From the NCBI GenBank assembly GCA_028283505.1, contig JAPOFX010000001.1, positions 72,197-136,196 of the forward strand: DNA of 64,000 nucleotides, written 5' to 3'. This DNA is from Candidatus Poseidoniales archaeon (lineage in GTDB: Archaea > Thermoplasmatota > Poseidoniia > Poseidoniales > Thalassarchaeaceae). The stretch's first letter is position 1. Every line of letters starts with the position of its first letter. Shown here piece by piece: positions 1 to 64,000 of this stretch. The translations under genes were made by a program, and so were the position numbers. The notes under the pieces are model-generated. The model searched no databases, was not told the DNA's origin, and was given only the letters and a program-made list of their open reading frames with translations.

Positions 1-2
1 AT

Positions 3-2951
3 GCGACCATCGATAATCTAGAGATTGTCGGCTCTAATTATGGAATTAAATGGACTGCTATCGGAGGCATGACTTCATACCTCAACTCAAGTCTAATCAG
101 GGGTTCACAAGGTTGCATGGAACTGATAGATCACACCGATTTGGTTTCATCATCTGTCCACTTTGAGTGCGAGGGAGCGAATCCCTCTACCTCCTCCTCC
201 TTCGTTAATTTCACTGACTCCTCTTTCTCTACATTATCGGGAATGTCTGACACATTCTCAACTCTTGGGAACTCCCATATCAGGTGGATATCATCATCCC
301 AGATTGCAACACCCAATTTCACAGGCTCCGACAATATTGTCGATCTAATGTGGTTCGTTGAGGCGAACGTCGTCAATCAGAATCTTAGGAACATACCATT
401 CTCAGACGTTAATTTTTCATTCGATCAGCTGGAGGTAGAATTCACCCACACTCTGCCTTACTCAGGCAGGGAAGTAGTGGGGCCTTTCGTCGGTCAGAGG
501 TGGACCCCCGTCCAAGGCTGGTCTCAGAATACTACAATGAGCCCAGGTTGTGATTATGATGGCGTGCACAATGAGTCAGTGCCCATCCAGCTAACTTCGG
601 ACTCGGTCGTTACTTGTGTGTTAGAGATTGCTAATCAGCCCCCCTTCATCATTTGGGGCGACCCGGAAGACGAATCTGTTTATCCCAGTGGTTCCCCTGT
701 TTATTTCGGGGGGAATGAATCTTGGGACTTAGACGACGATGATCTGAGCTATACTTGGACAAGTAGCATTGATGGAGTACTTGCAATGACCGGGGGATCA
801 GGATCCTGTTCAGGGACTGCTGTTGACAATGGCTCGAGCTTTATGGCCAATAACTTGGTGGGAGGTAGTCAATGCCTCTCAGATGGATTGCATTTGATCA
901 CCCTTGAGGTCTGTGATCCAACTCATTGCGTTCAAGAGGAGAGGGAAATTGAACTGGTCAATCTCCCCCCAGTCCTTTCAGTTGGAACTTCACCAGCCGT
1001 ATCCTCATGGGGGACTTTGTACCTAGGACAAACCGCCAATGTGACGGTCTTCATGTCTGGAACATATGACCCAGAGGGAGATGATATGGAATGCTGGATC
1101 GGCGCCTCCTACGAGGAAGATGCCAGCATCCCCCCGAATCCTGCAAACGGGTGCCCGCTGGAGTTGAACAGGTCATTCCCAGGGGCACCGAGTACGTTCT
1201 CTGTCACCGTCTACGCATCAGACGGGAACAATCCAGCCTCCACTTGGACATTCGACGTCGAGCTGTATAATCAGATTCCAGAGGCATCGATGACAATTTC
1301 AAGGACCGGTCAGCTATCCTCGGATACGGTAATTATCGACGGATCTAGCACTTTAGACCCAGAGGGAGACCCTGTAAAGTTCCAGTTTATGAGCGACATA
1401 GACGGCACATTCCATTCAGGAGTATCCTCCGATGGTATTATTGAGTGGACTGGGACTTTGTCCAAAGGAACTCATACCATAACTATGCAGGCCAGCGATG
1501 ACAGGCCAGCTCATGCAGGCCAATGGACTACTTACAGTACGCAGGTCCAAGTGAATAATTCACTACCCATTTCAGTGATTTCGAGCCCCATGGATGGCCA
1601 TCTAACGGATTCAGGTACTCTTGTTACGCTCGCCTCGACCGGATCAGGCGACTGGGATATCTCCTGCTCCGACCTTCCCGAGAATGGCTCCGGACTGATA
1701 TGCAACCCCTCTAAATCAATTAGCTCCGACCTGGTCAGCGTTCTCTGGGAGAGCGATATCGTCGAAGAGCCCCTGGGAAGCGATTGGTACTTGGAGACCA
1801 GGTTGCCCGAGGGCGTTCACCAAATCACACTGACCATCGACGATGGCTCAGGGAATCCAGATGTATCGGAGATAATGCTCAGAGTCAATGAAGCCGCACC
1901 TGTTTTCGTGTTGGACTCACCGGTTCCAGATGCCATAGTATACTCTAACCTACCAGTTCTTTTCGACTTCAGAAGGTCATTCGACCCAGATGGGGACGAC
2001 TTCACAGTAACTGTAACGTCCAATCTGATGCTGGAGCCCATTCTTGATTCCAAAACCACAGATTTCTGGTACAATGACTTTCTCCCTCATGGAACTCACA
2101 CTCTGACATTTGAGCTGACAGACGAGAATGGAATGACCATATCTCACACCCAAGAAATAATTGTATTGGAGACTGACCCAGTGGCTTCGATAACCGGGCT
2201 TTCCGAGGGCCAGTACATTCCTCCAGGCACAATTCTGGAATTAAACGGATCAGAATCCTTCGACTATGACAATGACATAGCGCTCTACAGATGGACCCTC
2301 TCCGATGGTACAGAGGTCAGCGACAGAGAGACAGTAACCGTCCAGCTATCACCGGGACTGGTGAGGGTAGATCTGATGGTTCAGGACTCAAGGGGAGCCC
2401 AGTCTCTTGCCTCGGTAAATCTGACCATAGGCTCGTCATCACCAGCCTTGAGGGACATGACAGTCTCTCCAGAGGAATTCCGTATGGGAGAGGTCAATGA
2501 GATCAGAGTAACAGTGGTAATGGAAGACGCGGATGGTACCACTGAATCGGTGGGGGGTGAGATGGTCGCGGGAGGACTATCCAAGGCATTCCAGATGAGG
2601 GATGACGGGCAACTGGGCGACTTGATTGCAGATGATGGAATTTGGACCTATGAGACAAATTGGGAGATTACCTCAGGGTCCTCTGCCTCCATCGGTGTTT
2701 GGGCATTGGATGGGGATTCAGTGAGTCCGACCCTGATGTCCATAATCCCGATAATAGAGGACGAGGGCCTGGATATCTTCGGATGGATAATTGGCTCTGG
2801 CCTGCCACTCGTCATATTGGTGATATGTATGTTTATCTCGGTCGGAATGGTAATTGTATCCAATCGCAGAAAGGAGATAGAGAGGGATTTGGAGTTGATT
2901 CAGTCATGGTCCTCTTTCGAGCCAATTGATGATGAAAGAGACGAATCATAG
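3..2951 (+). CDS. Large secreted PKD/Ig-repeat surface protein, 5' partial, C-terminal membrane anchor
   Basis: The frame is open to the first base of the window, so the gene begins upstream; the ATG at 69 is only an internal Met. The visible 982 residues are Asp/Ser/Gly-rich and contain repeated PKD or cadherin-like modules, recognisable from recurring 'DPEGD', 'DPDGDD' and 'LDDDDLSY' signatures, each followed by beta-rich segments ending in short 'HTLTFELTD'-type strands. A single hydrophobic helix (about residues 928-952) is followed by a 30-residue charged tail beginning SNRRKE, so the bulk lies outside the cell and the C-terminus is cytoplasmic. The family is common in marine Thermoplasmatota; adhesion or substrate binding is inferred. 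It is convergent with the GT2 gene downstream. Confidence 0.8.
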   Translation, partial: ATIDNLEIVGSNYGIKWTAIGGMTSYLNSSLIRGSQGCMELIDHTDLVSSSVHFECEGANPSTSSSFVNFTDSSFSTLSGMSDTFSTLGNSHIRWISSSQIATPNFTGSDNIVDLMWFVEANVVNQNLRNIPFSDVNFSFDQLEVEFTHTLPYSGREVVGPFVGQRWTPVQGWSQNTTMSPGCDYDGVHNESVPIQLTSDSVVTCVLEIANQPPFIIWGDPEDESVYPSGSPVYFGGNESWDLDDDDLSYTWTSSIDGVLAMTGGSGSCSGTAVDNGSSFMANNLVGGSQCLSDGLHLITLEVCDPTHCVQEEREIELVNLPPVLSVGTSPAVSSWGTLYLGQTANVTVFMSGTYDPEGDDMECWIGASYEEDASIPPNPANGCPLELNRSFPGAPSTFSVTVYASDGNNPASTWTFDVELYNQIPEASMTISRTGQLSSDTVIIDGSSTLDPEGDPVKFQFMSDIDGTFHSGVSSDGIIEWTGTLSKGTHTITMQASDDRPAHAGQWTTYSTQVQVNNSLPISVISSPMDGHLTDSGTLVTLASTGSGDWDISCSDLPENGSGLICNPSKSISSDLVSVLWESDIVEEPLGSDWYLETRLPEGVHQITLTIDDGSGNPDVSEIMLRVNEAAPVFVLDSPVPDAIVYSNLPVLFDFRRSFDPDGDDFTVTVTSNLMLEPILDSKTTDFWYNDFLPHGTHTLTFELTDENGMTISHTQEIIVLETDPVASITGLSEGQYIPPGTILELNGSESFDYDNDIALYRWTLSDGTEVSDRETVTVQLSPGLVRVDLMVQDSRGAQSLASVNLTIGSSSPALRDMTVSPEEFRMGEVNEIRVTVVMEDADGTTESVGGEMVAGGLSKAFQMRDDGQLGDLIADDGIWTYETNWEITSGSSASIGVWALDGDSVSPTLMSIIPIIEDEGLDIFGWIIGSGLPLVILVICMFISVGMVIVSNRRKEIERDLELIQSWSSFEPIDDERDES

Positions 2952-3007
2952 GGTATCGAAACACTCGATCCGATGCGTGCTCCTTGACCCATGTAGATGG
3001 CAGTTAC

Positions 3008-3742
3008 TTACTCCTCTGGGCCCCAAGGCGTAACTTGCCTAGTCAACCCTAATCTGTGAGTGAAGAGGAATCTGAGATTCAGGAGGCCATCCCCCCAAGT
3101 GTTGATCTCAGCCTCCCCGACCCTAGTCCTGTATGGAACACTGACCTCAGCAGTTCTCTTCTTGCCAAGGTATCTCCTCGCCCGGATTTTGAACTCCTGC
3201 GAGAGAGGCATTCCGTCATGCTTGGGACGGACCCTCTCATCATCGAAGATTGATCTTCGGAAAACCCACATTCCACTCTGGGAGTCATGTATCCCATACC
3301 AGTACAGGAGCGATGCCGTCGTGGATAGAACCCAATTGCCAAATCCGTGAAGTCCCGGCATTGACCCCTGCTCGGCCCTCCTAAGCCTGTCACAAGTAAT
3401 CCATGACAGGTCCTCCTCTACCAGTTTTCTAACCAGACCTGGGACTTCTTCCCCGGGGTAGGTGCAGTCCGCATCCATAGTTACGATGATGTCACCAGGA
3501 GCCATAGAGAAACCAGTCTTGTAGGCCCTGCCATAACCCTTCCTGGGCTCTAGGTATACAGTAGCGCCCTCTGCCTTTGCCAGCTCTCTAGTACTGTCCG
3601 TGGAGTTACCATCGATAATCAAAAAGTCAAGCCTATCACACCATCCGTCATTCGGAACGGACCTAATCGTGTCAACTATCGCTTCCTCCTCGTTCCTTGT
3701 TGGAATAACGACCGTTACGTGTACTGGCAGGGGTTTAGTCAT
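3008..3742 (-). CDS. Family 2 glycosyltransferase, dolichyl-phosphate sugar synthase type
   Basis: 244 residues from an ATG. The N-terminal GT-A fold is clear: VTVVIPTRNEEEAI, then LIIDGNSTDSTRELA, a GYGRAYKTGF segment and the metal-binding DAD in 'IIVTMDADCTYPG' (about residues 89-92). These are hallmarks of the DPM1/dolichol-phosphate glucose or mannose synthase branch of GT2, which charges a polyprenyl phosphate with one sugar for N-glycosylation or lipid glycosylation at the cytoplasmic face. There is no C-terminal membrane domain, so it resembles the short soluble DPM1 form. It is divergent from the GT4 gene at 3840, sharing a 97-bp promoter region, and the two may act in surface glycan synthesis. 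The donor sugar cannot be read from sequence. Confidence 0.85.
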   Translation of the reverse strand: MTKPLPVHVTVVIPTRNEEEAIVDTIRSVPNDGWCDRLDFLIIDGNSTDSTRELAKAEGATVYLEPRKGYGRAYKTGFSMAPGDIIVTMDADCTYPGEEVPGLVRKLVEEDLSWITCDRLRRAEQGSMPGLHGFGNWVLSTTASLLYWYGIHDSQSGMWVFRRSIFDDERVRPKHDGMPLSQEFKIRARRYLGKKRTAEVSVPYRTRVGEAEINTWGDGLLNLRFLFTHRLGLTRQVTPWGPEE

Positions 3743-3839
3743 GAATTAGCCACCGGCCCCTCCGTTTTGAATAATGCGAACGTCTGACTTGTGGTAGTTC
3801 TCTTGAAATGCTGATACCGAATCGGGGATTTGAGAGACC

Positions 3840-5069
3840 ATGCACATCGCAATGCTTTCCGCAGAGTTTCCACCAAGGTGGGGAGGCATGGGGTCGACGG
3901 TTTTCCACCTCTCCGCAGCCTTGGTCAATAGGGGCCATAAAGTCACTGTCATCACCAGATCAGGAGCAGGTAAACCACCTCACCAAGAGGGTGTGGAAGT
4001 GATAGAAGTGGGATGGGCCAGAATCCCCATGGAGTTCACCCGTTCCTATGGCAGGAGGGCTATTTCGGAGTTGGAGAGACTGAATGAGAGACTCAACGTG
4101 GACGTTGTTCACCTGCATTGTCCCATGATATCATGGGCAACGCCTCAGTTTCACCATTGCATCCAAAATATCGCTCCGGTGGTGTCTTCCCTCCATGGTT
4201 CGTGGCTTGGTGAGCGTGATGGTCTGCTCGAGGCAAGTATGGCAAAGGAGGCAGCGGTATGGGCTAATGTAAATGACATAGCAATCAGGCTCTCAGCGGA
4301 AAGATACGCCAAATTTGAGAGCATCGCCATCAGGGAGTCATCGATCTGTGTGGCCAACTCCCGTGCGACCAAAGAGGACTTCGATTCAAGATACAACCCC
4401 CCGCCGAATTGGGACTGTGAAGTCATTCACTGGGGTGTCGATACAGAGATGTTCAGACCTCTAGATATTGAAAAAGAGGAGGAAAAACTGAACTTCACTG
4501 AAATCAGAAAAAGGTTCGGTGCAGTAAGCCCGGGATCTAAGCTAATACTGGCAGTTGGAAGACTTGCGGCAAGGAAGGGTTATTCAACTCTGATTCGGGG
4601 TTTTTCAGCCTTGAACGAGGAGATGCCAAACACCAAACTTGTGATAGTCGGTAGAGGGCACTTGAAGAGAAGACTGATGAGGCTGGCAAAAAGCCTAGGG
4701 GTTGAAGAAGACGTAAGGATAGAGTCTAGCTTATCCTTCGCAGAACTAGCACAACTCTACCGATCTTCGGACTTGGTTGTCTATCCCTCATTCTACGAGG
4801 GGCAGGGGTTGATTCCCTTGGAGGCAATGGCATCTGGAGTCCCTGTCGTTACAGTTGACCATGGGCCACTTCCGGAGATGGTCGACGAATCTGTCGGCGC
4901 CCTTTTCACAATGGGCAACATAGAGTCTATGGTCTCTGTAATGAGAGAAGTCTTGAAGACAGGCCGGGAGAAGGGCGAACAAGGCAGAGCCAGGGTCCTT
5001 CAGAAATTCACCTATTCGGGTAATGCTGAATCCTTCGAGAAGGTCTATATTGAGGCCATAAAACGCTAG
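3840..5069 (+). CDS. Family 4 (GT-B) glycosyltransferase
   Basis: 409 residues from an ATG. The N-terminal domain starts MHIAMLSAEFPPRWGGMG, the usual acceptor-side loop of GT4 enzymes. The C-terminal nucleotide-sugar domain has LILAVGRLAARKGYSTLI (about residue 235), KLVIVGRG and the E-x7-E motif in EGQGLIPLEAMASGVPVV (about residues 320-337). It is a retaining glycosyltransferase of the WaaG/PimB/mannosyltransferase superfamily, probably cytoplasmic or peripheral at the membrane, transferring a hexose from a nucleotide sugar to a lipid or glycan. It is divergent from a GT2 gene and is followed after 16 bp by a permease gene, probably in the same transcript. Substrate is unknown. Confidence 0.88.
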   Translation: MHIAMLSAEFPPRWGGMGSTVFHLSAALVNRGHKVTVITRSGAGKPPHQEGVEVIEVGWARIPMEFTRSYGRRAISELERLNERLNVDVVHLHCPMISWATPQFHHCIQNIAPVVSSLHGSWLGERDGLLEASMAKEAAVWANVNDIAIRLSAERYAKFESIAIRESSICVANSRATKEDFDSRYNPPPNWDCEVIHWGVDTEMFRPLDIEKEEEKLNFTEIRKRFGAVSPGSKLILAVGRLAARKGYSTLIRGFSALNEEMPNTKLVIVGRGHLKRRLMRLAKSLGVEEDVRIESSLSFAELAQLYRSSDLVVYPSFYEGQGLIPLEAMASGVPVVTVDHGPLPEMVDESVGALFTMGNIESMVSVMREVLKTGREKGEQGRARVLQKFTYSGNAESFEKVYIEAIKR

Positions 5070-5085
5070 ATTAGGCGAACCATTG

Positions 5086-6171
5086 ATGCGCCATGACTAT
5101 GTCGGGATGTCGATAACCATGGCGAACAGCACCAGTCTAGCAAAGGTCGACTCCGGAACTCTGGCCAACATCGCAATTGTGTTGTTCGTCAGCGTCCTGG
5201 CAATAATACATCTAAAGGCAGTGATTCAGCCTCTTGTTGTTGCAACGCTAATCTTCTTCCTAATTAGGCCCCCAGCACAATGGCTGGAGGAGAGGATAGG
5301 TGGCCATCCATTAATCGCTTATGGGGTTCTAGTGGTGGCGGTAATGGGGTTCCTACTTTTCGCATCCAATTCAATGTATGAGGCGATGCAGAGTTTCACA
5401 AACGATGCCCCCGAGTTGCAGAAATCCCTTGACGAGAAGGTAGCTTGGGTAGAGGAATTATCGATATTCGGATACCAACCTAATACCTCGACCCTCACTG
5501 ACTTAATTACCATCGAGACTGTGAACTCATACGCCGCAGGTTTCGTGGGTACACTGGCAGGATTTACTACCGGCCTCGTGACAGTCCTAATTTTCCTCCT
5601 GTTCATCATTCTGGAGGCAGAGACTCTTCCAAAGAGAATCAAGGCAGCTTACCCAGATGATGTACAGAGAGTGATGTCTGTAGCCTCTGACTCAGGGGAT
5701 GGAATCAATACCTATGTCATCACCAGAGCCTCAGTAGCTTTCGGTCAAGCCGTTGTCGCCGCAGCCGTACTATCTTACATGGAAATCCCGTTCGTTTTCC
5801 TGTGGGCTTCAATAACATTCCTCATGGATTTCATCCCCTATGTCGGAGCGTTGCTCTCGATTATTCCCCCCATTTTACTAGGGCTAATCGTACTCCCCCA
5901 AACATCAGCGTTGATTCTTATCGCTCTCTTAATTGCCAATCAGCAGGTCTGGGGCGGTATAATCGAGCCGCAGTTAGCGGGACAGAGACTTGACATGTCA
6001 CCAATCGTCCTACTAATGTTGGTGGCCTTTTGGGGATGGGCATGGGGAATAATGGGAATGGTTCTCGGAGTCCCACTAGCAGTCATAATGAAGATTGGGT
6101 TGGAGAGTGACCCAAGGACCAGACCAATAGCAATCATGCTTTCTAGGGACCCGGATTCGAAGTCATCTTGA
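5086..6171 (+). CDS. AI-2E (PerM/UPF0118) family membrane transporter
   Basis: 361 residues. A TTG at 5083 lies directly before the ATG at 5086; the ATG is preferred, and a second ATG at 5107 is possible. Hydrophobic segments near residues 28-68 and 85-105, a soluble amphipathic stretch (about 110-160), then several C-terminal helices including 'FLMDFIPYVGALLSIIPP' and 'VWGGIIEPQLAGQRLDMSP' follow the AI-2E family pattern. Members are about eight-helix exporters or Na+/H+ antiporters; the substrate cannot be inferred. It follows the GT4 gene by 16 bp and overlaps the convergent thiamine pyrophosphokinase-like gene by 9 bp. Confidence 0.85.
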   Translation: MRHDYVGMSITMANSTSLAKVDSGTLANIAIVLFVSVLAIIHLKAVIQPLVVATLIFFLIRPPAQWLEERIGGHPLIAYGVLVVAVMGFLLFASNSMYEAMQSFTNDAPELQKSLDEKVAWVEELSIFGYQPNTSTLTDLITIETVNSYAAGFVGTLAGFTTGLVTVLIFLLFIILEAETLPKRIKAAYPDDVQRVMSVASDSGDGINTYVITRASVAFGQAVVAAAVLSYMEIPFVFLWASITFLMDFIPYVGALLSIIPPILLGLIVLPQTSALILIALLIANQQVWGGIIEPQLAGQRLDMSPIVLLMLVAFWGWAWGIMGMVLGVPLAVIMKIGLESDPRTRPIAIMLSRDPDSKSS

Positions 6172-6777
6172 CCGCTCCACGTATACCGCTACCACTCCAT
6201 CCGAGGTAACTCTGACCAAAGCCCCCAGTCCCTCATTGCTGAGTCCCCTTGTCGACATCTTGAGTTGCTGCCCTGCCAACTCCCATTTCCCGCCAATGAC
6301 ATTAACTTTCATGCAACTTGATAATGCAAAGACCGAGAATTTTCGACCCTTCTCGATAAGCTCATTGAAACCATTATTCGAGGGGCTCGAAAGATGAAAA
6401 ACTCCAGATTCGTAATGCATCCTAACATTCATTCCCTCTGGGGCCTCGTTCAACGCCGCGAAGGCGCCAAAGACATGTCCATAGTCTCCGCCCTCAACAC
6501 CAACGACATCAACCTCTTCAAATCCCAGGGAATTAACGTAGTGAATTGATTTTGAGAGGTCACTCTTACTTTGATCGTCGAGAAAAATAGATCGATCCTC
6601 CCACTTGGAGTGTTCCACAGAATCCAAGTCTCCAAGGACCTTGAAGACATCATATCCCATCGATGAGGCCTTATCAGCACCACCGTCAACTCCGAAAATT
6701 AGAGATGTAGAACTCATGATTTCTCCAACGATAGACTCACTAGGTAGTGCCCCGTTGCACCAAAGTATCGCCTTCAT
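6163..6777 (-). CDS. Thiamine pyrophosphokinase-like protein
   Basis: 204 residues from an ATG. The order of motifs follows thiamine pyrophosphokinase: LIFGVDGGADKA (residues about 26-37), VLGDLDSVE with the metal-binding GDxDS, DQSKSDLSKSIHYV equivalent to DQ-x-TD, GVEGGDYGHVFGA where typical enzymes have GGRxDH, and a C-terminal beta domain with the thiamine-binding 'STRGLSNE'. It would transfer pyrophosphate from ATP to thiamine. The GGRxDH loop is altered (Arg and the Asp of DH are missing), so activity or substrate may differ. It lies four bases downstream of the M29-like gene on the same strand, suggesting co-transcription. Confidence 0.75.
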   Translation of the reverse strand: MKAILWCNGALPSESIVGEIMSSTSLIFGVDGGADKASSMGYDVFKVLGDLDSVEHSKWEDRSIFLDDQSKSDLSKSIHYVNSLGFEEVDVVGVEGGDYGHVFGAFAALNEAPEGMNVRMHYESGVFHLSSPSNNGFNELIEKGRKFSVFALSSCMKVNVIGGKWELAGQQLKMSTRGLSNEGLGALVRVTSDGVVAVYVERSR

Positions 6778-6781
6778 TCAA

Positions 6782-7813
6782 TCACCGCTTTCTCGCAGTT
6801 ACCTTTCCCTCTAAGACTAAGTCGACGTCTTCCAATTCCACGGTCGGCTTCAACATGACTCCCCTAATTTGGTAGCCTACTCTTGAACTTCCCCCTAAGG
6901 ATGAGTTATCTCCTATCGCGATGTACGAGGAGCCTCTGACGACCTGATCCTCCAGTTGGCTACCGGATAGTCGCGATTTTGGGTTCATACCGAATCCGAA
7001 TTCCGCTAGGGTTCCGACCTTCTCAATTTGAGATATTTTCACAGAGGATCTAATGGAATCCATCTTAGAAATAAGGTCCTCAGAAACAGAGCCCCCAGAA
7101 ATTTCGATTACGTTGCCATCTTCGACCAATAACGTCACTGGCTCATCCAATAATTCACCGTCAAGTGACCCGTCAATTACAATCTTCCCATTAGCACTCC
7201 CTTCCTTGGGAAGAACGAATACCTTACCTGTCGGGAGATTCGTTATCTGTCCAGGCCGATTGCAAATTCCATTGTCCTCAAGTATCCACCTTGCTCCTGT
7301 CGTGAAAGTAAAATCAGACCCCGAGGATGACCTCACTCTTACGAGGGTCCTCTTCCTTAGTAGGCTATTGAGTCCAGATATCTCTTTTTTTATCGCTCCA
7401 TAATCCGCAGTCATCCCTCCCTTGGATAGAATTTCTGATGTTATACCTGGCATAGATGCAATTCTCGCGTTCTCTCTTGAAGCGTTCCTCCTAGCTCTGG
7501 TGTGAGTCAGAGAGCTCTTTGTGGCGATCAGGACAACGTCCTGTTGCCTCATCAGCTCAGCAACGGGATCTGGAGGCTCTGCTCCTTTCTTGTGGGAGGG
7601 AGGCATCATCATTAGCAGAACCCTGTCAGTTACCTCGGCAGCCGCTTCATAGAGAGATTGCCCTACTTCTGAGCAGTGGGGGTCAGTGACAATAAGTACG
7701 TGTTCTGAGGGCCTAATCTGCATACAAGTCCTGACAACAGACCTAGAAGAGGTCAGCATCGCTTCTGCCAATTCGTCAGAATCAGCGGCACTTATTTCCC
7801 CCTCCTCTGTCAT
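6782..7813 (-). CDS. M29-aminopeptidase-fold protein lacking most metal ligands
   Basis: 343 residues from the ATG at 7813; a TTG at 7864 would add 17 residues. The family signature is visible: 'NLPTGKVFVLPKEG' (about 193-206), 'LAEFGFGMNP', 'SYIAIGDNSSLGG' and 'MLKPTVELEDVDLVLEGK' at the C-terminus. This is the layout of M29 metallo-aminopeptidases (AmpS/aminopeptidase T) and the related NicX dioxygenases. Compared with those, the Glu of NLPTGEVF is Lys197, the His of HIA(L/I)G is Tyr297, and the HxD pair is Gln315/Arg317; only Glu271 remains. Two-metal peptidase chemistry therefore looks lost, and the protein may be a pseudoenzyme or have a new ligand. It is probably co-transcribed with the thiamine pyrophosphokinase-like gene. 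Confidence 0.7.
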   Translation of the reverse strand: MTEEGEISAADSDELAEAMLTSSRSVVRTCMQIRPSEHVLIVTDPHCSEVGQSLYEAAAEVTDRVLLMMMPPSHKKGAEPPDPVAELMRQQDVVLIATKSSLTHTRARRNASRENARIASMPGITSEILSKGGMTADYGAIKKEISGLNSLLRKRTLVRVRSSSGSDFTFTTGARWILEDNGICNRPGQITNLPTGKVFVLPKEGSANGKIVIDGSLDGELLDEPVTLLVEDGNVIEISGGSVSEDLISKMDSIRSSVKISQIEKVGTLAEFGFGMNPKSRLSGSQLEDQVVRGSSYIAIGDNSSLGGSSRVGYQIRGVMLKPTVELEDVDLVLEGKVTARKR

Positions 7814-7905
7814 CTGAACCGTACCGCGGAGTGGGTCGTTGTTCAAGGACACTCCGAATGTCAATTCGGTTAATCAAGCCAGTCAAAGGGAGATATCCAT
7901 TGCGA

Positions 7906-8061
7906 ATGGTGATGAAGAGATTCGCGACGATAAGAGCAGTCATTGGAGGTCTCTGGGAAGCTCTCGATCACTCAAGTCGTCAGCCTGACTACGGTAACCT
8001 AATTGCCCCAATGGAGGACTTTGTTCAGTCCTGTTCAAGTACTAAGTCTGATTGCCCGTGA
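7906..8061 (+). CDS. Possible 51-residue small protein upstream of the cold-shock gene
   Basis: An ATG at 7906 opens a 51-codon frame ending in TGA at 8061, three bases before the cold-shock ATG. The peptide starts MVMKRFATIRAVIGGLWEAL and ends in a Ser/Cys-rich tail; I recognise no family. A purine-rich GGGAGA lies upstream, but spacing is long. The spacing to the next gene would suit translational coupling. It could equally be the untranslated leader of the cold-shock mRNA, and nothing besides the open frame supports coding. Confidence 0.25.
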   Translation: MVMKRFATIRAVIGGLWEALDHSSRQPDYGNLIAPMEDFVQSCSSTKSDCP

Positions 8062-8064
8062 ACA

Positions 8065-8256
8065 ATGGCACTAGGAACAGTAAAGTGGTTTAACTTCACA
8101 AAGGGGTATGGATTTATCGAGCAGGAAGAGGGTGACGATTTATTCGTACACAAATCTCAAGTTGAGGGACAAATCAGAGAGGGTGACTCTGTGGAGTTCG
8201 AGGTTGGCGAGGGCCCAAAGGGACCTAATGCAATCAACGTCAAGAAGGTTGAGTAG
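8065..8256 (+). CDS. csp: CspA-family cold-shock protein
   Basis: 63 residues from an ATG, a complete single cold-shock (S1/OB-fold) domain. RNP1 is 'KGYGFIEQ' (residues 14-21) and RNP2 is 'DDLFVHKS' (about 29-36), preceded by the invariant GTVKWFN start. These proteins bind single-stranded RNA or DNA and act as RNA chaperones in the cytoplasm. The family is abundant in bacteria and patchy in archaea, where it is found in some cold-water lineages including Marine Group II, and it was probably acquired from bacteria. It stands alone between the divergent M29-like gene and ferrochelatase, with a long leader that may carry cold-responsive control, though no specific element is recognised. Confidence 0.95.
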
Positions 8257-8401
8257 TAAAAACCAACCACAGCTTAGTAGTGCGGCGTTTTCAGATGAAG
8301 CACGAATGATGCATCAGTACAAGCTCATTAAGTCTAAGATTCAAACATAATCTAATCATGGACCAGAACTTGGATCTACAGATCGCTGCCCTGATCTTTC
8401 T

Positions 8402-8530
8402 AGGCGGCACGCAGAACCTCGTCTCCGGTAGTGATCACGGAGGCGTTGAAACAACGAGTGACGACGAGGAGGTAGAAGCCGAGCCGGGAAACACAGTAAA
8501 ACACAATCTGCAGATCCCCGAGAATTTTTT
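8402..8530 (+). ncRNA. Candidate structured RNA with three-way junction and U-rich end
   Basis: The 337-bp gap between the cold-shock and ferrochelatase genes contains nested perfect helices. P1 pairs 8417-8423 (CCTCGTC) with 8463-8469 (GACGAGG). Inside it are P2, 8424-8427 (TCCG) with 8438-8441 (CGGA), and P3, 8444-8448 (CGTTG) closing an AAA loop on 8452-8456 (CAACG). Outside P1 a symmetric 8+8-nt internal loop is followed by GGC/GCC pairing of 8405-8408 with 8478-8481. A T6 run at 8525-8530 could end transcription. It does not show the conserved cores of RNase P RNA, SRP RNA or 5S rRNA. The strand is assumed from the T-run. A weak 77-codon frame (8358-8591) also spans it. Confidence 0.4.
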
Positions 8531-8593
8531 CTCTTCCGAGATTTCACAGGACTCAACACTCCAGTTTAATTACTCAATGGCTAGACGGTAAAT

Positions 8594-9610
8594 ATGGCCA
8601 AGAATGGCGTCCTCATGATGAACATAGGGACCCCAGATGAACCATCCGTCGACTCTGTAAGGGAGTACTTGAGAGAGTTCCTACTTGATCCAGACGTAAT
8701 TGACATACCAGCACCTCTAAGGCATCTAATTGTAAGGGGAATAATACTGAGAACAAGGCCAAGGAAGATAGCTCCTAACTATAGAAGTATTTGGATGGAG
8801 GAAGGATCACCTCTGAGAGTCTACACTCAGAGAATGGCATCATCACTGGAAGAGAAGATAGCGATCCCGTGTGAAGTGGGGATGAGGTATGGCAATCCGA
8901 GCATTGAACAAGCCCTCCGAAATCTCAGGAAGCGTGGTGTCGATAGGGTACTGTTGGCCCCACTGTTCCCCCACCATGCGCAAGCTACCACAGAGTCATC
9001 ACTCAAGCATGCATACAAACAATTGCAGAAAATGGAATGGTATCCTGAAACATCAGAATTAGGGCATTTTGAGAACAACCCATCATTCATCACTCCTTTA
9101 AAGAACTCAATCAGGCCACACATTGACGAGGAGACGCACCTTCTTTTTTCATATCACGGACTTCCTCTTTCGCATATCTACAGAGCAGATAAATCTGGTT
9201 CCCACTGTCAAAAGGTAGGGGAATGCTGCAGCATTCCTACCGAGGCTAACTCCTCATGCTATGCACACCACTGTACCATGACAACGTTGGCTGTCGTCGA
9301 AGCTCTTGGTTTGAGTGATAAAGACTGGTCTCAAAGCTATCAAAGTAGGATTGGCCCAGTAAAATGGCTCCGGCCATCAACAAAGGAGAAGGTGGACCAA
9401 CTTGCCCGCCAGGGAATCAAAAATTTGGTCATTGTCTCTCCCGCATTCCTAGCAGATGGTTTAGAAACTCTCGAGGAGTTGAATATGGAGATCAGGGAGC
9501 AGTTCATGGAAGCAGGAGGAGAAGAAATGCATCTGGTAAGATGTCTCAATGACAATCCAGATTGGATTGATGGATTGGCAGATCTTGTTAGATCAGCACT
9601 AAATGTTTGA
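8594..9610 (+). CDS. hemH: Ferrochelatase with internal cysteine cluster
   Basis: 338 residues from an ATG. It inserts Fe2+ into porphyrin in the last step of protoheme synthesis (or coproheme in the alternative route). Seen: MMNIGTPDEP at the N-terminus, 'YRSIWMEEGSPL', 'LAPLFPHHAQATT', the catalytic His188 in SYHGLP, and the acidic 'ETLEEL' (Glu291/Glu294) on the metal face. Five cysteines cluster at 205, 211, 212, 222 and 227, near the active-site lip. Internal cysteines here ligate a [2Fe-2S] cluster in the Myxococcus xanthus type of bacterial ferrochelatase, so an Fe-S enzyme is likely. It supplies heme for the CtaA/CtaB pathway and tryptophan dioxygenase encoded nearby. It converges on the DUF454 gene with a 6-bp gap. 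Confidence 0.93.
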   Translation: MAKNGVLMMNIGTPDEPSVDSVREYLREFLLDPDVIDIPAPLRHLIVRGIILRTRPRKIAPNYRSIWMEEGSPLRVYTQRMASSLEEKIAIPCEVGMRYGNPSIEQALRNLRKRGVDRVLLAPLFPHHAQATTESSLKHAYKQLQKMEWYPETSELGHFENNPSFITPLKNSIRPHIDEETHLLFSYHGLPLSHIYRADKSGSHCQKVGECCSIPTEANSSCYAHHCTMTTLAVVEALGLSDKDWSQSYQSRIGPVKWLRPSTKEKVDQLARQGIKNLVIVSPAFLADGLETLEELNMEIREQFMEAGGEEMHLVRCLNDNPDWIDGLADLVRSALNV

Positions 9611-9616
9611 ACCACT

Positions 9617-10030
9617 CTAAAGATTGGGAATCCTCAGGATAAATATCGTTCCAATAATCCCAAGAACAATAGTTGCATATCGAGAGATATCGGGTGCACT
9701 GTCCGGGATTCCAATCAAAACCGCGAAAGTAATGAAAATCCACATAGTGCCCAGAATCATGGGTTTACTTTTCTTTGGAATACCGTTTCCTTCTCTGTAA
9801 TTCTTAACATGTTGGCCAAACATTCTGTTGTTTATCACCCAGTCGTAGAAACGCTGACTAGATTTCGCGAAACATGCCGCTGCGAGAATCATCAAAGGAG
9901 TCGTTGGAAGGCCCGGAATTACGATTCCTACTGTTCCGATAGCAGCAAACAGGAACCCCAAAGCTAGCCACAAGAGCCGACTTATTCCCGATCTATTAAC
10001 ATCGACAACGTGTATGTCATCGATAGTCAT
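9617..10030 (-). CDS. DUF454 (YbaN-like) small membrane protein
   Basis: 137 residues from an ATG. Hydrophobic helices near residues 20-50 and 90-130 flank the family signature 'GIVIPGLPTTPLMILAAACF' followed by 'KSSQRFYDWVINNRMFG'. This is the DUF454/YbaN family of small inner-membrane proteins, widespread in proteobacteria; no biochemical function is established. In some bacteria ybaN lies near heme or oxidase genes, and here it converges with ferrochelatase, but that link is only suggestive. Probably acquired from bacteria. Confidence 0.85.
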   Translation of the reverse strand: MTIDDIHVVDVNRSGISRLLWLALGFLFAAIGTVGIVIPGLPTTPLMILAAACFAKSSQRFYDWVINNRMFGQHVKNYREGNGIPKKSKPMILGTMWIFITFAVLIGIPDSAPDISRYATIVLGIIGTIFILRIPNL

Positions 10031-10138
10031 AACTAATGCTGTTCAGGAACTCTAATGTATTTTTTCAAGTGTCATTTAGGAATTTTGGTCCGATCAACTA
10101 ACCATTCTGTTGATATGTTGAACCACATTACAAGAATC

Positions 10139-12511
10139 ATGAACACCAAGATGTACGGCGCCGCACTAACTCTTATCATGATGCTGAATGCAGGCTGTCT
10201 AGCCGCATTCGATGACGTAGTGGACGATGTGTTTGACGACACTGTCGAATACATACATGGTGAGTATCCAATGCTATTGCTCCCAGAGAGGACCAGAGGA
10301 GAGCCTGGTTTGCGGGGATATGAACAGTGCGAGGAGCTTCTAGAAGATCTTAGGAAGGCGGCATATGATGAGATGCTGGTTAATCTCGATCAGCAGGCAT
10401 ACTGGCATTGGTCTGCTGGACCAGTGGGGGCGTTTACGGATGATGCGGTTTTGTCTGAGGGCGCAGTTCCCGAAGTGACAGACTCCTCCACGGGTACATC
10501 AACGGACACTGGAGGCCAAAGCCGAGAGGGGGATTTCTCTGGAACAAACAACCAAGAGACAGGCGTCGATGAGGCGGATTTCCTGAAGACCGACGGTTAC
10601 AACATATACATGCTGAATGGTAATGAGCTAGTAATCATGGGAGTCCCGGAGTTTGGAGAGGTAACACTTGACTCCAATATCACACTTGAGGGTAATCCTC
10701 TACAGATGATGCTCGAGGGAGACAGACTCGTTGTAGCCTCGATGATTTACACGTGGAACCTTCCCACCAATCACCCTCTGCGTGACTTGCTTATTCATGA
10801 GGTACCATGGGGATATGACGCCCGTGTAAACAGCCTAGTGAAATATACAGTGGTGGATGTGTCTAACAAGACATCACCAAGTGTGGATAGAGAGTTGTAC
10901 TTGGAAGGCAACTATCATACTTCACGATTGGTAGATGGAACTGTTAGATCAGTCACTCACCTATGGTCAAATGTCAATGGAATCAGGAATTGGGTGGACC
11001 TCCCTGAGGGCTACTGGTCCGAGGAAGGAAAGGCAAAGATCGAGATTTGGAATCAGAGCGTCGCCGAGACTATTGAGCACAATAACGAAATAATCTCGTC
11101 CCTAACGCTGGAGGATTTCGCACCCCAGATGTATGAGAATGTCGAATCTGGGGTTTTCGTGTATCCTGCGAGCTCACAGGACTGTTCAGAGTACTCAGCG
11201 AGCGAATACAGCGCCGGAAGGGGCTTTACGACCATAATGACACTCGATCTTTTCGGAGATGATTTGGAAATGGAGGTAGATCACATAACATCATCTTGGG
11301 CACATGTATACTCCTCGCAGGATATGCTAATACTCGCTGAACCTGCAAATGACTGGTGGTGGTTTTGGAGGAATTCGGATTGGGATGATGCCACCAACAT
11401 CCACTCCTTCGATATAAGTGAGCCTGGATACACCCAATATATTGGTTCAGGCAGAGTCGATGGAACAGTCCAAGATCAATTTTCCATCTCCGAGTTCGAG
11501 GGATCAGTCAGGATAGCATCAACTTCTGATGCCTGGGCAAGATGGTGGTTAATGGACGAGGTCGATGAAAGCGGAGAGCCAATATGGAATGGCCCCACAA
11601 ATCAGGTATCAATACTACAACCCAACGAGGAAGGTGAACTTGAGCAAATAGGATTCATTGGTTCCATTGCTGAGGGGGAAACGATATGGAGCGCTAGATT
11701 TGTCGCCGATAGAGGATACTTGGTAACCTTTGAGAATGTGGATCCCCTATGGGTCATCGACCTTTCAGATCCCACTAACCCCGTTATTCTTGGAGAGCTT
11801 GAAGTACCAGGGGTCTCAACCTACATCCATCCGGTAAATGAAAATACATTACTCACGATTGGAATCGGACCAGGTGAGGATGGACTCGGTTTAGATTGGT
11901 CAACAACGCAGATATCACTCTTCGATATCAGTGATCCAACAAATCCCACACTTGCCGACTCACTCCCCATTTCCCCTGTCAATGTCGATGAGAATTGTGA
12001 GGATGTCGGGGGTTGCGGGTGGTCGTGGTCATGGTCCGAAGCTACTTATGAGCACAAGGCATTCACCTACTGGGCTCCCGACGATCTTCTCGCTGTTCCT
12101 CTTTCCACATACAGGTACTTCTATGATCAGAATGATGGATATGGGGGCTACGAGTATGTTTCAATGCTTAAACTGGTAAACGTGGATAAACACAATCTCA
12201 GCCTATCCGTGCATGGTGAGGTTGATCACTCTTCATTTTACAACAATGATGATTCGGGCACATACTGGTGGTATTCGTACTCCACAGACATTAGGCGTTC
12301 GATATTTATGGGCGATTTCTTGTACGCGTTTTCAGCTCTTGGAGTTACGATTCACAGCACGTCAGACCTGGATCCAATTAAGGAATTGCATATCCCAGGC
12401 CATGAATCACCTTGGCATCTCGAGGAGGAGATAGAGGAGGAGAATGAATCTTCATCTGAGGAGCAGACTCATCCATGTAACGAACCCGAAGAAGAGAATT
12501 GCGATGATTAG
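10139..12511 (+). CDS. Secreted lipoprotein with C-terminal beta-propeller domain
   Basis: 790 residues from the ATG at 10139. An upstream in-frame ATG at 10055 and another at 10115 exist, but 10139 puts a short MNTKMYGA n-region before the hydrophobic stretch and a lipobox NAGC, so the mature protein is lipid-anchored. The 'GVDEADFLKTDG' motif (about residues 164-175) followed by 'NIYMLNGNELVIM' is the hallmark of the archaeal beta-propeller domain family distantly related to WD40 (COG4880/PF09826). Repeated 'FDISDPTNP' and 'IDLSDPTNP' blades follow. The C-terminus is Glu-rich. Role unknown; extracellular binding is likely. It stands alone between divergent DUF454 and convergent pyrC. Confidence 0.82.
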   Translation: MNTKMYGAALTLIMMLNAGCLAAFDDVVDDVFDDTVEYIHGEYPMLLLPERTRGEPGLRGYEQCEELLEDLRKAAYDEMLVNLDQQAYWHWSAGPVGAFTDDAVLSEGAVPEVTDSSTGTSTDTGGQSREGDFSGTNNQETGVDEADFLKTDGYNIYMLNGNELVIMGVPEFGEVTLDSNITLEGNPLQMMLEGDRLVVASMIYTWNLPTNHPLRDLLIHEVPWGYDARVNSLVKYTVVDVSNKTSPSVDRELYLEGNYHTSRLVDGTVRSVTHLWSNVNGIRNWVDLPEGYWSEEGKAKIEIWNQSVAETIEHNNEIISSLTLEDFAPQMYENVESGVFVYPASSQDCSEYSASEYSAGRGFTTIMTLDLFGDDLEMEVDHITSSWAHVYSSQDMLILAEPANDWWWFWRNSDWDDATNIHSFDISEPGYTQYIGSGRVDGTVQDQFSISEFEGSVRIASTSDAWARWWLMDEVDESGEPIWNGPTNQVSILQPNEEGELEQIGFIGSIAEGETIWSARFVADRGYLVTFENVDPLWVIDLSDPTNPVILGELEVPGVSTYIHPVNENTLLTIGIGPGEDGLGLDWSTTQISLFDISDPTNPTLADSLPISPVNVDENCEDVGGCGWSWSWSEATYEHKAFTYWAPDDLLAVPLSTYRYFYDQNDGYGGYEYVSMLKLVNVDKHNLSLSVHGEVDHSSFYNNDDSGTYWWYSYSTDIRRSIFMGDFLYAFSALGVTIHSTSDLDPIKELHIPGHESPWHLEEEIEEENESSSEEQTHPCNEPEEENCDD

Positions 12512-12515
12512 GGCA

Positions 12516-13868
12516 TTATTCGAACCTTAGAGCTCTCCCCACTGATCCGGGTCGGGCAATTGGCACTCCGCGCAGATCTCCTCCCGCTTTCCTCTTGTGT
12601 ACAATCTTGCCCTCGACGATGGTGTAAATCGGCCAGCCGGTAATCTCCCTTCCTGCATAAGGCGTCCATCCTACCCTCGTCCATGTGTCTGAGTCAGAGA
12701 TTGTCCTCCTTGTATCAAGATCTACTAGAGTTAAATCTCCATCAAAGCCTTCGATAAGTGAGCCCTTGTTTTTTATTCCATAAACTCTAGCCGGACCTTC
12801 GCACATCCATTTGACCACATCAGAAACACTACACTGCTTATCCATCGCGTGGGTAAGCATCATGGGAAGTGAGGTCTCTACCCCAGGCATTCCCGCAGGA
12901 GCATTCGGATAACCTACTGATTTGGATTCTAATGTGTGTGGCGCGTGATCGGTAACTACACAGTCAATTGTACCATCCTTTAGCCTCCTCCAAAGAGAAT
13001 CCTTGTCACCAGTATATCTAATTGGAGGATTCATCAAGGCACGAACTCCAAGCTCTTCGACATCATTTTGATCGAAAGTAAGATGTTGGGTACAGACCTC
13101 TGTGGTAATGAGGTCGCCTTTGTTCAAAGACAACCAATCCGCTTCAGCTCCACTGGTCAGGTGGACTATATGTAGCCTATGATCATGATCTTTGGCCAGC
13201 GCAGAAGCTCTTTTCGTTGCAATTAGAGCACACTCCACATCCCTACATTCGGCATGGGCGGCAATATCTTCTCTATGTTTGAACTGTGGAATTCTGGACT
13301 GCAACCTATCTTCATCCTCTGCATGAGTGGCTATCACTCCCCCCGTGTTGGCAAAAATATCCTCAAGGTGCTTTTGTTCATGAACAAGCAAATCACCGGT
13401 GCTACTGCCCATGAAGACTTTGATACCACAAACGCCGTCCATCCCCTCAACACTACGCATCTCCTGAACATTGCTCGAAGTGGCCCCGATGAAAAAACCA
13501 TGATTCGTAACAGTTTTTCTTGCCGCTAATTGGATCTTGAATTCTAGCTCTGCTTTACTAGTCGCATTAGGAACAGTATTGGGCATATCTAGAAATGATG
13601 TGATTCCCCCAGCAGCGGCGGCCCTGCTCCCACTTTCAAGGTCCTCCTTCTCAGGATTTCCTGGATCTCGGAAGTGAACGTGTGGGTCGATAGCTCCAGG
13701 GAGTAAATAAAGTCCAGTAGCATCAATAAGAAGTTCTCCGGGATGATGATCTAACCCGCCGTTTGGAGCTATAGTTTGGATAATTCCAGATTTAACCCGG
13801 AGATCTCCTTCTTTAATACCATTTGGAAGAACCATTGCCGCATTCTGGATTAGAACGTCCCCGCCCAT
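12516..13868 (-). CDS. pyrC: Dihydroorotase (class I) of pyrimidine synthesis
   Basis: 450 residues from the ATG at 13868 (MGGDVLIQ); a GTG at 13901 would add 11 unlikely residues. It interconverts carbamoyl aspartate and dihydroorotate. The amidohydrolase metal site is complete: HVH (63-65), carbamylated Lys150 in GIKVFMGSSTG, His182 in THAEDE, His236 in HIVHLTSG and Asp307 in 'VTDHAPHT'. Length and motif order match class I dihydroorotases, close to allantoinase; 'DPHVHFRDPG' and 'MPNTVPN' favour dihydroorotase. It converges on the beta-propeller gene with only a 4-bp gap and is divergent from the initiator tRNA. No other pyr gene is adjacent. Confidence 0.92.
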   Translation of the reverse strand: MGGDVLIQNAAMVLPNGIKEGDLRVKSGIIQTIAPNGGLDHHPGELLIDATGLYLLPGAIDPHVHFRDPGNPEKEDLESGSRAAAAGGITSFLDMPNTVPNATSKAELEFKIQLAARKTVTNHGFFIGATSSNVQEMRSVEGMDGVCGIKVFMGSSTGDLLVHEQKHLEDIFANTGGVIATHAEDEDRLQSRIPQFKHREDIAAHAECRDVECALIATKRASALAKDHDHRLHIVHLTSGAEADWLSLNKGDLITTEVCTQHLTFDQNDVEELGVRALMNPPIRYTGDKDSLWRRLKDGTIDCVVTDHAPHTLESKSVGYPNAPAGMPGVETSLPMMLTHAMDKQCSVSDVVKWMCEGPARVYGIKNKGSLIEGFDGDLTLVDLDTRRTISDSDTWTRVGWTPYAGREITGWPIYTIVEGKIVHKRKAGGDLRGVPIARPGSVGRALRFE

Positions 13869-13942
13869 GGTGCCTCTGGTACTTGGCGTGTATTCTAGCA
13901 CATCACCATTGCCATAATATGAGGGCTAAGAATTGAGGTTGT

Positions 13943-13952
13943 GTTCATATAC
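13943..13952 (+). promoter_or_regulatory. TATA box of the initiator tRNA gene
   Basis: GTTCATATAC lies 21-30 bases before the tRNA 5' end at 13973, the normal archaeal TATA distance if transcription starts at the mature end. The identical 10-mer occurs before radA at 14144-14153. Confidence 0.6.
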
Positions 13953-13972
13953 GTCAAATGCGCCGCAAAGAC

Positions 13973-14050
13973 AACGGGTTGGAGTAGTCAGGTTATCTCG
14001 TCGGGCTCATAACCCGGAGATCGGTGGTTCAAATCCACCACCCGTTACCA
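13973..14050 (+). tRNA. Initiator tRNA-Met (CAT) with encoded CCA
   Basis: A full cloverleaf can be drawn. The acceptor stem AACGGGT pairs with ACCCGTT, the D arm is GAGTAGTCAGGTTATCTC, the anticodon stem TCGGG/CCCGG closes loop CTCATAA with anticodon CAT, and the T arm is GGTGG-TTCAAAT-CCACC. The A1:U72 pair and three consecutive G:C pairs next to the anticodon loop are archaeal/eukaryotic initiator features, separating it from elongator Met and Ile2 tRNAs. No intron is needed. The CCA end (14048-14050) is encoded. Confidence 0.93.
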
Positions 14051-14065
14051 ATAGTAAATCTAAAC

Positions 14066-14119
14066 TGAAAGTGAAAAAACGTGCTACTGAACAGAACTAT
14101 GTCAAAATATTCACTTTCA
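14066..14119. repeat. 10-bp inverted repeat between tRNA-iMet and radA
   Basis: TGAAAGTGAA (14066-14075) and TTCACTTTCA (14110-14119) are perfect inverted copies separated by 34 bases, in the short AT-rich gap before the radA promoter. They could be a paired operator or form a stem in the tRNA 3' trailer. Confidence 0.55.
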
Positions 14120-14143
14120 AAATACAGAAGGACCCCTTCATTT

Positions 14144-14153
14144 GTTCATATAC
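14144..14153 (+). promoter_or_regulatory. TATA box of radA
   Basis: GTTCATATAC, identical to the element before the initiator tRNA, lies 37 bases before the radA ATG at 14190. A start near 14175 would leave a leader of about 15 bases containing the GGTGAGG ribosome binding site at 14181-14187. Confidence 0.55.
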
Positions 14154-14189
14154 CTCCGTGAACCGGTAGGGCTCATACAAGGTGAGGAT

Positions 14190-15191
14190 ATGGACGAAAA
14201 GACAGCAAGTGAGAAACTCGATGAGGAAGAAGTGGTTATTGATGTGGACGAGCCCCAGGCTACGATAGAGGACCTACCAGGCGTGGGCCCAGCAACGGCT
14301 GAGAAGTTAAGGGATGCTGGGTTTGACGATCTACTTGCCATAGCTGTGATGAGCCCCTCTGAGTTAGGCGAGCAAGCCGAACTTGGAGAAGCAGTATCTG
14401 CGAAGATAATAGCTGGTGCGAAGAAATTAGCCAATATTGGAGGATTCATCAGTGGTGTAGCCCTCCTAGACAAGCGCAGTAAGGTCATGAAACTAACATC
14501 CTCGACAAGCGCACTGGATGAGCTACTCGGAGGCGGTTTCGAAACCCAATCAATAGTCGAAGTTTACGGAGAATTCGGGAGTGGAAAAACCCAGGTCGGG
14601 CATCAATTAGCCGTAAATTGTATACTTCCTGTTGAGCAAGGTGGGTATGGCGGCGAGGTTTTCTACATCGATACAGAAGACACGTTTAGGCCGGAAAGAA
14701 TCACCCAAATGGCTGAGGGGATGGGGTTGGACGCATCCGAGGTCTTAGAGAGAATTCACGTCGCTAGGGCTTACAACTCAGCTCACCAAATGTTGTTGGT
14801 CGATGAAATACAGAGGATGGGGAGAAGCATTGACGTTAGACTGATCATCGTCGACTCACTCACAAGCCATTTCAGGGCTGAATTCCTTGGACGAGGAATG
14901 CTCGCGGCCAGACAACAGAAGCTCAACAGACATCTCAAAGATCTGAAGAAGCTGGCTGATGTAAATAATGCACTTGTTTTGGTAACCAATCAAGTTCACT
15001 CCAAACCCGATGCAATGTGGGGGGACCCAACAAAGCCGATCGGTGGACACATCGTTGGGCACGCAAGCACATTCCGCCTGTACCTTAGGAAATCCAAGGG
15101 GGGCCGTAGAATTGCTCGCCTAGTGGATAGTCCTAACCTACCTGATGGGGAGGCGGTCTTCAACGTGACAAGCGAGGGTCTGCGGGATTGA
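14190..15191 (+). CDS. radA: DNA repair and recombination protein RadA
   Basis: 333 residues from the ATG at 14190, which has GGTGAGG just upstream; an earlier TTG in frame lies inside the TATA box and is rejected. It is the archaeal Rad51/RecA recombinase forming filaments on single-stranded DNA for strand exchange. Seen: an acidic N-terminal tail, a helix-hairpin-helix domain with [12 protein letters not shown] (about 29-40), the core motif [18 protein letters not shown], Walker A GEFGSGKT (127-134), Walker B LIIVDSL and the L2 region with [17 protein letters not shown]. Length is normal. It lies just after the initiator tRNA and converges with pepF. Confidence 0.95.
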
Positions 15192-15215
15192 TCACCCGCG
15201 GACCCCGTGTCCGAC

Positions 15216-16988
15216 TTAATTTAGTTCGGCCATAGCAATTTTGACTTCACTAATTAGTGAACCTACATGTTCCTCTCCGAATCCAAGCTCTATATTTGCA
15301 GCGGAGAATAGTTCTGGGAGGGTCTTTGTATTGCCTAGGGCCATCGCATTGGAATAGTCAGAAAGGGCCTTAGCCGAATCCTTCCTTTGCGTCCTCCATA
15401 ATTGCAGGGCACCCAATTGTGCTATTCCATATTCAACATAGTAGAACGGAACCCCAAACAGATGTCCCTGCTGCTGCCATGATGTATCCCTATGCCTCTG
15501 ATAGTCTCCCCATTCCATATTCGACCCGAACCTGTCCCTTATTGAGTTCCAAACGGTTTTCCTTTCATCCCTGGTGTGTCCTGGATTGGAATATATCCAA
15601 TGTTGGAAAGAGTCTATTGTCGCAATCCATGGTAACAGGAAGATAACACCTTCAAGATGTCCTAATCTTGCCCTATTCGCCTCCTCATCGCTATAGAATT
15701 CCCCCCACTCATTCTGAGTCATCAGTTCCATGGACATTGATGCTACTTCGGCGAATTCTATAGGATAACTTCTCTCTCCAATCAACTCAAGATGGCCACA
15801 GTATATTGAGTGGAATGCATGTCCTGCCTCATGAATCATCGTCTCTAGATCGCCTTGCAAGCCGGCCGCATTCATGAATATGAAAGGTACCCTGCTCTTC
15901 TGTAAGTAATACTGGTAACCTCCGGGCGCTTTCCCCTTTCTTGTGTCAAGATCAAGAGTATCCATCTCTACTAACATATCGAACTTTTCTCCTAAATCTG
16001 TAGACATTCTGTGAAATAATCTCGAAAGCTTGCTGACCATCTCATTCACATCTGCAAATGGCTTCAAGGGAGCCCTCCCCTCAAGGTCAGGTCCTACCCC
16101 AGTCTTCTCGTTCACATCCCATGGCCTTAAACTCCCAAGGTCGAGAGAATTTATTCTTCTAGAGTTAATCTCCCTCATCAGGGGAACGCAGACTGCTTCG
16201 ATCGCATCATGGAATTCAAGGCAGTCATTCTTGGTGTAATCAAACCTCTCCATTGCTCGGAACATATAATCGGTATATGTCTCAAACCCAGCGTTTATCG
16301 CTATCTCATTCCTTATCACAATAAGCTGATCGAATATCTCAGAGAGCCTCTCTTCATCCTCCAGCCTTCGATCCGCAACTGCCTTCCAAGCCCCCTCTCT
16401 GACCGACCTTTCATTTGACTCAAGAAAAACTCGCATTTCTGGAATTGTATATTCGTTCCCCTCATACTCCACGCTCATTGCACCATTTATCGTCTGAGCC
16501 TCGGTCACCAGTTTTGTCTGCTCCACGCTCAGTGGAATGTTCTCCTTCCTGAAAATCTCAACATCATTCTTCATTGACCTAATCATCAAATCATATCTTT
16601 CCGGCAAGTCCTTAATGGCTTCATGACCCACTATTCTTCGATTAAGTGAGTCCGAGAACTCGGAAAGCTTGGGCCGAACATTTTCCACGAAATCTAGGAA
16701 GGCACCCTTCTTCTCATCGTTCTCCGTGTCACAGGTCATACCAATGTACAGCAAGGCACCTTTTTCGGATATATGTTCGGACAACTCAGAGGCATCTCTG
16801 ATGATGCCCTCTAGACATTTTGAACAAGAAATCTTCCTATTCAGAAGCTCTTCAGTGTATGCTTCAACTTCTTTCCAGCTACTCGGGTCAAAGTCACCGT
16901 CGATGTATGAACCAGCATTCTTCCCAGCACTATTGCTTACCATATAACTTCCACTGGGCATGCTAATATTACTCTGACTATCAGACAT
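15216..16988 (-). CDS. pepF: Oligoendopeptidase F-type metallopeptidase (M3)
   Basis: 590 residues from an ATG. It is a cytosolic zinc peptidase that cuts short oligopeptides. The zinc site is HEAGH at 386-390 with the third ligand in 'EFAEVASMSMEL' (about 411-422), and the C-terminal 'YYVEYGIAQLGALQLW' is typical of the PepF branch. The large helical N-terminal half that encloses the active-site channel is present, and length matches the family. It starts directly after the cgi121 stop codon on the same strand, so the two are very probably co-transcribed, with the helicase gene upstream. Its role is to degrade imported peptides, consistent with a protein-eating heterotroph. Confidence 0.92.
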   Translation of the reverse strand: MSDSQSNISMPSGSYMVSNSAGKNAGSYIDGDFDPSSWKEVEAYTEELLNRKISCSKCLEGIIRDASELSEHISEKGALLYIGMTCDTENDEKKGAFLDFVENVRPKLSEFSDSLNRRIVGHEAIKDLPERYDLMIRSMKNDVEIFRKENIPLSVEQTKLVTEAQTINGAMSVEYEGNEYTIPEMRVFLESNERSVREGAWKAVADRRLEDEERLSEIFDQLIVIRNEIAINAGFETYTDYMFRAMERFDYTKNDCLEFHDAIEAVCVPLMREINSRRINSLDLGSLRPWDVNEKTGVGPDLEGRAPLKPFADVNEMVSKLSRLFHRMSTDLGEKFDMLVEMDTLDLDTRKGKAPGGYQYYLQKSRVPFIFMNAAGLQGDLETMIHEAGHAFHSIYCGHLELIGERSYPIEFAEVASMSMELMTQNEWGEFYSDEEANRARLGHLEGVIFLLPWIATIDSFQHWIYSNPGHTRDERKTVWNSIRDRFGSNMEWGDYQRHRDTSWQQQGHLFGVPFYYVEYGIAQLGALQLWRTQRKDSAKALSDYSNAMALGNTKTLPELFSAANIELGFGEEHVGSLISEVKIAMAELN

Positions 16989-17549
16989 TCAGAAATCACT
17001 CATTGATGCGTGCAGTACGAATGATTGCTCTAACATAACGTCTTCTATCGACTCTCCATCTTCAGTATATCCTATTTTCACGAGACCTTCTCTAGAAGGA
17101 AAAGGTCTCGTAGGCATCAATAAACCGCCCAAAAGCTCTATGATCTTCTCTGCTTCCTTTGAGTAAGTGTTGTATTCCTCGACCGGGAGATTTGTATCGC
17201 CAATTAATTCCCCCACATCTAACTCAGGAAGACGGAGTAGCCAAGCCTTACAGTCTCCACTTGAGACTCCAGATCTATCTATAGCAGTACTAATCTGTCT
17301 AGTCCCAGAGACAATCCTGAGAAATTCTGCCCCTAAATCCCTCGCGACCATACTACCCCGATCTTCGTTGACTCTCGCTTTGTGCCAAACTGACCATAGA
17401 TGAACCTCGCTGGCAATAACATCGAAAGAGACCATAACCCAGCGATCATCAGGCCTAACATTATTGATTTTTGAGATCAGTGCAGGCACATCTTCTATCG
17501 TCGATGAGAAACTGACTGCCCAAGCTGGGAACCAAGGAACAGTTCTCAT
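16989..17549 (-). CDS. cgi121: KEOPS complex subunit Cgi121
   Basis: 186 residues from the ATG at 17549 (a TTG codon directly precedes it). Cgi121 (TPRKB in eukaryotes) binds the Bud32 kinase and recruits the tRNA CCA tail within KEOPS, which makes N6-threonylcarbamoyladenosine at tRNA position 37. The family core is 'LWSVWHKARVNEDRGSM' followed by 'LGAEFLRIVSGTRQISTAID' (about residues 54-93), equivalent to the 'HA...EFLL..SGTRQI..AI' consensus. It sits 22 bp after the Hel308-type helicase gene and abuts pepF, forming a three-gene minus-strand set. The other KEOPS genes are not in this window. Confidence 0.85.
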   Translation of the reverse strand: MRTVPWFPAWAVSFSSTIEDVPALISKINNVRPDDRWVMVSFDVIASEVHLWSVWHKARVNEDRGSMVARDLGAEFLRIVSGTRQISTAIDRSGVSSGDCKAWLLRLPELDVGELIGDTNLPVEEYNTYSKEAEKIIELLGGLLMPTRPFPSREGLVKIGYTEDGESIEDVMLEQSFVLHASMSDF

Positions 17550-17571
17550 CAAATCATGGGATACCCGGAGT

Positions 17572-20121
17572 TCAATTGTTCTTTCTCTTGTCTCTTCTAA
17601 CTTTCCGACCCGCTTCTCTTACAATATTTTCAACCAATTTATGACTCCACCCTCTTAGGTCGGAAAGCCTCTCCCGGTCTTTCTCTGTGAGCTCCGCGAT
17701 GTCTGAAACCACACTCACTCCCAGCAGTTCGGACATTTCTCTAGCCCTTACTCTGCCTATTCCTTTGAGAGATACTAGTCCGAGAATATCAGATTTGCAA
17801 CCATATCTTACTCTTCCATGGACTTCTGCTATTGATTCGATGAGTGCCTCGTGAGCGTCTCTACTCATACTCGCAAGCTGGTCATCCTCAATTGCAATCC
17901 TCCTTGACGCGTACAGTAGCCACTCAGCCAGCTCTGCCCTACTTCTGAGATCCCCCGGCTGGACCCCCCAGTCCCTCTCAATATCCTTCGTAGTTTTTTC
18001 ATCTATCCACGATCGTAAAACTAGGGCTCCCTTCATTCGCCTATCTTCATCGTGATCCACTGCAGTACAGAGCATTTCTCTCTCATGAACGTGTAGTGAT
18101 GATTGAATTTTTTCATAATCGGACTTTCTTAACCACAGTGGCAAAAAATCTGGAGTGCAAGAAACCAGATGCAAAAGACTCATCGGGGAGTACTGCATAA
18201 ATTCGTCATGACCTGAAATAATCGACATTGCTTTTCCCAGGCCATCACGTATAATTCTTCCAGATAATGGGTTCAAATATAGTCTAGAAATTCTAGAGCC
18301 TAGGGAGGTTGGAGAGTATGTCATAATTTGGGACTCTTCTAGCCCCGCTCCCTCTTCACTTATTGAAATCGCTTTCTTGAATCCAAAAACAGCAGGGCCG
18401 CTCCGTTTTTTCTCAAATACCCTTTCCTCACTTAATTCAGACAACTCGACCCCCAATACCGAGGCAGCTGAATCTGCCCACGATGGGATTTCATCAGACC
18501 AGTCTTCATCTTCTGTCGAATAAACCGGATTTTCACGTATTTTGTCTGCAACAGCATCAGATTCCCCATCTCTGATTATCATCCCATTCTCAACCAGCCA
18601 TCTGATGGTCTCGTCCAGTTTCCCATTCAGGGTGTCATAACTCATCTGGGTAGCAAGGAAAGTACTTCTAAAGAATCCCCCGATGGAATACCTATCCCTG
18701 ACTACTCCACTTGAGATGAGTGAAAGTACGTGAGTGAGTAGGGCCGGGTCTTCAACCGCACTCCTCGCCATTGGATTGGCTAATTTTGATGTGACTTTCT
18801 CAGGCTCGCCTCGCAAATATAGATCAACAAGCCTCTTCTCCTCTTCAAGGTCCTTGGACAGGATCCAAGCATCACCATAATCGTCATACTTAGGCCTCCC
18901 AGCTCTACCTAGCATTTGCCTCACCTCCATCACTGATAGAGGCATCGAGGAGCTAGCTGCGGCACTCCATCTTCTGAAATCCCTGATTACGACCCTCCTT
19001 GCGGGAAGATTGACACCTTGAGCTAGTGTTGGTGTGGCAACTATACATTTGATATCTCCGTTTTTGAAGGATCTTTCTATTGCCTTTCTCTGTCTGTTGG
19101 TAAGGCCAGCATGATGAAATCCTACCCCGCCCTTTGCAGATTTAGCCAAAGAAGATCCAGTCGAAGAGTCTTCTTCTCCCATGGAAATTTCCTTGGATAG
19201 TGAATTCCACTTCTTGATATCCCCCTCAGAAACTGCACTAGAATTGTCTTTCGCTAGATTCAACATAAATTCTGAAAGAACTCGTGCTTCCTTGGCAGCT
19301 GAAGCCCGTGATGAGACGAAAACAAGTAATTGGCCACCAACTGACACTGTATCCTCAAGAGCCGCCTGAAGCCTCCTATTCTTCATTCCAGGCAATGTAC
19401 GTGATTTTTGTAAATTATTCACATTAGACCCCTCAATTCTGTGGATATTTACATCTAAATCAGTCATTATCCCATAATGCAGAGGAATTGGTCGCCAATC
19501 CGACTTCACGTGTTTTGCACCCAGCCATTTTGCAAGATCCTCAGAATTTCCAACGGTCGCCGAAAGGGCAATGATTTGAGCCTCTGGCCTGATATGCATT
19601 ATCCTAGAAATTGTGACTTCCAGAGTCGGTCCTCGGGAATAGTCATTCAGAAGATGGAACTCGTCAGAGACTATCACACCCAGGTTCTCCAAAAAACCTG
19701 GCCTAGTCCTAAGTATGGAGTCAAGTTTTTCGCTCGTACAGACTAGAATATCTGAGTCATCTACTCCGTTCGACTCACTACCTCTGTCGCTAATGGCCAA
19801 GCCAACAGTCAATCCAACTGCCCCGGCTATTTCTCTCAGGTCCTCAAATTTCTCACTTGCTAGGGCTTTCAGAGGGACAACATAGGCCCCCCTCATCCCT
19901 TTCATATCTCCTATCAGACGATTGATCATACCGATGTAGGCTACTAATGATTTGCCACTAGCAGTGGGAATGGTAAGCATGAGGTTTTTACCCTCTAGGA
20001 CAACGGGCAAAGCTTCAATCTGAGGCGGGAAAAAATCCTCAATACCCCACCTTTCCTTGAGGAATTCGGTGATCCTCGGGTCGATTCCCAAGTGTTCCGA
20101 TCCATGATTCTCGGTCGCCAC
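17572..20121 (-). CDS. Hel308/Ski2-type superfamily 2 DNA helicase
   Basis: 849 residues from a GTG start; no ATG is available near the N-terminus. It is predicted to be a 3'-5' ATP-dependent helicase acting on stalled forks. Seen: the Q-motif FPPQ (31-34), Walker A 'TIPTASGKSLVAYIG' (about 50-64), motif II DEFH (153-156) with 'RGPTLE', motif III SAT near 192, motif V 'ATPTLAQGVNLPAR', motif VI 'QMLGRAGRP', a winged-helix/ratchet region and a C-terminal helix-hairpin-helix 'LVSLKGIGRVRAREM'. The last 12 residues are strongly basic (RKVRRDKRKNN), where Hel308 proteins have their regulatory tail. It heads the set with cgi121 and pepF. Confidence 0.9.
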   Translation of the reverse strand: MATENHGSEHLGIDPRITEFLKERWGIEDFFPPQIEALPVVLEGKNLMLTIPTASGKSLVAYIGMINRLIGDMKGMRGAYVVPLKALASEKFEDLREIAGAVGLTVGLAISDRGSESNGVDDSDILVCTSEKLDSILRTRPGFLENLGVIVSDEFHLLNDYSRGPTLEVTISRIMHIRPEAQIIALSATVGNSEDLAKWLGAKHVKSDWRPIPLHYGIMTDLDVNIHRIEGSNVNNLQKSRTLPGMKNRRLQAALEDTVSVGGQLLVFVSSRASAAKEARVLSEFMLNLAKDNSSAVSEGDIKKWNSLSKEISMGEEDSSTGSSLAKSAKGGVGFHHAGLTNRQRKAIERSFKNGDIKCIVATPTLAQGVNLPARRVVIRDFRRWSAAASSSMPLSVMEVRQMLGRAGRPKYDDYGDAWILSKDLEEEKRLVDLYLRGEPEKVTSKLANPMARSAVEDPALLTHVLSLISSGVVRDRYSIGGFFRSTFLATQMSYDTLNGKLDETIRWLVENGMIIRDGESDAVADKIRENPVYSTEDEDWSDEIPSWADSAASVLGVELSELSEERVFEKKRSGPAVFGFKKAISISEEGAGLEESQIMTYSPTSLGSRISRLYLNPLSGRIIRDGLGKAMSIISGHDEFMQYSPMSLLHLVSCTPDFLPLWLRKSDYEKIQSSLHVHEREMLCTAVDHDEDRRMKGALVLRSWIDEKTTKDIERDWGVQPGDLRSRAELAEWLLYASRRIAIEDDQLASMSRDAHEALIESIAEVHGRVRYGCKSDILGLVSLKGIGRVRAREMSELLGVSVVSDIAELTEKDRERLSDLRGWSHKLVENIVREAGRKVRRDKRKNN

Positions 20122-20168
20122 GATTATCCTTAGGTTGGGCCGTTCTAAAGGATACCGCGGATATTAAC

Positions 20169-20645
20169 CTAATTCCATCGGTGATATGCGGGATGGCCTT
20201 CGGCAACTGCGACAAATAATCCCTCACCAGTTGCGCACAGCTTGTCTCCGCAAGTCAGGCTCATTCTTATTTTTGCTCTGTCCGGAAGCAGCTCAACAAC
20301 TTCCGAGTCTATTTTCAGTATCTTATCATTGGGCGTCGGTCTTCTGAGACTGACGCTATACGAGGCTGTTACCGTACAAGGGGGCTCAGTCAAGTCTCCT
20401 TGATCCATCAATGCTATTGCCGCAGTCCAATTTCCGTGACAGTCCAGTATTGAACCGATTATTCCCCCATTCACCATTCCTGGAAAAGCCTGATGATGCT
20501 CCTCTGGGTTGAATTCCATTGTGAGCCCGTTCCTCTTTCTGAAAGACCTTATCTTCAGCCCCTTTTCATTGGAGGGGCCACATCCAAAGCATATGCTACT
20601 GGGCGCGTATTCTTCCTGTACAGAGAGGGGGGCTCGGTCTTCCAT
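20169..20645 (-). CDS. PaaI/THEM4-like hotdog-fold thioesterase
   Basis: 158 residues from the ATG at 20645; a TTG at 20684 would add 13 residues. The start region has CFGCGPSNEKGLKI, the signature of the acyl-CoA thioesterase branch resembling THEM4, and the hotdog core follows with FPGMVNGGIIGSILDCHGNW, where the conserved Asp (in 'LDCHG') is the likely catalytic residue. It would hydrolyse an acyl-CoA; chain preference is unknown. It stands between the helicase (same strand) and the divergent AstE-like gene, with only 62 bp for both promoters. Confidence 0.85.
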   Translation of the reverse strand: MEDRAPLSVQEEYAPSSICFGCGPSNEKGLKIRSFRKRNGLTMEFNPEEHHQAFPGMVNGGIIGSILDCHGNWTAAIALMDQGDLTEPPCTVTASYSVSLRRPTPNDKILKIDSEVVELLPDRAKIRMSLTCGDKLCATGEGLFVAVAEGHPAYHRWN

Positions 20646-20707
20646 GCACGTTGGAGGGGTTCGTAGGAATTGAATAATTCCCAAATTCCCACTAACGTAT
20701 CCTATTT

Positions 20708-22108
20708 ATGTCGAACCTACTGGGAGGGTTGTTGACCGATTCCACAGAGGGCTCAGACAATGAGCAAAGCTCCGAAAGGCCCGAGAGCCTACTTCCCAGG
20801 TCGAAGAGAAGAAGATTCACACCACTGAAGGTGGCGAATCAGATCCCAAAGAGGCGTAGAAAAGAAATCGAAAAGGCACTCGAGGGGAGCTCTGGTACGC
20901 CGAAGAAGTGGTCCCGGCAGAACGGTCCGAAGAATCACACTTTTCTGAGGAAGAGAATCCCGCCAGGATCGATCAGAAGATTGGAATTTGATCTCCTTTC
21001 AGTAGACATTGGTGAATCTTGGCCAGTCCCAATAACAGTCGTTCATGGGGCTCGCCCGGGCCCAACAATTACTTTACTTGGAGCTGTTCATGGAAATGAA
21101 CTGGTGGGGCCGTTAGCACTTACCTATTTGTCCGGGCCTAATTTCATTGGAAGTGGGAAGCCCATCGATCCAGATGTCCTATCGGGAACAATAAGGATCG
21201 TTCCTATCGTGAATATGCCGGGCTACAAGATGAAGAGTCGCTACATGCCGGACGGTAGAGATTTGAACAGATCATTCCCTGGAAAACCAGATAGTAACAC
21301 TTCTTATCGGGTAGCGAATAGATTTTGGAAGGAGATAATTGCCGGAAGTGACTATGTCATCGACTTGCACACCGCAGCTGTGGGAAGGACGAACATGCCC
21401 CAGATTAGGGCAAATCTTGCTCATGCATCCAGTAATAAAATAGCTAGGTCATTTGGAATTGAAGCAATCTTGGACAATGTCGGCCCCAAGGGGTCTCTCA
21501 GAAGAGTTACCAATGATGCCGACATAGCCTGCGTGACCTTTGAGGGAGGAGGCCCAGACGAACTGGACCCAGAATCGGTACAGGTCTCTTTGTACGGGAT
21601 TCTAAATGTCCTGAGATCATTGAGAATGATTCCAGGTCATCCAAGCAGACCTAGCTTCAGGATCCTCGCATCTGGGTCTCTATGGATTAGGTCTGATCAG
21701 GGTGGTTTACTGGATGTACTTGCTCCAGCTGGGAGCTTCGTGGATGAGGGAGAGGTCGTCGCTACGGTGACCAACCCAGAGAGGCCATCAGAGTCTCATG
21801 ACATCATATCTCCGACAAGGGGGCTGATAATTTGCTCTGCGACCAATCCTTTCGTTACCGCTGGAACTCCTGTTGGGCATATTCTACCTGTCTCCAAAGG
21901 AGTTCAAACAATCAGGAAGAGACTCGATGAGGACGATTGTTTGGTGATAAGTGGAGCTGATGGTGATCCGGTATGGAGAGATGACGACGAAGTTGAGGAC
22001 ATTACCGTTGGAGGGGAGTGGTCTGGCGGAAATGTGGATGCCGAGTGGTCAACAAACCCTCCAACAGATTCAGACGAAGAGGCCGCTGAATCGGACCCCT
22101 CTCAGTAA
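20708..22108 (+). CDS. Succinylglutamate desuccinylase/aspartoacylase family zinc deacylase
   Basis: 466 residues from an ATG. The M14-like catalytic core spans about residues 105-310: zinc ligands in 'GAVHGNELVG' and 'YVIDLHTAA', substrate-binding DLNRSFPG, and the general-base Glu in 'TFEGGGP'. A C-terminal beta-barrel resembling a biotinyl-type hammerhead is suggested by 'GLLDVLAPAGSFVDEGEVV' and 'ISPTRGLIICSATNPFVTAG'. The first ~80 residues are unusually basic (RSKRRRF, PKRRRKE) and the last ~45 very acidic. The family removes acyl groups from amino acids such as N-acetylaspartate or succinylglutamate; the actual substrate is unknown. Its 3' end overlaps the convergent subtilisin gene by 7 bp. 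Confidence 0.85.
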   Translation: MSNLLGGLLTDSTEGSDNEQSSERPESLLPRSKRRRFTPLKVANQIPKRRRKEIEKALEGSSGTPKKWSRQNGPKNHTFLRKRIPPGSIRRLEFDLLSVDIGESWPVPITVVHGARPGPTITLLGAVHGNELVGPLALTYLSGPNFIGSGKPIDPDVLSGTIRIVPIVNMPGYKMKSRYMPDGRDLNRSFPGKPDSNTSYRVANRFWKEIIAGSDYVIDLHTAAVGRTNMPQIRANLAHASSNKIARSFGIEAILDNVGPKGSLRRVTNDADIACVTFEGGGPDELDPESVQVSLYGILNVLRSLRMIPGHPSRPSFRILASGSLWIRSDQGGLLDVLAPAGSFVDEGEVVATVTNPERPSESHDIISPTRGLIICSATNPFVTAGTPVGHILPVSKGVQTIRKRLDEDDCLVISGADGDPVWRDDDEVEDITVGGEWSGGNVDAEWSTNPPTDSDEEAAESDPSQ

Positions 22109-25100
22109 CTCCCCGGAGGTGGAGGCGGGGGTAAAATACCCTCATCCAAAGCCTGCTGGGACGGTGATGAGGAAGAAAACGAGGACAGATCAGGAGCACT
22201 GGGTATGGCATATAATTCACTGTCCTTCGAGGTGTAATCTCTGCCAGATTCTAAGCCAGCTTCTCGCGGACTTATTTGGTAGAACTCGTATGCCTCTCTT
22301 ACCTTTCTTCTGTAGGAAATCTGAGATGTCAAAAGATAGCCAGCCCCTACGAGCAAGGAAAGAGATACAACAAACGAAACTACTCCCAACGGGGTTAGGA
22401 TGTATGAAACCAATCTTTCAGGCAATGTGTCGGGGGTCTTTGAGATAATCACGTCAAAGCTCCAAACAACCTCCGTTATCACTCCATTCTCGATTATTGA
22501 GGCAGATACTCTCTGCTCCCCACTGCCTCCTGAGCACAAATAAACCTCCAAATTTTCCACGGGGGAATCGCAATTAAGTTCAGGTATCGATATACTGTCT
22601 CCAGAGTAATTTTCATCTTCAGAAAATGAGAAGTCGCCAAATCTCCAAGAGACGCTATACTGCACCCCCTCTGGTATTGGTCCGATATCCAATTCCAGGG
22701 TCTGGTTCTTGCTGTACCATATCACGATATCCGAATCTGAGGGAGAGGCGGACAGATACGACAGTCTTGAAACGTCATCATCAACGAAATCGTTGCAGTT
22801 GTCGTCAACTCCGTTCCAAGTCTCTATTGCTCCCGGATAGATCGATTCACTATTATCATCGCAATCCTCGAAATCTAGGTAGCCATCTTCGTCACTATCA
22901 AAATTGAAAACTAGTGGGTCAGAACCGATATCCAGGACTTCATCGCCATCGGAATAGCCATCGCTGTCAGTATCGGAATGAGTTGCAGATGTCATGTGGA
23001 GGTGGAACTCATCATAATCCTTCAGAAAATCTCCATCAGTATCGATGTCAACGAAGTCTTCGTCTATAGACTCGTCACAATCATTGTCCTTTCCATCGAG
23101 TGATTCGGACAGATAACCTGCTCTTCCGGGGTCATTGTCATCACAGTCTTCGAACCAGTACTCGCCATCTCCGTCTTCATCGGGATCTGCCATGATAGGA
23201 TCAGTCTTAGTGACACTAATTTCATACCCATCAGGTAGTCCGTCCCCATCAGTATCTCCGTCGTAGGGATTTGTCGAGATATTATGGTACTCTTCATAAT
23301 CACTTAGCTGATCTCCGTCTGTATCAATCAACTCGAAACCATCGTCCATCACTTCGTCGCAGTCATTGTCAATTCCATCAAGAACCTCGCTCAGACCGGG
23401 GGATCTGGAATTATCTTGGTCATCACAGTCTTGGAACCAATACCAACCATCTCCATCGTCATCAGAATCAGCGGAATTAGGGTCACTCCCTAAGCTTAGA
23501 ACTTCGATTCCATCACTAAGTCCATCGTCATCAGAATCACTGTCTAGATATTGTGTTTGATGTATGTGAAACTCCGGCCAATCCAGAAGACCATCCCCGT
23601 CCGAATCGGTGAAATTGAATCCCTCGTCTATTTGCGAGTCACAATTATCATCAACCCCATTCAGAGTTTCTGGCCTTCCTGGGTTTATCATCGGATCCTG
23701 ATCATCGCAATCATTGAATTGGTAGAAAAGGTCTCCATCGTCATCTGGATCGAATAATAATGGATCACTGCCCCAGAAGTTCACCTCCACTCCATCTGAT
23801 AGCCCATCGTTATCAGTGTCGCTCTGTAGTGGGTCGGTCCCGAATCTCATTATCTCATCATAGTCGTTTATACCATCTAGATCGGAATCAGGGGACAAGG
23901 GGTTGGTACTGTGGTTCATGACCTCTTCGTAGTCACTCAATCCATCATCATCTGTGTCGGGGTCATAGGGATCAGTCCCCCAAATCTCAGTCTCGTTCAC
24001 ATCCTCTAATCCATCATCGTCATGATCCAAATCCGCATCAGTCCCATGGAATATCAGCGACCAGTGATTCAAAGTACCATTATTTCCTGAGTCGCCATCT
24101 CTAATTTTGAGCTGCCACTCCCCGAGGGAAGACTCATCCCAATGATGAACTGTGTTGAAGGTCCAATTGTCATAATCGTCTCCGCTATCGCTTCTTTCTT
24201 CTGCTAACCAAGATTCCTTTCCAGAGGGAGAAACAAGAACAATCTCTAACTCTCCTCTGTAATCATGGGAAATGTCAACAACCACATCCACACTTTCGAT
24301 TGCCAGGTCATCTGTGACTGTAATGTTGAAATCATCCCATCCAGATATCCCATCGCCCAGATCGAAATTTGAGTTCATCGGGCCAATGCTAACGTTAACC
24401 TCGTCATCAACAGTAGTCCAGTTGGAGGACATAGCAACCGCCGCACTAGCATCCACGGCACCAAATCCGTATTTGTGAGATACATCATGGCCAGCGCCGT
24501 TTATCTCCCAAGAAGAATCTGCAGGGTCATTTACCCTTGCGGTGTTGACTAGGATATGTTGGACGTCCCTCCAAGTTAGATTTTGGTTTGCCTCCAGCAT
24601 CAGGGCGATTATTCCTGATACGAGTGGAGTTGCACTAGAGGTACCGCCAAACGTGTCTGTTACATTTCCAGACGAATTATACCCCCCCGATCCGACAATA
24701 TCGGTGGTTGTAATAGCCTCTCCATCCCCATTTGAATGAGAGGCAACTAAAATATTGGCCCCTGGTTCAGCATAATATGACTGTTCTCCGAGGTGAGTTA
24801 TCGCTGTTACAGCAATCGTATATCTGCTGTTAGCATAGCCATCGTAGTTTGAGTCGTCATCATTTGTCAGGCCATTCCCTGCGGCCCATGTGATTATGTT
24901 TCCAAGACCATCTCTCCCTTGAAAGATGTCATTTTCGAATGCTGCGGTCATGAGTGGACCTGGGCCATCCAATATTCCCCCTGTGTCACTGGGGCCCCAT
25001 GAGTTGGAGTAAATGTCGATGTAGTCATTTTCATAGCTCAGGGCCTGAGACTCGTCGAAGTCGTTTATTGAGCATGCTATCAGCGTGGATCCGGCCAAAC

Positions 25101-25842
25101 TCGCCCCAAAGGCCGCGCCTGAGACATAAATCGAATTGTTACCAGTAGCTCCTGCGACTCCTGCGGCCGCAGTTCCATGGCCATCGAAACTCAACGGGGT
25201 CGGATCAGAGTCATCATTGCACCAATCATACGAGGCCGATTGGTCATAGTTGGGCGCTATATCAGGATGAGAGATATCCAATCCATCGTCGACTATGCTG
25301 ATTACAACGCCAGAGCCATTGAATGAGTTCCAAGCACCGGTCAGGTTAGCGTCTTCTCCGGATAGCCCACCAGTCTGACCACTATTTTCTAGGTGCCACT
25401 GAGATCCGAATTCTGGGTCATTGGGATAGAATTTCTTTGTATGTTCCGTCTCTATCAATGGGGAGAAACTCTCGATTTCTCCAATTTCCATGGCTTTGGT
25501 AAGAGTCTCTACTGCCTTAACACCGTCTTCCAACTCCCAAATGTAGGACCCCGGCAATACCCCGGTCTCAATACTTGAGATCGGATTTGAGAGGGATTTA
25601 GTGTGTTCTTTTAGTGGAATTCCAGTTACAATGAGCCACTCCTTGGTGCTTAGTATCTCATCTTCTGAGTAACGTGATATATCCTCAGCTCTATCAAATG
25701 CAAGCTGGACCGGAATTGAGTAACTCTCCATTATCGAGGTAGACTCGAAATTATCAATTCCATCTTGCTCGTATTCGCCTAATACGATCCCCGAAAATGG
25801 AGACAAAACAACAATCAGGGCGATAGCGACTGCATAACGCAT
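22102..25842 (-). CDS. Membrane-anchored subtilisin-like protease with P domain and calcium-binding repeats
   Basis: 1246 residues from an ATG, with a signal peptide at 1-22. The S8 catalytic triad is Asp185 (SIVDDGLD), His222 (DGHGTA) and Ser402 (GGTSSATP), with the oxyanion Asn in AAGNG (about 323). The order matches kexin/furin-type proteases, and a P (proprotein convertase) domain follows at about 475-600 ('DLAIESVDVVVDISHDYRGE'). Then come many thrombospondin type-3 Asp-rich repeats and four MopE-type putative metal-binding motifs of the form DCDD-(x)n-PG-ExxDGxDNDCD. One membrane helix near 1160-1190 anchors it, and the cytosolic tail ends in a Pro-rich run. It probably digests extracellular protein; folding is likely calcium-dependent. 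Confidence 0.92.
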   Translation of the reverse strand: MRYAVAIALIVVLSPFSGIVLGEYEQDGIDNFESTSIMESYSIPVQLAFDRAEDISRYSEDEILSTKEWLIVTGIPLKEHTKSLSNPISSIETGVLPGSYIWELEDGVKAVETLTKAMEIGEIESFSPLIETEHTKKFYPNDPEFGSQWHLENSGQTGGLSGEDANLTGAWNSFNGSGVVISIVDDGLDISHPDIAPNYDQSASYDWCNDDSDPTPLSFDGHGTAAAGVAGATGNNSIYVSGAAFGASLAGSTLIACSINDFDESQALSYENDYIDIYSNSWGPSDTGGILDGPGPLMTAAFENDIFQGRDGLGNIITWAAGNGLTNDDDSNYDGYANSRYTIAVTAITHLGEQSYYAEPGANILVASHSNGDGEAITTTDIVGSGGYNSSGNVTDTFGGTSSATPLVSGIIALMLEANQNLTWRDVQHILVNTARVNDPADSSWEINGAGHDVSHKYGFGAVDASAAVAMSSNWTTVDDEVNVSIGPMNSNFDLGDGISGWDDFNITVTDDLAIESVDVVVDISHDYRGELEIVLVSPSGKESWLAEERSDSGDDYDNWTFNTVHHWDESSLGEWQLKIRDGDSGNNGTLNHWSLIFHGTDADLDHDDDGLEDVNETEIWGTDPYDPDTDDDGLSDYEEVMNHSTNPLSPDSDLDGINDYDEIMRFGTDPLQSDTDNDGLSDGVEVNFWGSDPLLFDPDDDGDLFYQFNDCDDQDPMINPGRPETLNGVDDNCDSQIDEGFNFTDSDGDGLLDWPEFHIHQTQYLDSDSDDDGLSDGIEVLSLGSDPNSADSDDDGDGWYWFQDCDDQDNSRSPGLSEVLDGIDNDCDEVMDDGFELIDTDGDQLSDYEEYHNISTNPYDGDTDGDGLPDGYEISVTKTDPIMADPDEDGDGEYWFEDCDDNDPGRAGYLSESLDGKDNDCDESIDEDFVDIDTDGDFLKDYDEFHLHMTSATHSDTDSDGYSDGDEVLDIGSDPLVFNFDSDEDGYLDFEDCDDNSESIYPGAIETWNGVDDNCNDFVDDDVSRLSYLSASPSDSDIVIWYSKNQTLELDIGPIPEGVQYSVSWRFGDFSFSEDENYSGDSISIPELNCDSPVENLEVYLCSGGSGEQRVSASIIENGVITEVVWSFDVIISKTPDTLPERLVSYILTPLGVVSFVVSLSLLVGAGYLLTSQISYRRKVREAYEFYQISPREAGLESGRDYTSKDSELYAIPSAPDLSSFSSSSPSQQALDEGILPPPPPPGSY

Positions 25843-25900
25843 GGTACCACTCGCCGAACCAAGACATATAGCCGTTCGTAATCGCCGTTAGCAACTTGAC

Positions 25901-27160
25901 TCATCGATTCTGGTTGAATTTGAAGACTTCTGCGTGTACTTCAGAATCGGTCATCAGCCTTCTCTGCGACTTTGCAATATCAAAAAGAGCCTCCACCAGT
26001 TCTTCTGTGGCCTCATACCCGTTCTGGCTTAGCCACCATGTGATGTTGGACCTTCCACTCATGTGCCCTATTCGAATAACCTGACTCAGCCCGTAATCTC
26101 CGGCAGGCACTCCAGAGTATACTCTATCTGCAAGCCAGTGATCTCCCTTTTCCATTGCCTTGACAACCGCACTTGCATGAACTCCAGTGCCAGTTTCAAA
26201 CGCATCCTCTCCAAAAACCGGATAGTTTCTGGGGAGAGCTACGCCAACATATTCGTGAGCCTTATTCATGTACTCACTCAGAGATGTGAGATCATTCTTT
26301 ATCACGCCCATCAGACTCAAATTAACCAGTGTCTGATCAATGGGTGCGTTACCGGATCGTTCTCCAACGCCTAGGGCAGTACCATGAATAACATCAGCTC
26401 CGGCTTCATATGCCGCTAGATTGTTTGCAACTCCAAGACCCCTATCTTGATGACCATGCCAGTTTACTTCAATGTCCCTCCGCTTGAATCCGGAATCCGG
26501 AATCACTTCTTCCTGAATGAAACCAAGCAACTTCCTGACGCCGTTAGGTGTCACATGTCCACATGTATCACAGACACATATCCTGTCCGCCCCTAACTCC
26601 ATTGCTCTAGTGTAGACTTTTTTGATGTCTTCAGGCTTACTCCTAGTAGTGTCCTCCGTGACGAACATCACTGGTATGTCATTGCCAACCGCGAAGGAAA
26701 CGGCTGACTCGGCTGTGGACATTATCCTGTCCATCGTCCAACCTTCAGCATACTGCCTGATAGGGCTTGTCCCGAGGAAAGCACTGGCCTGAATTTGGCG
26801 CTCATGTTTCGATTGTAAGTCCACTAATGGCTCAATGTCCGCTACCAAAGTCCTCACTGCACATCCCGGTCGGAGCGAGTACCCCATCTCCCCCATATGC
26901 ATAAGCATCGAGTCAATGTGTTCTATGTGATGGGGGCCTGCACCTGGAAGCCCAAGGTCGACCTTCTGTATTCCCAGTTTTTCCATGTAATCAACAAGCT
27001 CTATTTTCTGGCTGATCGTGGGATTGACTGCGCTAGGACTCTGTAGACCGTCTCTGAGTGTCTCATCGTCGAACCACAGTCCGTGGGGGTGTTGAGAAGA
27101 ATCTCTGGAAATCTCGTAATCGATGGTGTTCCAATCGAAGATCAGCTCCTTCTCCTCCAT
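25901..27160 (-). CDS. 2-isopropylmalate/homocitrate synthase-family condensing enzyme
   Basis: 419 residues from the ATG at 27160; a TTG at 27187 would add nine. It has the HMGL-like TIM barrel with 'FDDETLRDGLQSPS' (active-site Arg-Asp), 'VNWHGHQDRGLGVAN' (metal-binding HxH) and 'HGTALGVGERSGNAPI'. These enzymes join acetyl-CoA to a 2-oxo acid. It ends after the helical linker and lacks the C-terminal LeuA allosteric domain, so it could be homocitrate synthase, citramalate synthase or an unregulated isopropylmalate synthase; the sequence alone does not decide. No leu or lys gene is adjacent. Confidence 0.85.
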   Translation of the reverse strand: MEEKELIFDWNTIDYEISRDSSQHPHGLWFDDETLRDGLQSPSAVNPTISQKIELVDYMEKLGIQKVDLGLPGAGPHHIEHIDSMLMHMGEMGYSLRPGCAVRTLVADIEPLVDLQSKHERQIQASAFLGTSPIRQYAEGWTMDRIMSTAESAVSFAVGNDIPVMFVTEDTTRSKPEDIKKVYTRAMELGADRICVCDTCGHVTPNGVRKLLGFIQEEVIPDSGFKRRDIEVNWHGHQDRGLGVANNLAAYEAGADVIHGTALGVGERSGNAPIDQTLVNLSLMGVIKNDLTSLSEYMNKAHEYVGVALPRNYPVFGEDAFETGTGVHASAVVKAMEKGDHWLADRVYSGVPAGDYGLSQVIRIGHMSGRSNITWWLSQNGYEATEELVEALFDIAKSQRRLMTDSEVHAEVFKFNQNR

Positions 27161-27229
27161 CGCACCACCTGCCTGTTCAATCTGCAACTAACTATCAAGT
27201 GCTTGAATCCATCGGGAGCGGAAGGTCAG

Positions 27230-28291
27230 TCAGTCAACACCCGCCATCTTTTTTCTACTGTCATACTCTAGCTTGAAAATCCAAACTCCGCAAATCAATA
27301 TCCCAACAGTTACTCCTAAGAATTCCCACCCAGATGAGAGTAAGAGCAGGAAAAACATTGCCAGGAATGCCAATGAGAAGAAGAATGACCGCGCTGCAGT
27401 TGGCATTCTCCCACTTCCATCTAGTTCCTCATCAATATCTATCCTCCATACAGTTGAGGCATACCACATGCACAGGAAAAAACAAGACCATCTCAGAGCG
27501 TGATATGCCTTATCTCCACCATCAAGATTACCGTTTGCTATTGGTGAGTAAAACGATGCCAAAATAATGAGAATTGAATATATTTTCATCTCGAACAATG
27601 TTCTGGCATTTCCTTTAACATTCGGTAGCATGGGGACGCCCACATCTTCGTATTCTTTTGATCTGTATAGAGCGAGTGCCCAGAAATGAGGTGGCGTCCA
27701 CAGGAATATGATCAGGAACATTAGCCATGGCATAGAACTACCCAAATCCGTGATTGAGGAGATTGCAGATTCGGCCGACTCCGTTGATATTGCAAGAGAG
27801 TCATCAGAAGCAGACCACCCAACCAAAGGCGGCGTTGAACCAGCTATTCCACCTATCACAATGTTCTGAGAGGTTGATCTTTTAAGCCAAATGCTGTAGA
27901 TGAACACATAGAATACCACACTGAATGCTGCCCAAAAAGCTGCAACAGAATTAGACATTAGATAGAGCCAAAAGGTCCCAATAACGGAAAAAGAAACTCC
28001 AAAAATTAATGCTCTTGACGGGGATACTTCCCCCATCGGGATTGGCCTTCCAGAAGTTCTTTTCATCAGTGGATCGATATCGCGATCATACCACATGTTG
28101 ATTGAATTGGCCCCTCCTGCCGTTAGAAAACCACCTATCAATACTACAAACATTGTCCAGACAGTCTCCTTTGTGAGACCCCCGCCTTCAAGTAAATCAT
28201 GGGAAATAACTGCAAAAATACCAGTAATTTGAAGCAGAATCACCACTTTAGGCTTGGTTAGAGTGAGGTAACTACCAATTTTTCCGCTCAT
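27230..28291 (-). CDS. ctaB: Protoheme IX farnesyltransferase (heme O synthase)
   Basis: 353 residues from an ATG, with seven to nine membrane helices. It attaches a farnesyl group to protoheme to give heme O for heme-copper oxidases. The UbiA-family Asp-rich motif is 'NMWYDRDIDPLMKRTSGRPI' (about residues 64-83), the second loop has 'IYSIWLKRSTSQNIVIGG', and the 'FLWTPPHFWALALYRSKEY' segment is diagnostic of CtaB/COX10. It lies 8 bp after ctaA on the same strand, forming a two-gene heme A operon. An aerobic terminal oxidase of heme-copper type is therefore expected elsewhere in the genome. Confidence 0.95.
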   Translation of the reverse strand: MSGKIGSYLTLTKPKVVILLQITGIFAVISHDLLEGGGLTKETVWTMFVVLIGGFLTAGGANSINMWYDRDIDPLMKRTSGRPIPMGEVSPSRALIFGVSFSVIGTFWLYLMSNSVAAFWAAFSVVFYVFIYSIWLKRSTSQNIVIGGIAGSTPPLVGWSASDDSLAISTESAESAISSITDLGSSMPWLMFLIIFLWTPPHFWALALYRSKEYEDVGVPMLPNVKGNARTLFEMKIYSILIILASFYSPIANGNLDGGDKAYHALRWSCFFLCMWYASTVWRIDIDEELDGSGRMPTAARSFFFSLAFLAMFFLLLLSSGWEFLGVTVGILICGVWIFKLEYDSRKKMAGVD

Positions 28292-28299
28292 CCATCCAC

Positions 28300-29349
28300 C
28301 TAATCTTCGACAGTAATACTAGCTCCTCTGGGAGAGGACATAACTGTAACTCCTAGCCAAGCGGTCGCAAGAAGAGTGAATGATACCGTTGCGACCATCA
28401 AGTGCGCTAGAGATAGGTACTCGGAGAAACTCCCGGAATCCCATGATAGGACGTAAGAGGCCCCCAGTAAACCATTTGCGAAGTATGTAGCAGTCGATGC
28501 CCAAACCCAGTTCCTTAGAGTGACGCCACTTTGGCCATGCTGGCAATCTCTCCATATCTTATACGAGCAGAATGCGAGCATTGCTCCCACTATGCTCACT
28601 AACCATCTGTGAACAATCTGGGATTGTAACTCCCAGTTTTCGATGTTTTGAATCAACTTACCGTTGCATAGGGGCCATGAGCCCAGCATCCCATCTACTC
28701 CACACCCATAGTTAGCACCCGGTGTTGTGGAAACATAGACTCCCGAAAATAGGGTAATCAGAGTTGATATTGATAGGATTCCAACCAATTTCCTCCATTT
28801 CATACCAATCAGTGGATCAAAGCTAATCCAGTCTGGAAGCTCATCCTCATCTCGCCTTATCTCCATCCATAGCCAAATCAGCGAAATTAGGAAGGCCATA
28901 GCAGATCCTAGATGTATAGCAACGCTCCAATTCTCATTATCCATTTTTACAGTGAGCCAGCCTATCGCTCCTTGCCACAAAATCAGCCCCAATGTTAGAC
29001 TCGAGACTCCTCTAACTCGGGAGCTCGTCCAAGGCTCTTTCCTGATAAGTAGCCAGTTAAGAATCACTAATGGGCCGACAAAGGCTCCCGCCAGTAGTCT
29101 GTGAAACCACTCAGTAAATATTTGAAACGATGAATACCGGTGCCCGGATCCCCTGGAATCTGCCTCATCAGGATTTTCTTCCCACCACTCCCCCTGTTCT
29201 TCCTCTGAGATGTCAAATCCCCAAGTCCCAAAGCAGGTAGGCCAATCGGGACAGGATTCACCAGCATCATAGATCCTTATCATCCCGCCCATTGAAATCA
29301 CTAATATCGTGAGCACAATCAGGACTTCAGTAGCCCTTCTGGGACTCAA
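28300..29349 (-). CDS. ctaA: Heme A synthase (COX15/CtaA)
   Basis: 349 residues from a TTG start (no usable ATG; this start places the first helix and loop as in homologues). It oxidises heme O to heme A in the membrane. Two related four-helix halves are visible: the first with 'AGESCPDWPTCFG' and the heme-ligand 'EWFHRLLAG', the second with 'GVDGMLGSWPLCNG' and 'QIVHRWLVS'. Cysteine pairs in both external loops are kept. An extra acidic, Trp-rich insertion follows the first loop (about 46-70). ctaB follows after 8 bp and rpoK precedes it by 31 bp on the same strand. Confidence 0.9.
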   Translation of the reverse strand: MSPRRATEVLIVLTILVISMGGMIRIYDAGESCPDWPTCFGTWGFDISEEEQGEWWEENPDEADSRGSGHRYSSFQIFTEWFHRLLAGAFVGPLVILNWLLIRKEPWTSSRVRGVSSLTLGLILWQGAIGWLTVKMDNENWSVAIHLGSAMAFLISLIWLWMEIRRDEDELPDWISFDPLIGMKWRKLVGILSISTLITLFSGVYVSTTPGANYGCGVDGMLGSWPLCNGKLIQNIENWELQSQIVHRWLVSIVGAMLAFCSYKIWRDCQHGQSGVTLRNWVWASTATYFANGLLGASYVLSWDSGSFSEYLSLAHLMVATVSFTLLATAWLGVTVMSSPRGASITVED

Positions 29350-29380
29350 CGAGGAAGTCAGGGGATCACCTTTTGAGAAT

Positions 29381-29668
29381 TCACTCTTCTTCTAGGTGCG
29401 GGTCCACATCTATAGGTATGCGTTCCTGCTCGTATTCTAAGGTAGCTATCTTCATTGGATCGAGGACTACTCTCTCCTTTGCCTCATCGACACCGTATAG
29501 TTGAATCAGCTCGTCACTAAATTCCTCCCTGAGCTCGCTCTCTGTTACGTACAACGGAGCTCCCATGCTAATCTGAAGTGCTCTTGCGCCTATAATTCGG
29601 GCCTTTTCAAATCTTGTGTGGTGTCTAAGAGGCTTGACCATCGACCCATCGACCCGAGTCCCCCACAT
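29381..29668 (-). CDS. rpoK: DNA-directed RNA polymerase subunit K (Rpb6 homologue)
   Basis: 95 residues from an ATG; a second ATG at codon 10 is possible. The Rpb6/omega core is 'TRFEKARIIGARALQISMGAP' at about residues 18-38 (TRFE begins it), and the C-terminal 'PMKIATLEYEQERIPIDV' follows the archaeal RpoK pattern. It stabilises assembly of the largest polymerase subunit. A ~30-residue insertion (ESELREEFSDELIQLYGVDE) lies between the two blocks, making it longer than the roughly 60-residue form of many archaea. It sits between thiolase and ctaA on the same strand. Confidence 0.92.
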   Translation of the reverse strand: MWGTRVDGSMVKPLRHHTRFEKARIIGARALQISMGAPLYVTESELREEFSDELIQLYGVDEAKERVVLDPMKIATLEYEQERIPIDVDPHLEEE

Positions 29669-29713
29669 AAGCCCTCTTACTCTTATTCTCCCCCGAGGAC
29701 CGTAGAAAAACTC

Positions 29714-30874
29714 CTATTTGGAATTAATCAGCATGGCCACGGCATTCCCCCCTCCGAGACAAATTGTAACGATCCCAGAATCATGCCCACCTCTTCGCAT
29801 AGAGTTTACCAAAGTCATCAGACACCTCGTCCCAGTCGCACCCAATGGATGGCCAATTGAGATCGCTCCTCCATTGACGTTGAAACGATTTTCAGGAATC
29901 TGAAAGTGCTTCCTTATCGAGCAAGAGGCAGAAGCAAAGGCCTCATTGTGCTCGAATAACCCAATATCTCCAACACTGAGTTTGTTCCTGGAAAGCAGCT
30001 CTTCTACGGCGGGTATCGGTGCAGACATGACCCTACTTGGCTCAACACCTGATGTGGTGTAGTCTACTATCCTGGCCAATACTGGAAGCCCCATTCTTCT
30101 AGCGGTCTCTTCTGAGGCTACTAAGACAGCTGAGGCTCCGTCAGATACTTGGCTCGCATTTCCCGCAGTAACCTGTCCACCTTCAGAAAATACTGGCTTC
30201 AAACTAGTGAGAGTCGACATATCCGCATCCTGTCTGATCCCCTCATCGATAGAAAGCTCCTTCATGGAAACGCACTCTTCCTCGATTCCTCCATTCTCCC
30301 ATCCTTTTGCGCTCAACTTATGTGACCTGAGAGAGTAAGCATCTGACTCCTCCCTTGAAATTCCGTATTCCAAGGCACAAGTCTCCCCCGTATTTCCCAT
30401 CAGCTCTCCCGAGAAAGCATCCGTCAATCCGTCATGCGAAAGAATCGATAAAAGCGATTTGAAGGGAACGTCCTCTCCTCTCCTTGCTTCTCTAGTAAAT
30501 CTGGGGGCGTTGGACATAGACTCCATCCCTCCTGCTACCACCAGCTCTGAAACCCCTGCCCTAATTTCTGACGCGGCAATCATTACCGCCTTCAAGCTAG
30601 ATCCACAGACCTTGTTGATTGTAGTACAGGAAGTAGAATTTGGCATCCCGCAGCCAAGAGCAACTTGTCTTGCCGGGGCTTGACCGGCTCCAGCCTGCAA
30701 AACCTGTCCCATGTAGACCTGATCGATTTCCCCTCCACTGGGGTCTATTCCGGTCCTTCTCAGTAGCTCCTCTACTGCCCTTATACCCAATTCGACAGCG
30801 CTGTACGAAGATAGTGCTCCTCTAAACCTACCGAAGGGAGTTCTAGCATATCCACATATGACCGCATCGGGCAT
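29714..30874 (-). CDS. Acetyl-CoA C-acetyltransferase (thiolase)
   Basis: 386 residues from an ATG. A degradative-type thiolase with a complete catalytic set: nucleophile Cys90 in 'NKVCGSSLKAV', the 'HNEAFA' motif, 'GGAISIGHPLGATG' with the catalytic His, and the second Cys in 'CLGGGNAV' near the C-terminus. It condenses two acetyl-CoA or cleaves 3-ketoacyl-CoA. Unlike many archaeal thiolases it has the bacterial/mitochondrial type sequence and no adjacent HMG-CoA synthase, which favours fatty-acid or amino-acid breakdown over isoprenoid synthesis. It lies 58 bp after the tryptophan dioxygenase gene on the same strand. Confidence 0.92.
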   Translation of the reverse strand: MPDAVICGYARTPFGRFRGALSSYSAVELGIRAVEELLRRTGIDPSGGEIDQVYMGQVLQAGAGQAPARQVALGCGMPNSTSCTTINKVCGSSLKAVMIAASEIRAGVSELVVAGGMESMSNAPRFTREARRGEDVPFKSLLSILSHDGLTDAFSGELMGNTGETCALEYGISREESDAYSLRSHKLSAKGWENGGIEEECVSMKELSIDEGIRQDADMSTLTSLKPVFSEGGQVTAGNASQVSDGASAVLVASEETARRMGLPVLARIVDYTTSGVEPSRVMSAPIPAVEELLSRNKLSVGDIGLFEHNEAFASASCSIRKHFQIPENRFNVNGGAISIGHPLGATGTRCLMTLVNSMRRGGHDSGIVTICLGGGNAVAMLINSK

Positions 30875-30932
30875 GAAGGTCCCAGTGAGCTATTAGACTT
30901 CAAAGGTCCGGTTATAGGAACATATACATCAT

Positions 30933-31988
30933 CTATTTTGTCGAAATGTATCCATAAAATTCCCCACCCTTTAACTCTGGTCGAGATTGAGGTTTCACCA
31001 ATATGGTTCTGACTGACCATAGGTCTTTGAAAACTCGATATTTGGATGTCGCATCCAGATAATCCACTCCACTGGTTCCACCGGTACCTATCCTCCTTCC
31101 CATTATTCTCTCGACCATTCTAGCGTGAGAATGTCTCCACTTGACCATTGACTCCTCCAGCTCAACAATTGCATCGATAAGCTTCCTGGGCCAAGTTAGG
31201 AGTGGCAGCTCCCGATAAGACTCGATGAAAAGGAGACCTGCCCTTGCTCTGCTTACTCTACCTTTAGGCTTTAGAAAAGACTTAGCGGCTTCGTGTACGT
31301 TCATCATTCTCTCAGCCATCATTTCTGAGGAACCAGAGGCAGAATCACAAGCCTCCTTGTGTGCTTGAAGATGAGCATCGATATATGCGGCCACCAACGC
31401 TTCATCGCCTTCAGAACCATAAATAGAGCCCATTATCGGGGTCCTTTCGATCCAATTCATCAGGGACTCACGCAGACTAGGCAACTCCTTCATTTTCTCC
31501 AAATGAGCTAGAATGCCAGAGTAAACCTCTCCATTTTCTGCCATTTTCCTGAAAGAATCCAACGGATCCATCCCTTCAAATCTGTCTGAATTTTCCAGTC
31601 CAATTAAAATTTCAAACTCCCTCATTTGATAGGATTCGAATCCTGATGCGGTCCCAAGACCGTCCCTGAATGAAAGGAATCCCTGGGGAGTCAATGTTTC
31701 AAGAACTGTCCATTGGTTGGCCATTAGTCTGAAGATTTCCGTCGTCCTGCATAAATGATCAACAGCCACCGGGATATCATTTTCTGGAACATTTTCCTGA
31801 CCGAGGATATTTCGGGCCTCAGAGAGCTCTCTGATGATTTGTTTGAACCAGAGTTCGAATGTCTGATGAACGATAATGAAATGCATCTCGTCAGAACTTA
31901 TGCCTCTGTCCTCTCCCTGAAGCTCCAAAAGCTCCCTGAGATTGAGATACTCGGAATATGTCCAATTACCCTTCTCTGCGCCATCCAT
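30933..31988 (-). CDS. kynA: Tryptophan 2,3-dioxygenase
   Basis: 351 residues from an ATG. It is a heme enzyme that opens the tryptophan indole ring to N-formylkynurenine. The distal His lies in 'FIIVHQTFELWFKQII' (His41), 'RTTEIFRLMANQWTVLETL' matches the substrate-binding helix, and the heme-ligand His is in 'WRHSHARMVERIMG', followed by 'GTGGTSGVDYL' that closes the pocket. The protein is longer than bacterial enzymes by an insertion around 140-200. No kynurenine formamidase or kynureninase gene is adjacent. Rare in archaea and probably acquired from bacteria; it implies aerobic tryptophan use. Confidence 0.93.
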   Translation of the reverse strand: MDGAEKGNWTYSEYLNLRELLELQGEDRGISSDEMHFIIVHQTFELWFKQIIRELSEARNILGQENVPENDIPVAVDHLCRTTEIFRLMANQWTVLETLTPQGFLSFRDGLGTASGFESYQMREFEILIGLENSDRFEGMDPLDSFRKMAENGEVYSGILAHLEKMKELPSLRESLMNWIERTPIMGSIYGSEGDEALVAAYIDAHLQAHKEACDSASGSSEMMAERMMNVHEAAKSFLKPKGRVSRARAGLLFIESYRELPLLTWPRKLIDAIVELEESMVKWRHSHARMVERIMGRRIGTGGTSGVDYLDATSKYRVFKDLWSVRTILVKPQSRPELKGGEFYGYISTK

Positions 31989-32129
31989 ACCTCCCCCTGT
32001 AAGTCACAGCTTGAAGTATTGTCGCTCATTTATTCAATTATTGTCCACAGAATTATCTAAATTTGACAATGGTGGCAGGAAATTGTGGCTGAGCCGTTCC
32101 ATTCCCAGACAGGGGCTCATAACAGACCC

Positions 32130-32681
32130 ATGGAATCCTTGATAGTTGATACCGGTTTGTACCTAGACATACTGAAAATTTCCGATGCAGAGGAGCTTTT
32201 CGCCCTAGTGGAAGAAAACAGGCTATACCTTAGGAAGACGCTACCTTGGCTGGATGAGGTGAGGGGCTTGGATGAACAGATTTCCTACATTTCACATTGT
32301 CAAACTGACTATGAGAATGGAAAGGGAGTCATGTACGCAATCAGAAACGGGGGAAGAATAGTCGGCACTGTCGGGTTGAATTGGTTAGATTTTGAGAACA
32401 AGAGCTGTGGAGTCGGATATTGGATTTCTGAGCACCAAACTGGACAAGGAATAGTCACTAGGAGCTGCTCTAGACTGATAGATCACTGTTTCAACGACTT
32501 GAATCTACATAGGTTTGTGCTCGAAGCATCGGTGGAGAATGTCGCCAGTTGTAATGTCGCAGACAGACTTGGCATGCGACTGGAGGGCGTAAACAAGGAC
32601 AGAGAGTGGCTTTACAATCGATTCGTAGACGGAAAAATGTATGCCATCACAAAGCCGGAATGGCTATCTGCTTCTGACTAG
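32130..32681 (+). CDS. RimJ/RimL-type GNAT N-acetyltransferase
   Basis: 183 residues from the ATG at 32130; a GTG at 32085 would add 15 residues. The GNAT fold is seen from 'RKTLPWLDEV' (the RimL-type WL motif), 'GGRIVGTVGLNWLDFENK', the acetyl-CoA loop 'ISEHQTGQGIVTRSC' (in place of Q/RxxGxG/A) and 'HRFVLEASVENVASCNVADRLG', the C-terminal strand-helix pair. It acetylates an amino group, on a protein N-terminus, ribosomal protein or small molecule; the substrate is unknown. It is divergent from tryptophan dioxygenase and overlaps the convergent rqcH by 4 bp. Confidence 0.85.
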   Translation: MESLIVDTGLYLDILKISDAEELFALVEENRLYLRKTLPWLDEVRGLDEQISYISHCQTDYENGKGVMYAIRNGGRIVGTVGLNWLDFENKSCGVGYWISEHQTGQGIVTRSCSRLIDHCFNDLNLHRFVLEASVENVASCNVADRLGMRLEGVNKDREWLYNRFVDGKMYAITKPEWLSASD

Positions 32682-34819
32682 CCATCCCTTTTCAACAGGC
32701 CAAAGTCCTCTATTGAGCAACCTCCCGGAGGCAAAGCAGATAGTACGTCATCCTGGGCCAGTCCCGTGGCTTTAGAGATGGAGTTCGCAACACTCTCCTT
32801 TTTCGTAGTACCGGGGGTTATTCTCGCCCACCTACCAAACGAATCAGCGATTGACTCTGCCGTACCAATTACTGGCAATGGGACGCCATTAACTATGCCC
32901 ATGCCGATGCCTAACTCCAACTTCAGGTCCCTGAACCAATGCCTTTGCCCCCTTACAACAAACGACCCCCTACCAAGGGACTCCCCACTTTCCGTCTTCT
33001 TGGAGACCTGGCTGGGCCTCACGTAGAAAGAAGTGGCTGCGGCCCCACCACTTCCCCATGCCCTAGACCAGCAAACTGCAATTTGCGCCCCCTCTTTGAG
33101 TATCTCCTGAGGAAGCTCAAGACCCTCATCGGGACCTTCGAGGCCCTGGATTAATTCCAAGGATGAAACTCCTTCGGGCAAACCATCCGCGACTTTGTCT
33201 CTAATTTCCACCCCCTCCTTGATTTTCAACGCACAAGAAGGAGCCCCATGTAAGTCGGCATGGAAATACAAATCCTTGGGTCCTAGGTGTTTCTTCACAA
33301 TCGAGTCGTTTCCTTTTGCATCCCTCCCCCCAATGAACATCCTTCCATCCGACAGTATCGCCCATCTGTGTTTCTCAAACCAAAATTTTCTGCTTCTCTT
33401 GATAGACCTCAGACGTCCACCAGAGGCATCCTTAGCAGCTCGCTTCTCTTCTCTGCTCTGGATTTCCAGCGTCTTAGCAAGAGCGACTTCGGCCCCTGCA
33501 GCCTTTTCCTTTTGGGATCGACCAATCTCGAAATACCTCTGTGCATTCTGATGGACGGTTTTGTCAACTTCTAGAGTAACGCTGGTGCCTGGCTCCCCTT
33601 CCTCATCCGGCAGATAAGCCACTATTGTCTTCTTATCGATATTCACGCCACCGATCCAATCTACCCCCTGACACAAATCGGAGACCTTCTGCCAATTAGT
33701 ATCTGTAACGGCCTGGTTAAATTGAGTGATAATGGAATTTACGTGCTCCCAGTTTTCTTGGATTGACCTACCCAGTTCCTGTGATATTACGGCTTTCTGC
33801 ATGAAACCCTCTACAGCTCTCTTTTGTTGGATTGCTCTCCTCTCAAGCTTGGCTTGCGACTGCTCTAGACTGGACCCATCCTCCACTAGCTTCTCTTCCT
33901 CTCTACGGATGTACCCTGCGGAGTCATGCTCTCCAAATACCGTATCCAGAGCATCCGAGAGGCTCTCAATTTCTATGAATGGCCTGTCCTCCATGCTGTT
34001 CAGCCAGATAGGGGAAATGAGTATGGCCCCATCAGGAGGGCCTGGATCTGAAGTTTTTCCAAGTCCCTGCCACCTCTCCATACTCTCCTTGTCCTCCATC
34101 CAGAGAAAGGAAACTTCCCCCTTCTCCAGATCCTCCATAATCGAGGTTATCGAACCCAGAAGTGACTCTCTCTGTCCAGAGTTCAGTGATGAGGCTGGAA
34201 TATCCTCGGATAGACCAGCTTTTGAGCAGATGGCCGAACCATACACACGTCCCAGATTCAATCTGGATGCGACCGTCCTAATCAGGTCGCTCTCACTCCC
34301 ATCTAGGATTCCATCAAGGACCGCCCCGTTTAGTTCTCGAGGGTCTAGTGATTCAGGAGGAGGGGAATAACGGGCCCCCTTCTTCAGTATCCTACTGGCA
34401 TACTTGGCATGGGTTAGCGGTTGAACTATAATTCCAGAGTCGTCTAAAAGCAGGATATTTCCGTCTCTGAATAGCTCTATGACGAGCGACATTTTCCCCC
34501 TGCCATGTTCAAATTCAAGGGATAACACCCTGTCGAATCCGAGCTGTGAGGCCCCAATGAATCTGGAATTACCGAGATGTTTTCTGAGTACCATCGCGAA
34601 TTGGGACGGATTTGGGGGCATGGGCCTGTCCCTGGTGGAGTGGTAGACCCTCTTTCCTCTGACAATAACCAAATCGGTATTTGCATGCCCCTTCTTGCTC
34701 ATTCTTAGCACGACTTGTTCATAGTGTGGCTGATACGCCTTTCTGATTCTCGCCCCTACCATCTTGTTGAGCTCGACGACGGTTCTTGCAACCTCAAATG
34801 ACGACGTCTGCTCGCGCAT
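32678..34819 (-). CDS. rqcH: RqcH/NEMF (Rqc2) ribosome quality control protein
   Basis: 713 residues from the ATG at 34819, which gives the family-typical start 'MREQTSSFEVARTVVELNK'; a TTG 39 bases earlier is less likely. It binds the 50S subunit with stuck peptidyl-tRNA and recruits tRNA to add C-terminal tails. Seen: the NFACT-N domain with the tRNA-contact Asp-Arg pair in GFDRVLSLEFE, a central helix-hairpin-helix and long coiled coil (about 320-480), and the NFACT-R domain with 'GGRDAKGNDSIVKKHLGPKD' and 'YFHADLHGAPSC'. The conserved DR pair suggests tail synthesis is retained. 'GSGGAAATSFYVRPSQVSK' closes the core. Confidence 0.9.
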   Translation of the reverse strand: MREQTSSFEVARTVVELNKMVGARIRKAYQPHYEQVVLRMSKKGHANTDLVIVRGKRVYHSTRDRPMPPNPSQFAMVLRKHLGNSRFIGASQLGFDRVLSLEFEHGRGKMSLVIELFRDGNILLLDDSGIIVQPLTHAKYASRILKKGARYSPPPESLDPRELNGAVLDGILDGSESDLIRTVASRLNLGRVYGSAICSKAGLSEDIPASSLNSGQRESLLGSITSIMEDLEKGEVSFLWMEDKESMERWQGLGKTSDPGPPDGAILISPIWLNSMEDRPFIEIESLSDALDTVFGEHDSAGYIRREEEKLVEDGSSLEQSQAKLERRAIQQKRAVEGFMQKAVISQELGRSIQENWEHVNSIITQFNQAVTDTNWQKVSDLCQGVDWIGGVNIDKKTIVAYLPDEEGEPGTSVTLEVDKTVHQNAQRYFEIGRSQKEKAAGAEVALAKTLEIQSREEKRAAKDASGGRLRSIKRSRKFWFEKHRWAILSDGRMFIGGRDAKGNDSIVKKHLGPKDLYFHADLHGAPSCALKIKEGVEIRDKVADGLPEGVSSLELIQGLEGPDEGLELPQEILKEGAQIAVCWSRAWGSGGAAATSFYVRPSQVSKKTESGESLGRGSFVVRGQRHWFRDLKLELGIGMGIVNGVPLPVIGTAESIADSFGRWARITPGTTKKESVANSISKATGLAQDDVLSALPPGGCSIEDFGLLKRDG

Positions 34820-34878
34820 TGTACCATACCTGCGTCTTGGAGGTACTTCATCAGCCAATCGATATATTTCCTGGTTTC

Positions 34879-35727
34879 TCAGGCCAATGTCTGAAACTCC
34901 TCAATTTCTGTTAGCACAGAATCCTCGTGCGCGTACTGATTGGAGGGGACCTCTATCAAAACCGAGTTTGGGATACTGTCGACAATTTTCAAAGCTTTCT
35001 CCATTCCATGGAGTTTGTCAGAGGATGCAGCCATAACAGCGCAGGGAAATGAAATACTACTGAGATCGCTAGGAATGGAATATCCCATAAGAAATCTTGC
35101 AGATAGATGCATTTTATGAAGGTCCTGAGAAAGCAATGTCCTCCTGTATCTTATCTTTTGGCCTTCCTCCTTTACCCTCCTCTCTATTGCCCAAATAACC
35201 AATCTTTTGATCAATGAGTGAGTGAATTTAGGAATTGGTGACCTTATGAAAAGCCTGGACCAAATCGGGAACTTGAATTCTGCGTTGGGGGCGAGAAGGA
35301 TAGAGGTTCTTCCAGATAGCTCACCTCTATTGAATGCATCAATCAGTACCGTGGATCCAAGAGATGACGAGAACCAGTCCACCTCAGAGCTTTCTATCCC
35401 ATAATGGATCAAGACTCTCAGAATATCGGATGAAATCCTTTCAATACTGAAATCAGATTTCGTCATCCTTCCATCGATTCTCGAGCTCCCCTTTTCTCTA
35501 GTCTCGATGTACACTATCTTCCTCCGACTCGACCACTTAGATATCAGTGCCCTCCAGCCCTCAAACACAGATCCCCATCCGGGAACTACAACTACCACTC
35601 CCTCACTGGTCGGAGAATCAGGGGTCCAAGTGATTACCCTCAATCTAACATTTTCATTAGTTTGGACCCATTCTTCCGATACCTTTGAGCCTTTAAAATC
35701 TGGAGCATCTGACCAGTAGGATTCCAT
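34879..35727 (-). CDS. Alpha/beta-hydrolase fold protein
   Basis: 282 residues from an ATG. The fold is suggested by 'GVVVVVPGWGSVFEGWRAL' (oxyanion strand and loop), 'IVYIETREKGSS', a nucleophile elbow 'DWFSSSLGSTVLIDA' (about 116-130), and 'HEDSVLTEIEEF' with a candidate catalytic His near the C-terminus. The elbow reads S-x-S-x-G instead of G-x-S-x-G. A lid-like helical region (about 150-210) lies between. Esterase, lipase or thioesterase activity is possible, and no substrate is evident. It lies 59 bp before rqcH and 6 bp after the membrane-protein gene on the same strand, so the three may be one operon. Confidence 0.7.
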   Translation of the reverse strand: MESYWSDAPDFKGSKVSEEWVQTNENVRLRVITWTPDSPTSEGVVVVVPGWGSVFEGWRALISKWSSRRKIVYIETREKGSSRIDGRMTKSDFSIERISSDILRVLIHYGIESSEVDWFSSSLGSTVLIDAFNRGELSGRTSILLAPNAEFKFPIWSRLFIRSPIPKFTHSLIKRLVIWAIERRVKEEGQKIRYRRTLLSQDLHKMHLSARFLMGYSIPSDLSSISFPCAVMAASSDKLHGMEKALKIVDSIPNSVLIEVPSNQYAHEDSVLTEIEEFQTLA

Positions 35728-35733
35728 ATGGCC

Positions 35734-37143
35734 CTACCTCCTTCTTCCGCCACCAGATCTTCCACCACCACTTGAGCGACTTCCCCCGGCAGGGCGACCT
35801 CCTCCACTGGACATTCTAGCCCTGCGACTACTCCTCATTCTAGTTGGCTTCCTGTAATGAACGCCAGGTCCTTCACTGTAACCCCATCTATTTCCATAGT
35901 GATTATTGACGATTGTGACATCATTTCCGTCATATCCTCCATGGTTTACGACCCCATTTCTAGTCACATAAGAACCGGGCGGGGTATTGCTGAGCCGTAC
36001 CCAGACAAAGGAGAATATGACCAAAATTGCCATTAGCCCGAGACAGCAGAACCAAGTAACGAAAAAGAATCCTTCAGGGGTGGTTCCTGGTTTGTATGCT
36101 TTTGATGTATCCTCATCATCAACCATCACAATGATTGTCTCCCCGCCACCATAATCATCCATAATTTCCGAAATACAAGAATCCGCGGCATATGTATCAA
36201 AGTAAACAGTGTCCCCAGAAGAATCAATAACTCTAGTTGTTATCTGGCCAGAGATATCCGTAGGGTCGCGATAAGTCACGGTGAGAATCGCTTCACACTG
36301 GTAATCGGTGTACAAATTAGTCCCTTGGGAATAGTGATACATTGTTTCCCTCCAATGGGTAAGTTCTGGACTCCCGAATCCAATAGTGAACGCCTGAAAT
36401 TGGCTAGGGTCGGAACCTGCATACCAGATAGGTATTGTTTTCCCGATTTCATAGTAGTCTTCCATTAGCTTCAAGCAATCGTATGGCGTTATTATGGATG
36501 GAGTATATTCCCATCCATAGTGTACGGTGCCACTTCCATTCCAACTGAGATGGAGATCTGCATAACATTCGTACTCGGTAACAAAGTAACTATCACAATA
36601 CTCGTATCCGTCTTCATCGGTGTAGCAACTTTCGTACCAACCGCTGATATCGTCCATGAACCAGCCTGTTCCATTCGTCCCATCTCCAGTAATCTCTGCC
36701 TCTGATTCGATCCAGTAATCATCTTCTTCAGCCACTATGGTAGCTGAAACCTCTACATATGTAGGCTCATTAATTAGGCCTAAAGTCCATATCACAGAAA
36801 TAACGACCGCAAAAACCGTGGCAGAAGTCACAAAGAGGGCTTCTCCTCGAGTCAGCCACCACAATCCCAACAACCCACTTCTCGCGGAGACAATCGGAGG
36901 CCCAGACTCCATTTTTTGGGCTGTGGGGCTCTCCTCCGCAGAGTTCCTGGGAACCGAGCTGGCTTCTTTCAGACGCTTCTTCTCTGCTTCCATTCTCGCT
37001 AGCTCGAGTTGATGCTTGGCCTCGGCTATCTCCTGCTCCCTTTCGATCCTCTCTGCCTCTGCATTATTTAGGGCGTCTTCCACGAGCTCCTTTGAGGTCG
37101 GGGGCTCGCTCTCTTCTTCCTCGTCCCACCACCTCTCAGTCAT
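35734..37143 (-). CDS. Two-helix membrane protein with N-terminal coiled coil and RG-rich C-terminal tail
   Basis: 469 residues from an ATG; family not recognised. An acidic start is followed by a charged coiled coil (about 20-62, Glu/Ala/Lys-rich), helix 1 at about 100-125 ('ALFVTSATVFAVVISVIWTL'), an extracytoplasmic domain with six or more cysteines and many Tyr/Trp/Asp residues (126-355), helix 2 at about 358-384, and a tail from about 395. The last 40 residues are basic and Gly/Ser/Arg-rich (GGGRPAGGS, SGGGRSGGGRRR). The topology puts both ends in the cytoplasm, so the RG-rich tail could bind RNA or DNA. It lies 6 bp from the alpha/beta-hydrolase gene. Confidence 0.75.
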   Translation of the reverse strand: MTERWWDEEEESEPPTSKELVEDALNNAEAERIEREQEIAEAKHQLELARMEAEKKRLKEASSVPRNSAEESPTAQKMESGPPIVSARSGLLGLWWLTRGEALFVTSATVFAVVISVIWTLGLINEPTYVEVSATIVAEEDDYWIESEAEITGDGTNGTGWFMDDISGWYESCYTDEDGYEYCDSYFVTEYECYADLHLSWNGSGTVHYGWEYTPSIITPYDCLKLMEDYYEIGKTIPIWYAGSDPSQFQAFTIGFGSPELTHWRETMYHYSQGTNLYTDYQCEAILTVTYRDPTDISGQITTRVIDSSGDTVYFDTYAADSCISEIMDDYGGGETIIVMVDDEDTSKAYKPGTTPEGFFFVTWFCCLGLMAILVIFSFVWVRLSNTPPGSYVTRNGVVNHGGYDGNDVTIVNNHYGNRWGYSEGPGVHYRKPTRMRSSRRARMSSGGGRPAGGSRSSGGGRSGGGRRR

Positions 37144-37180
37144 GATACTCCCCCCATGAGCGTCCGTTTGAATGTTGACC

Positions 37181-38728
37181 TTATTCCGGTAATTGATAGG
37201 AACCGTCGCTTAGCTCTACCTCACCAGACGACACCAGCGCCTTCAGATGTGACAGTGTCTGATCCAAACAGAGCATCGGACTCGCGCCGGGAGTGTCAAG
37301 ATATGCATACTTCGCAATTCCATCCAAAGAACCTATTCCCGATGAAACAGCCTCAAACACCTTCTGGTGCCTGGCCGTCCTGTGTCTAATGTATTTTCCC
37401 AGTAGCTTACCCGGATTGGTGCAGGGGGGACCATGACCAGGAAAAAGCATTGTAGGAGACAAGTCGTTGAGTCTCACCAAACCATCGATGTATGCAGTCA
37501 TATCCCCCTCAGATGACGGTACAAGAATCGTGCCGATGACGACGCAGTTATCGCCACTCACTATCCCCGATTTGCCGACCAAGCAGATGTGCCCAGGACA
37601 ATGCCCGGGGGTTTCTATGATCTCCCATGAAGATATTTCACTAGGCCCCTGAAGAAATATCCTGTCCCCTTCCCTTAGAATTTTGGATGGATACTCCGGA
37701 GGTATCGACTCAATAGTTTCACGACCAGCCCAAACAGGAGCATCATACACATCGGATATCATGTCGAGGTTTCCAACATGGTCAGGGTGCCTATGAGTGA
37801 AAACGGTCGCAATAATGACCGAACCCATAGAGGTCACATGATCTATTTTTTTCTTCAGAATAGCCAAAGAATCGGGCGTTTTTGATGATGGATCTACTAC
37901 CACACACTCCCCTCCCAAATCCCCGATAATGTAGCAATTGGTATGTGTCGAGGGAGGGATAGTTTCCGTTCTTAGCGGAAAGGCTTCGACACCTGGTGCG
38001 AACTCAATCCTGTGGTCCCCAGAAGGGGGGTCTGAACTGAGATTGTCGCAAGTCCTGAGGAGATCGCCGCTATTGGATATCCCATTGGCCAAATCTCTGA
38101 TTAGTGTCACAATTGGAGGAGGTATTCTGATTTGATTTCTCTCCCATTTCTCAATCAGAACATCAGGACTCCACCACCTGAAGTCGTCGAATTCAGACCT
38201 GCCCGGCGGGAACGAGGGAGAGGCGAGCGAATCCCCCATAGGGACATGGAAAAAATAGTTCTGGAATCTTCTAGGCGAAAACGGGGGGGTTGTCCTGTCA
38301 GTTACCATCTGGGATTGAAACATCTCGATTTTGATCGATCCGTCTTGGACTAGTTTCAGCCATTCCCCCTTGTCCCCGCAAACTAGCTCTCTTACCTCAG
38401 GTGCAACCTGGACAATATTGCCCTTGCCGTCAGGAGATAGACCTACTTCCTCAACCATTTCCCTCAGCAATGCGAAGCAGGCCAACTCGTATTTGCCCTC
38501 AACTCCCAATTTTCCTCTGAGAACCTCGGCTGAATGCCTATCTTCTTCACAAATCCCCCCGCCAGGAAATGCCCAATAATCAGGGAAGCTCCCCAATTCA
38601 GGCACTCTGTGGCCCAGCAAAATTTCGTGTCCATCCCTGCATTCCCTGCTGAGTATTACAGACGCAGAGCGAATTACTTCTTGCGTTGTCGCCGGAGGTA
38701 GATTCACGCCTTCCGGCAACTCGCCCAT
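37181..38728 (-). CDS. NUDIX hydrolase fused to metallo-beta-lactamase-fold hydrolase
   Basis: 515 residues from an ATG. The N-terminal NUDIX domain (about 15-215) has 'WAFPGGGICEEDRHSAEVL' and 'LLREMVEEVGLSPDG', with about 20 extra residues inside the Nudix box, as in the NUDT19/RP2p type. The C-terminal domain (about 230-515) is a metallo-beta-lactamase fold with 'TVFTHRHPDHVGNL' (HxHxDH variant THRHPDH), 'ETPGHCPGHICLV', 'SGDNCV' and 'LFPGHGPP', ending in a winged helix ('RTARHQKVFEAV') like LACTB2. Possible roles are nucleotide or CoA-ester clean-up plus thioester or RNA hydrolysis. Single reading frame, no sign of an artefact. Confidence 0.88.
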   Translation of the reverse strand: MGELPEGVNLPPATTQEVIRSASVILSRECRDGHEILLGHRVPELGSFPDYWAFPGGGICEEDRHSAEVLRGKLGVEGKYELACFALLREMVEEVGLSPDGKGNIVQVAPEVRELVCGDKGEWLKLVQDGSIKIEMFQSQMVTDRTTPPFSPRRFQNYFFHVPMGDSLASPSFPPGRSEFDDFRWWSPDVLIEKWERNQIRIPPPIVTLIRDLANGISNSGDLLRTCDNLSSDPPSGDHRIEFAPGVEAFPLRTETIPPSTHTNCYIIGDLGGECVVVDPSSKTPDSLAILKKKIDHVTSMGSVIIATVFTHRHPDHVGNLDMISDVYDAPVWAGRETIESIPPEYPSKILREGDRIFLQGPSEISSWEIIETPGHCPGHICLVGKSGIVSGDNCVVIGTILVPSSEGDMTAYIDGLVRLNDLSPTMLFPGHGPPCTNPGKLLGKYIRHRTARHQKVFEAVSSGIGSLDGIAKYAYLDTPGASPMLCLDQTLSHLKALVSSGEVELSDGSYQLPE

Positions 38729-38780
38729 AGACTTTCGAAGGGATACGTATCTTCAACATGGCGCGGAAATGATTGATTAG

Positions 38781-39653
38781 ATGGCCCGACTCCACAGAAG
38801 CATGAGTGGCACGGTTACGATAGGGCACAAAGATACCAAGACCGGTGAAATGACATCAGAATTGGAGATGCCGAACTTTGGACTTGGGGTCTATCTGATG
38901 AAGAAGCCAGGAGAATGCAAATCCGCTGTATCCCATGCTATTAATTCTGGATACAGACTGATAGATACGGCCATGGCATATGGAAATGAACAAGAGGTAG
39001 GTCAGGCAATCAGAGAATCAGACGTCCCAAGGGAGGAAATTTTCGTTGTTACAAAACTCAGGAGGCCCCACGCGACAGGATATGAAGAAGTCCTACAGAG
39101 ATGTCAGGAGAGTATGGATAACCTTGGAATTGGCCCGATAGACCTTTATTTGGTTCACGCTCCTCCAGAGGATGTTACTTCCAGAGAGCCAGTCTGGAAA
39201 GCCATGGAAGAATGCCTGGAACGGGGATGGGTCCGTTCCATAGGGGTTAGTAATTATGGTAAACACCACCTAGAGGATATGCTAAATTATGCCAGAATAA
39301 TGCCTTCAGTCAACCAGATAGAAATTAACCCATGGTTGCAAAGACCCTCATTGATTTCAGCTACAATAGAATCAGGAGCCGTGCCAATGGCGTACTCTCC
39401 ACTAGCAAGAGGGCACAAGGTAAGAGACCCCTCTCTCGTCCAAATTGCCAATATCCTAGGTTGTACCCCTGCTCAAGTAGCCATAAAATGGTGCATAGAT
39501 TCAGGAGCGATTACGATACCAAAATCAAGCAACCAGGATAGGATCTTGGAGAATTTCCATTCCCAGAACATCGATATCACACCTGTAATGGAACAACTCC
39601 AATCAATGGACGAGAACTACGTCTCTGGATGGGATCCCACAGTCGAGATATGA
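38781..39653 (+). CDS. Aldo/keto reductase
   Basis: 290 residues from an ATG (a second ATG at codon 8 is possible). It is an NADPH-dependent carbonyl reductase of the 2,5-diketogluconate reductase type. The catalytic tetrad is visible: Asp and Tyr in 'LIDTAMAYGNEQEVG', Lys in 'VVTKLRRPH' and His in 'DLYLVHAPPE'. 'RSIGVSNYGKHHLE' and 'VNQIEINPWLQ' are the usual barrel strands, and the cofactor site is 'ITIPKSSNQDRILENF'. The substrate cannot be told. It is divergent from the NUDIX-MBL gene, and a small membrane peptide gene follows after 9 bp. Confidence 0.93.
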   Translation: MARLHRSMSGTVTIGHKDTKTGEMTSELEMPNFGLGVYLMKKPGECKSAVSHAINSGYRLIDTAMAYGNEQEVGQAIRESDVPREEIFVVTKLRRPHATGYEEVLQRCQESMDNLGIGPIDLYLVHAPPEDVTSREPVWKAMEECLERGWVRSIGVSNYGKHHLEDMLNYARIMPSVNQIEINPWLQRPSLISATIESGAVPMAYSPLARGHKVRDPSLVQIANILGCTPAQVAIKWCIDSGAITIPKSSNQDRILENFHSQNIDITPVMEQLQSMDENYVSGWDPTVEI

Positions 39654-39662
39654 GGTTTAAGC

Positions 39663-39842
39663 ATGAATCAGCCCGGAACTATTGAAGAGGAATTGGCAAT
39701 AATCGCAGAGGCAATAGAGGCAGGAATAGATCCATTCCCCCCGAAGAAGGAAGAGTCATCATGGGTCAGGTCTTCACTGGGCTGGTTCATGATTATCATC
39801 ATTTTCAGTTGGGTCTCCCAAATACTCTACAGGTCATTGTGA
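39663..39842 (+). CDS. 59-residue tail-anchored membrane peptide
   Basis: An ATG at 39663, nine bases after the aldo/keto reductase stop, opens a 59-codon frame ending at TGA (39840-39842), two bases before the tRNA-Gln gene on the other strand. The peptide has an acidic amphipathic start (IEEELAIIAEAIEAG), a 'FPPKKEESSW' hinge and one hydrophobic helix near the C-terminus ('LGWFMIIIIFSWVSQILYR') that ends with a basic residue. This organisation is typical of real small tail-anchored proteins and unlikely by chance. No family recognised; probably co-transcribed with the reductase. Confidence 0.6.
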   Translation: MNQPGTIEEELAIIAEAIEAGIDPFPPKKEESSWVRSSLGWFMIIIIFSWVSQILYRSL

Positions 39843-39843
39843 T

Positions 39844-39919
39844 TGGTAGTCCCTCCCGGATTCGAACCAGGGTCATGGCATCCAGAGTGCCATATGATGG
39901 ACCACTACACTAAGGGACT
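39844..39919 (-). tRNA. tRNA-Gln (CTG) with encoded CCA
   Basis: Read on the minus strand. The acceptor stem AGTCCCT pairs with AGGGACT, the anticodon stem TGGCA/TGCCA closes the loop CTCTGGA with anticodon CTG (reads CAG), and the T arm is CCTGG-TTCGAAT-CCGGG. The discriminator A is followed by an encoded CCA (39844-39846 on the plus strand). No intron. No integrase or repeat flanks it, so there is no sign of use as an attachment site. Confidence 0.92.
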
Positions 39920-39972
39920 AGCGTCGTTACGACACAGGTCCATTATTTCAACAAATCCGAGCGATTCAATAA

Positions 39973-41001
39973 TCATCTGGCCCTGAAATTAGCATTTACC
40001 TCTTCCAGACTTTCTGGGCTTGGCCTTAATTTATCTTCGGGGAGGCCCACCAGCGGGGCCTGCGTTAACCCCAGATTATCAGTTGCCGTGGGCTGATCGG
40101 GATCGTAGTAAAGCAGCCCTGTCACGTGTCGCCCATCTTGGGTGGCTTCATGGATAGCCCTCAAGGCCGCTACTGCGTCCCTTGGATCATGGTCATCAGA
40201 AACTGTCTCCAGCCTCAGGGTAGAGCCATCGAAGAGAGAAATATCACTGAATTCACCCTCGGGGACCTCGACCTCAGAGAGGGGAGAAAAGTGAGCTATG
40301 TAATCGACAATGTGCAAGACCTCGTCATTAGTTTTGACATAGTTGTAGGACCTGTACGACTCATCGTTGTTGGCGAAGGTAACGCAAGGCGATATGACAT
40401 CGATAACTGCCATCCCTCTGTGGCTCATCGCAGCCCTGAGAAGAGCGGTCAATTGCTTCTTGCTACCTGAGAATGATCTAGCCACAAACGTGCATCCCAA
40501 GTTGACAGCCATCGCACATAGGTCTATCGGAGCCTGCTCGTTGGGTGCCCCCTTCTTCTTCTTGGAGCCTTTCTCTACAGTAGCGCTGTATTGTCCCTTT
40601 GTTAAACCGTAGACACCATTATTTTCGATGATATAAACCATGTCTAGGTTCCTCCTAATGGCGTGTATGAATTGTCCGATTCCAATGCTGGCGGTATCCC
40701 CGTCTCCGGATACTGCAATGAAGGACAGGTCCTTGTTCACCATATTCGCACCCGTGGTTACCGAGGGCATCCTCCCATGAACAGTGTTGAATCCGTGACT
40801 CTTAGCCAGGAAGTATGCAGGTGTCTTCGAGGAGCAACCTATCCCACTCATTTTTGCTATTCCTTCAGGTTTAATCCCATTTTCCCAAGCTGCTTGGATA
40901 ATGATATTTGATATCTGATCGTGTCCACATCCTGGGCAAAGGGATGATTTGCCACCTTTGTATTCGGATTTCTCAAGATTGAGAACATTCAGTTTGACCA
41001 T
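39973..41001 (-). CDS. korB: 2-oxoacid:ferredoxin oxidoreductase, beta subunit
   Basis: 342 residues from the ATG at 41001; a longer frame to 41079 would overlap the alpha gene. The thiamine-diphosphate subunit: 'LCPGCGHDQIS' (CPGCGH), 'GIGCSSKTPAYF', 'GDGDTASIGIGQFIHAIRRN' (GDGD pyrophosphate motif), and 'ENNGVYGLTKGQYSAT'. With the alpha subunit it oxidises a 2-oxo acid with CoA to the acyl-CoA, reducing ferredoxin. 'YGLTKGQ' favours the 2-oxoglutarate/broad-range branch. A 90-residue C-terminal extension with 'RHVTGLLYYDPDQPTATDN' is typical of KorB. It starts 4 bases after the alpha stop. Confidence 0.9.
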   Translation of the reverse strand: MVKLNVLNLEKSEYKGGKSSLCPGCGHDQISNIIIQAAWENGIKPEGIAKMSGIGCSSKTPAYFLAKSHGFNTVHGRMPSVTTGANMVNKDLSFIAVSGDGDTASIGIGQFIHAIRRNLDMVYIIENNGVYGLTKGQYSATVEKGSKKKKGAPNEQAPIDLCAMAVNLGCTFVARSFSGSKKQLTALLRAAMSHRGMAVIDVISPCVTFANNDESYRSYNYVKTNDEVLHIVDYIAHFSPLSEVEVPEGEFSDISLFDGSTLRLETVSDDHDPRDAVAALRAIHEATQDGRHVTGLLYYDPDQPTATDNLGLTQAPLVGLPEDKLRPSPESLEEVNANFRAR

Positions 41002-41005
41002 GTCT

Positions 41006-42784
41006 TCATCCCTCCAGTACCTCGAAAACCCTGTTTGCATACTCCCTAGCCCTTGGGGGTAGACCGTCACTGTATGCAACAGAGTATAACTTCTTGATCA
41101 GATGCGAGGGGAGCTCTTTCCTGAGGATTCCATAGAGCTGACCATCTCGATTTATTTCCATAACAACTACCCTGTCATGCCTCTCGACGAACTGCTCAAC
41201 CTCTGAGTGATATGGAAGGGCCCTGACTCTGCAGGTGCTGACAGACAACCCTCTTCCCTCTAGGAGGTCGTCGATCTCCACAATCGAATTTTCCATTGAT
41301 CCGTAGAAGATTATTCCTACGTCTCCTTCATCCTCTTCACGGATGACTGGAGCGGGCAAGATGTCTCTGGATCCGTCTATCTTTCTCTTCAAGCGTTGCA
41401 TGGCCTCGTAATACACTTGTGGGTCCTCGGAGTAAATACCATCTTCGTCATGCCCGGTCCCCCTGTAAAGTATCGGAGCTAATCCACTTCCAGGAAGGGT
41501 TCTGTATGCGATTCCATCACCATCGACATCCCTGTACCTGCCGAAGTTCGGAATTGCATCCATTTCCTCCTGGTTTCTAATGACCTTCCCTCGGTCCATG
41601 TCTTGATCTGGGTAAACGAAACCAGAGGTGTTCCATCTGTTCATTCCCAAATCGAGGTCACCGAATCCGAAAACTAGAGTCTGGAACCTCTCTGCATAAT
41701 CGAAAGCCCTCCATCCGAATTCGAAGCACTCATCCACAGTACCGGGAATGAGTACAATATGCTGTGTATCTCCGTGACTGGCCTCATAACACATTGCCAA
41801 ATCTCCTTGCTGAGTTCTTGTCGGCAATCCCGTCGAGGGCCCAGTCCTGTTTATGTCCCAGATAACGCCAGGGACCTCCGCGAAATAGAATAGCCCGATG
41901 AACTCGGACATCAGTGAGATCCCCGGTCCGCTGGTGCAAGTCATTCCCCTTCCGCCTGCCCATCCAGCCCCTAGGACCATACCCGCTGCCGCGAGCTCGT
42001 CCTCTGCCTGTACCACGGCGCAGGTAGAACCTCCATCCTCTCCCTCTCTGAGCTTCGGAATCCATTTTATTATCGACTCTGCCAGGGAGGATGAAGGGGT
42101 AATTGGGTACCATGAGAGCATATTTATTCCACCGTAGATGCAACCAAGTGCTGTAGCTTCATTTCCCTCAATTAGGAAGGTGTCATCCGATTTCTCTCTT
42201 GATTGGGCCGAATATCTTGACACATCTCCCCAGTTTTCCGAGGCATATTTACGAGCCTCTGATATTGCTTGAAGATTCATAGAAATTGCATTCTCCTTGC
42301 CCCTGAATTGTTGCTCTACCGCACTTGCAATAGAATCCTCTTCAATCCCCAGTAGGTGTGCTATCCCTCCGACGTAGTACATGTTCGCCATCAATCTCGC
42401 CATCTTTGGGCTTATTCCTCTCGCCATCGTAGTCATCGGCATTCCTAGACTGACACAATCATCCCGATCTACAGGTAGTTTCGCATCCTCGTTGTAGATG
42501 ATAATGGTTCCAGGGTCCAATGATGCCAAGTCCTTCTCCCACGTGTCCTTGTTCATTACAATCTGGATGTTAGTCTCATCTCCCGGAGCCTGATAGCCTC
42601 TGTCACTGGCTCGAATGATGAACCAGGTAGGCAAGCCAGAGATATTACTCGGAAAGAGATTCTTTCCGCTGACTGGAACACCCATCTCAAACAGAGAGTG
42701 AAGTATAATCAGATTGGCTGATTGTGACCCAGTACCATTCGCGGTTGCAACGTTGATTGTGAAATCGTTGTAGATTTTATCCAT
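41006..42784 (-). CDS. korA: 2-oxoacid:ferredoxin oxidoreductase, fused gamma-alpha subunit
   Basis: 592 residues from an ATG. The N-terminal gamma domain (about 1-185, 'ATANGTGSQSANLIILHSLF') is joined to the alpha domain (about 195-592), with 'FLIEGNEATALGCIYGGINM', 'YPITPSSSLAE' and 'MTCTSGPGISLMSEFIGLF', the pyrimidine-side motifs. In this arrangement the delta ferredoxin subunit is absent. This fits the two-subunit enzyme of aerobic archaea that oxidises 2-oxoglutarate and related acids and feeds electrons to ferredoxin. Together with aconitase nearby it supports an oxidative TCA route. The gene leads the operon with korB and is divergent from the cyclophilin gene. Confidence 0.9.
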   Translation of the reverse strand: MDKIYNDFTINVATANGTGSQSANLIILHSLFEMGVPVSGKNLFPSNISGLPTWFIIRASDRGYQAPGDETNIQIVMNKDTWEKDLASLDPGTIIIYNEDAKLPVDRDDCVSLGMPMTTMARGISPKMARLMANMYYVGGIAHLLGIEEDSIASAVEQQFRGKENAISMNLQAISEARKYASENWGDVSRYSAQSREKSDDTFLIEGNEATALGCIYGGINMLSWYPITPSSSLAESIIKWIPKLREGEDGGSTCAVVQAEDELAAAGMVLGAGWAGGRGMTCTSGPGISLMSEFIGLFYFAEVPGVIWDINRTGPSTGLPTRTQQGDLAMCYEASHGDTQHIVLIPGTVDECFEFGWRAFDYAERFQTLVFGFGDLDLGMNRWNTSGFVYPDQDMDRGKVIRNQEEMDAIPNFGRYRDVDGDGIAYRTLPGSGLAPILYRGTGHDEDGIYSEDPQVYYEAMQRLKRKIDGSRDILPAPVIREEDEGDVGIIFYGSMENSIVEIDDLLEGRGLSVSTCRVRALPYHSEVEQFVERHDRVVVMEINRDGQLYGILRKELPSHLIKKLYSVAYSDGLPPRAREYANRVFEVLEG

Positions 42785-42931
42785 TGAACTTATTCCCCGC
42801 CGCCGAACGTCAGTGTCCTTGCGTTACATCGCGGCACGAAACCGGTATTAGCCGTTCCCCCGCATTATGCTCGATTTTCAACACCGTGACCTTCCGTTGC
42901 CGTTTTGAAGGAAACCAGCCTCGCGTTACTT

Positions 42932-43969
42932 ATGCCCGTACCGGTAGAGCTCGTCAATTCTTGGTCCTCAGCAGAAGTAATGATGGAAAAAGGAGAGCAT
43001 AATATGGCTTTAGAAGAACTTAGGACTTCTTGGGATCTCTGTGAGAACGACACTCAAAGGGCCAAGACTCTGAAGATTGCTGGTGATGCGGGTACTGCCC
43101 TAGGAGTGGAAGATCCAGACATGCAGAGGGTTCACTGGAGGAAGGCCCTCAAGAGCTACAGGAACTCAATGAAGATGGACCCGAAGAACAAAGAAACTAT
43201 GAAGGCAATGAATAATCTCTTGTCCATGATGGATGCCAATGCCATTTCGAGAGGAGTTGGTTTCCAATTAATGGATGAGGGAAACCCCACCCCATTCGGA
43301 CTATTCGCAATAGTTGCGGTGATAATGATGTCTTTGGTTGCGGTAAAGGTAATTTCCGATATGTTGACTGAGGAAGAAGGAAATCCAGTTGTCTCACTTG
43401 AGGTGTCCTACGTAGATTCCGAAACCGGTCAGCGTACTTTGGGGACTATTGATATCGAGCTCTTCCGGGATCATGCCCCTGTTCATGTTGAGAACATGGT
43501 ATTGCATGCATCTCAGGGAAATTATGACAACACAATATTCCACAGAATCATTGAGGATTTCATGAATCAGGGAGGGGATATAGATAACCAGAATGGCGCT
43601 GGTGGTTATGCTGCAAAGTGGTTTGGATACTGCAATGGCGAGAGCAGAAGCAGCTCCTCAGCCTGCGAGCAGAGCCAGTGGACGATACCTGATGAGGCAG
43701 ACAACGGCCTCAAACATGGCCCCGGAAAAATAGCCATGGCCAAGACACAGGCCGAGAACACTGGCGGAAGCCAGTTCTACATCGTGCCATCAGGAAGTAC
43801 GCCCAGCCATCTCGACGGTGTCCACACTGTGTTTGGAGAGGTAACAAGTGGAATGGCTCACGTGGATGCAATCAACAAGGTAGAAACCGGGAACAACGAC
43901 AATGATAGCAGTACTAGCGGTGACAAACCTATCGACGATGTCGTTCTGATGTCAGTGTCTGTGAATTAG
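42932..43969 (+). CDS. Membrane-anchored cyclophilin-type peptidyl-prolyl isomerase with N-terminal helical repeats
   Basis: 345 residues from the ATG at 42932; a TTG at 42905 would add nine. The N-terminal ~110 residues are helical and TPR-like ('ALEELRTSWDLCEND', 'WRKALKSYRNSMKMDPKN'). One membrane helix follows (about 122-142, 'FGLFAIVAVIMMSLVAVKVI'), then the cyclophilin domain with 'FHRIIEDFMNQGGD', 'GKIAMAKTQAENTGGSQFYI' and 'LDGVHTVFGEV'. The catalytic Arg (FHRII) is kept. An insertion with two Cys ('CNGESRSSSSACE') is present. The order puts the isomerase outside and the repeats inside, so it probably helps fold secreted proteins. Confidence 0.88.
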   Translation: MPVPVELVNSWSSAEVMMEKGEHNMALEELRTSWDLCENDTQRAKTLKIAGDAGTALGVEDPDMQRVHWRKALKSYRNSMKMDPKNKETMKAMNNLLSMMDANAISRGVGFQLMDEGNPTPFGLFAIVAVIMMSLVAVKVISDMLTEEEGNPVVSLEVSYVDSETGQRTLGTIDIELFRDHAPVHVENMVLHASQGNYDNTIFHRIIEDFMNQGGDIDNQNGAGGYAAKWFGYCNGESRSSSSACEQSQWTIPDEADNGLKHGPGKIAMAKTQAENTGGSQFYIVPSGSTPSHLDGVHTVFGEVTSGMAHVDAINKVETGNNDNDSSTSGDKPIDDVVLMSVSVN

Positions 43970-44032
43970 TTCCCCTATTCGTCGCGTAGTCAAGTTGATG
44001 GGCAACCCTCTCGCCCATTGCTACGGGTGCAC

Positions 44033-46720
44033 ATGTCCACAGAAGATCCGTTCAATAGCATCTCGACCTTCGAGACAGCGGAAGGGGAAGCTGGTGAGTA
44101 TTACGACCTGAAAGCACTAGAGGACCTCGGATTGTGCCAATTAGACTCCCTTCCGTTCACGATAAGATGCCTGCTAGAAGCAGCTCTCAGGAAGTGTGAC
44201 GGCTTCCTTGTCACAGAGGAGGATGTCAGGAAGATTGCAGGTTGGTCTCCCAATATGAAGCCATCAGAAATACCATTCTCTCCCAGCAGAGTAATTCTTC
44301 AGGATTTCACCGGAGTCCCCGCGGTCGTTGACATCGCGGCCCTGAGGGATGCAATGGTTAAGTTGGGCGGGGATCCTGAAAAGGTGAACCCGCAAGTTCC
44401 GGTAGATCTGGTGGTCGACCATTCCGTACAGGTTGACTTCTCCGGCCTATTCCCCGATGCCAGGGAGAGGAATCTGGAGATGGAGTATCATAGGAACCTT
44501 GAGAGATACAAATTTTTGAAGTGGGGCCAGCAGAGCCTCGACAGCTTCAGAGCAGTTCCTCCCGGAAGGGGAATCGTCCATCAGATAAATCTCGAATGGA
44601 TAGCGTCGGTCGCGCGCAAGGAGAAAGGCAAATGGATTCCAGACACCCTCGTTGGGACGGATTCCCACACCACTATGATCAATGGGTTAGGTGTTCTCGG
44701 ATGGGGCGTTGGGGGAATCGAAGCCGAGGCAGTCATGCTCGGTCAGCCGATATACATGCTATTGCCAGAGGTAGTGGGTTTCGAGATAACTGGGAAGACA
44801 ATGGCAGGAGTGACAGCCACTGACGTAACTCTAAGGATTGTCGAGCTGCTTAGAGAGCATGGTTGTGTAGGTAAGTTTGTGGAATTCTACGGAGACGGCC
44901 TCTCAAATCTGAGTCTCCCGGACAGGGCCACGATTGCGAACATGGCTCCTGAATACGGGGCTACTTGTGGTTTCTTCCCAGTCGACGAGACAACCTTGGA
45001 TTATCTGGCACTATCGGGAAGAGATAATTCCCATATCGAAAATGTGAGGAGGTACCTTTCAGCCCAAGGTCTATTCAGGACTCAGAACACTCCTCCCCCA
45101 GAATTTACAACATCTCTATCGCTGAACTTAGGAACTGTAACTCCCTCAATGGCAGGACCCAAGAGACCCCAAGACAGGGTCCCACTCTCTGGGATGAAAA
45201 GCCATTGGAGAGAGAGTCTGAATGCCCCACTGGGCCATCAAGGACACGGTATTAATCCATCTAGAAACTCCACCAGGGTAGAGGTAAGAGGGAAAGGATG
45301 CACTCTAGGACACGGAGACGTAGTAATCGCAGCAATCACGAGTTGCACAAACACAAGTAATCCGAACGTTATGGTGGCTGCTGGACTAGTAGCCAAGAAC
45401 GCCCACGACAAGGGACTGAAAATCAAACCATGGGTCAAGCCCAGCTTAGCTCCCGGGAGCAGGGTGGTTACTGAGTACCTAGACGCTAGCGGGCTGACCC
45501 CGTACCTTGAGGACCTCGGATTCAATGTCGTCGGCTATGGATGCACAACCTGTATAGGAAATTCCGGACCACTCGATGAGAATATAGAGGAAGCGATAGA
45601 CGGAGGCAATCTTGTAGTCGGAAGCGTACTATCTGGAAATAGAAACTTTGAGGGGAGGATTCACCAGAAGATTCTGGCCAACTACCTCGCTAGCCCCCCC
45701 CTTGTGGTCGCTTACGCGTTGTCTGGAACTCTAGACATTGACTTCGATAGAGATCCGATCGGACGAACTGAGGATGGGGAGCCAGTAATGCTCGCGGATA
45801 TCTGGCCCAGTGATCAGAGTATCCGGGAAGCAGTGTCCTCTTCAATAAGCCCCGAGATGTTCAAGGATAGGTATTCCGATATCTTGGAAGAGCCGAAATG
45901 GGATTCCATCCCAAGCTTACCATCCCCCCTTTACCCTTGGGACGAGGAATCAACCTATGTCAGACTACCTAGTTTCCTGGAGGGAATCACACTAAATCCT
46001 CCCATTGTGGAGCCAATCAAATCTGCCAGAGTGCTCCTAATGCTCGGAGATTCAGTAACCACTGACCATATTAGTCCCGCAGGCGCATTTCCAGAAGATG
46101 GACCTGCGGGAAAATATCTGGTTGAAAGGGGAGTCGAGAGGAGGGACTTCAACTCGTTTGGAAGCAGGAGAGGTAATCATGAGGTTATGATGAGGGGGAC
46201 TTTTGCCAACGTCAGGATCAGGAACCATCTCGCTCCTGGAACAGAGGGGGGATTCACCACTCATCTCCCGACCGGTGAAGTAACTACAATATACGAAGCA
46301 AGCAGGAGATATATCTCTGAGGACACGGATCTGGTGGTCCTAGCAGGCTCCCAGTATGGCACTGGGAGCAGTAGGGATTGGGCCGCCAAGGGAACACTAC
46401 TTCTGGGTGTCAAGGCAGTCATCGCAACATCCTTCGAGAGGATTCATAGATCTAATCTGGTAGGCATGGGGGTTCTCCCCCTGACGTTCCCAGAAGGAGA
46501 GAACGCAGAGTCCATCGGCTTGGACGGTACAGAGGAAATCAGTATTCCGTCTTCTGGAGAATTGGAACCATTGTCAGAGATCGTTGTATCCGCGAGAAAG
46601 GCAGACGGCTCGGTAGTGTCTTTCCCAGCAACCGTCAGGCTCGATACTCCCGTAGACGTCGAATACTACAGAAACGGGGGAATTCTACAAACCGTTCTAA
46701 GGAAGTTAGCAAGTCAGTAA
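44033..46720 (+). CDS. acnA: Aconitate hydratase
   Basis: 895 residues from the ATG at 44033; a TTG at 44018 is less likely. It isomerises citrate to isocitrate. The three [4Fe-4S] cysteines are in 'AITSCTNTSNPNVM' and 'GYGCTTCIGNSGPL'; other active-site segments are 'TLVGTDSHTTMINGLGVLGW', 'GSVLSGNRNFEGR', 'DSVTTDHISPAGAF', 'FNSFGSRRGNHEVMMRGTFA' and the swivelling domain 'YGTGSSRDWAAKGT'. Length matches the AcnA/IRP1 type. A small gene of unknown function follows in the same direction after 45 bp. Confidence 0.96.
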   Translation: MSTEDPFNSISTFETAEGEAGEYYDLKALEDLGLCQLDSLPFTIRCLLEAALRKCDGFLVTEEDVRKIAGWSPNMKPSEIPFSPSRVILQDFTGVPAVVDIAALRDAMVKLGGDPEKVNPQVPVDLVVDHSVQVDFSGLFPDARERNLEMEYHRNLERYKFLKWGQQSLDSFRAVPPGRGIVHQINLEWIASVARKEKGKWIPDTLVGTDSHTTMINGLGVLGWGVGGIEAEAVMLGQPIYMLLPEVVGFEITGKTMAGVTATDVTLRIVELLREHGCVGKFVEFYGDGLSNLSLPDRATIANMAPEYGATCGFFPVDETTLDYLALSGRDNSHIENVRRYLSAQGLFRTQNTPPPEFTTSLSLNLGTVTPSMAGPKRPQDRVPLSGMKSHWRESLNAPLGHQGHGINPSRNSTRVEVRGKGCTLGHGDVVIAAITSCTNTSNPNVMVAAGLVAKNAHDKGLKIKPWVKPSLAPGSRVVTEYLDASGLTPYLEDLGFNVVGYGCTTCIGNSGPLDENIEEAIDGGNLVVGSVLSGNRNFEGRIHQKILANYLASPPLVVAYALSGTLDIDFDRDPIGRTEDGEPVMLADIWPSDQSIREAVSSSISPEMFKDRYSDILEEPKWDSIPSLPSPLYPWDEESTYVRLPSFLEGITLNPPIVEPIKSARVLLMLGDSVTTDHISPAGAFPEDGPAGKYLVERGVERRDFNSFGSRRGNHEVMMRGTFANVRIRNHLAPGTEGGFTTHLPTGEVTTIYEASRRYISEDTDLVVLAGSQYGTGSSRDWAAKGTLLLGVKAVIATSFERIHRSNLVGMGVLPLTFPEGENAESIGLDGTEEISIPSSGELEPLSEIVVSARKADGSVVSFPATVRLDTPVDVEYYRNGGILQTVLRKLASQ

Positions 46721-46765
46721 CGTGTTAATAGGTGATAAGGTAAACTGGACAAACGGGGGGGCATC

Positions 46766-47407
46766 ATGGGGGAGTCAGACAGAGTTAGATTTCGATTCAG
46801 ATCCAAGTCTGAGGATATCGATATCATGTTGGAGGGAACTGGAAAGCTGGTCAACTCTGTCAGGTCATCTATAGCCATAAACGGCGCCATGGGATTTACG
46901 AGGGAGATATTTTCTGTAAATGATAAGGGTGGAAAAGGCAACCATCAATCCGAGGATAGTCGGATTTCAAACCTCGAAGAGTCTCTGCCCGGGCCTCCTC
47001 CAGACCCCTCTAGAATACCCTCCGTAGTCAGGACAGTGGGAGAGCTGGACCTGGAGCAAGAAATTTCTGCTCTGGGGATCTCAACGCAAACCGACCCAGA
47101 TATCTCCGCACTTGAGGAATTCCTAACCGAGGTCGAGCCACCTGAGCCCCTCGCTAACGTACTCTCTGTGGACCCAATGGCAGAAGCATGGCTTCAACTT
47201 GTTCTCACGATGGTCGTCAGGGAACACGGCCATACCTCCCTTTCCATTTCTGATATATACCGATTATTGGGCGACAGAGTCAACAAGGGCGAGGTCGAGC
47301 TCAAGGTGTTTCTTGATGGCCTGTGGAAGCTAGGAAAATTGGAAAGAATACACGGAGGAGCTGAAGACCACTACTCTCCAAACCCCAGCTGGCTTGAATC
47401 CCACTGA
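46766..47407 (+). CDS. Hypothetical protein with probable C-terminal winged helix
   Basis: 213 residues from an ATG; no family recognised. The N-terminal 50 residues ('RVRFRFRSKSEDIDIMLEG') look like a small beta-rich module, a Pro/Glu-rich linker runs about 55-115, and the C-terminal ~70 residues ('HTSLSISDIYRLLGDRVNKG', then 'DGLWKLGKLERIHGG') resemble a winged-helix domain. It may be a DNA-binding or adaptor protein. It follows aconitase by 45 bp and is followed by a T-rich stretch before the giant surface gene. Confidence 0.6.
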   Translation: MGESDRVRFRFRSKSEDIDIMLEGTGKLVNSVRSSIAINGAMGFTREIFSVNDKGGKGNHQSEDSRISNLEESLPGPPPDPSRIPSVVRTVGELDLEQEISALGISTQTDPDISALEEFLTEVEPPEPLANVLSVDPMAEAWLQLVLTMVVREHGHTSLSISDIYRLLGDRVNKGEVELKVFLDGLWKLGKLERIHGGAEDHYSPNPSWLESH

Positions 47408-47443
47408 TGTTTTCTGATGCACATCGTGGAGCCTTTGAGATGC

Positions 47444-47450
47444 TTTTTTT
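47444..47450 (+). terminator. T-rich transcription terminator
   Basis: Seven consecutive T residues about 37 bases after the stop of the upstream small gene, the usual archaeal termination signal, in front of the giant surface gene. Confidence 0.5.
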
Positions 47451-47455
47451 CGATA

Positions 47456-47472
47456 CAACCCCTATGGGGTTG
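47456..47472. promoter_or_regulatory. 7-bp perfect palindrome before the giant surface gene
   Basis: CAACCCC-TAT-GGGGTTG is a perfect inverted repeat 53 bases before the ATG at 47525, close to the expected promoter, and may be an operator. A second inverted pair, GCGGG (47502-47506) and CCCGC (47515-47519), lies just before the start codon and could mask the start in mRNA. Confidence 0.45.
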
Positions 47473-47524
47473 CCATAATCACCGTTAGATAAGGCATAAG
47501 AGCGGGTCGAATGTCCCGCAGACC

Positions 47525-50500
47525 ATGTCGCTTAGTCCGCAGACCGCACAAGATAGATTTAGAGAAGGGAGGAAGGCACTGTTACTGGTGTTCCTCTTGC
47601 TAGCAATGCCACTCGCATCCTTCGTTCCGGGTGCCAGTGCATCTCACATTACTCAATATGCTGTTCAGAGGGATCCCTCAGATATCGCAGTTGGGGATTT
47701 GGATTGTGATGGTGACAATGATATCGTGTCAGCCAGTGCTATGGGGCATTTCATCACGACACTTTACAATGATGGTTCTGGAGGATTTGCGGATAGGCAG
47801 GACGTATTCATTTCAAACAACAACTCACAAAGAGCTGGTTTCGTTGATACAGCCAACGGTGTCGACGTCGAGGTCGGAGACATTAACGGCGACGGAACAA
47901 ACGACATAATTTACTACCAAGAGAATATCAGATTTGTAGGAGAGACCTTCGTTAGGCCAGGAAATCTGACTGTCTTGTTTGGTAGCTGCACCGACAGTGT
48001 AAACTCTTGGTCAGAAACTGCGATAACAATTTCTAATCCAATCCACATCAGTATGGAGGTAGGGGACATAAACGATGATGGCAATGACGACATAATCTTG
48101 ATCTCAAGGGATACCACAGGGTCCAGCCAGTATATCCAGATTTACAGAGGGCCGGATCCAAGCTTAATCACCAACCAACAGTCGATGCCAGTTCCCCTAA
48201 CCAATGGAATCTACACCGATGTCATGCTGGGGCACTGGGGAGAAACTGTCCAGGGCGGTGGCATTGGGACTCCTATTGGTGATTGTGATGATTTAGACAT
48301 GTGGCTACTTAGAACGCCACCTTGGAATGCAGGAGTTGGGTATTCTGTCGGCCACTATGATAACATGACCGTTCTTGAGTATGATTGTATCCAAGATCAA
48401 TTCCCTAACCCAATGACACCAACTGCACAGGGAGTTCACGAATTCAAGCTAGATGCAGAACACAACTATCCTATGGGAGGAATGGACATATCTGACACTG
48501 ATGGAGATGGAGAAATAGACATGGTCGCCGTCGTCGATGGCATAACAGGAAACATTTCCTACGCTATGAAGACCGGGAGCCAGTGGGACACCCAAAACTA
48601 CGTTCCTCTGGGCGACTACAAAGGAGCATCAATCACGATAGAGGACGTAAACAGGGATGGGGAGGTTGACTTCTTCGTACCAACCGAACTTACCTTGACA
48701 AGGCTCCAGGATTCCAGCGCCCAGAACCAGACTTTCCTGTTGCTCGATAACCTCAGAGAGATTAACACTGTGGAAATAATTCTAGCCAACCCCGACGGGC
48801 CAGGATATCTTTCTTCACTGTCTTTTGATGTCGGTAGGAGGCCCACGATGGCCATTCCAGGACAGTTGCAAGGAGGAGCCGATAGCGCATTCGAAATTAT
48901 CATCGGTCAGAGAGATTACGCCTACAGGTTTGCGAACAATGCGATGTGGCTAGACACTCAAGGATGGGGAGGAGCGGGCGACTTCCTATCCGTTCTCTCG
49001 TTGGATAACGAAGACATGGGAATTACCGACGTTACCATAGCGCCTGCATCACTCAACCCTGCCACAGGTCAGGCACAGATCGGTGAAGGTACCAGATTTG
49101 TAAACGTGACCGTAAAGAACACCGGTCTAAACCCCTTATCAGGCTCGATTAATGTAGACCTAGAGGTTAAGGAGGTTCTTGGTGGAGTCGACACGGTCGT
49201 TTACAGCAATGATTTCGACGGAAACGAGGTAGATACAAATTGTCCTGCGTGCACATTCTCAAAAGTCTCATACACAGGGATGTACGAAGCCGGATCTTCC
49301 TCTTGGCACGAAGAATCGAATGCTTCAGTCGATGCAAATGGGACCGCCACAGACGACTGGTATGAAGCAGACAGCAACCCAACAACCTACATGTGGGCAG
49401 GGTTGGATTACCAAGGTCTAGACAACCAGTCGGGATATTACAACAACATGGATGAGGCGATAATTTTGGAAAATGTCGATCTCACCGGGGCGGATGCAGC
49501 CTATCTCGATATCTCCCTTTTCTGCTCGTCCGCATTCTTCGAGCTTTACTTGGCGGAGCAATACTCAGTGGTCGAGAGATGGCTCTACGAGGACTCCTGT
49601 GGAATAGAAGTATGGTCAGAAGGCAGTGGTTGGGAGTCCGTCTTCTTCAATGGTGGATGGGATAACGAGAGATACTTCAGACTGCTCTTACAGGGAGTGG
49701 ATCCTGAATACAACACATACAACGGGAATCAATTTACCGCTACAGTCACCGGTTGGGAGGACTACAAAGAGGGTGGTGGCGATTCCGAGGAATTAAACGA
49801 ACAGGAATCAATAGACCTAACCCCATATGCGGGGCAAATCGTTGATATTAGGTTCAGATTCAGGAGTGGCCTACTCGGAACTGTCGGTCCCGAGGGCTCA
49901 TCACAAGGTACCGAGTGGGACGGTTTCGCATTTGATAACATAACCATAAGAAAGAGAGACGTAACATTCGGAACTCAAGAGGTCGTCTCAGATACGTTAA
50001 CCTTCACCGATTTAGCCGCAGGCGCTTCAGAGGAAGTGAGCCTGATGGCAGATTTCGTAGATAACACCACTTACTTCGTCAAAACAGAGCTATCTAGCCC
50101 TTCAGGATTCCAAAACATGGATGCAACTAACGACGAAGAGAGGTTCCAAACCACAGTAGCCAACCTCTTCGATCCTGGACTGGCAGAGGAGCCATGGAAG
50201 AATCTAGAGAACGGTGTGAGATATGCCTCAGGAACTAGGGACGTTGAAGTTAGGGCCACCAATTGGGGCAATACCTTGACAGATTTCTCGGTCAAAGCTG
50301 AGATCTACAATGCGGAGCCAGACCTCGTGGGCATCGAGGACTTCTCCGGAGTGGATCCAATCTGGACTGACGACGGAAACGAGAATGGAAGCAGGATCGA
50401 TGACTCTTCTGGGACAAACGACATGCTACCACAGAATGTTGGAGTCTTCAAGAACTTCGCTTACTGGCTCGGACACCCCGATACTGGATACGGAGATGGT

Positions 50501-53500
50501 TGGAATGAAACCATGACTCTTGACCCAATACCGATAGCAGCAGCAGGTGCCGACTTCACTTACCTGACCTTCGACTACTACGCCGAAGGAGACTTCCTTC
50601 AAGACTCAAATGGAAACATTCTCGCAGTCAGGGACGCAGCGAATCTTGAGATCTCCTGGACAAAGGAGGGAGAGTTGTACCAGGGAGTAGTTTATGGGAG
50701 CTGGAACGACTTGAATGAGAACGGAATACAGAATACCAATCCACAGGACCCAAATTTCCACAGGTGCGAGGATTTTGACCTGAATGGATATGATGAAGTT
50801 GAGTATTTCGGCGACCACTCAGACAGGCTAAACTCCGTTGTTTGGTTCGATACTGAGAACATAATGAAGTCAATCACACTGGACCTTACGCACATAGTCA
50901 TACAGAACAGAACTAGCTCTGATTCTACTGATTGGAGGGACGAGTGTACTACACTAGCTGGGGCCGAGGTAAGCCTCACATGGAGGTTCCAGTCCAATGA
51001 GGACGGAATTAACGGCAATGCCGGACTTGCAGGGTTCGCAATCGATAACATAAGAGTAGAGGAATTCACTTTCGAATTTGATGGAAACTACACTGAAGAG
51101 GTTACGGGCTTAGATGCCGCAGAATCCTCAACTGTCACCATCGCCAATCATGATTTCAAGAGTGGCATATACAGAATTGACGCTATGACTATGATGGACA
51201 CAACCGATCCAACTACTGCGTGGTACAACGCAGAAGAAGTGAATCTCGCCAACAACATCTCAACCATAATGTTCAGCATCGCAAGTGCAGAGATCACCCT
51301 TATGCAACCAGATGTGATGGAGTGTGTCACCGACATTACATACGAATGCGTTTATCCAATCGATGATCAAGCAATGCACAGCTTCTCCGTTCCTCTTCTG
51401 AACGGTGTAATTGATGGGGATTACACACTTACCATGTCGATAAAGGATCTCACTACAAACCAGCAGGTATTCGAACAGACCGCTGATAACGGCCCGTTCA
51501 CACTTGAGCCTCATCAGAGAGCATGGGCCAACTGGTCGCAGCCATTCAACTCGTGGGCTGACTCACACACCTACAACATCAGTTTCTCAGCAGAGGTAAC
51601 TAAGGAAAACGGATCAGTAGAGCCATCTGGAAACGTTCGCTTCTTCGTCATTACATTCTATGACCAGATAGATGTTGCAATATTATCCAACCCCACGGAC
51701 CAGAACCGTCTTCAGATGGTAAAGTCCGACCTTGAGGCAATGGGGATGTCATACACGCAGATGAGACTAGATAATTGGGATGAATATGCCACACCTTCAT
51801 GGTTGGAGCACTACGACAAGGTCCTGCTACCCTGGCAGACGGATTACAACGTTTACTACGGGGATTATTACGAGAAGCTTGCCTCAACCAGGGCATCAGA
51901 TGGACTGTCCGTTGTAGACACCTTGGAGCAGTTCATGGTACAAGGAGGGACTACCCAGATTCACCTAGGGCCATACAGGGATGCCTACCAGCCAAGCAAC
52001 CTACCATTTGGCATGGACATAGCAATGAGGAATCAGGTAAACCTCACAGAGGACAACAGGATCCTCAGTGAGGATATCACGATAGTCGACCCGTTCCACC
52101 CCATCATGGAAGACGTCGACCCAGCCGCATTCAGCGCCATAAACGGAGGAACGCATGTCGCTCTGTCAGGACTCGATACCGCGCAGGTCCAGTTCACACA
52201 AATACCACAAGTATGCGGTGGACGAATCAGCGATCCATCGGGTACATTCCATACTCTAATCCGAGACAACACCTACGAATCCCAGTCTTTACTATCGATA
52301 TGCAACAGGGGAGCCGGAGGGATGATTGTGACAACTATAGACGTGGAAAACCCCAGTGTCACCCAATCATTCGGCGGCGAGCAAATACCGATTCTCTCAA
52401 ACCTGCTCGACTTCAGATTGACTCCTTACCCATCAGACTTCGGAATCGCAGGCGAGGGATACGATTTGACCGTGAATGGCCAATCACCCTCTATTGACTC
52501 AATAACCGGGGCATACTCAACAATGTACATCAAGAGCAACTCTGATCTATCTTTCGACTATGTCACCAATGTTCCCGGAGTCGTTGCAGACTGGACACTT
52601 TCCTCTGGAAATAATGATTCAGTGACCGGTTGGGACGGTGCCATAATTGATGCCGGGGAAATCAGCCATACACAACAGAGTGCTCCAGAAATACCAACAT
52701 TAGGGTCTTTCTGTGTTGCAAACACCTCATCTAGCACAGGATGCAGGATTGGTGCAGAATGGCTTCTGACTCTATACCTGCACGACGAAGAGGGACACAC
52801 CAGAATAACTTACATCCGACTCGTGACAGATGATACACTGGCTGATGAGTTCAGACCCACGGCCTCTGCTTCGATAATATCCAATCCATCAACGTCCGAG
52901 TTCATTTCCATGGACGGAACTAAGACTGTGGCAGGGACAGACTGGCCGATATACAGAGTCAGACTTACCGAAACGGGGGACATCAGCTTAGCATTCACAG
53001 CAGAGAACAGCACTGATCCTGATGCACCAGAAGGAGAGTCAGGGATTGAGCTGTTCGAGTGGAAGGTATTCTTCGACTACCCTTGGGATAGCCAAAGCCC
53101 GACGTTGGAGGGCCACGTTTTCCAAGTCCCAGCATCTGTAACCGATGAGTGGACTTACACATTTAGAAACCTAACAAGCAATCCAGACGGGACTCTGGAA
53201 AATGAAATCAGAGTTGAGCTTATCGTCTACGATAAAGCAGGAAAGCAGAGTGAGAAGCACAGGATGTACTTCATTGTCGTTGGGGAAAACTTCGGTGACG
53301 ATCCTCCAATGGTCCAGTTCACAGCTCCGAGGCCGACAGACTCTCAGAGGGATGATCTCGTAGTCGTTACCGGCAACATGCTTACAGGTGCGGAAAATGG
53401 CGATGTTAAGGTCGAGATAGCTCTCAATGAATCAGTACTTGACTACTCCACGACTCAGAAAATAACCCAGAGAACCATCGGCAAATTCAACCAATCTGAC

Positions 53501-53962
53501 ATGCTGAGTGACGGGGACACATTCTCACTGACACTGGACATCTCAGATCTGTATCAGATTGAAACTGGTAAATCTGCCAAGATATATATCCGCATCACAG
53601 AAGGAGACGGCTCACGCTACGTGTTGTCCGAAACGATAGACATCAGCTTAGTGCCTCGCGGGGGCGCCTCCAATGGAGGGGGCTCGTCCGAAGGAGGCCT
53701 CAGTACGACAATCCTTGTTGGAGTTGGCGGGGCCCTACTATTGGTGTTGGTTGTTGTGGTAACTCTGGTATTCCGTGGACGATCCAGGGGAGATGTAGAG
53801 ACTGATACGGTCGAACAATTCGGAGGCGTGGAGACAATGGATCCGGTTGAGGCTTACGTGCAGCAAATGGTCGCATCAGGCTATGACGAGCAACAGGCAA
53901 GAGCATATGCAGAGCAGTACTACGCAAGCTATTACGAGCAACAGAGACGTGGTGGGGCATAG
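47525..53962 (+). CDS. Giant FG-GAP/VCBS-repeat surface protein with C-terminal anchor and cytosolic tail
   Basis: 2145 residues from an ATG; signal peptide at about 17-40 ('ALLLVFLLLAMPLASFV', ending ASAS). The N-terminal ~350 residues carry five calcium-binding FG-GAP-like blades (DLDCDGDND, DINGDGTND, DINDDGNDD, DTDGDGEID, DVNRDGEVD), so a beta-propeller. Then follow CARDB/Ig-like modules and two jelly-roll-like modules with matching 'EGTEWDGFAFDNITIRK' and 'GLAGFAIDNIRVEE' ends, a segment 'IDVAILSNPTDQNRLQMV' resembling a Rossmann-like glutamine-amidotransferase fold, and more beta modules. One membrane helix at about 2060-2083 precedes a 60-residue Gln/Tyr/Ala-rich cytosolic tail. Probably a major cell-surface adhesion or polymer-binding protein. 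Confidence 0.85.
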   Translation: MSLSPQTAQDRFREGRKALLLVFLLLAMPLASFVPGASASHITQYAVQRDPSDIAVGDLDCDGDNDIVSASAMGHFITTLYNDGSGGFADRQDVFISNNNSQRAGFVDTANGVDVEVGDINGDGTNDIIYYQENIRFVGETFVRPGNLTVLFGSCTDSVNSWSETAITISNPIHISMEVGDINDDGNDDIILISRDTTGSSQYIQIYRGPDPSLITNQQSMPVPLTNGIYTDVMLGHWGETVQGGGIGTPIGDCDDLDMWLLRTPPWNAGVGYSVGHYDNMTVLEYDCIQDQFPNPMTPTAQGVHEFKLDAEHNYPMGGMDISDTDGDGEIDMVAVVDGITGNISYAMKTGSQWDTQNYVPLGDYKGASITIEDVNRDGEVDFFVPTELTLTRLQDSSAQNQTFLLLDNLREINTVEIILANPDGPGYLSSLSFDVGRRPTMAIPGQLQGGADSAFEIIIGQRDYAYRFANNAMWLDTQGWGGAGDFLSVLSLDNEDMGITDVTIAPASLNPATGQAQIGEGTRFVNVTVKNTGLNPLSGSINVDLEVKEVLGGVDTVVYSNDFDGNEVDTNCPACTFSKVSYTGMYEAGSSSWHEESNASVDANGTATDDWYEADSNPTTYMWAGLDYQGLDNQSGYYNNMDEAIILENVDLTGADAAYLDISLFCSSAFFELYLAEQYSVVERWLYEDSCGIEVWSEGSGWESVFFNGGWDNERYFRLLLQGVDPEYNTYNGNQFTATVTGWEDYKEGGGDSEELNEQESIDLTPYAGQIVDIRFRFRSGLLGTVGPEGSSQGTEWDGFAFDNITIRKRDVTFGTQEVVSDTLTFTDLAAGASEEVSLMADFVDNTTYFVKTELSSPSGFQNMDATNDEERFQTTVANLFDPGLAEEPWKNLENGVRYASGTRDVEVRATNWGNTLTDFSVKAEIYNAEPDLVGIEDFSGVDPIWTDDGNENGSRIDDSSGTNDMLPQNVGVFKNFAYWLGHPDTGYGDGWNETMTLDPIPIAAAGADFTYLTFDYYAEGDFLQDSNGNILAVRDAANLEISWTKEGELYQGVVYGSWNDLNENGIQNTNPQDPNFHRCEDFDLNGYDEVEYFGDHSDRLNSVVWFDTENIMKSITLDLTHIVIQNRTSSDSTDWRDECTTLAGAEVSLTWRFQSNEDGINGNAGLAGFAIDNIRVEEFTFEFDGNYTEEVTGLDAAESSTVTIANHDFKSGIYRIDAMTMMDTTDPTTAWYNAEEVNLANNISTIMFSIASAEITLMQPDVMECVTDITYECVYPIDDQAMHSFSVPLLNGVIDGDYTLTMSIKDLTTNQQVFEQTADNGPFTLEPHQRAWANWSQPFNSWADSHTYNISFSAEVTKENGSVEPSGNVRFFVITFYDQIDVAILSNPTDQNRLQMVKSDLEAMGMSYTQMRLDNWDEYATPSWLEHYDKVLLPWQTDYNVYYGDYYEKLASTRASDGLSVVDTLEQFMVQGGTTQIHLGPYRDAYQPSNLPFGMDIAMRNQVNLTEDNRILSEDITIVDPFHPIMEDVDPAAFSAINGGTHVALSGLDTAQVQFTQIPQVCGGRISDPSGTFHTLIRDNTYESQSLLSICNRGAGGMIVTTIDVENPSVTQSFGGEQIPILSNLLDFRLTPYPSDFGIAGEGYDLTVNGQSPSIDSITGAYSTMYIKSNSDLSFDYVTNVPGVVADWTLSSGNNDSVTGWDGAIIDAGEISHTQQSAPEIPTLGSFCVANTSSSTGCRIGAEWLLTLYLHDEEGHTRITYIRLVTDDTLADEFRPTASASIISNPSTSEFISMDGTKTVAGTDWPIYRVRLTETGDISLAFTAENSTDPDAPEGESGIELFEWKVFFDYPWDSQSPTLEGHVFQVPASVTDEWTYTFRNLTSNPDGTLENEIRVELIVYDKAGKQSEKHRMYFIVVGENFGDDPPMVQFTAPRPTDSQRDDLVVVTGNMLTGAENGDVKVEIALNESVLDYSTTQKITQRTIGKFNQSDMLSDGDTFSLTLDISDLYQIETGKSAKIYIRITEGDGSRYVLSETIDISLVPRGGASNGGGSSEGGLSTTILVGVGGALLLVLVVVVTLVFRGRSRGDVETDTVEQFGGVETMDPVEAYVQQMVASGYDEQQARAYAEQYYASYYEQQRRGGA

Positions 53963-53964
53963 TA

Positions 53965-55230
53965 TTGGACGTATCAGGAGACTTTACCATAGCCGATATT
54001 GGCTTGGCAGATTCCGGTAGGCTCAAGGTAGAGTGGGCTAGGAGCAGGATGCCTGCACTAGCCTCCCTGAGGGAGAAGGCAGAGTTAGAGCGCCCTCTCG
54101 ATGGTCAGAGAATTGCTGGATGTTTGCATGTAACCAAGGAAACGGCTGTCCTGATAGAAACACTTCAGGCGGCGGGCGCTGAGATATCCTGGTCAGGATG
54201 CAATCCCCTCTCAACACAGGATGATGTTGCAGCATGGCTCGCCTCCGAGGGATATTCTATCCATGCATGGCACGGTCAGGACAACCAAGGATTCTACGAT
54301 TGTATAGACAGAACCTTGGATATGAAACCGACACTAACTCTTGATGATGGTGCAGATCTAATTTACCGTGTCCATTCAAAGTTCAAGGACTTAGCTGAAG
54401 GAATAATCGGTGGGACAGAGGAGACCACAACAGGAGTTCACAGACTCAGGGCAATGGCCGATGCTGGGGAGCTGCTGTATCCAGTAATCGCAGTTAACGA
54501 CGCTGAGACCAAGTGGGATTTCGATAATGTCCACGGAACGGGGCAGTCCACGATCGATGGCATCCTAAGGGCGACCAGCGTCCTCATTGCAGGAAAGAAC
54601 TTCGTCGTTGCGGGGTACGGACACTGTGGAAGGGGCCTGGCGATTAGGGCAAGAGGATTGGGTGCGAATGTGATAATCACAGAGATTGACCCAATACCAG
54701 CACTGAAGGCCACAATGGACGGTTTTAGGGTGATGAAAATGGATGATGCCGCCCCTCTTGGAGATCTTTTCTGTACAGCTACTGGCATGAAGGACGTCAT
54801 AGTAGGCAGGCATTTTGACTCGATGAAAGATGGGGCAATAATCTGCAATACGGGGCATTACGACTGTGAGATTAGTATCACTGACTTGGAGGATAGGGCA
54901 ACAGAGGTCTTCACCATCAGGGACAATAACGAGGCATTCACAATGTCAGATGGCAGGAGACTGCACCTTTTGGCCAGAGGGAGGTTGGTCAACCTAGCTT
55001 CTGCTGAGGGACATCCCAGCGAGGTCATGGATATGTCCTTCGCGAATCAGTTCCTAGCCCTGTGCAGGCTCGCTAAGGAGGGCTCCAGCTATCAAAACAC
55101 AGTTTATGACATCCATCCAGATCAGGACAGGGAGTTAGCATCATTGAAACTATCTTCCTCGGGAATAACCATCGATGAATTGACTCAGGATCAGAAATCG
55201 TATCTGCTTGATTTCTCAGCCGGAACCTAG
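53965..55230 (+). CDS. ahcY: Adenosylhomocysteinase
   Basis: 421 residues from a TTG two bases after the giant gene's stop; no ATG or GTG fits, and the start 'DFTIADIGLADSGRLKVEWA' matches family N-termini. It splits S-adenosylhomocysteine to adenosine and homocysteine with bound NAD+. Seen: 'GCLHVTKETAVLIETL', 'AWHGQDNQGFYDCI', 'VNDAETKWDFDNVHGTGQST' with catalytic Lys, the Rossmann site 'VVAGYGHCGRGLAIRARGLG' and 'DMSFANQFLALCRL' near the end. The shorter archaeal form without the eukaryotic 40-residue insertion. Translation may be coupled to the upstream surface gene, though the pairing makes no obvious functional sense. Confidence 0.94.
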   Translation: MDVSGDFTIADIGLADSGRLKVEWARSRMPALASLREKAELERPLDGQRIAGCLHVTKETAVLIETLQAAGAEISWSGCNPLSTQDDVAAWLASEGYSIHAWHGQDNQGFYDCIDRTLDMKPTLTLDDGADLIYRVHSKFKDLAEGIIGGTEETTTGVHRLRAMADAGELLYPVIAVNDAETKWDFDNVHGTGQSTIDGILRATSVLIAGKNFVVAGYGHCGRGLAIRARGLGANVIITEIDPIPALKATMDGFRVMKMDDAAPLGDLFCTATGMKDVIVGRHFDSMKDGAIICNTGHYDCEISITDLEDRATEVFTIRDNNEAFTMSDGRRLHLLARGRLVNLASAEGHPSEVMDMSFANQFLALCRLAKEGSSYQNTVYDIHPDQDRELASLKLSSSGITIDELTQDQKSYLLDFSAGT

Positions 55231-56243
55231 TCGTGAAGCATCGGGATTGACAAGTCCCACTTCACTGGAATTTTCTCATCTGATTCGACAATCAAAGCCA
55301 CTCTCTCCCTGATTGCTGGCATCTTACCTTTCATCAGGGACGAATACAGGGGGCTCTCTCTGATACTATTCGGTATACAGACTTGACCCGTGGTAGTTTC
55401 GTAATCTATCGCCCTTTCCAAATCAAGCGCATGCCTATTTATCGATTGCAGCAAATTCATACTTAGCCTACTTATTGCCATCACCGCTACGAGTAATATG
55501 ATGAAAACAAGTGGCAAGGCCCAGCCAGAGTTACCTATGAAAATCATGCTAGCACTACCAATGAAGAATGCTAGTGGAGCAACGAAAAGCATCAGGAATA
55601 GACCTTGAGAAATAGGCTTCTTTTTTTTCAGCCTTTCAATTATGTCCCACCTCGGATGCTTGGGTTGATTGGGCCTGAAAATCTCGTCCTCCTCCATCTT
55701 CGAGGCCTTAGAGACAGTCTGACTGACTCTGCCCATCCTCATCCTCAACCCTCCGTCAACAGACTCCATCTCCGGTGAGAACATCTCCTCAATCAAATCA
55801 GCGCACTCTTCGTAGTATCCCATTCTAACAAGTATGGAGACTTGCTCAATAATGGGGGTTACCTCAGTGGGCGCATGCCCCCTACGTTCCTCCCACCACA
55901 TCAATGCATCTTCCATCATCCCTAAGTGATCTACAAGCAAGGTTCCTCCAAGATCCCAAGCCCTCCGATTTTCGGGATCTAGCTGTACTACTTTTTTGAG
56001 TGCCGTTACTGACTTTGCTGTTTGAACGAGACTGGGCATCTCTTGCTTACCTTTGGTCGGAGCTGGTAGCTCCATCCTCGCAATCATCATCCACGCGTCG
56101 GAGTTATCTGGTTCTCCAACCAGGAGCTCTCTGCAGACTCGAAGAGACTCCTCTCTGTCGCCCCTCTTCTCTGCTTCTATGGCATCCATCCAGAGGTCAC
56201 CCTTGTCCCCTGTATCAACGACCATGTCAATCGGGTGAGGCAT
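55227..56243 (-). CDS. TPR-containing membrane protein
   Basis: 338 residues from an ATG; family not recognised beyond repeats. TPR-like helices fill residues 15-165 ('AIEAEKRGDREESLRVCREL', 'PDNSDAWMMIARMELPAP', 'LDPENRRAWDLGGTLL'), a basic linker (KKKKP) leads to two membrane helices near 218-260, and a C-terminal cytosolic domain of about 80 residues follows. It may organise protein complexes at the membrane. Its 3' end overlaps the adenosylhomocysteinase gene by 4 bp. A lipoprotein gene lies downstream of neither; the next same-strand gene upstream ends 27 bp away. Confidence 0.72.
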   Translation of the reverse strand: MPHPIDMVVDTGDKGDLWMDAIEAEKRGDREESLRVCRELLVGEPDNSDAWMMIARMELPAPTKGKQEMPSLVQTAKSVTALKKVVQLDPENRRAWDLGGTLLVDHLGMMEDALMWWEERRGHAPTEVTPIIEQVSILVRMGYYEECADLIEEMFSPEMESVDGGLRMRMGRVSQTVSKASKMEEDEIFRPNQPKHPRWDIIERLKKKKPISQGLFLMLFVAPLAFFIGSASMIFIGNSGWALPLVFIILLVAVMAISRLSMNLLQSINRHALDLERAIDYETTTGQVCIPNSIRESPLYSSLMKGKMPAIRERVALIVESDEKIPVKWDLSIPMLHD

Positions 56244-56270
56244 CAGCGCTTGAAGGATACTATTTCTGAT

Positions 56271-57458
56271 CTATATTTTACCATTTATCATCACAATATC
56301 CCCGGCCCAGTGAAAAACTAGTATCTCATCATTAAACCCTTTACCAAAACCAACTATCATTCCTCCTGAATTTCCTAGATGCCTCTCATTCCATTTTCCA
56401 TCCGTTTCTTCAAGTATCCAGATTGATCCAGTACAAAAGTCGCCATACAGATACCCGTCCCGAAGATTCTCAGGCCCCCAATCCATCCAGTATCCACCAG
56501 TTATGGAGCAGTTTCCATTTTCATGAGGGTAAGCCAATAATGGGTCAGTCAATCCATTTTCACTGTCATCTCGTGTACTTGAACAGCTCATTTCCTCTTG
56601 GAATTCCTGGAACCCTTCCCTCTCACTCCATCCCAAATTAGCTCTTTCAATCAGAGAGACCAGATTTACTTCCTCCCAGCAGTTCTGCCCAACGTCGGCA
56701 ATCCATAAATCATTAGAGTTTCCAATGTCGAAGCGCCATGGATTTCTCAACCCACTGTGAAGTATGTACGGGTCTCCCGTTGAATTATCAAGAACCGCCA
56801 AAACCTCATTATCCCTGAATTCAAACAGGAGAATCGTGCCCAGGGGACTGGACTGGTCCTGCCCGTGAGAGTGAGGATCATTTGCAGATCCACCATCGCC
56901 AAGCCCCCAAAGGTAACTGCTGTTACCTGCGTGGACAAGGAATCCCCCATTGTGATTCCTGTATGGTTGCTCAATTCTCTTAAGGACTGTAATTGAATCT
57001 GCATCAATCAAGCCGTTATCTCCAACTTCAGCCGATGACAAAACCAAGTCAGACTGATTTTCCCCTTCGCAAGTACCATCCTCAACATACGACAACAGAA
57101 CCAATTTGGAATTTTCAAAATCCTCATCAAAAGAAAACCCCAGCAATCCCTGCTCCATATGGCACCTACTAACTATCCCACTGAGATCTGCAACATCTTC
57201 CAAATTTTGTCCATCCCAAGATTTTATGATCCCGCTCAGGAATATGACCCACATTTTTCCATCCAGAGGGTTCAGTAGGGAATGATGCGCAGTCTCTCCA
57301 AGCTGCAGAACAGTTTGACATTCAAGATCGTAACTCATCTGGCATCCATCAGAGATTGGGTCAGGCCACTCAAAGCCATCATCGGAATCTCCTCCAAAGC
57401 ATCCTATGCTCAGTGAGGATAAAAAAAGCAGTAAAGTCAACACCATTGCTGATTTCAT
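56271..57458 (-). CDS. Secreted lipoprotein resembling soluble glucose/sorbosone dehydrogenase
   Basis: 395 residues from an ATG. The signal peptide ends in the lipobox SIGC (Cys20). The rest follows the six-bladed propeller family of PQQ-dependent sugar dehydrogenases and HIPL proteins: 'MEQGLLGFSFDEDF', 'RNHNGGFLVHAG' (the HNGG motif, with the active-site His), 'LGDGGSANDPHSHGQ', 'GLRNPWRFDI', 'DVGQNCWEEVN' and 'SITGGYW'. It would oxidise a sugar outside the cell, if PQQ or another cofactor is available. Eight or more cysteines suggest disulfides. It lies on the same strand as the transferrin-like gene (53 bp after its stop) but has its own AT-rich leader. Confidence 0.8.
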   Translation of the reverse strand: MKSAMVLTLLLFLSSLSIGCFGGDSDDGFEWPDPISDGCQMSYDLECQTVLQLGETAHHSLLNPLDGKMWVIFLSGIIKSWDGQNLEDVADLSGIVSRCHMEQGLLGFSFDEDFENSKLVLLSYVEDGTCEGENQSDLVLSSAEVGDNGLIDADSITVLKRIEQPYRNHNGGFLVHAGNSSYLWGLGDGGSANDPHSHGQDQSSPLGTILLFEFRDNEVLAVLDNSTGDPYILHSGLRNPWRFDIGNSNDLWIADVGQNCWEEVNLVSLIERANLGWSEREGFQEFQEEMSCSSTRDDSENGLTDPLLAYPHENGNCSITGGYWMDWGPENLRDGYLYGDFCTGSIWILEETDGKWNERHLGNSGGMIVGFGKGFNDEILVFHWAGDIVMINGKI

Positions 57459-57511
57459 AATACCGCCATCGCAATTTATTCAGTGATTGTTATAACCCTC
57501 TATTTATGGAT

Positions 57512-58576
57512 TTAAGAGAAGTATGCCTGTATTCCCGGGACATTGGAAACTGCATCTCCGTAGGTTCCTAAGTGGGTATCAGCATTGGTTGCTACCATTC
57601 CATCGGTGTTTAGTAGATCACTGAGGATTTCACGGCCCTCTGCATCTTCGTTTAATGAAACCAATGCATTCTGCACCTTCTCCACAGTCTCGATGTCCAT
57701 GGTGTCCGGGTTGTAGAGAGCTGGGTGGCTCGGTGCCTTACCAAACGAGGGGAGCATTACAAGCTCATCAAGATCCATGCACCAGTCGTCTCCATCTGCA
57801 ACTCCGTCGTCGTTCTCATCGCAGTACAAGCGGTAGGCGGTATCCTTGACCAGTGCTACATCTCCATAACCTGTCATCATGCACTTCATGGCTCCCTTGT
57901 ATCCGGAGTATTGGGTTCCTCCCTCTGGGATGCTCGAATCCTCACTGAAGAAGTTGGTCACTGTCGCTCTGAGGGAGTCGATATCATTGGGGTCTCCGAT
58001 AACATCCGCGTATCCATTCCCGATCAAGTATCCCATCGGAATGAGCATTCCCGCGCTCTTTAGCCATCCTGTGTGACAGGACTTCTTGCCCTCCATCAGT
58101 GCGAATGGGTCGGTGTTCGGATCATCATCCAGGTGGGCTGCTGCTATGTCTGAGTCAGCCTTGACCCATGCAGCGGCATTGTAGTAAACCCTTCCATCGG
58201 ACTTCCACTCGGCCGCCAGAACATCCAACTCGTATACTTCCCATGCTAGCCATGCGGCGGCGCCGTCAACGAATCCGATATCAGCATTACCCTTGTCGAT
58301 GGCCTCGATGATACCGCCAGATCCGGTGACCGGGTAAATCTCAACGTCCATTCCGGTCAGAGAACTCATCTTGTCAGCTAGATGCTGAGGATTTTTATCC
58401 CATATTAGGTAGGTATCCTGTACCTCAAAAGCTATCGTCAGACAATTTTCTTCATCCTCACAGGATTCGTAGTTTACGTCAAAAATCAGATACAAAACTG
58501 TGGCTGAGAATATAATCCCTGCCATCAGGAACGCTTTATTCGTAACTGCCCAACTCTTGATTTCCTCTGTTCTCAT
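57512..58576 (-). CDS. Transferrin-lobe-like iron-binding protein, membrane anchored
   Basis: 354 residues from an ATG. An N-terminal helix (about 13-32) anchors it; the rest is a type-2 periplasmic-binding fold. The match to one transferrin lobe is detailed: Asp104 in FVDGAAAW, Tyr131 in VYYNAAAWVK, GKKSCHTGWLKSAGM (163-177), 'VTNFFSED', Tyr226 in SGYKGAMKC, GDVALVKDTA and His284 in APSH. These fall at human transferrin Asp63, Tyr95, Tyr188 and His249; Thr169 matches the anion-binding Thr120, while Arg124 is replaced by Lys173. Cys167/Cys232 match a conserved disulfide. Automated calls may give phosphonate-binding PhnD, a related fold. Fe3+ capture at the cell surface is inferred. A DtxR-like box lies at the promoter. 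Confidence 0.82.
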   Translation of the reverse strand: MRTEEIKSWAVTNKAFLMAGIIFSATVLYLIFDVNYESCEDEENCLTIAFEVQDTYLIWDKNPQHLADKMSSLTGMDVEIYPVTGSGGIIEAIDKGNADIGFVDGAAAWLAWEVYELDVLAAEWKSDGRVYYNAAAWVKADSDIAAAHLDDDPNTDPFALMEGKKSCHTGWLKSAGMLIPMGYLIGNGYADVIGDPNDIDSLRATVTNFFSEDSSIPEGGTQYSGYKGAMKCMMTGYGDVALVKDTAYRLYCDENDDGVADGDDWCMDLDELVMLPSFGKAPSHPALYNPDTMDIETVEKVQNALVSLNEDAEGREILSDLLNTDGMVATNADTHLGTYGDAVSNVPGIQAYFS

Positions 58577-58607
58577 GGCGTGGTCGTACAGAGGCTCAAT
58601 GATAAAA

Positions 58608-58623
58608 TTTAGGGTAGCCTAAA
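58608..58623 (-). promoter_or_regulatory. DtxR/IdeR-like operator of the transferrin-like gene
   Basis: TTTAGG-GTAG-CCTAAA (plus-strand reading), a perfect 6-bp palindrome with a 4-base spacer, 32 bases before the minus-strand ATG at 58576. It matches the TTAGG-N4-CCTAA core of the DtxR/IdeR iron box and would overlap the transcription start. The TATA candidate AGTATACT (58634-58641) lies directly upstream and overlaps the stop codon of the preceding gene. Confidence 0.7.
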
Positions 58624-58633
58624 CTCTTTCGGA

Positions 58634-58641
58634 AGTATACT
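58634..58641 (-). promoter_or_regulatory. TATA box of the transferrin-like gene
   Basis: AGTATACT lies about 58-65 bases before the ATG at 58576, so transcription should start near 58610, inside the palindromic operator. It also overlaps the last codon of the GDPD gene. Confidence 0.5.
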
Positions 58642-59216
58642 CAAAAACCAAAAAACCATTTCATCTGAGCGAAAATCCACATAGTCTTAGACTTAGAAGC
58701 TCGAAACAGGTCAATCCTATGCCTACCAACTCTAACGAGCTTGATATCTGACTCATGAGCCCTTTCGCGCCAATAATCCCTGGATTCTGATGGGAACGAA
58801 TCGATGAACCTACTCGGAGTGCACATCAACATCCATTTTTCATTACATTCTACGGCGTCGAAAACCTCATTCCTACAGTCATCGGAATGGACATGCTTGA
58901 TTTCAATCATTACTCGCTCGTCTCTCTTATTCAGCTCCTCGACTATTTCTCCGAATCTTGGAATTCTAATTCCAAGGGAGAGACCTGCCCTGCAGATATC
59001 ATTAAATTTCATGTTCTTGGTATGAACTAACTCTCCCTGATCCATGATCGAATCATCGTGAAATACGAATAGGACGCCATCACTAGACTCTCTAACGTCA
59101 AATTCCCAATACCTAAATCTTCGGTCCGAAACTAGTTCATAAGAACCGAGAAGACCTTCAAGCGTATTTTCCAGTTTCGTGCCAGAGGCTCCAAGCCTAT
59201 GACCTAGATTTTTCAC
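58641..59216 (-). CDS. Glycerophosphodiester phosphodiesterase-family protein
   Basis: 191 residues from a GTG that overlaps the gar1 stop codon (GTGA arrangement), implying coupled translation. The GDPD barrel motifs are present: LGHRLGAS (His6, Arg7), 'LENTLEG', 'YWEFDVRESSDG', 'FVFHDDSIMD' with the second catalytic His, and 'RVMIEIKH'. It is shorter than the usual ~240 residues, and the C-terminal strands are reduced. It would release glycerol phosphate from lipid headgroups; in archaea the likely substrates are glycerol phosphodiesters from lipid breakdown or diet. Confidence 0.82.
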   Translation of the reverse strand: MKNLGHRLGASGTKLENTLEGLLGSYELVSDRRFRYWEFDVRESSDGVLFVFHDDSIMDQGELVHTKNMKFNDICRAGLSLGIRIPRFGEIVEELNKRDERVMIEIKHVHSDDCRNEVFDAVECNEKWMLMCTPSRFIDSFPSESRDYWRERAHESDIKLVRVGRHRIDLFRASKSKTMWIFAQMKWFFGF

Positions 59217-59668
59217 CTTCTGCCACGCCCTCTGGAATGCCTTCTAGCCCCTCTTCCGTTGGATTTCTGACCCCTTCCCCCGCGTGGCCCCGAGTTCCTG
59301 TTCGTACCTTCCCGTTTTTTTCTGCCCCCTCCGTTGCGAGCTCTATTGACTTGCCCTCGGGGCTTACCACTTCTTCCCCTCTGGTATTTCTCGCGTCCCT
59401 TCGCTTCCCCATGAGTCCTCTTATTGCCTGATTTACGTGGAGCAATCTCAACCGGAGACCCTATCGCGCGCTCGACCTCTACTCCCCTTAAAATTGGAAA
59501 AACATGAACCAAACCCGAATCAACTGGTCCCAAAACTGTGTCTACTCTTCCTAAAACTTTACCACCTTTGACACGAATGGTATCCCCGAGATTGGGTGAC
59601 CTTCCCTCAAAGGATACCAATAGTCCCCTCATGTGAGAGATGTTCTCAACTCTTCCTGAAAATGTCAT
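59213..59668 (-). CDS. gar1: H/ACA ribonucleoprotein protein Gar1 with RGG-type tail
   Basis: 151 residues from the ATG at 59668, one base after the stop of the surface-protein gene; a TTG at 59701 is rejected. The Gar1 core covers about 1-80, with 'VLGRVDTVLGPVDSGLVHVF' equivalent to the family's G-x-V-(D/E)-x-x-x-GP motif. The remaining ~70 residues are almost entirely Gly, Arg, Lys, Asn and Ser (GGGRKKREG, GPRGGRGQKSNGRG, HSRGRGRR). Such glycine-arginine tails are known in eukaryotic Gar1, while archaeal Gar1 is usually only the core. It acts with Cbf5, Nop10 and L7Ae in pseudouridylation of RNA. The GDPD gene overlaps its end. Confidence 0.87.
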   Translation of the reverse strand: MTFSGRVENISHMRGLLVSFEGRSPNLGDTIRVKGGKVLGRVDTVLGPVDSGLVHVFPILRGVEVERAIGSPVEIAPRKSGNKRTHGEAKGREKYQRGRSGKPRGQVNRARNGGGRKKREGTNRNSGPRGGRGQKSNGRGARRHSRGRGRR

Positions 59669-59669
59669 A

Positions 59670-61700
59670 TCAGATTCTCCTTCTAGGTAGGATAACCCCA
59701 AGTGAGAATGCGATAAACAAACTCATCAATCCACTAGCTGGAAGCATTCCTGGAGATTCATCGGCTGGTTCTTGTGGGCCGATAACGACCTGTTCGAATA
59801 ATCGAGAATTATTCACAATCATCTCCACTTCTGAGCATTTTCCAGATTCATCACATCCCTCCACGATTACCCGGTGCTCTCCAGATTCCCAAAGTGTGAA
59901 ATCGATATTAGGGGTCGACCAAGAGTTTCCAGATGCGCTCACAGAACCTGCCATCGCACCGTTTAATTTCATCGTGAAAGAGACGGATTCTCCATCTGGA
60001 TCGCTGTATTGCCCTCTCATCGACCAACAGCATCCTTCCCACTCAGAATTTGAGATGGAAATCAAGGGAGGTGTACTTTCTTTCACAATCCCCAAGATGT
60101 AAGTGTAGTCCATCGTGAAGACCTCGTCCCCTGTGACAATGATACGAACATCTACCAGACCAGGGAGCATGTTGGAAGAGTCTCCCACTACACCAATAGA
60201 GCTCGATGAAATAATTTCCACTGTCCCTATTTCCTGATTAACAGATCCTTGGACTAATTGAGCCACGACACTCAATGCTGGCCAGTTGGCTTTCGGATCA
60301 ATAGTAATATTATGGGGATTGGTTAACGTATCGGAATCAGAGTAAACTGAGAATGGTACTCCGATATGCCAGGTCCTTTCACTTGTGGCTAAGCCGTCCC
60401 CATCAGTCGCTTGACATGTGACATCTAGAGTGCCAGATTCTGGAATAACCGCCCTAATTGATCTGTCAGGCGCCTCATCCAACTCCATACCTGATCCATC
60501 ACGGCATGATATTTGCAGGTTTGAGGCACCATTCTCATCGTAGAACCATCTTGAGACTGCATCGTTCCAATCCGCCCAAATCACATCCCCAGAGAATGGG
60601 ACAGGAAACCATGTGCCATTCACCGGCGCATAATCTGTCCAGATGGGAGGGGCTGGTTCTGGAATTGGTTCGGTAGTGAAGTCGAAAAACAAATCTTCTC
60701 CCAACGGCCAATCTTCCCTATACCCATTAGGGCTTAGCTCCAAAGTCAGTGTTCCATCTTCGTTTTCAACTAGATTGAAGGATGATGATCCGTCACCGAT
60801 ACAACTCCCAACCGTCGGCGCCAATCCTCCAGCAGTAGACTCGTTCAATCCAACATCCCTGCCTTCACATTCATCCCACATTTCCAAACGCAGGTCCTCC
60901 ATCTCAGGGAAAGTAAAGTCAAATCTTGCTCCTGACAGGTTCGAGGCATTTATTGAGAATGTGAATTTGCTTGGGTCATCTACCCCAGAGATGGATAGCG
61001 TGGCATTGAGCCAGAGCTGAACCCTGCATTCGTCCATTCCAATATCGAATGAGACTTCGGTGTCGCAATCCCTATCTTGGTCGGGAATTACCGGAACTTC
61101 ATTGCATTCGCCTCCGATGGATGAAGTACAGCTCCTCATTTGGGAATGTCGAGGAGGCACTATGTTCCATTCCTCAATCTCTACGCCGTCCTCCTCCCAG
61201 CTAGTGTTCTTCCAATCGATTCCAACTCCTCCTCTGTGTGCCGGACCATCTCTGAGCCCTATTCTGGTCAAGGTGTGTTCGATGCATTCACTCGCCAGAG
61301 CTCTGAAGAACTCCCTCTCATCCGTGGAAAACCAGCCATCTCCTCCCTTGTTAGGGTCCAGTAATTCCATGAATTCATCCATAGTGAGCCTCAGTTCATC
61401 GGCCAGAGTTCCATTGACCCAAGCTACTGCTTGGACGTTGGCACTTTTCCAATCTTCGTCAATAACGATTTCAAAAGTAGCCTTTGAGTACTCAAACATA
61501 TTCTCAAACGTTATCGACCCACACTGCTCCTCTAGGCTACCCCCGCCTCCACCAATCTGAAATATTTTATTTGGTACCGAATCTAGATCATTATTCGCGC
61601 CAATATCGCTCAAAGGCATGGAAATAATCGATAATGCGACCACAAAGCAGAACCACGGAGCCTCGGATATGCCACCCATATGTGCATTTTGAAGGGTCAT
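59670..61700 (-). CDS. Secreted PKD/Ig-like surface protein with C-terminal sorting-type signal
   Basis: 676 residues from an ATG (Met8 also possible); signal segment about 14-34. Middle regions are Asp/Cys-rich, with several cysteine pairs ('QMRSCTSSIGGECNE', 'QDRDCDTEVSFDIGMDECRV') and Ig/PKD-like folds ('VTCQATDGDGLATSERTW', 'GQYSDPDGESVSFTMKL'). The C-terminus is a tripartite signal: 'ESPGMLPASGLMSLFIAFSLG' then VILPRRRI, i.e. short motif, hydrophobic helix and Arg cluster, as in proteins processed by sortases or archaeosortases. Function unknown. It is the first gene of a minus-strand run with gar1 and GDPD. Confidence 0.75.
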   Translation of the reverse strand: MTLQNAHMGGISEAPWFCFVVALSIISMPLSDIGANNDLDSVPNKIFQIGGGGGSLEEQCGSITFENMFEYSKATFEIVIDEDWKSANVQAVAWVNGTLADELRLTMDEFMELLDPNKGGDGWFSTDEREFFRALASECIEHTLTRIGLRDGPAHRGGVGIDWKNTSWEEDGVEIEEWNIVPPRHSQMRSCTSSIGGECNEVPVIPDQDRDCDTEVSFDIGMDECRVQLWLNATLSISGVDDPSKFTFSINASNLSGARFDFTFPEMEDLRLEMWDECEGRDVGLNESTAGGLAPTVGSCIGDGSSSFNLVENEDGTLTLELSPNGYREDWPLGEDLFFDFTTEPIPEPAPPIWTDYAPVNGTWFPVPFSGDVIWADWNDAVSRWFYDENGASNLQISCRDGSGMELDEAPDRSIRAVIPESGTLDVTCQATDGDGLATSERTWHIGVPFSVYSDSDTLTNPHNITIDPKANWPALSVVAQLVQGSVNQEIGTVEIISSSSIGVVGDSSNMLPGLVDVRIIVTGDEVFTMDYTYILGIVKESTPPLISISNSEWEGCCWSMRGQYSDPDGESVSFTMKLNGAMAGSVSASGNSWSTPNIDFTLWESGEHRVIVEGCDESGKCSEVEMIVNNSRLFEQVVIGPQEPADESPGMLPASGLMSLFIAFSLGVILPRRRI

Positions 61701-61730
61701 TGGACATGATTCTATCGTACGAAATTAAAG

Positions 61731-61746
61731 TTTAGGGCTCCCTAAA
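61731..61746 (+). promoter_or_regulatory. DtxR/IdeR-like operator of the Fea1-like gene
   Basis: TTTAGG-GCTC-CCTAAA, same half-sites and spacer as 58608-58623, immediately before the TATA candidate GATATACT (61750-61757) and 44 bases before the ATG at 61790. A repressor bound here would cover the TFB/TBP site. Confidence 0.72.
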
Positions 61747-61777
61747 TTAGATATACTCTATCCCGTTCGGACCATCC

Positions 61778-61783
61778 AAGGAG
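61778..61783 (+). promoter_or_regulatory. Ribosome binding site of the Fea1-like gene
   Basis: AAGGAG, six bases before the ATG at 61790, a strong Shine-Dalgarno match that fixes this start. Confidence 0.6.
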
Positions 61784-61789
61784 ATTAAC

Positions 61790-63034
61790 ATGAATCTGAA
61801 AATAACAAGCACAATGATGACAATGATGTTTCTGCTAAGCGCACTCGCAGGGTGCACTGGCGGAGATGAAGCAGTTGACCTGGACGACTCAGACGGAGGC
61901 TACGATTACGCCTCTAACGTCGACAATCACCGAATGCTGATGGGAGATGTCTGCGATATCAAGGACCTATCCGGAGCATACGACTGGGACGGTGTCATGG
62001 ACATATATGAGAACGGAAAGCACGCAGAGAAGTCTGACGGCTCCTACAGGACGCTGATGGCCTTCGCTGACGCATCCGGTAAGAATCACGCATACGATGA
62101 TTACTATGGCGCAGATGGCTCATGGAACGACTTCGTATCTGCTGCTATCGAGGGCACAGGACCATTCGCAGGCGAGTCTGACACTGTCAGGGATCAAGCC
62201 ACAGAGAAGGGAATCCAGAACGGTGTGATGACTGCATACGCTATCCACGAGCTCAACGCAGCCATCATCAAGGCTGAAGCGGGAAACTGGGGGCCTGATG
62301 ACGCTCAGCACGCATGGGATGAGGGATGGGCATTCTACCACGGACCAGATGATGCAGATGCAGACTACGACGGATGCGGGCCATTCGCTACCGCAGCAAA
62401 AAGAGGTGGAAACTTCGGAACCGGAGATGCGACAAACATCGCTACTCTAGCAGCAATGAACGACGGACTTACAGCATTGAAGAATGAAGACATGCAAGGA
62501 GTAATCGACGCACGTGACGAAGTTCTGAAGAACGTGGTAATCGTTTACTCACAAGCTTCCGTTAGGTATGCATCGAAAATGACAGATGACCTAGCCGCTG
62601 GAGATACTGCAGACTACGACAAGCACCAGGCAGAGGGTCACGCCTTCTACCGGGTAATTGAGGCATATGTCGCCGAGCACACGTCAATCTGCTACAACAT
62701 GGTCTCTCACTCGGTCTCATCGGATAGCTCACAGGCATCTTGCGAGGCATACATGTATCTAGAAAACTACACATCTCCAAACGACCCGAATGGAGAGGAG
62801 TTTACTGGTTGCTATAATTCGGTGACACACGCTCAGCACGAGGGAATGTCTCAGGAAGAGTGCGAGGCTTTTGGATGGTATGCTAATTACTATAATAACA
62901 AGATTCTCGAAATCTTTGATCTGAAAAATGATGGAGATGAAACAGCAGATTACGAAGCTGATGTTCGCTCATACTTACAGCCAGTCTGGGATGCATTTGG
63001 CATCACAGCTGACGATATTGGAACACTCCAGTAG
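61790..63034 (+). CDS. Fea1-like low-iron-inducible lipoprotein
   Basis: 414 residues from an ATG. The lipobox LAGC gives a lipid-anchored Cys22, followed by an acidic linker. Two related helical halves each contain an E-G-x-A-F-Y motif: WDEGWAFYHG (176-185) followed by 'CGPFATAAKRGGNFGTGDA', and AEGHAFYRVIEAYVA (281-295). This pattern matches Fea1 (PF07692), the algal low-iron and high-CO2 induced periplasmic protein that promotes iron assimilation. Residues 301-370 are an insertion with two copies of a Cys repeat, 'CYNMVSHSVSSDSSQASCEA' and 'CYNSVTHAQHEGMSQEECEA'. It lies between two transferrin-like genes and has an iron-box-like operator. Assignment rests on motifs recalled from the family. 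Confidence 0.65.
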   Translation: MNLKITSTMMTMMFLLSALAGCTGGDEAVDLDDSDGGYDYASNVDNHRMLMGDVCDIKDLSGAYDWDGVMDIYENGKHAEKSDGSYRTLMAFADASGKNHAYDDYYGADGSWNDFVSAAIEGTGPFAGESDTVRDQATEKGIQNGVMTAYAIHELNAAIIKAEAGNWGPDDAQHAWDEGWAFYHGPDDADADYDGCGPFATAAKRGGNFGTGDATNIATLAAMNDGLTALKNEDMQGVIDARDEVLKNVVIVYSQASVRYASKMTDDLAAGDTADYDKHQAEGHAFYRVIEAYVAEHTSICYNMVSHSVSSDSSQASCEAYMYLENYTSPNDPNGEEFTGCYNSVTHAQHEGMSQEECEAFGWYANYYNNKILEIFDLKNDGDETADYEADVRSYLQPVWDAFGITADDIGTLQ

Positions 63035-63065
63035 GTAACTGAAATCTAAAGATATAGCCAAGGCT

Positions 63066-63097
63066 CTGTAGTGCTACTGCAGATGACACAACTTTTT
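63066..63097 (+). terminator. Possible terminator after the Fea1-like gene
   Basis: A small hairpin GTAG-TG-CTAC (63068-63077) is followed by a T5 run at 63093-63097, 59 bases after the stop. Weak. Confidence 0.25.
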
Positions 63098-63238
63098 GTT
63101 GGCAGGGGGCGCATTAGCGTCATACACACACCCAATCATCAATTTCGAATCCGCAGTTCGGAACGCTCCCTGTCAACACCTAGAAAATGGAGATTAGAAA
63201 CTAAAAGCATCCAAATACCACAATCCTTGGTCATTAGC

Positions 63239-64000
63239 ATGAAGTCATCAATAGCTCATCCAAAGCCGTCAACAGGGGGCGGGGTTAGAGCTTCAGCGAT
63301 GGCTGTTTTGATCATCTCATGCGCGGTCTCCGGTTGCTTAGGCCAAGATAAACCTGAAGAGGAAAGAACTTCTATCACAATCGCCTACGAGGTTTCTCCA
63401 AACATGGTCGATCCTGGCTTGAGTCCACAGATTTTCTCGGACTACATATCCGAAATCTCGGACTTTGATATTACAATAAACATTGTTGACTCTAAGGTGG
63501 CCATGTTAGAGGCACTTAGGTTTGGAAATGTCGATGTTGCGTACATGGACAGTGGTAACGCGTGGATAGGGTGGAACCAATATGGAATAGAGGTTCTAGC
63601 CGCCGATCAAAAATCTGATGGAAGATCTTACTATAACGCAAACGCATGGGTATTGAATGACAGTGACATGGCAATCGCGCATCTTGACTCAGATCAGCTC
63701 ACTAACCCATTTTCCCTCATGGAAAGTAAGGTGTCATGTCATACGGGTTGGCTAGACTCAGTTGGAATGATGCTTCCAATGGGCTTCCTGCTAGGTCTGG
63801 GATATGCAAATATTGTGGGGGATCCAAACGATATCGAATCACTCAGAGGAACAATCCATGGATACTTTAGTCAGGACTCTTCGATCCCTGATCCGGGATC
63901 GCCGCTCTATGGGCTTTCAGGAGCACTAAAATGCCTCTCAGAAGGGTCGGGGGACATAGCATTCGCCAAGGAAAACTCAATCCAAGATTTCTGTCCAATT
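63239..64000 (+). CDS. Transferrin-lobe-like lipoprotein, paralogue with altered ligands, 3' partial
   Basis: 254 residues visible; the frame runs through the end of the window. Start chosen at the ATG 63239, giving a lipoprotein signal with VSGC (Cys33); the frame is open back to an ATG at 63083. It aligns with the protein at 57512-58576 almost without gaps, with identical positions for Asp104, Tyr131 (SYYNANAW), 'SCHTGWLDSVGM' (166-177) and GDI near 239. It differs at two key sites: Leu226 (LYGLSGALKC) replaces the ligand Tyr, and Asp173 replaces the anion-binding Lys/Arg. The His ligand position lies beyond the window. It may bind another metal or be a partner of the first. Confidence 0.8.
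   Translation, partial: MKSSIAHPKPSTGGGVRASAMAVLIISCAVSGCLGQDKPEEERTSITIAYEVSPNMVDPGLSPQIFSDYISEISDFDITINIVDSKVAMLEALRFGNVDVAYMDSGNAWIGWNQYGIEVLAADQKSDGRSYYNANAWVLNDSDMAIAHLDSDQLTNPFSLMESKVSCHTGWLDSVGMMLPMGFLLGLGYANIVGDPNDIESLRGTIHGYFSQDSSIPDPGSPLYGLSGALKCLSEGSGDIAFAKENSIQDFCPI

Follow-up and report, generated by a model that had tools for sequence, protein, structure and literature searches.

The right end of the DNA analysed here very probably carries the genes of an ABC importer for ferric iron, under metal regulation, in which a homologue of the transferrins is the binding protein; the homology, the operon, the palindrome and the distribution are direct observations, and iron as the substrate is a strong inference. 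The window (the whole 64,000-nucleotide stretch that was analysed) comes from contig 11 (bases 72197-136196) of a genome that measures 1.3 Mb and is 89% complete. An earlier note on this DNA had read the region as a candidate surface system for Fe3+ capture, regulated by iron, in which two proteins are transferrin-like (ORFs A and C in Table 1) and a third is a Fea1-like lipoprotein (ORF B); all three genes were found in place. Its iron-capture reading is supported by Pfam matches, PDB sequence matches, fold, ligand positions, co-occurrence and the operator. Capture at the surface alone is too narrow a description, since genes for an ABC ATPase and a permease of the PhnC/PhnE type follow ORF C just past the window end, which completes an ABC importer served by a binding protein of the transferrin type. 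Between ORFs A and B lie a GDPD-like gene, an RGG-tailed ORF and a gene for a large secreted protein, in none of which was a link to iron seen.

Table 1. Features of the locus (window coordinates unless prefixed L006)
Feature	Position	Strand	Description
ORF A	57512-58576	-	354 aa, one-lobed transferrin/PhnD-like binding protein, N-terminal membrane anchor
Palindrome TTTAGGGTAGCCTAAA	58608-58623	.	Operator-like, 32 bp upstream of ORF A
Palindrome TTTAGGGCTCCCTAAA	61731-61746	.	Operator-like, 44 bp upstream of ORF B
ORF B	61790-63034	+	414 aa, FEA1-related lipoprotein, lipobox LAGC
ORF C, first part	63239 (about)-64000	+	Two-lobed transferrin/PhnD-like lipoprotein, 710 aa in full
ORF C, full gene	L006:8436-10568		Would end at 65371 in extended window coordinates
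Third palindrome	L006:10616-10631		Past window end, before ATPase gene
PhnC-like ATPase	L006:10642-11355		Past window end, downstream of ORF C
PhnE permease	L006:11352-12269		Past window end, after PhnC-like ATPase

Relationship of ORF A to transferrins and PhnD

ORF A matches the Pfam Transferrin family (PF00405) at 1.4e-16 (61.1 bits, cut-off 20.3) and is also above the cut-off for Phosphonate-bd (PF12974, 3.6e-24); its best sequence matches in the PDB are lactoferrins (5e-22). Both Pfam families are matched by 33 of 33 aligned family members (with Transferrin E-values up to 0.001). The top 60 PDB matches of the family profile (33 relatives) are all transferrins, the best at 4.2e-45, with an alignment that spans the iron ligands, and one relative, L059, finds human melanotransferrin on its own (1.1e-38). 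Foldseek, run on the AF2 model of ORF A (pLDDT 90), ranks transferrins 1-32, the top ones at 2e-15 with TM scores of 0.5-0.6, so the transferrin-lobe likeness claimed by the earlier note is borne out in sequence and predicted fold alike. The same note had held that a structure closer to PhnD than to transferrin would count against it; transferrins rank first, but PtxB and AioX come next and are about as good, with similar E-values and higher TM scores by target length. ORF A is far below the cut-offs of PhnD itself (TIGR03431, 28.8 bits vs 261.1) and of TIGR01098 (39.2 bits vs 112.05), and in an hhalign comparison of the family with E. coli PhnD the N-terminal halves align while the ligand region does not do so convincingly. 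Since ORF A and all of its relatives match both the transferrin and the PhnD-type families, "transferrin versus PhnD" is not an either/or question, and by sequence and modelled fold the archaeal proteins are placed between the PhnD-type binding proteins and the transferrins. A common origin of ISIP2a and transferrin among phosphonate-binding proteins is stated in a review (PMC7676907, citing McQuaid 2018), so the link between these groups is already published.

Iron-ligand and anion-site positions

ORF A has D104, Y132, Y226 and H284 at its iron-ligand positions and T169 and K173 at its anion site, which we take to correspond to D63, Y95, Y188, H249, T120 and R124 of human transferrin (the motif positions were checked on the lactoferrin alignments of the family profile). 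In the order D63, Y95, T120, R124, Y188, H249 this gives D-Y-T-K-Y-H, a pattern found in nearly all of the one-lobed proteins, in both lobes of most two-lobed ones, in the MGIII proteins and in two of three from other Thermoplasmatota families. The cysteine pair equivalent to transferrin C118-C194 is invariant in the family. The Asp, Tyr, Tyr and His ligands are thus all present in ORF A, which is predicted from them to bind Fe3+; E. coli PhnD, in what is a rough alignment, reads G-Y-G-S-H-D and has one of the four iron ligands in common. At the anion site Thr120 is retained, but nearly every member of the family has Lys where human transferrin has Arg124. This replacement might be read as a sign that the site takes another trivalent metal or a ferric chelate, not hydrated Fe3+ with carbonate, and transferrins do bind several other metals (metal-substituted structures are among the Foldseek matches), but we consider this quite improbable, given that flavodoxin, FecCD and FEA1-like genes are associated with the family and that, among trivalent metals, iron is the one that organisms generally need as a nutrient. 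A bound anion, if there is one, may well be carbonate as in the transferrins.

ORF C and its proposed division of labour with ORF A

In the whole-genome sequence ORF C is a protein of 710 aa with two tandem lobes that matches Pfam Transferrin at 9.7e-17 (61.6 bits vs 20.3). The six positions read D-Y-T-D-L-D in its N lobe and G-S-T-P-E-T in its C lobe, so neither lobe has the full Asp, Tyr, Tyr, His set. The description of the locus as having two transferrin-like proteins therefore stands as far as the Pfam matches of both go, but ORF C is without most of the iron ligands in both lobes and is itself unlikely to bind Fe3+ with carbonate in the classical manner. In a tree it lies within one clade with ligand-complete two-lobed proteins, indicating that ligand loss was secondary.

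The loss follows the distribution of ORF A. Having noted that ligands are missing from ORF C and present in ORF A, we predicted that two-lobed proteins would be degenerate only where an A-type paralogue is present, and named the test genomes before fetching them: all three that were predicted to be ligand-complete (G136, G099 and G124) were so, and of those predicted to be degenerate, the eight whose fetched stretch included a two-lobed gene all proved degenerate (G113 had no such gene there). When 40 genomes were compared, the two-lobed protein had at least one degenerate lobe in 20 of 20 with the A paralogue, and both sites were retained in 18 genomes without it (a D-to-E change in three being counted as retained). 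G118 has two two-lobed genes, one degenerate and one complete, and G126, whose genome is 80% complete, is an exception with loss and no paralogue. The Fisher value for the association, 1.5e-10, is inflated by shared descent, and about half of the 40 genomes were already known to us before the hypothesis was framed; the association is therefore a strong pattern and not an independent test. It appears that the two paralogues have specialised in the window's genus: the iron site persists in ORF A and is gone from ORF C, which probably acts as an adaptor or docking subunit. As it is the ligand-poor ORF C that is encoded beside the transporter, delivery of iron from A to C is conjecture. The vanished ferric site of ORF C, and the way in which the ligand change accompanies the A paralogue, could also mean that A and B capture iron while the transporter of ORF C imports another metal or an iron chelate in this genus. 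We think this unlikely: the ATPase gene has the same palindrome as A and B (below), and several loci (L051, L053 and L055) lack a neighbouring ORF C but have ORFs A and B together with PhnC/PhnE, so that ORF A presumably can serve the transporter.

Transporter genes and the phosphonate annotation

Transferrin matches are present in 167 of the 194 genomes of the order (Poseidoniales, the Marine Group II or MGII archaea), in some MGIII and in a few other Thermoplasmatota; the viral contigs scanned contained no relative of these proteins. PhnC- and PhnE-like genes adjoin the transferrin-like gene in most of the 39 loci examined, and this adjacency recurs in MGIII and in three other Thermoplasmatota families, so the genes do co-occur in related genomes. 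Four records labelled as bacterial (L102, L126, L147 and L158) contain loci of the MGII kind, archaeal palindrome included; we handled them as cases of mis-binning or contamination and not of gene transfer.

As annotated, the locus would be a PhnCDE importer of phosphonate, phosphite or phosphate, its transferrin likeness reflecting shared ancestry only. The permease is above the cut-off of the PhnE equivalog TIGR01097 (230.2 vs 216.7 bits), all members of the binding-protein family match Phosphonate-bd, the ORF A model also resembles PtxB, and Tully 2019 (PMC6336850) counts phosphonate transport in the MGII core genome. However, in 29 of 29 genomes searched every full-scoring PhnE gene adjoins a transferrin-like gene, so this "core phosphonate transporter" is probably the transferrin-linked system itself. 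Among the routes of phosphonate breakdown the search covered C-P lyase, whose gene PhnJ was found in none of 116 genomes. With the PhnD cut-offs far out of reach of ORF A, the iron-ligand positions kept in a family where E. coli PhnD (roughly aligned) has one of four, a palindrome common to the FEA1-like genes and a DtxR-family gene next to a haloarchaeal relative (below), phosphonate import is the least probable of the readings we considered, and a ferric-iron importer is strongly preferred. The search for other iron transporters covered FeoB, which was found in none of the 116 genomes, and FecCD, which is strong in about 20 of the 116 and absent from the window's genome.

Few archaea of the sunlit ocean are as abundant as MGII, and iron is limiting in much of that ocean. 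If the preferred reading is correct, an order-wide annotation changes from "phosphonate transporter" to "iron", and metagenomic and metatranscriptomic phnCDE counts that include MGII need rereading.

FEA1-related genes

ORF B is, as the earlier note had it, a Fea1-like lipoprotein: it passes the cut-offs of both Pfam Fea1 (PF07692; 1.7e-19, 70.6 bits vs 25) and NCBIfam NF038033, "FEA1-related lipoprotein" (350.8 bits vs 250). Its AF2 model (pLDDT 77) gave no PDB fold match in Foldseek. FEA1-related genes are present in 62 of the 194 genomes of the order, often a few kb from transferrin-like genes. In one genome (G105) a FEA1-like gene is first in a run that continues with flavodoxin, a large secreted protein, Peripla_BP_2, FecCD and an ATPase, which looks to us like an iron-starvation set.

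A palindrome at the probable iron locus

With up to one mismatch allowed, the 1.3-Mb genome has three copies of the palindrome TTTAGGNNNNCCTAAA, and all three sites are in this locus, one before each of ORF A, ORF B and the ATPase gene. The two in the window, where 0.05 sites are expected, are exact (TTTAGGGTAGCCTAAA before ORF A and TTTAGGGCTCCCTAAA before ORF B), in agreement with the claim that two of the genes have the same palindromic operator. Related loci totalling 603 kb contain 70 exact sites, where eight Markov simulations gave an expectation of 0, and none of 59 other arm permutations has more than 2; most of the sites precede an A-, B-, C- or PhnC-type gene by no more than 100 bp, but those loci were picked for containing such genes, so the count shows association and not genome-wide specificity. 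Sixty genomes have 0-8 sites each, some of them at other loci.

We take TTTAGGNNNNCCTAAA to resemble part of the DtxR box, and one DtxR-family repressor (L171:1303-1953) was found in the window's genome. From the resemblance, a DtxR-family protein may be what binds TTTAGGNNNNCCTAAA. On a Natronococcus plasmid a DtxR-family gene is directly followed by a transferrin-like gene, which is frameshifted, and then by those for an ATPase and phnE; TTTAGGNNNNCCTAAA was not found at that locus.

A possible mechanism

Outside the cell a transferrin-type lobe would close on Fe3+ through its Asp, two Tyr and His, while Thr and Lys (Thr120 and Arg124 in human transferrin) would hold an anion at the N-terminal end of a helix. 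The capturing lobe would be ORF A in the window's genus; in most other lineages it would belong to the protein linked to the transporter. The loaded protein would deliver its iron, directly or through ORF C, to the PhnE-type permease, powered by the PhnC-type ATPase, and the FEA1-related lipoprotein B might concentrate iron at the surface or pass it on. In an iron-sufficient cell a DtxR-family repressor, bound at TTTAGGNNNNCCTAAA, would silence the three units A, B-C and PhnC-PhnE.

Relationship to known systems and the origin of transferrins

The archaeal family shares with the animal transferrins (serotransferrin, lactoferrin and melanotransferrin; PF00405) detectable sequence homology, fold, the four iron-ligand positions, the anion-site Thr, the C118-C194 cysteine pair and the existence of one- and two-lobed forms; it differs in that its members are membrane-anchored or lipoproteins, are encoded with an ABC importer and have Lys for Arg124. 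With PhnCDE and PtxABC (PF12974, TIGR01097) it has in common the gene set, the permease family and the binding-protein fold, but not a binding protein above the PhnD cut-offs, and it is set apart from them by the transferrin ligands, the metal-type operator and the lack of PhnJ in the 116 genomes. ORF B belongs with the FEA1/ISIP2a phytotransferrin group (PF07692, NF038033) as a FEA1-related lipoprotein, although it is an archaeal one beside a transferrin-type importer. In the ferric FbpABC and FutABC systems the binding protein holds Fe3+ and passes it to an ABC permease; the hand-over proposed here would be analogous, but with a binding protein from another family and a PhnE-type permease.

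Phrase searches of the literature for archaeal or prokaryotic transferrins gave no match, and the MGII literature searched mentions neither a transferrin nor an iron-uptake system of such a kind. What is new here is the archaeal operon, its regulon, the two-lobed forms and the reannotation. If the preferred reading holds, carbonate-dependent iron binding, for which a sensitivity to ocean acidification has been proposed in diatoms, might extend to archaea, and a prokaryotic, transporter-coupled relative would be on offer for the study of transferrin origin. Tentatively, and with the odds somewhat against it, the eukaryotic transferrins may descend from, or be the closest sisters of, archaeal iron-binding subunits of PhnCE-type importers, the oxyanion site of the importer having become the carbonate site and the two-lobed form having arisen independently in archaea and animals. 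In our tree the two lactoferrin lobes group together (100/99), which suggests a separate origin of the two-lobed state, though the position of lactoferrin in that tree is unreliable (short rows, long branches and 47% of columns filled).

Relatives and neighbours of the putative iron-uptake genes

A plasmid of the cultured haloarchaeon Natronococcus occultus carries a transferrin-like gene that lacks an annotation and is broken across two reading frames; a DtxR-family regulator gene lies on one side of it and ATPase/phnE genes on the other. Two-lobed variants include a tandem pair of genes in genome G118, one degenerate at the iron-ligand positions and the other ligand-complete, and an 815-aa protein in G048 whose N lobe holds about 100 additional residues.

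An FEA1-like gene heads a run of genes in loci L054, L055 and L086, where it is accompanied by genes for a large secreted protein, Peripla_BP_2, FecCD and an ATPase; the L054 run also includes a flavodoxin gene. The AF2 model of the FEA1-like ORF B (pLDDT 77) had no PDB matches with E < 0.7.

MGII-type loci with the archaeal palindrome were also found in four records bearing bacterial names (L102, L126, L147 and L158), which are probably mis-binned or contaminated.

Locations of the features (window coordinates unless a locus or accession is given)
Feature	Location	Remarks
Transferrin-like gene, N. occultus	L229 (NC_019976.1):6615-7639
Tandem two-lobed pair, G118	L211:1547-6083
815-aa two-lobed protein, G048	L070:2565-5012
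FEA1-headed run, G105	L054:157-7383
ORF B	61790-63034
Glucose/sorbosone dehydrogenase-like secreted protein	56271-57458	Directly downstream of ORF A, same strand
803-aa secreted protein	L006:13783-16191	Just beyond window end; EF-hand, LDL-receptor class A repeats, weak PGF-CTERM match

Follow-up and report, generated by a model that had tools for sequence, protein, structure and literature searches.

A transferrin-type binding protein of marine Poseidoniales archaea and its probable role in Fe3+ import

Introduction

Transferrin and phytotransferrin are held to have a common origin among the phosphonate-binding proteins (McQuaid 2018, as cited in PMC7676907), and phytotransferrin has been called functionally analogous to transferrin (PMC7676907, PMC7972479). 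In the openly readable literature that we searched, the archaeal proteins treated here are nowhere described. Nor is transferrin mentioned in the open papers on Poseidoniales that we checked. A genome survey places "transport of phosphonates" in the core genome of the Poseidoniales (PMC6336850).

We here discuss a gene in 64,000 nucleotides of a Candidatus Poseidoniales archaeon (GCA_028283505.1, contig JAPOFX010000001.1, positions 72,197 to 136,196), called the window throughout. We consider it highly probable, as judged from sequence, that its product serves Fe3+ import by a transferrin-type ABC system.

The predicted iron and anion sites

Open reading frame, profile matches and alignments define a single-lobe transferrin-type substrate-binding protein of 354 amino acids, encoded at 57512..58576 on the minus strand. 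An N-terminal membrane anchor (about residues 13-33) can be read from its sequence. Alignment to transferrins predicts Asp104, Tyr132, Tyr226 and His284 as iron ligands and Thr169 and Lys173 as the anion site, and it makes Cys167-Cys232 the counterpart of the transferrin disulfide pair.

An earlier, sequence-only reading of the window had placed the gene at the correct coordinates. The residues it named stand at the numbers it gave in the translated protein, and the motifs it quoted are all there: GKKSCHTG (163-170), NFFS (208-211), GYKGAMKC (225-232), GDVALVK (238-244) and PSH (282-284). Its claim of four transferrin ligands holds for Asp104, Tyr226 and His284, which are aligned onto transferrin ligands by the family profile in hmmsearch and by hhalign. 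Its choice of Tyr131 as the fourth, however, is off by one: phmmer, hmmsearch and hhalign all align transferrin Tyr95 (Tyr92 of lactoferrin) with Tyr132. Of the 63 single-lobe family proteins, 62 share this Tyr132, the sole exception being a truncated C-lobe, while position 131 varies between Y, F, S and H. The ligands had also been said to stand at transferrin spacing; they can be aligned, but the statement holds only loosely in view of several indels. D104, Y132, T169, Y226 and H284 occur together in 58/63 of the single-lobe proteins, and both cysteines in all 63. Ligand conservation is a direct observation.

The synergistic anion site of transferrins consists of Thr and Arg. Thr169 is the same, and Arg124 is replaced by a near-constant Lys173 (59/63), the single change at this site that had already been noticed. 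Thr169, Lys173 and the loop around them suggest carbonate as the likelier partner anion. The exchange of Arg for Lys counts against Fe3+ import, and it would also fit another kind of cargo: ferric iron chelated by citrate, pyrophosphate or a borrowed siderophore, or iron bound together with an anion other than carbonate. Iron in surface seawater is mostly chelated, and human transferrin takes malonate, oxalate and citrate, as seen in PDB entries among the fold matches. Yet the Thr and the entire SCHTG loop, which hold the carbonate in transferrins, are kept, and we regard a chelate or a different anion as rather unlikely.

Transferrins versus phosphonate-binding proteins

The closest PDB sequences of the protein are all transferrins or lactoferrins (phmmer, best E 5e-22). 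When the PDB was searched by hmmsearch with a profile built from 28 archaeal lobes, bovine lactoferrin came out at 9e-47 and ovotransferrin at 6e-46. The profile-profile alignment that the earlier reading had proposed favours the same side: five animal transferrin lobes are matched by the archaeal family at E 4e-34 (204 aligned columns, 29% identical), and PhnD proteins more weakly, at 2e-21. Likewise, the archaeal HMM scores 74-101 bits per transferrin lobe versus 14-53 bits for PhnD proteins. Animal transferrins and PhnD proteins match each other directly only at 3e-8; the archaeal family therefore bridges the two. The homology as such is established directly.

The Pfam Transferrin model (PF00405) gives the protein 61.1 bits, with a cut-off of 20.3, and is matched by 28/28 family members at E<=0.001. 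The Pfam Phosphonate-bd model (PF12974), however, outscores it with 86 bits, which counts against Fe3+ import; archaeal members generally score well on both models. The score would suit an ordinary binding protein for phosphonate, phosphite or phosphate in a PhnCDE importer, whose transferrin motifs reflect shared ancestry only. Annotation pipelines, like the core-genome survey (PMC6336850), indeed name phosphonate transport. The models that are specific for PhnD disagree: the protein stays far below the cut-offs of the equivalog TIGR03431 (28.8 versus 261.1 bits) and of the subfamily model TIGR01098 (39.2 versus 112.05 bits). Moreover, the STSG-type anion loop of PhnD is replaced by SCHTGWLKSAG, and the compared PhnD proteins lack both the transferrin Asp and SCHTG. 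Together with the gene content and the iron boxes described below, this makes a phosphonate binder of the ordinary kind highly improbable. FbpA models were not matched by the protein in Pfam and NF/TIGR profile searches.

PhnD proteins had been said to lack the motifs as a set, and this proved correct, with partial overlap in two PhnD-like proteins from other Thermoplasmatota (L079 and L080). These have both Tyr positions and PSH; Asp and SCHTG are missing. Possibly they are intermediates between PhnD and transferrin-type sites.

The AlphaFold2 model of the protein has a mean pLDDT of 85.7. Its top fold match in Foldseek is the human transferrin N-lobe (2.2e-15). AioX, PtxB and ArrX, all of the PhnD family, come next with almost equal scores, another point against Fe3+ import.

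Gene neighbourhood

Directly downstream of the transferrin-type gene, after a gap of 53 bp, lies a gene for a GSDH-type lipoprotein with a PQQ-like sugar dehydrogenase fold (56271..57458, minus strand). It keeps this position in the related Thalassarchaeaceae loci seen and is possibly co-transcribed. Divergently follow, on the plus strand, the genes of a FEA1-related lipoprotein of the Fe-assimilation family (61790..63034; PF07692 1.7e-19, NF038033 350.8 bits versus a cut-off of 250) and of a two-lobe transferrin-like lipoprotein (63239..64000). The latter is cut by the end of the window; its whole frame is L005:7268-9568, with an uncertain start codon. Outside the window come a PhnC-type ATPase gene (ABC_tran, L005:9642-10355), which follows the two-lobe gene and a third iron box, and a PhnE-type permease gene (BPD_transp_1, L005:10352-11269). 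This gene order is directly observed.

Across the Poseidoniales, genes of the family are nearly always found beside a PhnC-type ATPase and a PhnE-type permease, and the company is the same in distant Thermoplasmatota and haloarchaeal loci. We therefore take the transferrin-type protein to be the component that binds the substrate for an ABC importer. That its partners resemble PhnC and PhnE, and not FbpBC, speaks against Fe3+ import and for phosphonate transport. However, a profile search for PhnJ, the C-P lyase, found it in 0/60 relatives. Besides the transferrin-type proteins, the source genome contains no phosphonate-binding match; the surveyed "phosphonate transport" is therefore very probably the transferrin-type system under a wrong name.

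The two-lobe paralogue differs from its single-lobe neighbour. Lobe 1 retains the Asp and Tyr132 but neither Tyr226 nor His284, and in lobe 2 none of the four ligands is left. Because of these losses in both lobes, the paralogue probably does not hold iron in the same way. The SCHTG loop is nevertheless kept in both lobes, which suggests that the paralogue either binds something else or is a helper that binds nothing.

Two further surface or secreted proteins are encoded in the window. One, a surface protein of 676 amino acids (59670-61700), has no credible Pfam match; most loci keep its gene close to the transferrin-type one, in some cases in divergent orientation and with the box region common to both. 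The other (47525-53962) is a secreted FG-GAP-repeat protein of 2145 amino acids with a C-terminal membrane anchor.

As to other iron transporters, profile searches of the relatives detected FeoB in 0/60 and FecCD above the cut-off in 7/60. An SBP_bac_6 protein is present in 11/60, including the source genome, where it is encoded elsewhere; it could be another iron-binding candidate and in this respect counts against the role proposed here.

Iron boxes and regulation

A putative IdeR/DtxR-type iron box, TTTAGG-N4-CCTAAA, is located at 58608..58623, ahead of the transferrin-type gene and 31 bp from its start codon. A second perfect box (61731..61746) precedes the FEA1-like gene by 43 bp, and the third (L005:9617, outside the window) lies just upstream of the importer ATPase gene. 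A structural study of IdeR proposes the 14-bp sequence TTAGGNNNNCCTAA as the IdeR/DtxR consensus (PMC8464063). The search for boxes had been prompted by an inverted repeat upstream of a relative (L032). Without mismatch, TTTAGG-N4-CCTAAA occurs in the window at exactly two sites, 58608 and 61731; in the whole 1.3-Mb genome, TTAGGNNNNCCTAA is found at three: before the single-lobe gene, the FEA1-like gene and the importer ATPase gene. The boxes and their uniqueness are, again, plain observations.

The association extends to most of the family. Of the 89 family genes whose upstream stretch was long enough, 67 carry a box no more than 420 bases ahead of the domain start, versus 0.02 expected from shuffles. 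For most of the boxless two-lobe genes, a FEA1 gene further upstream carries one. In the single-contig genome G035 there are two sites, both at the transferrin gene. Such specificity for transferrin-type genes disfavours a phosphonate-binding protein. The distribution of the boxes is the weightiest test for a role in iron metabolism; of course, regulation by iron is no proof that the protein binds it.

A suitable regulator appears to be at hand. DtxR-family proteins were detected by profile search in 57/60 relatives, and a haloarchaeal relative of the transferrin-type gene is adjoined by a gene for an iron-dependent regulator (Fe_dep_repress). An Rfam search near the locus revealed no RNA element. 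The DtxR family also comprises Mn regulators, and the system might thus import another metal, such as Mn2+ or Zn2+, under a regulator of the MntR kind. Two Tyr, an Asp and a His with a synergistic anion site are, however, typical of Fe3+, and the box is the iron consensus of IdeR/DtxR (PMC8464063) and also precedes an FTR1 iron permease gene in another Thermoplasmatota genome (G382). The import of a metal other than iron is accordingly the least probable of the alternatives considered here.

In G094, one box is found between SUF and NifU-like genes and another overlaps the start of hemA. The loci with boxes at FTR1, hemA and SUF/NifU-like genes (L152, L155, L167) hint that in Thermoplasmatota the IdeR regulon is more extensive. 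The transferrin-type genes of G382 and G435 (L063, L064) are without a box.

Distribution of the family

The Pfam transferrin model was matched in 253 of 319 Poseidoniales genomes and in none of 14 control genomes, 12 of which were matched by the phosphonate-binding model. Outside the order, matches were obtained in three other genomes of the class and in three from other Thermoplasmatota families. Contamination or an assembly artefact had been considered and was ruled out by the 253/319 matching genomes with their conserved gene order; they include the single-contig genome G035 and isolates labelled AG-313-L18 and AH-287-M04. Viral contigs and phage records were also searched, and no relatives were found there.

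The haloarchaeal relative resides on a plasmid of Natronococcus occultus (32% identity, 6e-21). This copy (L122:5609-6639) is unannotated and split by a frameshift; its Asp is changed to Ser, and the counterparts of Cys167 and Cys232 are both Ala. The Asp exchange and the frameshift count against Fe3+ import. Two-lobe members with intact ligands in both lobes also exist, e.g., L066 and L107.

The origin of transferrin

In a maximum likelihood tree, archaeal and animal transferrins are together split from the PhnD proteins with a support of 100/99; the animal side of this sample consists of five vertebrate lobes and contains no algal ones. The tree shows the animal proteins nested in the archaeal family. 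The AU test, however, does not back this arrangement (animal transferrins inside versus beside the archaeal family, p 0.42-0.51), and we do not claim it. The sequence-only reading was right to see a bearing on the origin of the transferrin fold, but the test settles neither direction nor branching.

An undecided branching order leaves room for the archaeal family having been acquired from a transferrin of eukaryotic plankton, instead of the reverse. Such an acquisition appears improbable, since the archaeal members have kept PhnD-type features and ABC partners, score on both Pfam models, bridge PhnD and animal transferrins, and occur in several Thermoplasmatota families and one haloarchaeon.

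Tentatively, one may go further and see in the archaeal family a preserved precursor of the eukaryotic transferrins, with a carbonate-dependent Fe3+ uptake in Poseidoniales that is weakened by acidification; this is conceivable, yet we would not bet on it. If true, the ancestor of transferrin was an ABC binding protein of the PhnD kind in which the iron and anion site of transferrin was already complete; in some lineages, two lobes were present as well. Ocean acidification would then weaken archaeal Fe3+ uptake, as has been proposed for diatoms.

Proposed function and significance

The earlier suggestion that the protein binds Fe3+ is supported by ligand conservation, the kinship to transferrins, the iron boxes, the FEA1 neighbour and the regulator next to the haloarchaeal relative. 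For iron binding, the role of carbonate, the delivery to the nearby permease and repression by a DtxR-family protein we infer the following course. A membrane-tethered lobe outside the membrane would close on one Fe3+ by means of Asp104, Tyr132, Tyr226 and His284. The anion, most likely carbonate, would be held by Thr169, Lys173 and the start of a helix in the fashion of a transferrin lobe. The Fe3+ would then be handed over to the PhnE-type permease, with the PhnC-type ATPase as the driver, both encoded nearby. When iron is plentiful, an IdeR/DtxR repressor loaded with Fe2+ may silence the transferrin-type, FEA1-like and ATPase genes via the TTAGGNNNNCCTAA boxes.

Poseidoniales are among the most abundant archaea in the surface ocean. 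A published "phosphonate transport" trait of this dominant marine order would become that of a probable iron importer with a named regulon, and thereby a candidate route of Fe3+ uptake in a group mostly devoid of FeoB and FecCD. If carbonate is the partner anion, the iron supply of these archaea would be sensitive to seawater chemistry. Finally, a prokaryotic, ABC-linked relative with a full transferrin site makes the question of transferrin's origin testable.

Comparison with known systems

With the transferrin family (PF00405: serum transferrin, lactoferrin, ovotransferrin, melanotransferrin) the archaeal protein shares the ligands, the SCHTG anion loop, the fold and the positions of the Cys118-Cys194 disulfide; some archaeal members even have two lobes. 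In contrast to the animal proteins, it is tethered to the membrane, has an adjoining ABC importer and Lys in place of Arg124, and involves neither receptor nor endocytosis.

PhnD, PtxB and AioX (PF12974), with PhnC and PhnE, resemble it in the role as ABC substrate-binding protein, in gene partners and in fold. They differ in their STSG ligand loop, where the archaeal protein has SCHTG and four predicted iron ligands; it also fails the cut-off of the PhnD equivalog.

The phytotransferrins ISIP2a/FEA1 (PF07692) capture labile iron in the sea, ISIP2a with carbonate, and a similar role is predicted for the archaeal protein. Although it belongs to a different protein family, there is a tie: the FEA1-related lipoprotein gene is its neighbour and has the same box.

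The FbpA/FutA-type proteins, too, are substrate-binding proteins for Fe3+ in ABC importers, the role predicted here. The ligand set of FbpA uses Tyr pairs. Unlike these proteins, the archaeal one matches no FbpA model, and its gene partners are PhnC/PhnE-like.
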